Shown piece by piece: positions 1 to 33,262 of a stretch of DNA of 33,262 bases. The notes beneath the pieces are model-generated. The model was given only the letters and a program-made list of their open reading frames with translations. It was not told the DNA's origin and made no database searches. Within the stretch, counting starts at the first letter, position 1, and each line of letters begins with the position of its first letter. Origin of the DNA: an uncultured Pelagibacteraceae bacterium (GTDB taxonomy: Bacteria; Pseudomonadota; Alphaproteobacteria; Pelagibacterales; Pelagibacteraceae); the NCBI GenBank assembly GCA_902596785.1, contig CACJVG010000008.1:1-33262 (forward strand), written 5' to 3'. Position numbers and translations under genes: made by a program.

Positions 1-170
1 TTAATTATAGATGAAAGTAAATGAGGACTAGGTTTGTATTCAAAACTATTTTCAAAAGTTTTTGATATTTTTTTTTCGTAAAAATTTGAATTTTGATAAA
101 TTGATTTAAAGCTATCTTTTATATTAAAATAAAATTGACCTAAAATGCCTAAGGAATTTTTGTTAATCAT
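1..170 (-). CDS. Partial CDS: N-terminus of a probable heparinase II/III-like protein
   Basis: An open frame starts at the ATG at 170 and runs off the left edge of the window (56 codons visible). It begins MINKNSLGILGQFYFNI and contains YKPSPHLLSSI near the edge. It starts 4 bases after the rpe stop codon, so the two genes are probably co-transcribed. From memory, the gene after rpe in SAR11 genomes is a heparinase II/III-like protein followed by purH, and the visible N-terminus is compatible with that. No catalytic region is visible, so the identity rests on context. That it is coding is fairly sure; the name is not. Confidence 0.55.
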   Translation of the reverse strand, partial: MINKNSLGILGQFYFNIKDSFKSIYQNSNFYEKKISKTFENSFEYKPSPHLLSSII

Positions 171-174
171 TAAC

Positions 175-834
175 TTATTTTAATTTTAATAAATTAATAT
201 TTTTTTTTATATCTCCATCATTACTTTTAAATACCGTAGTACCAGAAACAAGAATGTTAGCACCGGCATCAATTGCACTTTTGCAGTTATCAAAATTGAT
301 TCCACCATCAATTTCTATGTCAAAAGCCATCTTTTTTTGTTCTTTTATTTTTTTTAATTCTTTAATTTTATCTAAAACTTCTGGCATGAATTTTTGCCCT
401 CCAAATCCAGGATTTACACTCATAATTAAGACTAAATCTATTTGATCTAATAAATCTATTATTAAATCAATTTTAGTTTCAGGATTAAGCGAAACTCCAA
501 CTTTCTTATTTTTCTCTTTTATCTTTTTGATTGAATTTTTTAAATTATCAGTTGCTTCGGGATGGATAGTAATTATATCAGCTCCTGCATCGGCGTAAGC
601 TTCTATGTATTTATGTACTGGTGAAATCATTAAATGAACATCAAATTTTAATGAACAGTGTTTTCTAAGGGCTTTAATTACAGGTGGTCCTATTGTTAAA
701 TTAGGAACAAAATGACCGTCCATCACATCCACATGTATCATATCAGCTCCACCTTCTTCCAGTCTTTTAATTTCCGTTCCTAATTGACTAAAATCAGCAG
801 ATAAAATTGATGGTGAAATTTGTATATTTTTCAT
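175..834 (-). CDS. rpe: Ribulose-phosphate 3-epimerase
   Basis: Interconverts D-ribulose 5-phosphate and D-xylulose 5-phosphate in the pentose phosphate pathway, in the cytosol. The 219-residue length is normal for this TIM barrel. It opens with ISPSILSADF and has the metal-ligand set of the family: H34 and D36 in HVDVMDGHFVPN, H67 in FDVHLMI and D176 in IEIDGGI. The phosphate-binding segment MSVNPGFGGQKF is at about 138-149. The start ATG is well placed before the conserved first strand. It lies 34 nt downstream of the YggT-like gene and 4 nt before the next gene on the same strand. Confidence 0.97.
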   Translation of the reverse strand: MKNIQISPSILSADFSQLGTEIKRLEEGGADMIHVDVMDGHFVPNLTIGPPVIKALRKHCSLKFDVHLMISPVHKYIEAYADAGADIITIHPEATDNLKNSIKKIKEKNKKVGVSLNPETKIDLIIDLLDQIDLVLIMSVNPGFGGQKFMPEVLDKIKELKKIKEQKKMAFDIEIDGGINFDNCKSAIDAGANILVSGTTVFKSNDGDIKKNINLLKLK

Positions 835-868
835 TGATTACTATTTTAACTAGTATCAATTTTAAAAA

Positions 869-1219
869 TTAAAATGAATTAAAAAATTGATAAATTTGTC
901 TAGAAATTTCACTCTCCAAAGGAAATGACAACATTCCCATCACCGAATAGCCTAAGATCCAAGGCATTAGATAAAATCTAATCATGTAGAAAAACCAAGC
1001 AACATATAAGGGCACCAATGGCCCGATGATAAATGAAGGTGTGATTGGTTTAAATAATTTTATTAGAGGATTGGTGTATTTCACAAATACTCTCATGAAA
1101 AAGAATTGTGAGTCCTCTCTTTGAAAAATATTCATCGCTACTCTTCCAATCAGAGTCCACATGATAATTCCAAGCAAATAATCAATAAAATATATTAAAG
1201 GATGAAAATTTGCTGACAT
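869..1219 (-). CDS. YggT-like small integral membrane protein
   Basis: A 116-residue protein with about three hydrophobic segments. The central stretch resembles the YggT family: an early Arg (GRVAMNIF), then NPLIKLFKPITPSF, then a hydrophobic segment around VPLYVAWFFYMIRF. YggT proteins are small inner-membrane proteins of poorly known function, linked in some bacteria to osmotic tolerance and division/polarity. A second, more typical family member lies at 10470-10760. This one follows the symporter terminator, so it probably has its own promoter or relies on read-through, and may be co-transcribed with rpe. The family call is by pattern only. Confidence 0.6.
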   Translation of the reverse strand: MSANFHPLIYFIDYLLGIIMWTLIGRVAMNIFQREDSQFFFMRVFVKYTNPLIKLFKPITPSFIIGPLVPLYVAWFFYMIRFYLMPWILGYSVMGMLSFPLESEISRQIYQFFNSF

Positions 1220-1251
1220 TCAAAATTTATATTGGAAAATTTATTGAAATA

Positions 1252-1277
1252 AAAGGGGCGAAATTAATCGCCCCTTT
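1252..1277 (-). terminator. Rho-independent terminator after the symporter operon
   Basis: A perfect 9-bp inverted repeat, AAAGGGGCG (1252-1260) and CGCCCCTTT (1269-1277), flanks an 8-nt AT loop. On the minus strand it lies 10 nt after the symporter stop and runs into TTTTATTTCAATAAATTTT. It is the most GC-rich stem I see in an AT-rich window and has the layout of an intrinsic terminator, although the U tract is interrupted. Confidence 0.8.
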
Positions 1278-1287
1278 AAAAGATTAT

Positions 1288-3099
1288 TTAGTGTGATTTA
1301 CCAAGAATTGATTTACCACTCGGTACACGCACGTCATCAACCATTTTTTGAGTAGCTTTATCTGGTTCTGCAGTCATTAAACTAACTACCACCATTAAAA
1401 CTAAACTTACAGCTGATCCGAAGATACCAAATGTTAACTGTGTAATCCCTAGGAATCCACTTCCACCAGTTCGTACCCAAACTAAGTACCAAGCACCGGC
1501 GATTAGACCACCTAGCATACCAGCAATCGCACCTTGTCTATTAGCTCTCTTCCACCATACACCAAGTACAAGTGGGAAGAACAATCCAGACATCGCAAAA
1601 TCAAAAGCCCAGATAACTGAACCTAAGATTCCTTGAATCTCCATTGCTGCAATAGTTGCTCCAGCAAAACCAATTATTACAAGTAATACCCTTGCAACAA
1701 GTAGTCGTTTTGCAGTTTCCGCTTTTGGATCAATGATCTTATAGTAAACATCATGTGATATAGCGTTTGCAATCGCTAGAATCAAACCATCGGCAGTAGA
1801 CATGGCAGCTGCCATACCTCCTGCAGCAACTAGACCTGAAATTACGTAAGGTAATCCAGCTATCTCTGGTGTTGCTAATACAACGGCTTTACCACCCATG
1901 AAGAACTCATTTAATTCAAGAGTTCCATTTCCGTTAAAGTCGCTGATAAACATTAGGTTTGCTTGGTTCCAGTTTTGGTACCAATCTATCGCTTCCACTT
2001 CTGCAAATGTCTTACCGATAATACCAGTTGGTAAATTCGGGTCGATCAATGATAACTTAGATAATGTAGCTAACATTGGAGCAGAAGAATAAAGTAGGAA
2101 GATAAAGAATAATGACCAACCTACTGATTTTCTAGCTGCTTTTACACTTGGAGTAGTAAAGTATCTCATCATCACGTGCGGTAATGATGCTGTTCCCATC
2201 ATCATCGCTAATGCTAATGAAATAAATGCCCAAGGTGTAGCGTTCACTGCAGAGTGAGCTTTAGTTATTCCTGCTAAGCCTTTAGGTACTGTTTTTAGAT
2301 CAGCAGCTGCGTTTTTAACAAAACCGAACTGTTGTTCTAATTCACCAATTCTAGCAACCTCATCAGCTAACATAAAGTGAGGGAAGAAACCCGCACCCAT
2401 TTTGTTACTGATCCAGAATACTGGAAGTAGATATGCTATAATTAGAACGATATATTGTGCAACCTGTGTCCAAGTCACCCCTCTCATACCACCTAACATT
2501 GAACATAATAAAATACTTATTAGTCCAACATAAACTGCGTATTGGAATGGGATATCAAGTGCAACAGATGCAATAGTACCTGTAGCGTTAATTTGTGCAG
2601 TCACATAAGTAAATGAAGCAACAGTTAAAACTACAACTGCGCTAAATCTTGCTAAATTACCACCGTATCTCGTACCTATAAAATCTGGAACTGTATAACA
2701 GCCAAATTTTCTTAGGTATGGTGCTAATAAAGATGCAACAAGCACGTATCCACCAGTCCAACCAACAAGTAGAGCCATATAACCGTAACCTTTAAAGTAA
2801 ATACCACCTGCCATAGCAACGAATGATGCACCAGACATCCAGTCTGCTGCAGTCGCCATTCCGTTGAAGACTGTTGGTACTTGCCTTCCAGCTACATAAT
2901 ATGCATCTGCTTGGGCTGTTCTTGATAGATAACCGATTAATGCATAGATGAATACAGTAAATGCAACAAAAGCGATACCGATCGTTTTAGCTGTCATACC
3001 CATCTGTTCAGCAATTGCCATAATGATTATGAAACCTACAAATCCTCCTGTATAGATTCCGTAAATCTTAGGCAAATTATCTATGAAATTACCTTTCAT
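1288..3099 (-). CDS. Sodium:solute symporter, large subunit (acetate/short organic acid type)
   Basis: A 603-residue transporter of the sodium:solute symporter family with about 13 membrane segments. Family signatures include YYVAGRQVPTVFNGMATAADWMSGASF near the N-terminus (about 68-93) and STADGLILAIANAISHD near 434-450. It pairs with the small subunit encoded just upstream (TAATG overlap), an arrangement known for the ActP-like/VC_2705 group. The acs gene nearby makes acetate a reasonable substrate, but substrate is inferred. An exposed segment between membrane helices contains an EF-hand-like loop at 387-398 (DFNGNGTLELNE). A strong Shine-Dalgarno, GAGAGG, precedes the ATG by about 8 nt. 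A terminator follows at 1252-1277. Confidence 0.92.
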   Translation of the reverse strand: MKGNFIDNLPKIYGIYTGGFVGFIIIMAIAEQMGMTAKTIGIAFVAFTVFIYALIGYLSRTAQADAYYVAGRQVPTVFNGMATAADWMSGASFVAMAGGIYFKGYGYMALLVGWTGGYVLVASLLAPYLRKFGCYTVPDFIGTRYGGNLARFSAVVVLTVASFTYVTAQINATGTIASVALDIPFQYAVYVGLISILLCSMLGGMRGVTWTQVAQYIVLIIAYLLPVFWISNKMGAGFFPHFMLADEVARIGELEQQFGFVKNAAADLKTVPKGLAGITKAHSAVNATPWAFISLALAMMMGTASLPHVMMRYFTTPSVKAARKSVGWSLFFIFLLYSSAPMLATLSKLSLIDPNLPTGIIGKTFAEVEAIDWYQNWNQANLMFISDFNGNGTLELNEFFMGGKAVVLATPEIAGLPYVISGLVAAGGMAAAMSTADGLILAIANAISHDVYYKIIDPKAETAKRLLVARVLLVIIGFAGATIAAMEIQGILGSVIWAFDFAMSGLFFPLVLGVWWKRANRQGAIAGMLGGLIAGAWYLVWVRTGGSGFLGITQLTFGIFGSAVSLVLMVVVSLMTAEPDKATQKMVDDVRVPSGKSILGKSH

Positions 3100-3359
3100 T
3101 ATTCGTCCTCTCTTTCGCTAAAGCCGAACTCTTCATCGATTTTTTCTTGTCTGTTCGCAAACCAGAAAATTAAGATTACGAAAGCACCAAGAGATCCCTG
3201 ACACGTAAACCAATATGTCCATGGATAACCGAAAGGTCCTGTGACCTCGTTCATTTCAGCTCCAAAGAGAAAGATGCCAATTGAGAAAACAAACCAGATT
3301 GCTAATGTTATAAATAACAATCCCCTGGTTTTTTCCCAGTGTTTTTGTTGATTTGACAT
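3099..3359 (-). CDS. Sodium:solute symporter small subunit (DUF4212 type)
   Basis: An 86-residue protein with two membrane segments (about 12-32 and 48-68) and a charged C-terminal tail. It matches the DUF4212 small subunits that accompany ActP-like symporters: the N-terminal KHWEKTRGLLFITLAIWF and the middle FGYPWTYWFTCQGSLGAFV. Its stop overlaps the large-subunit ATG (TAATG), so the two are translated as a pair. A clear AGAGAGG ribosome binding site lies about 5 nt before the ATG, nearly the same site as used by the large subunit. Confidence 0.88.
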   Translation of the reverse strand: MSNQQKHWEKTRGLLFITLAIWFVFSIGIFLFGAEMNEVTGPFGYPWTYWFTCQGSLGAFVILIFWFANRQEKIDEEFGFSEREDE

Positions 3360-3468
3360 TTATACCTCTCTTTTTAGTTATAACTGGGTAAAACCATAAC
3401 CATTATGAGAGCTTTGAAAACCCTAAAAATTGATCATATTAGGTACTTATTTACTTACTTTTTTAAGA

Positions 3469-3474
3469 TATAAT
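3469..3474 (+). promoter_or_regulatory. Possible -10 box (TATAAT) for the hypothetical gene at 3495
   Basis: A perfect TATAAT lies about 20 nt upstream of the ATG at 3495, in the 135-bp divergent region shared with the symporter operon. No good -35 element at standard spacing is evident. If used, transcription would start near 3481 and give a leader of roughly 14 nt. Confidence 0.4.
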
Positions 3475-3494
3475 TGGCGCACTTACTAATTAAC

Positions 3495-4118
3495 ATGGGA
3501 AAATATAAATTAACTTGGAGAGACGTAAAACTTGAGGATTTTAAAACATATTTATTCGCCATGTTTAAGGCGTTTATTCCAAAGAAAAAAATAAAAACTT
3601 TAGATGAATTAGAGCAGTTTATTCAAACTAAATCTGCATGGGCAACCCAAGTTACCTTATATAATTATTTAAAAACTAGAATGGGAACAAGATACGTTCT
3701 TCATTTTGATAATGACGAATTCATGTCATCAGTAAATCTTGCTAAATGGAATATTTATTCAGTTGCATTACAAGACTTAACTTTTTTTACTTTTTCATAT
3801 TTGAAAGTTAATTTCAATTATCAGGATATTCATAAAGCAAACGAAATTTTCAATAAAATTTTAGATGACGAAATTTCTAATAAGATGCCGTTAGATATTA
3901 TTGATGAAGCTAGGAAAAGTTTTGATGAACGATTAGAGAAAATAAATTGGGATGTTTATTATCAAGACTTACCTTTTAATCCTAGTGCACTCTCTTTATA
4001 TAAATGGGCTCCGATTGCAGATGAATTAAAAACTTTAGATAGAAAGATTGTTTTAAATTCGATGATTTTAAAATGGGATGTTGTTAAACAAGAGTTTAAA
4101 GATTTAATTCAGTTTTAA
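3495..4118 (+). CDS. Conserved hypothetical protein
   Basis: A 207-residue soluble protein with no signal peptide or membrane helix. It begins [16 protein letters not shown] and has the segments [14 protein letters not shown] and [16 protein letters not shown] recall similar unnamed proteins of about this length in alphaproteobacteria but know no function. A TTG seven codons upstream (3474) is in frame, but it overlaps a TATAAT, so I prefer the ATG at 3495. It is divergent from the symporter and its stop overlaps the acs stop by 4 bases (TTAA, a stop on both strands). A role near acetate metabolism would be guilt by association only. Confidence 0.8.
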
Positions 4119-6211
4119 ATATTTTTTCTATTTTCAACCAAACTATCAACAACACTTGGATCTGCTAGAGTAGTTGTATCTCCTAATTGACCATGTTCAT
4201 TTGCAGCAATTTTTCTTAAAATCCTTCTCATTATTTTTCCTGATCTTGTTTTAGGAAGACCTGGTGTAAAATGAATTAGATCTGGGGTTGCAAGAGGTCC
4301 AATTTGTTTTCTCACCCAAAGTTTAAGATCTCGCTCAAGTTCACCAGTTTCTGTTTCTCCAGCGTTTAAAGTTACATAACAATATAATCCATTCCCTTTA
4401 ATATCATGAGGGTAACCAACTACAGCGGCCTCAGCTACTTTTGGATGTGCAACAAATGCACTTTCAATTTCAGCAGTTCCCAAGTTGTGTCCTGAAACAA
4501 TAATTACATCATCTACACGACCTGTGATCCAGTAATAACCATCTTTATCTCTTCTACATCCATCACCAGTAAAATATTTTCCGTTGAATTGAGAAAAATA
4601 AGTATCAATAAATCTTTGATGATCTCCATATACTGTTCTCATTTGGCCAGGCCAAGATTGAGCTATGCAAAGTCTTCCTTCACCAGCACCTTTTATCTCT
4701 TTACCACTTTTATCAACAAGGACAGGCTTAATCCCATAGAAAGGTTTTGTTGCAGACCCAGGTTTTAGAGGAATAGCCCCTGTTTGAGGAGCAATCATTA
4801 TACCTCCGGTTTCTGTTTGCCACCAAGTATCTACAATAGGGCATTTAGAATTACCTACAGTTTTATAATACCACATCCAAGCCTCCGGATTTATTGGTTC
4901 TCCCACCGTTCCTAAGAGCTTAAGTGATTTTCTAGAAGTTTTTTTAACTGGTTTATCTCCTTCACGCATTAAAGCTCTTATTGCAGTCGGAGCTGTATAG
5001 AATGTATTTACTTTATATTTATCGACTATTTGCCACCATCTAGAACTATCAGGATAGTTTGGGATTCCTTCAAACATTATAGTAGTTGCACCATTCGAAA
5101 GTGGTCCATAAATAATGTAACTATGTCCAGTTACCCAGCCAATATCAGCAGTACACCAATAAATATCTTTTGGTTTGTAGTTGAAAATATATTGATGAGT
5201 CATTGACGCATAAACCATATAACCGCCAGTAGTATGAAGAACTCCTTTAGGTTTCCCTGTTGAACCCGAAGTATATAAAATAAACAAAGGATCCTCTGCG
5301 TTCATTTCCTCAGGTTCACAATTATTAGGAACATCTTTAATTAAATCATGATACCAAACATCTCTATTTTGATCCCAGTTGATATAATTACCTGTTCGTT
5401 TAACAACAATACATTTTTTAACATTTGGACAACTCATCAGAGCTTCATCAACTGTATATTTCAGTGGTATAGTTTTTCCACCTCGTACTCCTTCATCTGC
5501 AGTAATGATGTATTCAGACTCGCAATCATTTACTCTTCCTGAAATAGAGTCTGCTGAAAAACCACCAAAAATAATTGAATGTACTGCACCAATTCTCACA
5601 CAGGCCAGCATTAAAATTGCTAACTCAGGAATCATCGTTAAATAAATTGTTACACGGTCACCTTTTTTAATTCCTAATTTTTTTAAACCATTTGCTGCTT
5701 TAGAAACTTTTTGATGAAGTTGTTTGTAAGAAATTTTTTGACTATCTTTTGGATCATCTCCAACCCAAATAATAGCAGTTTTATCTTTTTTATCCTTTAA
5801 ATGTCTATCAATACAATTTGCTGAAGCATTTAATGTACCATCTTCAAACCATTTAATTTTTACTTCTTTTGTACTGTATTTTACGTCTTTAATTTTTTTA
5901 TAAGGTTTTATCCAAGTAATTCTTTTTCCTTCTTTTCTCCAAAATTCATCATTACTCTTTATAGATTGAGAATATTTTTGCTGGTATTTACTTTTGTTTG
6001 CTAAGCTACTTTTAACCCATTCTGGTTTTGTTTTAATAATAACTTCAGGAGGTGTATTTCCATTTTCCTTTTTTGCTTTAATTCTTTTTTTTGGTTTTTT
6101 AGAAGATTTTTTTCTAACTTTAGATCTTCTCTTCACCTTTTTTGAGGTTTTTTTTCTAACCTTAGACTTTTTTTTTCTTACCTTGCTTTTCTTCTTCTTT
6201 TTTTTTGGCAT
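4115..6211 (-). CDS. acs: Acetyl-CoA synthetase with basic N-terminal extension
   Basis: Makes acetyl-CoA from acetate, ATP and CoA through an acetyl-adenylate. The catalytic part, from about residue 60, has the family marks: [17 protein letters not shown] (121-137), the AMP-binding loop [18 protein letters not shown], the hinge-region TGD and [12 protein letters not shown], and the C-terminal [11 protein letters not shown], whose Lys is the acetylation-controlled catalytic residue in known enzymes. At 698 residues it exceeds the usual ~650 because of a Lys/Arg tail (32 of the first 48 residues) with SKVRKK three times. No other Met precedes the conserved region, so the tail appears real. It probably works with the symporter at 1288-3359. 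Confidence 0.97.
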
Positions 6212-6226
6212 AGGACAATTTTTTTT

Positions 6227-6640
6227 TTAAATCTTACTCATGTTATTTATAATTTTCCAGCTTTTATAATCAACAGGCATTACAGAAAGTCTACTTTGCT
6301 TTATCAGAGCTAAATGGCTTAAATCCTTATTTTTTTTAATACTTTCGAGCGTTATAGGCTTTGAAAATTTAGACTTAAATTGAACAGTAACAGCAACAAA
6401 TCTTCCTGTTTTGTCTGTTTTATCTATATACGATTCTTTAATAACTTTTACTATTCCAACTATCTCTTTTCCTATGTTTGAATGATAAAAAAAACATAGA
6501 TCTCCTTTACTCATACTTTTTAAATTTTTTGCAGCTTGATAATTTCTGACACCATCCCAAGGTGCACCTTTAATTCCAGCTTTTTTTTGTTGGTCAATTG
6601 ACCAAACATCTGGTTCAGATTTCATCAACCAATATTTCAT
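6227..6640 (-). CDS. EVE domain-containing protein
   Basis: A 137-residue single-domain EVE protein (PUA-like fold; thymocyte nuclear protein 1 relatives). It begins MKYWLMKSEPDVWSID and has GAPWDGVRNYQAAKNL and KGDLCFFYHSN, typical of the family. EVE domains bind modified nucleobases in RNA or DNA; the target here is unknown. Its ATG shares one base with the tsaD stop (TAATG), which puts it next to a tRNA-modification gene and suggests co-translation. Its stop lies 15 nt before the acs ATG. Confidence 0.92.
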   Translation of the reverse strand: MKYWLMKSEPDVWSIDQQKKAGIKGAPWDGVRNYQAAKNLKSMSKGDLCFFYHSNIGKEIVGIVKVIKESYIDKTDKTGRFVAVTVQFKSKFSKPITLESIKKNKDLSHLALIKQSRLSVMPVDYKSWKIINNMSKI

Positions 6641-7713
6641 TACAATTGAACTCCAGCACCTTTGAGAAAAGCTGCATCTTCATCTAAAGGCCATCTAGGT
6701 TTTGCTGGATAATCTAAATCATCAAATTGATTTATTTTAAATTTTTCTAAACCTACCATTGCAATCATTGCTGCATTATCTCCACAAAACTCTATAGGTG
6801 GAAAAATACTTTTATAATTATTTTCTTCACATAGATTAATTAACATAGACCTAATTTTTTTATTTGCTGCAACTCCTCCAGCAACAACGAAAATTTTTTC
6901 GTTTAATTCATTTATTTTTTCAAATTCAGTAAAAGCAATCTTTGTTTTTTTATATAAAATTTCCTCAATTGTTCTTTGAAAAGATGCTGCAAGATCATAT
7001 TTATCTTGTTCTGATTTAATTGTTTTGCTTATCTTCAACACGGCGGTTTTTAGACCTGCAAAAGAAAGATTGCATCCTCCTTTGCTGAAAATTGGTTTTG
7101 GTAAATCATATTTTTCTGGATCACCTTTTTTAGCTAAAATTTCTATTTGAGGTCCTCCTGGAAATTCTATTCCTAAAAGCTTTGCCGTTTTGTCAAACGC
7201 CTCACCTAATGCATCATCAATAGTTGTTCCTAATCTTTTATATTTACCAAGGTTTTGAACACTTAAATATTGTGAGTGCCCGCCTGAAATTAAAAGAAGT
7301 AAATATGGATAATTTAAATTCGTATTTAGTTTTGGACTTAAAGCATGTCCCTCTAAATGATTGACAGCAATAAAAGGTTTATTCATTGCTGTTGCGAAAG
7401 CTTTACCAAAACTTAACCCAACTGATAAACAAACAATTAATCCAGGACCAGCGGTAGAAGCAACCGCATCTATTTCCTCAATTTTTCTTCCACCTTCATC
7501 AATAGCTTTTTTGACAATCCAATCAATTTTTTCAATGTGTGAACGTGCTGCTAGTTCAGGAACTACACCACCAAACTCCCTATGAACCTCCACTTGGCTA
7601 GAAACAATGTTGGATAAAACTACTGGGAAACCTTCTTCATTTTCAGTTATTAAAGAAGCTGCTGTTTCATCACAACTAGACTCTATTCCAAGAATTAAGG
7701 GTTTTTTGCTCAT
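6640..7713 (-). CDS. tsaD: tRNA N6-adenosine threonylcarbamoyltransferase TsaD
   Basis: Transfers the threonylcarbamoyl group from threonylcarbamoyl-AMP to A37 of tRNAs that read ANN codons, together with TsaB and TsaE. The 357-residue protein starts with LILGIESSCDETAAS and carries the metal-binding HxxxH as H119 and H123 in NHLEGHALSP. GGHSQY and the C-terminal GDNAAMIA also match. It is full length. It is divergent from hemC with 54 nt between the starts and overlaps the EVE gene downstream by one base. Confidence 0.97.
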   Translation of the reverse strand: MSKKPLILGIESSCDETAASLITENEEGFPVVLSNIVSSQVEVHREFGGVVPELAARSHIEKIDWIVKKAIDEGGRKIEEIDAVASTAGPGLIVCLSVGLSFGKAFATAMNKPFIAVNHLEGHALSPKLNTNLNYPYLLLLISGGHSQYLSVQNLGKYKRLGTTIDDALGEAFDKTAKLLGIEFPGGPQIEILAKKGDPEKYDLPKPIFSKGGCNLSFAGLKTAVLKISKTIKSEQDKYDLAASFQRTIEEILYKKTKIAFTEFEKINELNEKIFVVAGGVAANKKIRSMLINLCEENNYKSIFPPIEFCGDNAAMIAMVGLEKFKINQFDDLDYPAKPRWPLDEDAAFLKGAGVQL

Positions 7714-7767
7714 TCAAATAGTTTTTAATAATTGTACAATCTTTATACAAGTAAGAAATAATTTTTT

Positions 7768-8685
7768 ATGAGAAAAAAAATAATAATTGGATCTAGGGGT
7801 AGCAAGCTTGCCTTACTTTATGCTCAACAAGCTAAAGATAAGATTATTGAAAATACCGACCTTGGTAATGAAGATATTTTAATTAAATCAATTACAACTA
7901 AAGGTGACGAAGTACAGGATATAAGATTATCTGAGCTTGGTGGCAAAGGTTTGTTTTCTAGTAATATTGAAAAAGAACTTCAGTTACAAAATATTGATAT
8001 TGCAGTCCATGCACTGAAAGATATGCCTGCTAATGAAACAAAAGGATTAACAACAGACTCTTTCCTTGAAAGAAATGACCCTAGAGAGATTTTAATTACA
8101 AAGAACAAAAAAAAACTTAAAGACTTAGATCAAAAGTCAATTGTTGGTACCTCATCATACAGAAGAGAATTTCAAATAAAAAAAATTAGACAAGATTTGA
8201 ACTGTAAACTAATTAGAGGAAATGTAGATACTAGAATTAGAAAATTGAATGAAGGGATGTATGATGCAATTATTTTATCTTATGCTGGTATCAAATTTTT
8301 AAAATTTGAAAATGAAATTTCAGAAATTTTTTCAACTGAAGAAATAATTCCTAGTGCAGGACAGGGCGTAATTGCTCTTCAGTGCAGGGAGAATGATGAC
8401 GATACAATTTCTATTTTAAACAAAATTAATCATGAGGAAACACATAAAAGAGCTCACCTTGAGAGAAATATTTTAAAAATTTTAGATGGAGATTGTGAAA
8501 CAGCAATTGGAGCTCATTCAGTGGTTGATGGAGATAAGATTATAGTGGAGGCTGAACTTTTTTCTTTAGATGGCAAACAAAGGTTTTATGAAAAAAAAGT
8601 TGGTAATTTGAATCAATTTAAAGAACTTGGTAAAGAAGTTGGAATACTTTTAAAAACAAAATCAAATAATTCATATAAAAGATAA
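7768..8685 (+). CDS. hemC: Hydroxymethylbilane synthase (porphobilinogen deaminase)
   Basis: Condenses four porphobilinogen molecules into hydroxymethylbilane in heme and siroheme synthesis. The 305-residue protein starts IIIGSRGSKLALLYAQ. The catalytic Asp is D85 in HALKDMP and the dipyrromethane-cofactor Cys is C243 in DGDCETAIGAHS. TSSYRREFQI and GNVDTRIRKL are the usual substrate-binding segments. hemD follows one base after the stop, so consecutive pathway steps are co-transcribed. It heads a ten-gene plus-strand run that ends at 14734. A perfect palindrome ATTGTACAAT lies at 7731-7740 in the upstream gap. Confidence 0.97.
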   Translation: MRKKIIIGSRGSKLALLYAQQAKDKIIENTDLGNEDILIKSITTKGDEVQDIRLSELGGKGLFSSNIEKELQLQNIDIAVHALKDMPANETKGLTTDSFLERNDPREILITKNKKKLKDLDQKSIVGTSSYRREFQIKKIRQDLNCKLIRGNVDTRIRKLNEGMYDAIILSYAGIKFLKFENEISEIFSTEEIIPSAGQGVIALQCRENDDDTISILNKINHEETHKRAHLERNILKILDGDCETAIGAHSVVDGDKIIVEAELFSLDGKQRFYEKKVGNLNQFKELGKEVGILLKTKSNNSYKR

Positions 8686-8686
8686 T

Positions 8687-9385
8687 ATGCATATTTTGTT
8701 AACTAGACCACTGGAGGATTGCTCTGAAATGATATTAAAATTTCAATCATTAGGACATCAAGTTTCTCATCTTCCATTAATAAGAATTGAAAAGGTTAAT
8801 TATGAAGAAATTAACTTTTCTGAATATGGAGGAATTGTTTTTACTAGTGCAAATGCAGTAAAATTTTTAAACACAGTAAAATTAGATAAAAATATTAAAT
8901 GCTTTTGTGTTGGAAACGCTACAGAAAACAAAGCAAGAAGTGTTGGTTTTCAAAATACAATTGCGGCTGAAGGAAATGTTACAAACTTAAAGGAGTTAAT
9001 CATACAAAGTTATGAGTCCAAAAATAAAGAATTACTTTATGTTAGTGGTGAAACAATATCGGTTGATTTAGATCAACAGTTATTAAGCGAAGGTTTTAAG
9101 GTAAAAAGAATTATTAATTATAGAGTAGATTATAATCAAAAATTTGATGAGAAATTTGTTAATGAATTAAAATTAAACATGCCTGATATGGTCTATGTTT
9201 ACTCTCAAAATAGTGCGTCAAGTTTCTTAAATTTCATAAAGATTTACCAAACCGAAAATTTATGGATGAATACAAATTTAATGTGTATAGGCGAAAAAAC
9301 CTCGTCAATACTGAACGAAATCAAATGGAAAAAGATTTTTCTTTTTAACCCTGGAGAAGAAGAGTTTTTGTTATATAAAATTTAA
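8687..9385 (+). CDS. hemD: Uroporphyrinogen-III synthase
   Basis: Cyclises hydroxymethylbilane to uroporphyrinogen III. The 232-residue length and the two-lobed HemD pattern fit: ILLTRPLEDCSEM at the N-terminus, GGIVFTSANAVKFL (about 48-61), VGNATENKARSVGF (about 76-89), and in the second half LLYVSGE and VYVYSQNSASSFL. HemD sequences diverge strongly, so position right after hemC is the strongest evidence. The MscS gene begins two bases after its stop. Confidence 0.93.
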   Translation: MHILLTRPLEDCSEMILKFQSLGHQVSHLPLIRIEKVNYEEINFSEYGGIVFTSANAVKFLNTVKLDKNIKCFCVGNATENKARSVGFQNTIAAEGNVTNLKELIIQSYESKNKELLYVSGETISVDLDQQLLSEGFKVKRIINYRVDYNQKFDEKFVNELKLNMPDMVYVYSQNSASSFLNFIKIYQTENLWMNTNLMCIGEKTSSILNEIKWKKIFLFNPGEEEFLLYKI

Positions 9386-9387
9386 AA

Positions 9388-10473
9388 ATGGAATTAATTA
9401 ATAATTTTTCGGAGATATTTTTATCAGTATGGAATAAAGGAATTCTTGGTGTTGATATTTTTCAAATCTTAATTGGTATTGGAATATTTTTACTATTCCT
9501 AATTTTTAGAGGTCTAATAAGCAAATTAGTTATTAAAAAATTAGAAATTATCTCGAAAAGAACAACGAATAAATTAGATGATACTTTTGTTCAATCACTT
9601 GTAGGTCCAGCAAGATTTTTACCAATTGTATTAGGATTTTTTATTGCAAGCTACTACATGACTTTCTCACTAGAAGGAAGAGAAGTGGTAGATACAATTA
9701 ATAGAACGTTGATCACTATTTTAATTTTTTGGGTAATTCACCAAATCATAGAACCAATCTCATACATACTTAGTGGTTTAGACAAATTGTTAACAAGAGA
9801 ACTTATTGGCTGGATAATTAAATCGCTAAAAATTTTAATTTTTATTTTAGGTTTAGCAGCAGTTTTAGAATTGTGGGGAATTAAAATAGGTCCAATCATT
9901 GCAGGTCTTGGATTGTTTGGTGTTGCTGTAGCATTAGGGGCACAAGATTTATTCAAAAATTTAATATCAGGAATTTTAGTTTTAGTTGAAAAGAGATTTA
10001 AAATTGGAGACTGGATAGCTGTCGAGGGTATTATTGAAGGTGTAGTAGAAAAGATTGGATTTAGATCAACAACAATTAGAAAGTTTGATAAATCTCTTGC
10101 TATTATTCCAAATTTTCAATTTGCCGAAAACGCAGTTGTAAATGTAAGTGAAACTTCAAATTGGTTAATCAGCTGGATTATTACACTTCAATACGACTCT
10201 ACGGTAGATCAGTTAAAAAAAATTAGAGATGAAATCGAAAGTCATATTAATTCAAGCGAAGATTATAATACCTCAATTGGTGTTGCGGTAAGGGTTGATA
10301 AATTTTCTGATAGTTCAATAGATATGTATGTAAGATGCTTTACAAAAACAGGAAGTTGGAATAATTGGCTTGATGTAAAAGAAAGATTAGCAATTGCGAT
10401 AAAGGAAATTGTAGAAAAAAATGGTGCTTCATTTGCTTTTCCAAGTCAGTCGATTTATGTTGAGAAAAAATGA
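9388..10473 (+). CDS. MscS-family mechanosensitive ion channel
   Basis: A 361-residue inner-membrane protein with about five hydrophobic segments. The last, at about 166-195 (GLGLFGVAVALGAQD then LFKN), is the pore-lining helix, followed by the MscS beta domain with EKRFKIGDWI (201-210), EGVVEKIGFRSTTIR (217-231) and AIIPNFQF. A soluble alpha/beta vestibule region follows. Such channels release solutes on hypo-osmotic shock. It sits between hemD (2-nt gap) and a YggT gene (ATGA overlap). Subfamily unknown; the topology resembles YbiO/YnaI-like proteins with extra helices rather than the three-helix E. coli MscS. Confidence 0.93.
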   Translation: MELINNFSEIFLSVWNKGILGVDIFQILIGIGIFLLFLIFRGLISKLVIKKLEIISKRTTNKLDDTFVQSLVGPARFLPIVLGFFIASYYMTFSLEGREVVDTINRTLITILIFWVIHQIIEPISYILSGLDKLLTRELIGWIIKSLKILIFILGLAAVLELWGIKIGPIIAGLGLFGVAVALGAQDLFKNLISGILVLVEKRFKIGDWIAVEGIIEGVVEKIGFRSTTIRKFDKSLAIIPNFQFAENAVVNVSETSNWLISWIITLQYDSTVDQLKKIRDEIESHINSSEDYNTSIGVAVRVDKFSDSSIDMYVRCFTKTGSWNNWLDVKERLAIAIKEIVEKNGASFAFPSQSIYVEKK

Positions 10474-10760
10474 TAGCTATTTTTTATTTAGTTTTACAAA
10501 TTTTAAAATTGTATTCTTACGTTGTAATAGCCAATGTTATTGTAAGTTGGTTAATAGCTTTTAACGTTCTTAATACTCAAAATAGGTTTGTGTATGCAAT
10601 TTTAGAGTTAAGTTACAAATTAACTGAGCCTTTCCTGAATAAAATTAGACGTTTTTTGCCAAATTTAGGTTCACTAGATATTTCTCCAATCATTCTTCTT
10701 TTATTGATTTGGTTTATTGAAATGTGTATGAAGCTGTACATTGCACCAATGATTTTTTAA
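10470..10760 (+). CDS. YggT family membrane protein
   Basis: A 96-residue protein with two hydrophobic regions separated by an amphipathic segment. It fits the YggT pattern: IVSWLIAFNVLNTQN, then TEPFLNKIRRFLPNLGSLDISPIIL in two adjoining parts, then a terminal hydrophobic helix. It overlaps the mscS stop by 4 nt (ATGA) and precedes folD by 9 nt. YggT genes are often near folD or small DUF167 genes in proteobacteria. The family function is not settled. Confidence 0.9.
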   Translation: MIAIFYLVLQILKLYSYVVIANVIVSWLIAFNVLNTQNRFVYAILELSYKLTEPFLNKIRRFLPNLGSLDISPIILLLLIWFIEMCMKLYIAPMIF

Positions 10761-10769
10761 GAGAAAAAT

Positions 10770-11615
10770 ATGATTTTAATTGATGGAAAAAAAGCGGCCG
10801 CAGAATTAAGAGCAGAGTTAAAGGAAGAAGTTGCAGAGTTAAAATCAAAACATAATAAAGTGCCAGGTTTAACAGTTATACTGATTGGTGATTTAACACC
10901 TAGTCAGATTTATGTCAGAAATAAAGAAAAGTCAGCAAATGAGGTAGGATTAAAATCTGAAGTTATTAAATATCCAGACTCAGTCGAAGAAAAAACTGTT
11001 TTAGAAAAAATACAAGAATTAAATAGTGACGAAACTGTTTCAGGAATTTTAGTTCAACTTCCTTTACCTAAGCACATTGATAAGCAGAAGGTTATAGAAG
11101 CTATTGATCCCTCAAAAGACGTAGATGGATTTCATCCAATGAATGTAGGCAATCTTTCATCTGGTTATGAAAGTTCGGTACCTTGTACACCGCTTGGATG
11201 TTATTTGTTGATAAAAAAAATTGAACCTAATTTAAGTGGCAAAAAAGCTGTAGTTGTGGGTAGATCGAATTTAAATGGTAAACCAATGACACAACTTCTT
11301 TTAAAGGAAAATTGCACTGTAACTATAACTCATTCAAAAACTAAAGATTTAAAAGCTGAATGTTTAGAGGCAGATATAATTGTTGCAGCTGTAGGTATAC
11401 CCGAACTTGTTAGAGGAGATTGGGTTAAGAAAGATGCTATTGTTATTGATGTTGGTATAAATAAAACTGATAACGGTATAGTTGGTGATGTTCATTTTGA
11501 TGAAGTTTCAAAAAATGCAAAAGCACTTACTCCAGTTCCTGGCGGTGTAGGTCCAATGACCATTGCTTGTTTGCTTAAAAATACGATTGACTGTTTCAAA
11601 AGATCGCAAATTTAA
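10770..11615 (+). CDS. folD: Bifunctional methylenetetrahydrofolate dehydrogenase / cyclohydrolase
   Basis: Converts 5,10-methylene-THF to 10-formyl-THF through methenyl-THF with NADP+. The 281-residue protein has Y48 and catalytic K52 in IYVRNKEKSANEVG, VDGFHPMNVGNL, PCTPLGCY, a Rossmann loop VVVGRSNLNGKPM, and the C-terminal TPVPGGVGPMTIACLL. The Rossmann motif has LNG where many homologues have IVG, a mild variation. A short leader containing GAGAAAAAT precedes the ATG. It is full length. Confidence 0.97.
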   Translation: MILIDGKKAAAELRAELKEEVAELKSKHNKVPGLTVILIGDLTPSQIYVRNKEKSANEVGLKSEVIKYPDSVEEKTVLEKIQELNSDETVSGILVQLPLPKHIDKQKVIEAIDPSKDVDGFHPMNVGNLSSGYESSVPCTPLGCYLLIKKIEPNLSGKKAVVVGRSNLNGKPMTQLLLKENCTVTITHSKTKDLKAECLEADIIVAAVGIPELVRGDWVKKDAIVIDVGINKTDNGIVGDVHFDEVSKNAKALTPVPGGVGPMTIACLLKNTIDCFKRSQI

Positions 11616-11653
11616 TAATTAAACCATAAGCTGTAATCTGTTAATTTATCAGG

Positions 11654-11857
11654 ATGAAAAAACCTAAGCGACCGTACAGATTTGGTATAATTTTTTTGCT
11701 TCTTACTGTTCCACCTATTGGAGCAACCCAGTTAGGTTGGTATTTGCATGACAAGCAAACTGGTTTTGATTATGGTATGATTGTAGGTACAGTATCAGTA
11801 ATATACGCTGCATATTTAATGTATGAAAAAAACTGGCGTGAAGAAGATGAAGATTAA
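11654..11857 (+). CDS. Small two-helix membrane protein, unknown function
   Basis: A 67-residue protein with basic N-terminus KKPKRPYRF, two likely membrane helices (about 10-28 and 39-57), and an acidic tail WREEDED. I do not recognise the family. Charge distribution suggests both ends are cytoplasmic. It follows folD by 38 nt and precedes the SHOCT protein by 3 nt, so the two small membrane proteins are probably made together. Confidence 0.7.
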   Translation: MKKPKRPYRFGIIFLLLTVPPIGATQLGWYLHDKQTGFDYGMIVGTVSVIYAAYLMYEKNWREEDED

Positions 11858-11860
11858 ATT

Positions 11861-12136
11861 ATGGAAAAAATAATTTTTTTTGGATTGGTCATTCCTATTA
11901 TGGCTTATGTTTTATATTTAGGTGGAATGGCAATTATGAATGGATTTAAATCTAAAGAAGCTAATAGAGCTGAGAAAGAGGAAGCTGAAAATGAAAGTGG
12001 GGATACAAGCGAGACTTCTGCCGAACAAAGTAGCAATTTAAGTGATGAACTTACTAAATTGAATGATTTAAAAGAAAAAGGAATTATTTCTCAAGAGGAA
12101 TTTGAAAAGGCCAAAAACAAACTATTAAATAATTAA
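11861..12136 (+). CDS. SHOCT domain-containing small membrane protein
   Basis: A 91-residue protein. Residues 4-28 form one membrane helix (IIFFGLVIPIMAYVLYLGGMA region), followed by an acidic, low-complexity linker (about 33-60). The end is a short C-terminal SHOCT helix pair, LTKLNDLKEKGIISQEEFEKA at its core, closing with KNKLLNN. SHOCT domains are short oligomerisation or binding modules found at protein ends. Role here unknown. It ends 11 nt before the dehalogenase-like gene. Confidence 0.8.
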   Translation: MEKIIFFGLVIPIMAYVLYLGGMAIMNGFKSKEANRAEKEEAENESGDTSETSAEQSSNLSDELTKLNDLKEKGIISQEEFEKAKNKLLNN

Positions 12137-12147
12137 ATAGTTTAATC

Positions 12148-13035
12148 ATGTTCAAGAGTTTTAAAAAAAAATTTGTTAAAGTAAACAAGGGAAAAATATT
12201 CTGTCGATATAAAGGAAACGGTCCTCCATTATTGCTACTTCACGGATATCCACAATCACATTTTATGTGGCATAAGACTGCCCCTGAGCTTAGTAAATAT
12301 TTTACTGTAATAGTTGCTGACCTTAGAGGATATGGAGATAGCTTTGTTTTACCTGGTGGAATTAATCATAAAAATTATTCAAAAAGAGAAATGGCTAAAG
12401 ATATGGTTCAGTTGATGAATAAATTAAATTTTAAAAAATTTTTTGTTGCTGGACATGATAGGGGCGGAAGAGTTGCACACAGAATGGCAAGAGATTATAG
12501 AAATAAAATTATGGCTTTAAGTGTATTAGATATTTGTCCAACTCTAGATATGTACGAGCATACAGATATGAAATTTGCAAAAGGATATTTTCATTGGTTT
12601 TATTTAATACAGCCCGCACCTTTACCAGAGAAAATGATAATGGCACACCCTAAAAGATGGTTACATAGTCGGTTTAATAGGTCATCTAAACGTGCGATTG
12701 GAAGAGTTGAAGATGAATATTTTAGAGCCTTTAAACAAAGTAAAAGAATTCACGCAACATGTGAAGATTATAGAGCTGCGGCCACTATAGACTTAGAGCA
12801 TGATAAAAAAGATAGAAATAAAAAATTAAATATTCCTATACAAGTTTTGTGGGGTAAAAAGGGAGTTGTTGGAACGCAATTTAATTCGATTAAAATTTGG
12901 CAAAAATATACAATTAAAAAAATTTATGGTGCAGAAATTAATTCTGATCATTTCATTCCAGAGGAAAGTCCTAAACAAACTATAAATCACCTAAAAAATT
13001 TTTTTTTAAAAAATGTTAAAGATAATTCCAAATAA
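12148..13035 (+). CDS. Alpha/beta hydrolase, fluoroacetate/haloacetate dehalogenase type
   Basis: A 295-residue alpha/beta hydrolase. It carries the full residue pattern of fluoroacetate dehalogenases: oxyanion segment LLHGYPQSHFMWH, nucleophile D104 followed by R105 and R108 (GHDRGGR), acid D128 (VLDICPT), halide-site H149, W150 and Y208 (FHW, CEDYRA), and catalytic H268 (SDHFIPEE). QPAPLPE after HW is also typical. These enzymes hydrolyse haloacetates to glycolate plus halide. Natural substrate here is unknown; an epoxide hydrolase or other dehalogenase is possible, but the paired arginines for a carboxylate argue for a 2-halo acid. The next gene overlaps its 3' end by 23 nt. Confidence 0.88.
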   Translation: MFKSFKKKFVKVNKGKIFCRYKGNGPPLLLLHGYPQSHFMWHKTAPELSKYFTVIVADLRGYGDSFVLPGGINHKNYSKREMAKDMVQLMNKLNFKKFFVAGHDRGGRVAHRMARDYRNKIMALSVLDICPTLDMYEHTDMKFAKGYFHWFYLIQPAPLPEKMIMAHPKRWLHSRFNRSSKRAIGRVEDEYFRAFKQSKRIHATCEDYRAAATIDLEHDKKDRNKKLNIPIQVLWGKKGVVGTQFNSIKIWQKYTIKKIYGAEINSDHFIPEESPKQTINHLKNFFLKNVKDNSK

Positions 13036-13804
13036 AAAAAATATTGGAGCTGAAATAATTGTAAATTTAATAGACATTACGAATAAAGATATTTTAAAAA
13101 TTAAGAAAGCACTGAATAAATATGGAATGTTATATTTTAAGGAACAAAAATTAACTTCTAAACTTTACATTAAGTTTGCAAAATGTTTCGGAAATTTAGC
13201 CAATTATCCAAGACTAAAAGGTTTAAATAAAAAATTTCCTCAAATTACAGTAGTGCAAAGAAAATCAACTGATAAAGGACCAAGTTTTGGTGAACAATTT
13301 CATACAGACTCGATTTATACAAAAAAACCACCAAGATTTACAATGTTGCTTTCTAAACTTGTGCCAAAAAAAGGAAAAGCTAATACAGAATTTTGTTCTC
13401 AATATCTTGCTTATAAAGAATTACCAAGTCCAATAAAAAGAAAATTTAAAAATATTAAAGGTAAATATTCCTCTGAGGGTCCAATCTCGGTTACAACAAA
13501 AGAAAGAGTAAAAGAAAAAGGAAAAAATATTAAAGAGCTTAAATCTTCACATAAAATAATTAGGAAAATCAGCACAAATTATTCTATTTATTGCAGTCCA
13601 GGACATTTTGTTGGTTTTAGCTCAAAGATAAAAAATCAAGAAAAGCTAAAAAAATTTTTATTTAACCATCAAATCAAGAAGAAGTTTCAATTTTCATTGC
13701 CTTGGGAAAAAAATCAATTGGCTATATGGGATAATAGATCTATGCTTCATCAAGCAACACCTTTCAAAGGAAATAGAATAATGCATAGAATAACAATCAA
13801 ATAA
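13013..13804 (+). CDS. TauD/TfdA-family 2-oxoglutarate/Fe(II) dioxygenase
   Basis: A 263-residue oxygenase with the iron ligands H97, D99 (QFHTDSIY) and H246 (SMLHQATPF). Near the C-terminus lies the 2-oxoglutarate-binding Arg (R259 in IMHRITI). The N-terminal YGMLYFKEQKL and CFGNLANYPRL also fit. Family members hydroxylate taurine, 2,4-D, carnitine precursors and similar acids; the substrate cannot be read from the sequence. It starts inside the 3' end of the dehalogenase-like gene and ends 3 nt before the AEC transporter, so these three probably form a catabolic unit. It is very Lys-rich. Confidence 0.88.
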   Translation: MLKIIPNKKNIGAEIIVNLIDITNKDILKIKKALNKYGMLYFKEQKLTSKLYIKFAKCFGNLANYPRLKGLNKKFPQITVVQRKSTDKGPSFGEQFHTDSIYTKKPPRFTMLLSKLVPKKGKANTEFCSQYLAYKELPSPIKRKFKNIKGKYSSEGPISVTTKERVKEKGKNIKELKSSHKIIRKISTNYSIYCSPGHFVGFSSKIKNQEKLKKFLFNHQIKKKFQFSLPWEKNQLAIWDNRSMLHQATPFKGNRIMHRITIK

Positions 13805-13807
13805 TTT

Positions 13808-14734
13808 ATGTTCACAATTTTTTTAGGACTAACTCCATTTATATTTATTACTTTTTTAGGTTTTGTTTTTGGTAAGTTGAAGGTCTTAGACCTTAGTCAT
13901 GCTAAAATTTTAAATCTTTTCTTGTTCTATATTGCAGTTCCAGCATTGATAATTAAGCTAATAGCACAAAATGAAATTGGACAAGTAGATTTCAAACAAA
14001 TTTTCTCTTATTTAATTATGCAGTCGATATGTGGAATTATCGCCTACTTAATTACTTCAAAATATTTTAAAAGATCAATCCCAGAGTCAATTATTTGGGC
14101 TTTAACAGTTGCATTATCAAACCATGTAACTTTGCTCTTACCAATAACAGAAATTTATTTTCAACAAAATGTAATTACACAAGTTGCAAGTATCATATTA
14201 ATGGATGGGATAATTTTATTATCTGTAATTGCTTTTTTTCTCGAATTATCTACAAAAAAAAATGTAAATTTATTTAATTTTATTAAAAATTTATTTTTAA
14301 ACCCATTTATACTTTCAATAATTATTGGTCTATTATTTTCATTATTAAATTTTAATATTGATCAAACACCGATTGAATACACTTTGTCTAAACTTGCAGC
14401 ATGTGTTTCTCCAGTTGGATTGTTTGCAATTGGCATAACTCTTTCATTTTATACTAAAAATGTAATTAACAAATTATCTGTATCTATTTCAGTTTTAAAA
14501 TTAGTTATTTCCCCAATAATTTTATTGTTAATTGGATTAGTGTTTTTTAATGCAGGATTGCCAGCTGAAATACCAGGTGCTTTCTTTGTGAGTGTTGCGC
14601 CTTGTGGAGTTACTTCTATAGTTTTATGTGCCGCTTATAATGTAAGTCCCGAAAATATAATTAAAGCAATTTTTATCTCTACTATTGCTTCTATAGGGAC
14701 TATATTTTTTGCAATTAAGTATTTAACTCTATAA
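13808..14734 (+). CDS. AEC family transporter (auxin efflux carrier-like)
   Basis: A 308-residue inner-membrane protein with about ten hydrophobic helices in two halves: GFVFGKLKVLDLSHAKILN near the start, then after a central loop FILSIIIGLLFSLLNF and SPVGLFAIGITLSFY. AEC proteins move small organic acids or related compounds, often for secretion. Position three bases after the dioxygenase suggests transport of a substrate or product of that pair. Its stop overlaps the stop of the convergent hydrolase gene by 6 bp. Confidence 0.9.
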   Translation: MFTIFLGLTPFIFITFLGFVFGKLKVLDLSHAKILNLFLFYIAVPALIIKLIAQNEIGQVDFKQIFSYLIMQSICGIIAYLITSKYFKRSIPESIIWALTVALSNHVTLLLPITEIYFQQNVITQVASIILMDGIILLSVIAFFLELSTKKNVNLFNFIKNLFLNPFILSIIIGLLFSLLNFNIDQTPIEYTLSKLAACVSPVGLFAIGITLSFYTKNVINKLSVSISVLKLVISPIILLLIGLVFFNAGLPAEIPGAFFVSVAPCGVTSIVLCAAYNVSPENIIKAIFISTIASIGTIFFAIKYLTL

Positions 14735-15712
14735 CAATTTATCTAAAGGACTAACTTCTCCAATTTTAAAAATAATTGCATCTTCTTTATTAAAACCATA
14801 TTTTTCAGCACTATCTTTAAATCTAATTGGGGGTTCCATAATCGGTTCTAATGACAAAACAAACGTTCCCCAATGCATCCCTAACACTTTTTTACTTTTT
14901 AGGTCTTGTGCAACATTCAGGGCTTCTTCTGGTGTAGTATGATAAATAGTTTTATCAAACATTGGTTTGAAATTATAAGCCCCAATATTAATCATTGTCA
15001 GATCTATAGGACCATATTTTTCACCTAGTTCTTTGTAGACTTTCCCATATCCAGTGTCACATGCAAATAAAATTTTTTTATTTTTATGTTCTATTAAAAA
15101 ATTACCCCACAAAGTTTTATTAGTGTCTGTTAAACTTCTCTTTGACCAATGAACTGCAGGAAGTAAAGAAATTTTCAAATCCTCATTTATAATTATTTGA
15201 TCATACCAATCCATTTCATTTACATCTTTATATCCTTTAAAATATTTACCAAGATTTAGTGGTGCTAATACTTTTGCACTTTTAAAAGGAAAATTTCTAA
15301 TTGTTGACATGTCCTGATGATCGTAATGATTATGAGTGAGTAAAAATATATCCGTTTTTGGTATCTCATTTAATTTTATTGCAGGATTAGTAAATCTTTT
15401 TGGACCAAAGATTAGTGGTCCAGCATTCTTTGAAAATACAGGATCTGTTATAATTGTAGTTGCACCTAATTTTATAAGATATGTCGCGTGACCTATCCAA
15501 GCAATATAGTCATTGTCTTTATATTTTTCTAAATCAGCTAATACTTTTTGTTTTTCAATAACATGTTCTTTTGGATAAGTTAAATCAACTTTTTTTCTCA
15601 ATTTACTGAAAATTCTATAAGAAAATTTTCCTGACCTAGATATTATTACCGGAGATCCTTTTGGATTCCTGAAAGTACCATCAGGCAAATGATGATAAGG
15701 TCTTTCTTTCAT
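14729..15712 (-). CDS. Metallo-beta-lactamase-fold hydrolase (NAPE-PLD-like)
   Basis: A 327-residue metallo-hydrolase with the ligand set H127, H129, D131 and H132 (THNHYDHQDM), H188 (PAVHWSKR), D219 (FACDTGYG) and H280 (GMHWGTF). WIGHATYLIKLGATTIITDPVF and RFTNPA are typical of the bacterial proteins related to N-acylphosphatidylethanolamine phospholipase D and UlaG. The substrate is unknown; some relatives act on phospholipids. No signal peptide. It lies one base after the beta-propeller gene on the same strand. Confidence 0.88.
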   Translation of the reverse strand: MKERPYHHLPDGTFRNPKGSPVIISRSGKFSYRIFSKLRKKVDLTYPKEHVIEKQKVLADLEKYKDNDYIAWIGHATYLIKLGATTIITDPVFSKNAGPLIFGPKRFTNPAIKLNEIPKTDIFLLTHNHYDHQDMSTIRNFPFKSAKVLAPLNLGKYFKGYKDVNEMDWYDQIIINEDLKISLLPAVHWSKRSLTDTNKTLWGNFLIEHKNKKILFACDTGYGKVYKELGEKYGPIDLTMINIGAYNFKPMFDKTIYHTTPEEALNVAQDLKSKKVLGMHWGTFVLSLEPIMEPPIRFKDSAEKYGFNKEDAIIFKIGEVSPLDKLL

Positions 15713-15713
15713 A

Positions 15714-16808
15714 TTATTTTTTTTTCTCCATTAACCATAAGCTATTTCCCGCAAGAAAATATATTTTTCCATTAACAGGATGAACTTGTATATCTCTTAT
15801 TCTTCCAATTTTATCTTTAAAAATAATTGTTTCTTGAATGTTAGATGAATTTTGAAAGTTTAATTTTCTTAATGATTTATCTTTTAAAGAAGTAATGAGC
15901 GCTTCGCCATTCCACTCATCAAATTCTTTTCCTTTATAAATGGTTATTGCACTTGCAGCTATTGAAGGTACCCAGTATTGGAGTGCCTTAGTAAAACCTG
16001 GTTTCCATTTAGGTCCAATCGTTGACCCTGAATAATTTGTTCCACCCCAACCTAAAATTTTCCAACCATAATTCTCTCCCTTTTTTACTTCACCAAACCA
16101 ATCACCACCTTTTGCACCATGGTTGCTTGCATAAATTTTTCCATCAAAAGAGGAATAGGTTAGACCTTGAGGATTACGAACACCTATTTGATAAATTTCT
16201 GGTAACCAATCTGATTTACCTCTAAATTTAGGGTTATCTTTTGGAATACTACCATCTAAATAAATTCGGATAATACTTCCAGGATGGCTTGTCGGATCTT
16301 GAGCAATCATACCCCCACCTCTTTCACCAGCAGATGCAAAAAGATAATTGTCTTTTATAGCCAGTCTTGAACCGAAATGATAACCAGATTCTATTGGTGG
16401 TTCAGCTTGAAATATATTTTCAAAATCTAAATTTTTTTTGTTTAATTTAGCTTTTGCAATTGATGTACTAGTTTTCCAATCCCCTCTATTTTCTGAATAA
16501 GAAATCCATAAGTAATTATCTTGGTAAATAATATCTAATAAACCTCCTTGTCCATGTACAAAATAATTTAAGTTATGTTTAACTTCATAAACTTCTTCAG
16601 AAATAATATTTACTATTTTTATTTTTCCAGTTTTTTCAGTGATAATAACCTCTTCATCACTTATAAAAGACGATCCCCATGGGTCATTTAAATCTGCCAA
16701 TTTTTTAAAAGTAAAATTTTCAGAAAAACTTTTCGATGAAAATAAAAAAAAGAAAAATATCGATAAAAAATATTTGATCACTTTATGAAAGCTTAGATCT
16801 ACCACCAT
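15714..16808 (-). CDS. Exported glucose/sorbosone dehydrogenase-family beta-propeller (PQQ-type)
   Basis: A 364-residue protein with an N-terminal signal peptide (KVIKYFLSIFFFFLFSSKSFS) and a six-bladed propeller typical of soluble aldose sugar dehydrogenases (GSDH domain). Supporting segments are SGYHFGSRLAI, AGERGGGMIAQDP, GVRNPQGL, SNHGAKGGDWFGE and ENYGWK. Family members oxidise sugars or aldehydes with PQQ in the periplasm. The ATG at 16808 overlaps the upstream SDR gene by 26 nt. A GTG at 16781, one base after the SDR stop, would give a cleaner signal peptide and may be the true start. No PQQ biosynthesis gene is in the window. Confidence 0.88.
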   Translation of the reverse strand: MVVDLSFHKVIKYFLSIFFFFLFSSKSFSENFTFKKLADLNDPWGSSFISDEEVIITEKTGKIKIVNIISEEVYEVKHNLNYFVHGQGGLLDIIYQDNYLWISYSENRGDWKTSTSIAKAKLNKKNLDFENIFQAEPPIESGYHFGSRLAIKDNYLFASAGERGGGMIAQDPTSHPGSIIRIYLDGSIPKDNPKFRGKSDWLPEIYQIGVRNPQGLTYSSFDGKIYASNHGAKGGDWFGEVKKGENYGWKILGWGGTNYSGSTIGPKWKPGFTKALQYWVPSIAASAITIYKGKEFDEWNGEALITSLKDKSLRKLNFQNSSNIQETIIFKDKIGRIRDIQVHPVNGKIYFLAGNSLWLMEKKK

Positions 16809-17493
16809 CTACAGCAATTATTTGGCCTGTAACCCAAGAACTATCCTCTGTTAGTAAGAATTTAGCAAGAGCAGCGGAGTCTTTACCTTCGCCTAATCTT
16901 TTAAGGGGATGTGCTTTTGCAATGCCTTCAGCTATAGCAGTATTTTTTAACATTGGTTCTGCTATTTTAGATTTTGTTAAACTTGGTGCCACACAATTTA
17001 CTCTTATGTGTGGAGCGAATTCTGCTGCAAGAGAAACCGTCAATCCCTCAACAGCTGCTTTTGCTGATGCTATGATTGCATGGTTAGTAAAACCTCTTTG
17101 AGCAGCAACAGTTGAAAATAAGACTATTGAACCTTTATTTTTTTTTAAACTTTCCTGATATCCTTTAATAGCTTCTACAGCAGAATAAAGATTAAGTTTC
17201 ATGCATTTCTGAAAGTCTTGTTCATTAACCATTCTTAATGGCTTTAAATCAATTGAACCGACACAATAAGCTAAGCCTTTAATTTCAGAAATATCTGATT
17301 TAACTTTTTCTATAAACCCATCCTCTAAAACATCTGCAACTGTACTTGAGCATCCAAGTTTTTCAGAGACAGAGCTAAGTTCACTTTCATTTCTTCCAAC
17401 TAAATGAATATCGTTTCCAGAGTTTTTTAATTGTTCTGCTAAACTTGACCCAATAGAACCTGTCGCACCAAAAATTACATATTTTTCTGACAT
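16783..17493 (-). CDS. SDR-family protein lacking the catalytic tyrosine
   Basis: A 236-residue Rossmann-fold protein with the dinucleotide loop FGATGSIGSSLAEQL, YCVGSID in place of NNAG, and the C-terminal WVTGQIIAVDGG. The active-site segment reads NHAIIASAKAAVEG: the Lys of YxxxK is present but the Tyr position is Ile, while the Ser-containing strand FSTVAAQRG is kept. From memory, a subgroup of SDR proteins near photolyase genes shows this change. It may have altered chemistry or be a binding protein. It is divergent from the photolyase with only 27 nt between start codons. Confidence 0.9.
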   Translation of the reverse strand: MSEKYVIFGATGSIGSSLAEQLKNSGNDIHLVGRNESELSSVSEKLGCSSTVADVLEDGFIEKVKSDISEIKGLAYCVGSIDLKPLRMVNEQDFQKCMKLNLYSAVEAIKGYQESLKKNKGSIVLFSTVAAQRGFTNHAIIASAKAAVEGLTVSLAAEFAPHIRVNCVAPSLTKSKIAEPMLKNTAIAEGIAKAHPLKRLGEGKDSAALAKFLLTEDSSWVTGQIIAVDGGRSKLS

Positions 17494-17520
17494 AAAAAAT
17501 TTTATTAGTTATATTTAACT

Positions 17521-19011
17521 ATGAAGTTATTTTTTATACTTGGTAATCAATTATTTCCAACAAAATACCTAGACCGCTTCAAAAAAGACCACCTATTTTT
17601 TATGGCTGAAGATAAGGGTTTATGCACTTATGAAAAGCATCATAAACAAAAAATTTTATTATTTCTATCTTCTATGCGTTCTTATGCAGACCGATTAAGA
17701 AAAAACAAATTTAAATTAGATTACTTTAAAATCGAAGATAAAGAATTTAATGAAGATTATTTAAAAAAATTAAAAAAAATAATTACACAAAAAAAGGTAA
17801 AAGAAATTTCAAGTTTTGAAGTAGAAGATAAATTTTTTGAAAAAAAAATTTCACAATTTTTAAAAAAAGAAAACATACACTGGAATGTTATTCAAACTCC
17901 TATGTTCTTAAATTCAAGAGCTGAATTTAAAAATTATTTATCAAAATCAAAAAAACCTTTTATGGCAACTTTCTACAAAGATGTTAGAAAAAAATCTGGA
18001 ATATTGATCGGGTCAGATGGTGATCCAATCGGGGGAAAATGGAGCTTTGATGAAGATAATAGAAATAAACTACCTAAAAATATTTCAATTCCTAAATTTC
18101 CAAAAATAAATGAAACCAGTCATACAAAAAAATTAAAGCCTATTATTGAAAAGGAATTTAAAAATCACCCAGGGAGTACAAATAATTTTTGGTTTGCAAC
18201 AGAATATGAAGATGTAGTTAAACTATTGAATTTTTTTATAAAAGAAAAATCTAATCTTTTTGGTGATTATGAGGATGCAGTTGATCAAAAAGATAATATC
18301 CTGTTCCATAGTGCATTAAGTCCTTACATAAATTTAGGTTTAATAACCCCTGAATTTGTTGTCCAAAAAGTTTTAGACTTTCACAAGAAAAATAAAATTA
18401 GAATGAATTCTTTAGAGGGTTACATTCGTCAAGTGATTGGTTGGCGAGAATTTATGCGAGGAATTTATCAGTCATACTCTCAAGAAATGGAAACTGGAAA
18501 TTTTTTCAAACAAAATAGAAAAATGAAAAATTCTTGGTACGATGGAACCACTGGTCTTCCACCTTTAGATTATGCAATTAAAAATGCCGTTAATCATGGT
18601 TGGTCACATCATATTGAAAGATTAATGATCTTATCAAATATTATGAACCTTTGTGAAATCAAGCCAACAATTGTTTACAAATGGTTCATGGAAATGTTTG
18701 TGGATTCCTCAGATTGGGTAATGGTTCCTAATGTTTATGGAATGGGATTGTTTAGTGATGGAGGAATTTTTGCAACAAAACCTTATATTTGTGGATCAGC
18801 ATATTTTATGAAAATGATGGATTTTAAAAAAGGAGAGTGGTGTAACACAATGGATGGCCTTTATTGGAGGTTCATAGACCGAAACAGAAAATTTTTTTTA
18901 AAAAATCCTCGTCTATCTATGATGGTAAGGATATTTGATAAAATGAAATCTGAGAGAAAAAAATTAATTTTATCAGAAGCTGATAAATTTATAAAACTAA
19001 ATACAATTTGA
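17521..19011 (+). CDS. Cryptochrome/photolyase family protein (FeS-BCP/PhrB lineage)
   Basis: A 496-residue protein of the deoxyribodipyrimidine photolyase-related group. The N-terminal alpha/beta domain starts FILGNQLFP; FWFATEYEDVVKLL leads to the helical FAD domain with LSPYINLGLITP, YIRQVIGWREFMRG, HIERLMILSNIMNL and DWVMVPNVYGMG. Relatives repair (6-4) or cyclobutane lesions with light and hold a 4Fe-4S cluster on four Cys. Here only two likely equivalents are present: C378 (NLCEI) and C441 (GEWCN). The CxxC segment is replaced by DFKKGEW, so the cluster is probably absent. The stop overlaps the next ATG (TGATG). Confidence 0.92.
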   Translation: MKLFFILGNQLFPTKYLDRFKKDHLFFMAEDKGLCTYEKHHKQKILLFLSSMRSYADRLRKNKFKLDYFKIEDKEFNEDYLKKLKKIITQKKVKEISSFEVEDKFFEKKISQFLKKENIHWNVIQTPMFLNSRAEFKNYLSKSKKPFMATFYKDVRKKSGILIGSDGDPIGGKWSFDEDNRNKLPKNISIPKFPKINETSHTKKLKPIIEKEFKNHPGSTNNFWFATEYEDVVKLLNFFIKEKSNLFGDYEDAVDQKDNILFHSALSPYINLGLITPEFVVQKVLDFHKKNKIRMNSLEGYIRQVIGWREFMRGIYQSYSQEMETGNFFKQNRKMKNSWYDGTTGLPPLDYAIKNAVNHGWSHHIERLMILSNIMNLCEIKPTIVYKWFMEMFVDSSDWVMVPNVYGMGLFSDGGIFATKPYICGSAYFMKMMDFKKGEWCNTMDGLYWRFIDRNRKFFLKNPRLSMMVRIFDKMKSERKKLILSEADKFIKLNTI

Positions 19012-19139
19012 TGAAAAAAGAAAATTTACCAACCAAAACTTGTCCAATTTGTAAAAGATCATTTACTTGGCGCAAAAAATGGAAGTTGAACTGGGAGAGA
19101 GTAAAATATTGTTCAAAGAAGTGTTCTAAGCTAAGCTAA
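19011..19139 (+). CDS. DUF2256-like small zinc-ribbon protein
   Basis: A 42-residue protein whose ATG shares bases with the photolyase stop (TGATG), so it is probably translationally coupled. It reads MKKENLPTKTCPICKRSFTW, then RKKWKLNWERVKYCSKKC. The two pairs CPIC and CSKKC look like a zinc-binding ribbon and, with the FTWRKKW motif, match DUF2256. I recall DUF2256 proteins being encoded next to photolyase/cryptochrome genes in other bacteria. Function is unknown; a nucleic-acid or protein adaptor role is an inference. Confidence 0.85.
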   Translation: MKKENLPTKTCPICKRSFTWRKKWKLNWERVKYCSKKCSKLS

Positions 19140-19144
19140 ACTTA

Positions 19145-19864
19145 GTGAACATAATAGTATTACAACATATCAAAATAGAAGACCCAGGTTACATTAAAGA
19201 TTTAATGCTGGCTGATGGATTTAAGCTCACCACTATTGAATTAGATGAAGGTGAAAAAATACCAAAGGATTTAGGTAAATTTGATGGAATGTTTTGTATG
19301 GGAGGTCCAATGGATACCTATATGGAACAAGAATATCCTTGGTTAATAGAAGAAAAGAAAGCAATTAAAGAATTTGTTGTTAATCTAAAAAAACCTTATT
19401 TAGGTTTTTGTTTAGGTTGTCAGCTTTTAGGAGAAGTGGTGGGCGGAAAAGTAGTTAAATCTAAACCAGCAGAAATAGGAATTATGGATATTAATTTCTC
19501 TAATGAAAAAGATGAAGATAAATTATTTTCAAAATTTCCTAATACAATTAAAAGTTTGCAATGGCACTCTTATGAGGTTCAAGGTATTGAAAATAATAAT
19601 GATGTAACTTTATTAGCTTCCTCCCCAATTACCAAGTATCAAATCTTTAAATATCAAAACCATGCTTATGGAATTCAATTTCATATAGAAATAAAAGATA
19701 CTACAGTCAATGAGTGGGGATGTGTACCGGAATACAAAAAAGCTTTGGAAGATCAGCTTGGTAATGGTGCATTAGAAAAGTTTGATCAATCTGCAAAAGA
19801 TAACATGAAAGATATGAATAACTACTCTACAATCCTTTATAATAATTTTAAAAAACTTTTATGA
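19145..19864 (+). CDS. Class I glutamine amidotransferase-like protein
   Basis: A 239-residue GATase1 domain protein. The nucleophile elbow is GFCLGCQLL with C89, and the His/Glu pair is H180 and E182 (IQFHIEI). MGGPMDTY and LQWHSYEV fit the GuaA-like stand-alone group. The start is GTG at 19145, five bases after the DUF2256 stop. Some stand-alone relatives hydrolyse gamma-glutamyl compounds; the acceptor or substrate here is unknown. It lies within the photolyase cluster, though no functional link is evident from sequence. Confidence 0.88.
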   Translation: MNIIVLQHIKIEDPGYIKDLMLADGFKLTTIELDEGEKIPKDLGKFDGMFCMGGPMDTYMEQEYPWLIEEKKAIKEFVVNLKKPYLGFCLGCQLLGEVVGGKVVKSKPAEIGIMDINFSNEKDEDKLFSKFPNTIKSLQWHSYEVQGIENNNDVTLLASSPITKYQIFKYQNHAYGIQFHIEIKDTTVNEWGCVPEYKKALEDQLGNGALEKFDQSAKDNMKDMNNYSTILYNNFKKLL

Positions 19865-20082
19865 ATAATAAAATTTTTGAATGGGCAGGGGTTATAACTG
19901 CAATATTGTATTCTTTGTTTGTTGCTTTAAACATAGGAATAGAATTTTTTGGTTTTTGTTTACTGTTATTGTCAGCCATTTTAATTGGAATTTGGGCCTA
20001 TAGAGGTGGTCATAAAGGAATTTTATTTTTGCAATTTTTTTATGCAACCGCTGGAATTATTGGAATGGTTCGTTGGTTTTAA
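19861..20082 (+). CDS. Small membrane protein, unknown function
   Basis: A 73-residue protein that is almost entirely hydrophobic, with about three membrane segments (about 8-24, 28-46 and 52-71) and a short polar loop YRGGHKG. I do not recognise the family with confidence. It overlaps the amidotransferase stop by 4 nt (ATGA) and converges on the FAD-domain protein; the TTAA at 20079-20082 supplies the stop codon on both strands. Confidence 0.7.
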   Translation: MNNKIFEWAGVITAILYSLFVALNIGIEFFGFCLLLLSAILIGIWAYRGGHKGILFLQFFYATAGIIGMVRWF

Positions 20083-21218
20083 TTAAAGCTTGAAACTATT
20101 TTAGGGATATAATTTTTAAAATTAAAAAAACCTTTATTACAGTATTGCCAAGCTAATTGATCAAGATTTCTATATAAAAAATCTATCTTTAAATTATTAG
20201 AATTTAAAAAATCTAAATTTTCACCTACTGTTGGATACAAACCGTGATAATTTTCAATATTTGTTAATTCACTTATATCTATAATTTGACAATCAATAGA
20301 TTGATTTTTTAATCTCTGTACTTGGTCTTCTATTAAATGAGATTTAAATTTCACTAACTTTTCACTTAGTTTTATTGCTCTATTTTCATTTTTATTAGAG
20401 ACTAAGTAAATTTTTTTAAAATTGTTTTCCTTAAAGTCAGTGATTTCAAACGAGAGATTATTTTCAAAAATTAAAAGATTCTTATTCTCAATCTTTTGTG
20501 GGTTATTAAAATCCTGTTTAATTATTTGATAAGATTTTTCAGATATTTTTGGAGGAGCATTTTCATTTAATTTTATATTTTGAAATCTATTGTTAGTGAA
20601 TTTTTTAATATTCCATTCACTTGCAAGGTAATGTTTTCCTTGAGTTTGAACACCCGCAACCCATCGCCACCCAAGAGTATTTGATGCAGCATCTCCATCA
20701 TAAAGGTGTTGCATAAAAAATTCTGCACCTAATTGCCAAGGCAATTCTAAAGTAAAAATCCAAATACTAGCAAACCACATTCTTGTGTGATTATGCAAAT
20801 AATTGTTTTCTTTAAGCTCTTTCACCCACTCATTAAAGCAATTTACTTTTGTTTTTCCTTCGATTGCTGCAATATAATTTTTATTATCTTTTAATTCGTT
20901 TTTGATTTGATTTAATTCGATAAGATAATCAGTCCAAACATTTGGTCTAAGTTCTAACCAACCTTTCCAATAAGTTCGCCATAGAACTTCTTGAATAAAC
21001 TTTTCATTTTTTGAAAAAGAAAATTTACTTAGAGCTTTCTGAATGACTTCTTGTTCATTAATTATTCCATGAGTTATATATGGTGATAAGCAAGATATAT
21101 TAGATCTTTTTTCAGGTCCAAAATCAAAATTTCTTAATTTTGAATATTCTCCAAGATTATTCTCAACAAAATTATTTAATTGATTTAAGGCCTTAGCCCT
21201 TGAAGCTTCAAATATCAT
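20079..21218 (-). CDS. Photolyase-like FAD-binding protein with domains in reversed order
   Basis: A 379-residue protein. Residues 1-215 form a photolyase/cryptochrome FAD domain: SCLSPYITHGII (42-53), VLWRTYWKGW (78-87), LHNHTRMWFASIWIF (141-155) and YDGDAASNTLGWRW (173-186), the FAD-pocket motif. The usual N-terminal antenna domain is absent. A C-terminal region (about 245-379) looks alpha/beta: LLIFENNL, KIYLVSN, a long helix to about 305, CQIIDISEL, LYPTVGE, then FLYRNLDQLAWQY and GFFNFKNYIP. It may correspond to the antenna domain moved to the other end. Similar proteins exist in databases as FAD-binding domain proteins; light-dependent repair or sensing is inferred. Confidence 0.85.
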   Translation of the reverse strand: MIFEASRAKALNQLNNFVENNLGEYSKLRNFDFGPEKRSNISCLSPYITHGIINEQEVIQKALSKFSFSKNEKFIQEVLWRTYWKGWLELRPNVWTDYLIELNQIKNELKDNKNYIAAIEGKTKVNCFNEWVKELKENNYLHNHTRMWFASIWIFTLELPWQLGAEFFMQHLYDGDAASNTLGWRWVAGVQTQGKHYLASEWNIKKFTNNRFQNIKLNENAPPKISEKSYQIIKQDFNNPQKIENKNLLIFENNLSFEITDFKENNFKKIYLVSNKNENRAIKLSEKLVKFKSHLIEDQVQRLKNQSIDCQIIDISELTNIENYHGLYPTVGENLDFLNSNNLKIDFLYRNLDQLAWQYCNKGFFNFKNYIPKIVSSFN

Positions 21219-21224
21219 TTTAAA

Positions 21225-21605
21225 TTATTTTGATTTTTTTTTCTTAAGACCTAATTTGTCACTATGTCTTAATCTTAAAACAACAATGGCTCCAGCTATT
21301 AACAAAATAGCTACTGCTTCATAAACAAGTGCAGTAGGATCCATTTCTTTGCCTTGTAGAATAATAAATCGTGCAAGGGCGGTAATCGCAATAAGAAGTG
21401 GTAGTGTAATACTAATAGATTGTTGGTTCCAAAAAACCCTAACCATTGCTAGTACCTCCAAATAGAGAAACATTAAAAGCAAATCTGCTAATGTAACAGA
21501 TTGATTTAAAAACATGTTTTTCATTTCAATCCCAACAGCAATAACAGTACTGATTAAGATAATAACCATTAATGCTAACTGTAAGTTTTTTGCTATCTTA
21601 TCCAT
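21225..21605 (-). CDS. PsiE-family membrane protein
   Basis: A 126-residue protein with four hydrophobic segments and a basic tail (KKKKSK). It matches the PsiE (phosphate-starvation-inducible E) pattern: LADLLLMFLYLEVLAMVRVFW then ITLPLLIAITALARFII, with a final helix before a basic end. The molecular function of PsiE is not known. Nothing upstream that I can see identifies a Pho box. It starts on the stop of the preceding gene (TAATG) and ends 6 nt before the photolyase-like gene. Confidence 0.82.
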   Translation of the reverse strand: MDKIAKNLQLALMVIILISTVIAVGIEMKNMFLNQSVTLADLLLMFLYLEVLAMVRVFWNQQSISITLPLLIAITALARFIILQGKEMDPTALVYEAVAILLIAGAIVVLRLRHSDKLGLKKKKSK

Positions 21606-22063
21606 TATTTATCTTTACTAAAAGGTAACCATTTTTCAATTGCAGATTTTAAGGGACCATCATAAGGGATTGAATAAGAATTCGGGTTTGGACTTGTTAA
21701 AACTTCAATTCCTTTTGAAAATACAAAAATAAATACTATTACAAAAACTATGACCATGATTTTAAAAGGATCAAAATTTTTTGTTTGAAAAACACTTGCA
21801 GACTTCTCTTCTGCTCTATGGAATTGTTTAAAAGTCATATAGACGGCAAATATTAAACCTATATGAGCTAAAAAAAGTCCAGCCCATCCAAATGCAAAAG
21901 TTGTGTAAGAAAAAACATATAAACTAAAAACAGTAGTCCAAATAAAACTTAAAACTAAAAGAATTTGTAATCTAACTGTTTTAGGAAGTGCGCGTAGATC
22001 ATTCTTACTATCATCAAATAAAATATTTGCAGCATCTCTCATCCAATTCTTTATTGATTCCAT
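21605..22063 (-). CDS. Hypothetical membrane protein
   Basis: A 152-residue protein with three predicted membrane helices (about 30-52, 58-77 and 98-118) and a soluble N-terminus that contains WMRDAANILFDDSKND. A longer C-terminal stretch after the last helix ends PFSKDK. I do not recognise the family. It shares a base with the PsiE-like start (TAATG), so the two are probably translated together and may form a complex. Upstream lies a 57-nt gap after argG. Confidence 0.75.
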   Translation of the reverse strand: MESIKNWMRDAANILFDDSKNDLRALPKTVRLQILLVLSFIWTTVFSLYVFSYTTFAFGWAGLFLAHIGLIFAVYMTFKQFHRAEEKSASVFQTKNFDPFKIMVIVFVIVFIFVFSKGIEVLTSPNPNSYSIPYDGPLKSAIEKWLPFSKDK

Positions 22064-22120
22064 GATCTAAGGATATAATTTTTAGTGATTTAAACAAATG
22101 TTAATTTGTCCTAAACGTTA

Positions 22121-23308
22121 CTAAGAACGGAGCTTTTTTTTGTGAAAATTGATAAATCTTTCAACGTTAGATTTATTAAATGACTTATTTTCTTCAAATG
22201 AGACTTTTTTCATTGAGTAAGCGCTGCTATTAGTAACTCTAGATTGAATTGTAATATTTCCTTTATACAATTTAAGTTTAACTGAGCCATTAACTTTGCT
22301 TCTTTTTAAATCTACAATTTTTTGAAGTTTAAATCTTTCCTTTGAATACCAATAACCATTGTAAATTAACTCTGCATATCTAGACATTATCTGATCTTTT
22401 TTGTGCATAGTTTCTTTATCTAAGGTAACAGATTCAATTGCTCTGTGAGCATTTATTAAAAGAGTTCCACCAGGTGTTTCATACACTCCTCTAGATTTTA
22501 TACCTAAAAATCTATTCTCTACTAAGTCAACTCTTCCAATTCCATTTTTTCCTGCTATGCCATTTAGCTTTGTTAACAATTTAGCTGGTGATAATTTTTT
22601 TCCATTAATTCCAACAGGATCACCATTTTTAAAATTGATAGTAACAAAAGATGGTTTGTTAGGTGCCTTTTCTGGAGAAACTGTTCGTTGAAAAATAAAT
22701 TCTGGAGCAGAATTTTTTGGATTTTCTAAAACCTTACCTTCAGTTGATGTATGAAATAAATTATCATCCACTGAAAAAGGAGGTGCACCTTTTTTATCTT
22801 TAGGAATAGCTATACCATGTTTTTTCGCATAATTAATTAAGTCTGTTCTAGATTTTAGTTTCCAAATTCTCCACGGAGCTATAATTTTAATTTTAGGACC
22901 AAAATAATGATAGCCTAATTCAAATCTAACTTGGTCATTGCCTTTACCAGTTGCTCCATGTGAAACTGCATAGGCTTTAAATTTTTTAGCTACTCTTATT
23001 TGATCTTTTGCAATAAGAGGTCTTGCTATTGATGTCCCTAATAAGTAAACACCCTCATAGATCGCGTGTCCTCTGATCATGGGATAAACATAATCCTTAA
23101 CAAAAATATCTTTTAAATCTTTAATAATTATATTTTTAACACCAAATTTTTTTGCATTAGTAATAATTTTTTTTCTGTCAATTTCTTGTCCAACATCTGC
23201 TGTATAACAAATTACATCTGCATCATAATTTTCTTGAAGCCATTTTAAAATTATAGAAGTATCGAGCCCTCCAGAATAAGCTAGAACAATTTTCTTTTTT
23301 GATTTCAT
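22121..23308 (-). CDS. argG: Argininosuccinate synthase
   Basis: Joins citrulline and aspartate with ATP to form argininosuccinate in arginine synthesis. The 395-residue protein has the ATP loop LAYSGGLDTSIILKW (8-22), CYTADVGQE, SHGATGKGNDQVRFELG, and the citrulline/aspartate-binding VENRFLGIKSRGVYETPGG in the C-terminal half. Length is normal for the shorter bacterial type. It follows the IalB-family gene by 3 nt on the minus strand. Confidence 0.97.
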   Translation of the reverse strand: MKSKKKIVLAYSGGLDTSIILKWLQENYDADVICYTADVGQEIDRKKIITNAKKFGVKNIIIKDLKDIFVKDYVYPMIRGHAIYEGVYLLGTSIARPLIAKDQIRVAKKFKAYAVSHGATGKGNDQVRFELGYHYFGPKIKIIAPWRIWKLKSRTDLINYAKKHGIAIPKDKKGAPPFSVDDNLFHTSTEGKVLENPKNSAPEFIFQRTVSPEKAPNKPSFVTINFKNGDPVGINGKKLSPAKLLTKLNGIAGKNGIGRVDLVENRFLGIKSRGVYETPGGTLLINAHRAIESVTLDKETMHKKDQIMSRYAELIYNGYWYSKERFKLQKIVDLKRSKVNGSVKLKLYKGNITIQSRVTNSSAYSMKKVSFEENKSFNKSNVERFINFHKKKLRS

Positions 23309-23311
23309 TGA

Positions 23312-23824
23312 TTAACTACAAGCTTTTCTTGAAGCGTTATAAGCTTTAGTAAATCCTAATAATGAGTAATGATCAATTGTTTGAGAACCTTGTTGATTGT
23401 ATCCAGTGACCATAATTCTAGATCCTTTTCTCATTTGTTTAATCATTTTTAATTCGATTTTGTTGTCTGCAATCCACGCAAAACCTTGTTCTTTAATATC
23501 AAATTTAAATTTATTCTTCCCTGAAGCAGCTGTTACAGAATTATTTTTGTTGAATTCATAACCCGGGGTAACACTCACTTCATTTTTTATATTGTCGTTT
23601 GGTCTAAATGCTACAAATAATTTTGCATCTCTTTTATTAGTTTTGGGTGCTTGCAAAATAGGTAAAGATTGCGCAAAGCATACTTTACCGTCAGCATCCA
23701 TAACGACCATTGCCTCCCAATCTTTATATTTACCAATTTTTTTAATTTCCTGAGCTGAAACTTGAGCAACACCACTTATAAAAAATATTCCTAACAATAT
23801 TGTAATTTTTTTAATTATGGACAT
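23312..23824 (-). CDS. Invasion-associated locus B (IalB) family secreted protein
   Basis: A 170-residue protein with a Sec signal peptide (IIKKITILLGIFFISGVAQVSAQ, given here as its hydrophobic region; cleavage probably after VSA). The mature part has the IalB pattern: KYKDWEAMV, KVCFAQSLP, LFVAFRPND, GFAWIADN and the final RKACS. Two Cys, in KVCFAQ and at the C-terminus, could form a disulfide in the periplasm. IalB was named for red-cell invasion in Bartonella, but homologues are widespread in free-living alphaproteobacteria and the function is unknown. It overlaps the aldo-keto reductase 3' end by 10 nt. Confidence 0.87.
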   Translation of the reverse strand: MSIIKKITILLGIFFISGVAQVSAQEIKKIGKYKDWEAMVVMDADGKVCFAQSLPILQAPKTNKRDAKLFVAFRPNDNIKNEVSVTPGYEFNKNNSVTAASGKNKFKFDIKEQGFAWIADNKIELKMIKQMRKGSRIMVTGYNQQGSQTIDHYSLLGFTKAYNASRKACS

Positions 23825-24849
23825 GGATTTGGATAAATTGTTTGTACGTGGTTAATTTCTTTAATGACATTATCAGATAAGTTTACATTTACACTTTCTA
23901 TATTTGTTTTCAACTGCTCCATTGTAGTTGCTCCAATTATTACACTAGTCATAAAGTCTTGGATTTCACAAAATTTTATCGCCATCTGACTCATATCTAG
24001 ACCAAACTTTTCACTAATTTTATAATAATGTTCAACTGCATCCTCAGTATTTGGCTTTCTATACCTTGTCCAGAAATCGAAATCTCTCTCCATTCTTGAT
24101 CCTTTGGGGAAATTCTTATTTCTATACTTTCCACTTAAATATCCACTTGCTAATGGTGAGTAAGCCAAGCAGCCAATGTTTTCTCTTATAGAAACTTCAG
24201 CTAGTCCAACTTCATAAGATCTATTTAATAAACTATAAGGATTTTGAATTGACATCATCCTTGGTAATTTTTTGTCTTTAGATAACTGAAGATAATTTAA
24301 AACTCCCCAGGGGGTCTCATTTGATAAACCAACGTATCTTATTTTTCCCTCATCAATATATTTATTTAACTCTGCAAGAACATCTTCAAATTTATTCCAT
24401 TCATTTTCCTTATGAACATAACCAAGTCTTCCAAAATTATTTACATTTCTTTCTGGCCAATGAAGTTGATATAAATCTATATAATCAGTTTTAAGTCTTT
24501 TAAGACTGTCATTTAAAGCAGATTCTAAGTTTGGACCTGTAAAACTATTTTCTCCACTTCTTAAATAATCTCTTGCTGGACCAGCAACTTTTGTTGCAAG
24601 AATGACTTTGTCTCTTTTTTTTGTTTTTTCAAACCAGTTTCCAATTATTTCTTCTGTATCACCGTAGGTTTCTTTTCTAGGAGGTACTGCATATAATTCA
24701 GCAGTATCCCAAAAGTTTACTCCTTGATCTAATGAAAAATCCATTTGTTCATATGCTTCAAGTTCAGTATTTTGTTCTCCCCAAGTCATAGTACCGAGAC
24801 AAATTGTACTTACTTTAATATTGGTATTACCTAAATTTTTGTAATTCAT
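23815..24849 (-). CDS. tas: Aldo/keto reductase, Tas-like
   Basis: A 344-residue NADPH-dependent oxidoreductase with a TIM-barrel fold. Catalytic residues are visible: Asp and Tyr in NFWDTAELYAVPP, Lys in ILATKVAGPARD and His in YQLHWPERNVN. The VPP after the Tyr and the FGRLGYVH segment are typical of Tas-type proteins. The cofactor segment VIIGATTMEQLKTN is near the C-terminus. Substrate unknown. It is the first gene of a minus-strand group that continues through IalB and argG. Confidence 0.93.
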   Translation of the reverse strand: MNYKNLGNTNIKVSTICLGTMTWGEQNTELEAYEQMDFSLDQGVNFWDTAELYAVPPRKETYGDTEEIIGNWFEKTKKRDKVILATKVAGPARDYLRSGENSFTGPNLESALNDSLKRLKTDYIDLYQLHWPERNVNNFGRLGYVHKENEWNKFEDVLAELNKYIDEGKIRYVGLSNETPWGVLNYLQLSKDKKLPRMMSIQNPYSLLNRSYEVGLAEVSIRENIGCLAYSPLASGYLSGKYRNKNFPKGSRMERDFDFWTRYRKPNTEDAVEHYYKISEKFGLDMSQMAIKFCEIQDFMTSVIIGATTMEQLKTNIESVNVNLSDNVIKEINHVQTIYPNPCP

Positions 24850-24891
24850 TAGAAATATTAAGTTAAATTTTTGTTAATCTTTTAAGGTATC

Positions 24892-24921
24892 TTGAATAAT
24901 TAGTAAAAGAATATATATATT
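24892..24921 (+). promoter_or_regulatory. Possible promoter of the Bax inhibitor-1 gene
   Basis: TTGAAT (24892-24897) is followed after 16-18 nt by a TATATATATATT run (24912-24921 region) that offers a -10. The run ends only 7 nt before the ATG at 24929, so the mRNA would be nearly leaderless. Resemblance to a sigma-70 promoter in AT-rich DNA can be chance. Confidence 0.35.
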
Positions 24922-24928
24922 ACTTATT

Positions 24929-25690
24929 ATGGAATTTGATAAAAACGGAATACTAAATAGAGCTAAAGCAGCACAACAATCGGCTGCTGTAATGGATGAA
25001 GGCTTAAGAGCCTACATGCTAAAAGTTTATAACTACATGGCAACAGGTATATTGCTAACTGGAATAGTAGCACTATTAACATTTAAAATGTCTGTTGTTA
25101 CTAATGATGCAGGTTCAATTGTTGGTCTAACGCAGATGGGGAATGCAATTTATTTATCAGGTCTTAAATGGCTTGTAATGTTAGCACCTCTAGGTATCGT
25201 TTTTTACATGAGTTTTGGAATTAATAAGATGAGTGCATCAAAAGCACAAACTACGTTTTGGGTTTTTGCAGCTTTGATGGGTCTATCTTTATCTTCAATA
25301 TTATTAGTTTACACTGGAATGAGTGTAACTAGAGTTTTCTTCATTACATCTGCAACATTTGGAGCGATGAGTATTTATGGATACACAACTAAAAGAGATC
25401 TTACAAAGTTTGGATCTTTTTTAATGATGGGTCTAATTGGAATAATTATAGCTTCAATTGTTAATATCTTTATGAAATCTTCTATGATGTATTTTGTGAT
25501 TTCAATTTTAGGTGTTTTAATATTTGTTGGTTTAACAGCTTATGACACTCAAAAAATCAAAAATATGTATGTTGCGTCAGACTCAGGTGAGTTAATGGGT
25601 AAGAAAGCTGTGATGGGTGCCTTAACTTTATATCTAGATTTTATCAATTTATTTATAATGTTGTTAAGATTATTTGGGCAAAGAAGATAA
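24929..25690 (+). CDS. Bax inhibitor-1/YccA family membrane protein
   Basis: A 253-residue protein with an N-terminal soluble stretch of about 35 residues and seven hydrophobic segments. The family features include LKVYNYMATGILLTGIVAL, ATFGAMSIYGYTTKRDLTKFG and YDTQKIKNMY near the C-terminus, before a last helix with LYLDFINLFIMLLRLFG. Bacterial relatives are pH-sensitive calcium leak channels (BsYetJ) or FtsH modulators (YccA). It ends 2 bp from the convergent DUF2794 gene. Confidence 0.95.
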   Translation: MEFDKNGILNRAKAAQQSAAVMDEGLRAYMLKVYNYMATGILLTGIVALLTFKMSVVTNDAGSIVGLTQMGNAIYLSGLKWLVMLAPLGIVFYMSFGINKMSASKAQTTFWVFAALMGLSLSSILLVYTGMSVTRVFFITSATFGAMSIYGYTTKRDLTKFGSFLMMGLIGIIIASIVNIFMKSSMMYFVISILGVLIFVGLTAYDTQKIKNMYVASDSGELMGKKAVMGALTLYLDFINLFIMLLRLFGQRR

Positions 25691-25692
25691 AT

Positions 25693-26040
25693 TTATTTTT
25701 GAAGTTTCTTCCAGTTGGTATTTTTTAATAAAACTCTAAGATCGTAAGAATTTTTTAGTATTTTACCACTTGTATCAGTAATCAAATATTTAAGATTTTT
25801 ACTTTTAGGCCTAAAATTTTTGCAAATTTTATAAAGGGCATTTTCAGTAGCATTTCTAAAAACACTAAACCCCACTTGTTTACTTGAAATACTTAAACCG
25901 TAATCTTTCCAAGAACCTTCAGAAACCATCTTGGCATATAAGTCTAATATAGTTTTTAGCTCATCTTTTTCAAAAAAATGTTTTTCTTCTATTTTATTAT
26001 GTGGATTATTTACTACTAATTTTAAATTACTACGCATCAA
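25693..26040 (-). CDS. DUF2794 family protein
   Basis: A 115-residue soluble protein. It matches the alphaproteobacterial DUF2794 pattern: FFEKDELKTILDLYAKMV, WKDYGLSI, FSVFRNATENALYKICK and the end LRVLLKNTNWKKL. Function unknown. The start overlaps the yciB 3' end by 11 nt on the same strand. Confidence 0.87.
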   Translation of the reverse strand: MMRSNLKLVVNNPHNKIEEKHFFEKDELKTILDLYAKMVSEGSWKDYGLSISSKQVGFSVFRNATENALYKICKNFRPKSKNLKYLITDTSGKILKNSYDLRVLLKNTNWKKLQK

Positions 26041-26584
26041 TCTTATGTTTATTAATTAATGGTACCTGAAACCCTGTAAATATTATTGTTATTGGAAGCA
26101 TTCCCCATACTTTAAAATTAACCCAAAATTCTTCTGTTTGAGTTCTCCAAACAATTTCATTTAATAAAGCAAGACCAAAGAAAAAATACATCCATCGTTT
26201 ATTAAGAATTTCCCAACCAATATCAGTTAGAGGAATAGATTTACCCATAATTTTTTTAAGAATAGGTTCATTGGTAAAATATTTCCCAAAAAATAACGCA
26301 AGAGCAAACATAATGTTAATGATAGTTGGTTTAACGTAAATAAATATAGGATCATTAAAGTAGATTGTTAATCCACCAAAAAAGGTAATTAAAATTCCAC
26401 TTACCAAAGGCATTGGAGGAATTTTTTTTTCAAAAAACCAAACTACTGCTAATGCAACTAAAGTTGCAACTATTAGTGGAGGTATTGCTACAGATAAATT
26501 TTTACCACTATTGTAATAATAGAAAAAAAATATTGCTAAAGGACCGAAATCAGTAACAAATTTTAAAAAAGATTTATTCACCAA
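26030..26584 (-). CDS. yciB: Inner membrane protein YciB (septation protein A / IspZ family)
   Basis: A 184-residue protein with five membrane helices. It has the YciB features FVTDFGPLAIFFFYYYNSGKN near the start in two parts, KPTIINIMFALALFFGK, GWEILNKRWMYFFFGLALLNE and WVNFKVWGMLPITIIFT. It is linked to cell-envelope synthesis and division in enterobacteria. It is transcribed divergently from hspQ, with 84 nt between starts. Confidence 0.95.
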   Translation of the reverse strand: MVNKSFLKFVTDFGPLAIFFFYYYNSGKNLSVAIPPLIVATLVALAVVWFFEKKIPPMPLVSGILITFFGGLTIYFNDPIFIYVKPTIINIMFALALFFGKYFTNEPILKKIMGKSIPLTDIGWEILNKRWMYFFFGLALLNEIVWRTQTEEFWVNFKVWGMLPITIIFTGFQVPLINKHKIDA

Positions 26585-26668
26585 AAAGATATTAACATAT
26601 TTGCCACATCACAAAACATTTATATTTTAAGCATTGATTTTTATTTCTAAATACCCATACTAAGACCA

Positions 26669-26989
26669 ATGCCAGTTCAAAAAGCCAAATTTTCAATTGG
26701 AGATATCGTAAAGCATAAACACTTTGAATTTAGAGGTGTGATTTATGATGTTGATTTTGAATTTAACAATTCTGAAGAATGGTATCAGTCTATTCCAAAA
26801 AACGTGAGACCAAGAAAAGATCAACCATTTTATCACCTATTAGCAGAAAATGATGAGATAACTTATGAAGCTTATGTTTCCGAGCAAAACTTGCTGATGG
26901 ATGACTCTGATGAACCAATAAAACACCCTTTAATTGAAGAGATTTTTTCAGGAAAAAAAGGTTCTAGTTATTTCAAGCTTTCTAATTAA
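26669..26989 (+). CDS. hspQ: Heat shock protein HspQ (YccV family)
   Basis: A 106-residue protein with the hemimethylated-DNA-binding/YccV fold: FSIGDIVKHKHFEFRGVIYDVDFEF, split around residue 20, then QPFYHLLAE and YVSEQNLL. In E. coli HspQ binds hemimethylated DNA and acts as an adaptor and stimulator of Lon protease. I see no clear heat-shock promoter in the 84-nt upstream gap. A 181-nt gene-free stretch follows. Confidence 0.94.
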   Translation: MPVQKAKFSIGDIVKHKHFEFRGVIYDVDFEFNNSEEWYQSIPKNVRPRKDQPFYHLLAENDEITYEAYVSEQNLLMDDSDEPIKHPLIEEIFSGKKGSSYFKLSN

Positions 26990-27041
26990 GGCAACCATCA
27001 TTCAACCACATTTAGCTCAAATCTAGGCCATACAAATTAGC

Positions 27042-27047
27042 TATATT
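27042..27047 (+). promoter_or_regulatory. Possible -10 box upstream of the ccm leader hairpin
   Basis: TATATT at 27042-27047 would place a start of transcription near 27054, directly before the hairpin at 27057-27122. No good -35 element is visible at standard distance, so this is tentative. Confidence 0.3.
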
Positions 27048-27056
27048 TTTAGTATC

Positions 27057-27122
27057 TTCTGGTCAAGAGTGTTAAACGTTAATTTCAATCTTATTATCTC
27101 CCCTCTGCATTCTTGATCAGAA
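27057..27122 (+). ncRNA. Long RNA hairpin between hspQ and ccmC (leader or small RNA)
   Basis: In the gene-free stretch 26990-27170, the arms 27057-27072 (TTCTGGTCAAGAGTGT) and 27107-27122 (GCATTCTTGATCAGAA) pair over 16 positions without mismatch if three G-U pairs are allowed; 12 of 12 outer positions pair, with one G-U. The 34-nt loop contains the pyrimidine-rich CTCCCCTCT, complementary to a purine-rich ribosome-binding sequence. It could be the 5' leader of the ccm operon or a separate small RNA. No intrinsic terminator follows the hairpin. I cannot assign it to a known RNA family. Confidence 0.45.
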
Positions 27123-27170
27123 AACTATTTCATAATAGAAATCACCAAAAAAAAAATTCTAAATTAAAAT

Positions 27171-27878
27171 ATGTTTAAACTTTTTGAACCTAACAAGATT
27201 TTCAAAATTACTTCAAAAGCACCTAAGTACGTTTTATTTTTGTTTATTGTTGTATTAAGTGTTGGTTTAGTTGAAGCACTAGTAATATCTCCTGAAGATT
27301 ACAAACAAAGTGATGCGGTTAGGATTATGTATGTTCACGTTCCTGCTGCTTGGATTTCACTTGGAATATTTTCTTCTATAACTTTCTTATCTATTTGTGG
27401 ATTTGTATTTAGAAACAAAAACTTTTTTTTAATTTCTAAAAGTTTAGCTCCTTCGGGATTTGTTTTTAATATTATAGCTTTAGTTACAGGATCAATTTGG
27501 GGAAAACCAACTTGGGGAACATGGTGGGCTTGGGATGCAAGAATTACTTCAATGCTAATATTAGCTTTGTTCTATGCAATGTATTTAATTGTATGGAGAA
27601 TTTATGATAAGGAAGAAAAAGTCTATAAGATTTCAACTTTTATAACTATCTTAGGAATTATTAATGTTCCAATTATAAAGTACTCAGTTGATTGGTGGAA
27701 TACACTCCATCAGCCTGCATCTATTAATATTTTGTCAAAAAGTTCAATTCATTCATCAATGCTTTACCCATTATTGATAATGACTGCGGCATTTGCTCTT
27801 TTTTCATTGTTAATTTTCTTAATGAAATATAATACAGAACTGATAAAAATTAAAAATAAAGGCTTAGATAGATTATGA
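27171..27878 (+). CDS. ccmC: Heme exporter/heme-handling protein CcmC
   Basis: A 235-residue membrane protein with six helices that passes heme to CcmE in System I cytochrome c maturation. The periplasmic tryptophan-rich WWD segment is TWGTWWAWDARIT (114-126). The two flanking heme-ligand histidines are H56 (YVHVPAAW) and H180 (NTLHQPAS), close to the E. coli positions. First gene of a ccmCDEFGH run; ccmD overlaps by 4 nt. ccmA and ccmB, which form the ABC transporter part, are not in this window. Confidence 0.97.
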   Translation: MFKLFEPNKIFKITSKAPKYVLFLFIVVLSVGLVEALVISPEDYKQSDAVRIMYVHVPAAWISLGIFSSITFLSICGFVFRNKNFFLISKSLAPSGFVFNIIALVTGSIWGKPTWGTWWAWDARITSMLILALFYAMYLIVWRIYDKEEKVYKISTFITILGIINVPIIKYSVDWWNTLHQPASINILSKSSIHSSMLYPLLIMTAAFALFSLLIFLMKYNTELIKIKNKGLDRL

Positions 27879-28102
27879 TAAATGAATTACTTTTTATGAA
27901 TGGATATGCAGTGTACGTGTTGTCTGCTTTTAGCTTTACCTTATTAAGTTTCCTAGGTTTATATTTGGTAACTAAAATGCAATTTGTTAAAGAACAAAAC
28001 AAATTTGTTGCTAAATTTGGGTCACTTACTACTGAGCAAGCTAATTCTGCAAAATCACAAAGAATAAATAAAGAAATTTTAGCAAACGTAACAAATAATT
28101 AA
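27875..28102 (+). CDS. ccmD: Cytochrome c maturation protein CcmD
   Basis: A 75-residue protein with one membrane helix (about 10-30) and a charged C-terminal tail. [18 protein letters not shown] at the N-terminus resembles the CcmD pattern of an aromatic/Gly start before the helix. CcmD helps release holo-CcmE from CcmABC. It is longer than many CcmD proteins, with a polar tail of about 45 residues. ATGA overlap with ccmC and 10 nt to ccmE. Confidence 0.88.
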
Positions 28103-28112
28103 CTTTCAAACC

Positions 28113-28532
28113 ATGTATGGTCGAAAAGTTAAACTAAGATTTTTGTTTGTAGTAATAATTTTAATCACTTTAATATTAACAACATTTTTGATTTTAAGAT
28201 CATTAGAGGAAAATGTTGTATATTTTCAATCTCCTTCTGAAATAAAATCACTTTCTGAAATAGGTAAAAGCAAAATAAGAGTTGGAGGAATGGTTAAAAA
28301 AAACTCTATTTCCATAAGTTCAAATGAAGTTAATTTTATAATTACCGACTTTAAAAATGAAATAAATGTTACTTATTCGGGTGCAGTACCAAATTTATTT
28401 GCTGAAGGAAAAGGGGTTGTTGCAGAAGGTTTTTTGAAAGATAGAAACTTTTTCTCTGCAACAAAAATTTTAGCTAAGCACGATGAAAATTATATGCCAC
28501 CGGAAGTAAAAGAAGCATTAGGAGAAAAATAA
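28113..28532 (+). CDS. ccmE: Periplasmic heme chaperone CcmE
   Basis: A 139-residue protein with an N-terminal membrane anchor (about 10-28) and a periplasmic OB-fold. The heme-attaching motif HxxxY is H123 to Y127 in [13 protein letters not shown], which is the classic His-type chaperone rather than the Cys-type variant. [12 protein letters not shown] and [19 protein letters not shown] (in two parts) are also diagnostic. It lies one base before the ccmF start. Confidence 0.97.
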
Positions 28533-28533
28533 A

Positions 28534-30408
28534 TTGATCTATAGTCTTATTGGATATTATTCATTGATAATAGGATTAATTATTGGATTATCATTATTTT
28601 ATCTTTCATATAAAAATTTTAATAATTCAATCATATTAGATAACAAAATATTATCATTTACATTTTTACAATTATTTTTTGTTGTTATTAGTTTTTTGTG
28701 TTTGATTTTTTCTTTTGTTATTTCGGATTTTAGTAATGAGACAGTATTTAATAATTCTCACACTACTAAACCATTATTTTACAAAATAAGCGGAACCTGG
28801 GGCAATCATGAAGGTAGTTTATTATTATGGTTGCTTGTTTTAACGTTATTTATTTTCTTATTTTTAGTTAGGACTAAAAATCAACCAGTAAAATACAAAA
28901 TTTTAACTCTAGTTTTTCAACAAATAATAATAGTTGGATTCTTTTTATTTTTAATCAAAACATCAAATCCATTTAATTATATTTTTCCAATACCCACTGA
29001 AGGTCTTGGATTAAACCCAATTTTACAAGACCCCGCTTTAGCAATTCATCCACCTGTTTTATATTTAGGCTATGTTGGTTCTTCAATTATTTTTTCATCT
29101 GTTTTGGCAGCAACAAGTTTAAAAATTATTTCTACTAGTTGGGCATCACATATAAAAAAATGGATCTTAATTTCATGGATATTTTTAACTTTAGGAATCT
29201 TGCTTGGATCAATTTGGGCTTATTACGAATTGGGCTGGGGAGGTTTTTGGTTTTGGGATCCAGTTGAGAATGTTTCTCTAATGCCGTGGCTTGCATTAAC
29301 CACTCTTTTACATTGTATTTTAGTATTAGAAAAAAAGTCTATTTTAACTTCATGGGTAATAATTCTTTCTATTGCAACATTTACATTAAGTATGTGTGGA
29401 ACATTTTTAGTAAGATCAGGAATATTAAATTCAGTTCATACATTTGCTAATGATCCTGAAAGGGGTTTATTTATTCTTGTTTTTTTATTCATTTTGATTT
29501 TTTTATCTATTTTAATATTTTTCTTTTTTCATAAAGATAATGACAGAAAATCTTATAGTTTTTTTTGGTTGAGCAAAGAAACTTCAATATTAATTAATAA
29601 CTGGTTCATGATGTATTTTTTATCTGTTGTATTAATAGGTACCGTTTATCCAATTTTTTTAGATGTAATTTCTTCTCAAAAAATATCTGTCGGGCCACCA
29701 TTTTATCATAAATTGATAATTCCATTTTTAATTCCATTTTTACTTATGATGGCGATAGGTCCAAAATTAAAATGGATTAAATCTCAATTAGAAGATAAGG
29801 TTTATTTAATTTCTTTTTTAATTATCTCAATTTTATTAGCTTTTTTAGTATTAAAAAATTTTAATCAAAATATTTTAATAAATACAATTTTGATATCGAG
29901 TGCGCTTTATTTATTCTTTATTACCTTGAGAGATTTTTTTGTAAAAAAATATAAAAATATTTCACAAAATATTGCTCATTTTGGATTTAGTTTATTGATC
30001 CTAAGTATCTTGTTTAACAATATATTTGCAAGCGAAATTATAACAAATCTCAAGGTTGGTGAAACTTTTGAAAATTCGAAAACTAAGATAGTTTTTGAAA
30101 GTGTTGATCAGAAAAAAGAAAAAAATTATAATGCTATTATTGCGAATTTTTCTATAAGTAATTTAAATGGTGACGAGGATAGATTTTCGCCAGAGCTGAG
30201 AATTTATAATCAACCTGTCATTGCCACAAGTGAAGCTGATATTAAAACAACACTTATGTCAGATAAATTTATTGTAATTAATCTGGTTCAAAATCAAGAT
30301 TTTTTCAATGTAAGATACCAAGTTAAACCATTTATGTTATGGATCTGGTTATCAGTAATTCTAATATGTTTTGCTGGCATTGTTAGCTTTTTACAAAAAA
30401 GATCATGA
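28534..30408 (+). CDS. ccmF: Heme lyase component CcmF
   Basis: A 624-residue membrane protein that joins heme from CcmE to apocytochrome c. The WWD segment is WGGFWFWDPVENVSLMPW (235-252). Histidines at the expected positions are H172 (IHPPVLYLG), H260 (LLHCIL), H302 (SVHTFA) and H482 (IAHFGF). SGTWGNHEGSLLLW near 86-99 is also typical. The start is TTG at 28534, one base after the ccmE stop; the next residues MIYSLIGYY fit the family N-terminus. It overlaps ccmG by 4 nt. Confidence 0.97.
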   Translation: MIYSLIGYYSLIIGLIIGLSLFYLSYKNFNNSIILDNKILSFTFLQLFFVVISFLCLIFSFVISDFSNETVFNNSHTTKPLFYKISGTWGNHEGSLLLWLLVLTLFIFLFLVRTKNQPVKYKILTLVFQQIIIVGFFLFLIKTSNPFNYIFPIPTEGLGLNPILQDPALAIHPPVLYLGYVGSSIIFSSVLAATSLKIISTSWASHIKKWILISWIFLTLGILLGSIWAYYELGWGGFWFWDPVENVSLMPWLALTTLLHCILVLEKKSILTSWVIILSIATFTLSMCGTFLVRSGILNSVHTFANDPERGLFILVFLFILIFLSILIFFFFHKDNDRKSYSFFWLSKETSILINNWFMMYFLSVVLIGTVYPIFLDVISSQKISVGPPFYHKLIIPFLIPFLLMMAIGPKLKWIKSQLEDKVYLISFLIISILLAFLVLKNFNQNILINTILISSALYLFFITLRDFFVKKYKNISQNIAHFGFSLLILSILFNNIFASEIITNLKVGETFENSKTKIVFESVDQKKEKNYNAIIANFSISNLNGDEDRFSPELRIYNQPVIATSEADIKTTLMSDKFIVINLVQNQDFFNVRYQVKPFMLWIWLSVILICFAGIVSFLQKRS

Positions 30409-30923
30409 AAAATAAAATATTACCTTTTTCAGTTATTATTATTTTTGGAATAATATTTTTTATTTTTTATAAAGGTTTAGAAGACTCAAAAATATATATT
30501 CCAGATGTTAATACAAAAAAACAGATACCAGTGTTTAATACTAAAGAATTTTTTTCTGGTGAAAATGTGAAATCATCAAGTATCTTTGAGTTAGATAAGG
30601 TTTATTTATTAAATATTTGGTCATCTTGGTGTGTCCCATGTCGACAAGAGCATCCTATTTTGATGAATTTAAATTTAGAGAATAAATTAAATATTATTGG
30701 GATGAATTATAAAGATAATTTAAAAAATGCGGAAAATTTTTTAGAAGAACTAGGAAACCCTTATAAAGAAATATTTATTGATTTAGATGGTACAATTGCA
30801 ATTGAGTGGGGAGCATATGGGGTTCCTGAGTCATTTTTAATTTATAATAATGAAATTATTAAAAAATATATTGGACCTCTTAACCAAGAATTAGTTGATG
30901 AAATTAATTTATTGATAAAATGA
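30405..30923 (+). CDS. ccmG: Thiol:disulfide interchange protein CcmG/DsbE
   Basis: A 172-residue membrane-anchored thioredoxin-fold protein. An N-terminal helix (about 6-22) anchors it, and the active site is WSSWCVPCRQEHP with C76 and C79. YGVPESFLI supplies the cis-Pro. It reduces the apocytochrome/CcmH disulfide in the periplasm. WSSWCVPC, with Ser in place of the usual Ala/Thr, is a small variation. ATGA-type overlaps join it to ccmF and ccmH. Confidence 0.95.
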   Translation: MKNKILPFSVIIIFGIIFFIFYKGLEDSKIYIPDVNTKKQIPVFNTKEFFSGENVKSSSIFELDKVYLLNIWSSWCVPCRQEHPILMNLNLENKLNIIGMNYKDNLKNAENFLEELGNPYKEIFIDLDGTIAIEWGAYGVPESFLIYNNEIIKKYIGPLNQELVDEINLLIK

Positions 30924-31282
30924 AATATCTAAAATTTTTTTTAATTGTTATAATATTATTCCCTTTAAGTAGTATTAATGCTGAGGAGAACGATAAAAGA
31001 AATAAAATAACTAAAAATTTACGATGTCTTATATGTCAAGGTCAATCGGTCTACGATTCTGACTCTGAATTTGCAAACAGTTTAAAAATTGTAGTTGATA
31101 AAAAGCTTCAAGAAGGTCTTTCTGAAGATCAAATTTATGAATATTTTAAAACTAAATATGGAGAATGGATACTTTACGATCCTGGTTTAAATAAAAATAC
31201 ATATATTCTTTGGTTATTGCCGATATTGATATTTTTAATCGGAGGTGCAATAATCTATAAAAGCTTTATAGTTAAAAAATAA
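30920..31282 (+). CDS. ccmH: Cytochrome c maturation protein CcmH (CcmL-type)
   Basis: A 120-residue protein with a signal peptide (about 1-21), a three-helix redox domain with LRCLICQGQS (C36, C39), and a C-terminal membrane helix (about 97-116). It binds and keeps reduced the CXXCH motif of apocytochromes. It is the short form without the TPR part, so a separate CcmI would be expected elsewhere; none is seen here. Four-base overlap with ccmG. Confidence 0.95.
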   Translation: MKYLKFFLIVIILFPLSSINAEENDKRNKITKNLRCLICQGQSVYDSDSEFANSLKIVVDKKLQEGLSEDQIYEYFKTKYGEWILYDPGLNKNTYILWLLPILIFLIGGAIIYKSFIVKK

Positions 31283-31293
31283 ATTAATTAGTG

Positions 31294-31806
31294 ATGAATT
31301 TAAATAAATTTTTAATTAATCTGTTAATGATCACATTTGCATTTTCTTCGATTGCTGAGGAAAAAGTTTTAAAAGATCAAAATACAGAATTTAGTCTTTA
31401 CACAGGAATGTTTGACTTTAGCGATGATGGAAAAAGATCAACTTTAGTTGGTTTTCAACATCAAAATGAAAATCTAAATAGAGATACTTTTTTAGGTAAT
31501 CTTTCACCGATTACAGGCGCATTAATAACAGCTGACAGTGCAGGATATATATATACAGGTGTTCAGGCTCAATATAAGTTAGGAGTATTAAATTTTACTC
31601 CAAGCTTTACTCCAGGATTATATTTTGAGGGTGATGGTAAAGATCTGGGTCATTTAATTGAATTCAAAAGTGAATTACAAATTTCACTAGATCTATCTAG
31701 ATCAAGTGAATTAGGATTTTCTTATAATCATATATCTAATGCTAGTCTAGGAGATAAAAATCCTGGGGCAAATAGTTATATGTTTAATTTCTTTAAAAGC
31801 TTTTAA
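31294..31806 (+). CDS. PagL-like acyloxyacyl hydrolase family outer-membrane protein
   Basis: A protein of about 170 residues with a signal peptide ending near residue 22 and a beta-rich remainder ending in Phe (FFKSF), as expected for an outer-membrane barrel. The C-terminal FSYNHISNASLGDKNPGANS matches the lipid A 3-O-deacylase PagL pattern, with catalytic His (H147) and Ser (S149), numbering from the GTG. The third catalytic residue, a Glu 14 positions after the His in Pseudomonas PagL, is Asn here. A GTG codon sits directly before the ATG at 31294; either could start it. Follows ccmH by about 10 nt. Confidence 0.8.
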   Translation: MNLNKFLINLLMITFAFSSIAEEKVLKDQNTEFSLYTGMFDFSDDGKRSTLVGFQHQNENLNRDTFLGNLSPITGALITADSAGYIYTGVQAQYKLGVLNFTPSFTPGLYFEGDGKDLGHLIEFKSELQISLDLSRSSELGFSYNHISNASLGDKNPGANSYMFNFFKSF

Positions 31807-31818
31807 TAGACACTCATC

Positions 31819-32970
31819 ATGAACATTAAAGATTGTTATAATTTTGAAGATTTTAGAAAATTAGCTAAAAAAAAATTACCAGCTCCTATTTTTCATTATA
31901 TTGATGGTGGAGCAGATGACGAAGTCACTTTAAATAGAAATACAGATGCTTTTAATGATTGTGATTTAGTTCCTAATATTCTTAATAGTGTTGGTGAGCC
32001 AGATTTATCTACCACTGTTTTTGGTAGAAAAATCAGTATGCCGTTATTTTTATCTCCTACAGCAATGCAAAGTTTGTATGACCCTGAGGGTGATAAAGCT
32101 TCCGCAAGAGCTGCAGAGAAGTTTGATACAATTTATAGCATGTCCACAATGGCATCTTTTTCAATTGAAGAAGTTGCTAATGTTTCTAGTGGGCCAAAAC
32201 TTTTTCAACTTTATATTCATAAAGATAAATCAATTACTGATGATTTGATTGAAAGATGCAGTAGAGCAAATTTTGATGGAATGTGCATTACTGTAGATAC
32301 GCTAGTTGCTGGAAACCGAGAAAGAGATCATAGAACAGGTTTTACTACACCGCCTAAATTTACTTTGGACAGTTTATTGAGTTTTGCGATGAGACCTGGA
32401 TGGGTTTTCAAATACTTTACTAATAAAAAATTTGAATTAGCAAACATCAAAAATAAAACTGATAAAGGTACTAATATTGCAAAATCAGTTATGGATTATA
32501 TTAATGAACAGTATGATCCTGCAATGAATTGGAAAGATGCAGAATACTGTATAAAAAAATGGAACAAGCCTATGGCACTTAAAGGTGTAATGTCAGTTGA
32601 AGATGCTAAAAGAGCAATTGATATTGGTTGTACAGCAATTATGATCTCAAATCATGGAGGAAGACAACTTGATGGATCAAGATCTCCATTTGATCAAGTT
32701 AAAGCAATTTCGGATGCAGTTGGTGACAAATTAGAAATTATTCTTGATGGCGGTGTTAGAAGAGGAACACATGTTCTTAAAGCTTTAGCCGCAGGAGCAA
32801 CAGCATGTAGTTTTGGAAAAGCATTTCTTTTTAGTTTAGGTGCAGGCGGACAAAAAGGTGTTGAAAGACTTTTAGAAAACATGCAAAAAGAAATTAGAAG
32901 AAATATGATTTTAATGGGCTGTAAGTCTGTTAAAGACCTTGATGCGTCAAAAATAATATATAGAGACTAA
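31819..32970 (+). CDS. FMN-dependent alpha-hydroxy-acid dehydrogenase/oxidase (LldD-like)
   Basis: A 383-residue TIM-barrel flavoprotein. By comparison with glycolate oxidase, the active-site residues are Y27 (FHYIDGGADDE), Y132 (QLYIH), D160 (TVDT), K255 (ALKGV), H279 and R282 (SNHGGRQLDGS). The FMN phosphate segment is ILDGGVRRGTHVLKAL. It oxidises L-lactate, glycolate or a similar 2-hydroxy acid. An insertion at about 180-215 is typical of LldD-type membrane-linked enzymes, which would pass electrons to the respiratory chain. Start ATG is 12 nt after the PagL-like stop. Confidence 0.93.
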   Translation: MNIKDCYNFEDFRKLAKKKLPAPIFHYIDGGADDEVTLNRNTDAFNDCDLVPNILNSVGEPDLSTTVFGRKISMPLFLSPTAMQSLYDPEGDKASARAAEKFDTIYSMSTMASFSIEEVANVSSGPKLFQLYIHKDKSITDDLIERCSRANFDGMCITVDTLVAGNRERDHRTGFTTPPKFTLDSLLSFAMRPGWVFKYFTNKKFELANIKNKTDKGTNIAKSVMDYINEQYDPAMNWKDAEYCIKKWNKPMALKGVMSVEDAKRAIDIGCTAIMISNHGGRQLDGSRSPFDQVKAISDAVGDKLEIILDGGVRRGTHVLKALAAGATACSFGKAFLFSLGAGGQKGVERLLENMQKEIRRNMILMGCKSVKDLDASKIIYRD

Positions 32971-33012
32971 AATCTAAGAATTTTAAGCATTTATTTGATA
33001 AATTAAACTTTT

Positions 33013-33052
33013 AAACTAAATAGACAAAAAACTAATTTTCGTTTAGTTTGTC
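33013..33052 (+). terminator. Possible terminator with two competing stems after the hydroxy-acid dehydrogenase gene
   Basis: GACAAAAAACTAA (33023-33035) and TTTAGTTTGTC (33042-33052) can form a stem (CTAA/TTAG, AAA/TTT, GAC/GTC with a three-A bulge), followed by the T-rich GATTTTAATTTTTT. The upstream AAACTAAA (33013-33020) can instead pair perfectly with TTTAGTTT (33042-33049). The stems are AT-rich and weak, so this is tentative. Confidence 0.4.
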
Positions 33053-33073
33053 GATTTTAATTTTTTAATTATT

Positions 33074-33262
33074 ATGGAACTCGCAAAATCTTTAAATAGG
33101 CTTGGAACTGAAAGCGCTTTTTCTGTTTTAGCTGAGGCAAAAAAACTTGAAGCACAAGGTAAACCCATGATTCACTTAGGTCTAGGTCAACCTGATTTCA
33201 AAACTCCAAAGCACGTTGTCGAAGCAGCAAAAAAAGCTTTAGATGATGGTCATCACGGATAT
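33074..33262 (+). CDS. Partial CDS: class I/II PLP-dependent aminotransferase N-terminus
   Basis: Sixty-three codons from the ATG at 33074 to the right edge. It begins MELAKSLNRLGTESAFSVLA and contains IHLGLGQPDFKTPKHV followed by a helix ending DDGHHGY. This is the N-terminal arm and substrate-loop region of subgroup I aminotransferases (aspartate/aromatic/alanine types). The lysine and PLP-binding parts are outside the window, so specificity cannot be called. Confidence 0.9.
   Translation, partial: MELAKSLNRLGTESAFSVLAEAKKLEAQGKPMIHLGLGQPDFKTPKHVVEAAKKALDDGHHGY

Follow-up and report, generated by a model that had tools for sequence, protein, structure and literature searches.

The photolyase gene described here lies on the minus strand at 20079-21218 of the window, the whole stretch of 33,262 nucleotides that was analysed, in a SAR11 (Pelagibacteraceae) genome whose assembly holds 967,085 bases and is 77 percent complete. 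It is an intact ORF of 379 residues that starts with ATG, the stop codon being included in the interval. The coordinates given by the original prediction hold and its strand needs correction to the minus strand; the plus strand of the same interval is stop-rich. Residues 1-223 (20550-21218) form the catalytic FAD domain, residues 224-244 (20487-20549) a linker to which the structural model assigns neither helix nor strand, and residues 245-379 (20082-20486) a C-terminal alpha/beta domain, hereafter the Z-domain, that ends in a conserved GFFxFK motif, all on the minus strand. A PsiE-like gene (21225-21605) adjoins the photolyase gene on its upstream side, and in frame the ATG is separated from the stop codon ahead of it by just two codons, Phe and Lys. 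As no more than two codons precede the start and the PsiE-like gene abuts it, there is no hidden N-terminal antenna domain. Beside the PsiE-like gene lies the gene of a 152-residue protein (21605-22063) of membrane-like composition, with no Pfam family over the cut-off. Convergent with the photolyase gene, on the plus strand at 17521-19011, is the gene of a separate protein, an FeS-BCP or prokaryotic 6-4 photolyase with DPRP and FAD_binding_7 domains (Pfam).

It had been proposed that the FAD domain of the protein comes first, with no antenna domain ahead of it, and the Pfam search agrees with this order. FAD_binding_7 was the only family found (residues 74-198, E 8.6e-18, positions 1-127 of the 203 in the model), no second family appeared at E <= 1 anywhere in the 379 residues, leaving no DNA_photolyase antenna domain, and neither the N-terminal PF00875 nor the DPRP domain (PF04244) was found in the ORF. 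The top NCBIfam models for the protein were photolyases, matched far below their cut-offs, and its top PDB sequence matches were CPD photolyases. In the full-length AlphaFold2 model residues 1-223 superimpose on residues 173-411 of the T. thermophilus photolyase (Z 16.2, 208 aligned residues, 2.4 A).

Active-site residues were mapped from the E. coli photolyase through a PDB sequence alignment and checked across the 19 family rows of alignment A1, which left out loci L020 and L021. E. coli E274, W277, N341 and M345 correspond to E77, W80, N143 and M147, and W359, N378, W382 and W384 to W161, N180, W184 and W186, each invariant in 19/19 rows. Going by what these residues do in E. coli, we take E77, W80, N143, M147 and W186 to be the CPD-contact positions, and W184 and W161, which correspond to E. 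coli W382 and W359, to be the Trp pair for FAD photoreduction; this dyad and N180 fall within residues 161-184 (20667-20738, minus strand). The position of E. coli W306, where the alignment is loose, holds Trp in none of the 18 rows that have a residue there and a gap in the remaining one. No column of A1 holds a Cys in all or nearly all rows, and the Fe-S cluster cysteines are thus absent. Read from the alignment, this residue pattern fits a CPD photolyase that would be functional and rely on a Trp dyad. The FAD pocket and the CPD-contact residues are common to the query and the class I CPD photolyases, whereas the latter have an N-terminal antenna and a Trp triad and the query has neither PF00875 nor the third Trp.

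The region of about residues 245-379 had been said to alternate strands and helices, and a structural model compared with the PHR domain had been suggested as a check. The full-length AlphaFold2 model, built with 58 relatives, has a pLDDT of 90.5 and a pTM of 0.90 and shows a compact C-terminal alpha/beta domain with strands at 247-250, 270-274, 310-314, 324-327 and 346-348 and helices between them. Residues 222-379 modelled alone adopt a similar fold (pLDDT 84.9), in the order beta, beta, alpha, beta, alpha, beta, alpha, beta, alpha, alpha; the alignments used for modelling comprised 58 (A2) and 33 (A3) of the 80 fetched loci. The alternation is therefore borne out as five strands with helices in both models, the domain is not disordered, and its best PDB matches are, with a narrow lead, photolyase antenna domains.

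When the C-terminal domain was compared with 350,542 PDB chains by Foldseek, no match reached 1e-3 or better; the first rank (E 4.1e-3) and the second (2.7e-2) both went to the Caulobacter 6-4 photolyase, and the third to the methyltransferase METTL9 (E 3.3e-2). Among the 50 VIA-align rows shown, rows 1-9 (Z from 8.3 to 7.1) were entries for five different proteins, each a prokaryotic 6-4 photolyase or CryB. The matched part of these photolyases runs from residue 1-3 to residue 124-164, their antenna end, as when residues 24..156 of the lone-domain model align with 2..164 of 4dja. Row 10, a universal stress protein, has Z 7.1 and ties with the ninth photolyase row; further down the list follow class II photolyases (from Z 6.8) and shikimate dehydrogenases (from 6.6). 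As the tool itself cautions that Z can reflect a common arrangement, our argument rests on the ranking and not on Z. The best fold match is thus the antenna domain of prokaryotic 6-4 photolyases, which leads the other Rossmann-like folds narrowly. In three Drosophila cryptochrome rows the full-length model aligns from residue 1 to 366-367 with residues 221-530 of the chain, and the conserved GFF region (residues ~364-367, window about 20118-20129) may in these superpositions sit near the C-terminal tail of the Drosophila cryptochrome.

A profile search with the C-terminal region alone had also been suggested, and its outcome is divided. In the first valid hhalign comparison the class I antenna domains reached 0.4 percent against 0.7 for the argG control, and an earlier comparison of the Phr5-like antenna domains, described below, with the Z-domain profile gave 3.9 percent in one direction and 0.3 in the other. 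The later Z profile comprised 47 sequences, namely the 19 A1 rows, 13 of 17 further NewPHL loci (L141, L142, L147 and L148 being dropped) and a thinned SAR11 set. It was compared with a class I antenna set of 16 of 20 fetched loci (L111, L116, L118 and L127 failed the motif filter), with a Phr5-like profile of 7 of 8 loci (L027 was missed by the motif) and with decoys from 23 SAR11 ORF families, one of which is NewPHL itself and was not counted and another FeS-BCP. Ranked by summed score among 27 non-self profiles, the merged Phr5-like and class I profile, which is not independent of its two parts, came first (51.9/10.8 percent), class I antenna alone second (7.3/3.0 percent) and Phr5-like alone third (1.9/5.5 percent), and all three alignments are collinear and span most of the Z-domain. 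The best decoy was argG with 0.8/1.6 percent, and its scores of 18.5/20.2 are near those of Phr5-like alone (19.3/22.1). Phr5-like did not match a SAR11-only NewPHL profile (0.1/0.2 percent). The FeS-BCP antenna profile, which is SAR11-only and shallow (Neff 1.9), gave 0.2/0.2 percent with Z despite the leading place of FeS-BCP in the structural comparison. Accordingly, we regard the profile evidence for a shared ancestry of the Z-domain and antenna domains as modest and partly conflicting, so that it would support such an ancestry and is not conclusive.

Further evidence comes from the relatives of the FAD domain. Its tree holds 49 rows, among them 19 NewPHL-like, 8 Phr4-like and six SAR11 FeS-BCPs; long branches meet between the NewPHL-like and the other rows, and the class I rows do not form one clade. 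The 19 NewPHL-like rows, the query and 18 homologues, form one clade (support 99/98) that is sister to the 8 FAD-only Phr4-like rows (98/100), and the FAD domains of the six SAR11 FeS-BCPs form a separate clade. The FAD-only proteins (L022-L029) come from eight genomes of the bacterial class of the window, and in 8/8 of these an antenna-like ORF lies directly downstream of the FAD-only ORF; seven were seen as ORFs and the eighth (G028) was found by their profile (E 1.2e-30). At L028, for example, the two ORFs occupy 1183-2112 and 2105-2536. Some FAD ORFs of this group have a Cys-rich tail, and the antenna-like ORF follows or overlaps. The Phr5-like profile clearly matches class I antenna domains by hhalign (89-91 percent), to which it is much closer than is the Z-domain (7.3/3.0 percent). 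These pairs are arranged much like the split Phr4 and Phr5 of marine Synechococcus, of which a fused form, Phr6, occurs in two Cyanobium strains (PMC9426592).

An antenna-like domain encoded after the FAD domain is common to the query and to split Phr4/Phr5, fused Phr6 and the short photolyase-like (SPL) proteins, and Phr4-like proteins are the sister clade of the query by FAD domain. The query differs from Phr4/Phr5 or SPL in being one fused ORF of 379 aa with no conserved cysteines and in forming a separate clade. In structure the C-terminal domain of the query comes closest to the antenna domain of FeS-BCP or prokaryotic 6-4 photolyases, and yet these photolyases carry the DPRP antenna first, their FAD domains fall in a separate clade and their antenna profile does not match Z.

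Two origins had been offered for the C-terminal domain, an antenna domain moved behind the FAD domain or an unrelated Rossmann-like domain. The first outranks the second, as antenna domains hold the nine top VIA-align rows, the first two Foldseek ranks and the first three of 27 profile ranks, and we consider it quite probable that the Z-domain is a relocated antenna domain. 'Circular permutation', as the architecture had been termed, is apt as a statement of domain order, the sole sense in which we use it; the margins are modest, and among the profiles that of the FeS-BCP antenna is not conspicuous. The strongest competing explanation is that the enzyme is the same NewPHL enzyme and that its C-terminal domain is an unrelated Rossmann/HUP-like domain, a replacement rather than a relocation. 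We hold this to be unlikely, and still the best placed of the alternatives: the direct profile comparison was at first not significant and later modest, the FeS-BCP antenna profile stayed at 0.2 percent, and the photolyase rows exceed the universal stress protein and shikimate dehydrogenase rows by no more than some 1 to 2 units of Z. What speaks for relocation is that photolyase antenna domains, the natural partners of a FAD domain such as this one, fill the nine best structural rows, that the antenna profiles rank first to third among the non-self profiles and run collinearly through the domain, and that in all eight genomes of the sister Phr4-like group an antenna-like ORF comes immediately after the FAD-only ORF.

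NewPHL photolyases were reportedly described by Emmerich et al. in 2020, in D. shibae (UniProt A8LJA9) and M. mesophilicum (M7YZC8), and the C-terminal domain of NewPHL is said there to have a lid role over FAD. In later papers, Prochlorococcus Phr7, which we equate with NewPHL, has an N-terminal FAD domain and a C-terminal 'Z-domain' and is without Fe-S cluster cysteines (PMC9426592), NewPHL and Phr7 are given an inverted topology and repair of CPDs in single-stranded DNA (PMC13274461, PMC9426592), the D. shibae NewPHL has a Trp dyad (PMC8948257), and an Asn at the FAD is conserved in NewPHLs (PMC12083526). The query resembles NewPHL/Phr7, as far as these texts describe them, in its inverted order, short C-terminal Z-domain, Trp dyad, Asn facing FAD and absence of Fe-S cysteines, and differs from them in none of the features tested, being here a SAR11 member. 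Judged by the features that these later papers describe, it is very likely that the protein belongs to the NewPHL class. The architecture had been called unusual; it is not an unknown one, since NewPHL/Phr7 photolyases with the same order are already in print, and the reversed-domain photolyase is most likely a SAR11 example of a published architecture. By analogy with these enzymes it probably favours lesions in single-stranded DNA.

SAR11 bacteria are known for their abundance in the ocean. NewPHL is present in 36 of 60 sampled SAR11 family genomes at E 2.4e-98 or better (43/60 at 1e-8, where weaker photolyase matches are counted), and PF00875 and PF04244 are matched in 34/60 and 37/60. Restricting the sample to the 26 high-quality genomes (>=90 percent complete, <=5 percent contaminated) leaves NewPHL in 21 and PF00875 in 22. 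Two of these genomes carry NewPHL without PF00875, namely G321, a single contig that is 99 percent complete, and G313, which is 96 percent complete. Three (G301, G304 and G338) carry PF00875 without NewPHL, and two (G289 and G328) carry neither. G000 also has no PF00875 match, but is only 77 percent complete. As G321 and G313 are without PF00875, NewPHL may be their only CPD photolyase; both also carry a DPRP photolyase. Their gene content sits oddly with a strictly single-strand-only role for NewPHL.

Some photolyase relatives are sensors, and a cryptochrome-like light sensor that has lost DNA repair would be in keeping with a photoreduction path reduced to a Trp dyad. We consider this very unlikely for the SAR11 protein: the positions taken to contact the CPD (E77, W80, N143, M147 and W186) are kept in all 19 rows, Pfam shows no added domain, and of the 31 sampled SAR11 genomes in which both the NewPHL and the DPRP (6-4) photolyase gene occur, 14 have them convergent and no more than 10 kb apart.

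The gene is well kept among its relatives. Of 592 relatives the best 80 loci were retained, and in 79 of these the ORF aligns over >85 percent of the protein, the exception probably being L108, where the length of the match is not divisible by three. The closest named locus among the best 80 belongs to a Pelagibacteraceae assembly (99 percent protein identity), seven plasmid-borne homologues share 33.2-34.6 percent identity over 98-99 percent of the protein, and no relative was confirmed in the viral contigs scanned. In the class sample 156/289 genomes match at 1e-10; the best 29 matches, one per genome, are 21 NewPHL-like (L001-L021) and the 8 FAD-only proteins. The weaker matches, which for the most part sit in frames 430-550 codons long, we regard as class I photolyases; of 20 that were fetched, 16 carry the antenna motif. 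In the phylum sample 21/349 genomes match A1 at 1e-30, and the 18 that span the whole profile are all in the class of the window. The median dN/dS of the C-terminal region is 0.153 (55 of 58 pairs usable) and that of the FAD part 0.095, indicating that the C-terminal region is not a decayed tail and that both parts are under purifying selection. The partial Pfam match to FAD_binding_7 could point to a class I photolyase that is truncated or decaying, but this reading can be dismissed almost entirely: the ORF is full length in nearly all kept loci, dN/dS of each part is far under 1, the clade is separate from class I, and some SAR11 genomes carry a PF00875 photolyase as well.

Based on these data we propose that the gene encodes a NewPHL-class CPD photolyase with a diverged, relocated antenna domain that covers FAD, a statement that we consider likely when taken as a whole. 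From what is known of the family, reduced FAD would absorb light and pass an electron to a cyclobutane pyrimidine dimer, which would then split; the dimer would be held by E77, W80, N143, M147 and W186, and the W184-W161 pair would serve to photoreduce FAD. Most likely the C-terminal domain is a strongly diverged antenna-type domain that moved behind the FAD domain, where it may mainly cover the FAD site, with light harvesting secondary.

A wider scenario, which we offer as a speculation and do not at present favour, is that the reversed order is ancestral to the branch of NewPHL and Phr4/5/6, FAD and antenna domains having once been separate neighbouring genes, as they would still be in the Phr4/Phr5-like pairs, that were fused as FAD-antenna here and as antenna-FAD elsewhere, and that NewPHL, as the sole CPD photolyase in some SAR11, may also act on double-stranded DNA. 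This last part is drawn from the SAR11 genomes in which NewPHL would have no other CPD photolyase beside it.

Genes of the NewPHL type are common among SAR11 bacteria, being present in 36 of the 60 sampled genomes, and often stand beside a 6-4 photolyase gene; for the SAR11 NewPHLs we do not claim the first report. The split Phr4/Phr5-like pairs offer linking sequences with which to ask whether two fusions in opposite order gave rise to the photolyase family, and the SAR11 genomes without a PF00875 match are a natural setting in which the claim of repair in single-stranded DNA only may be tested.
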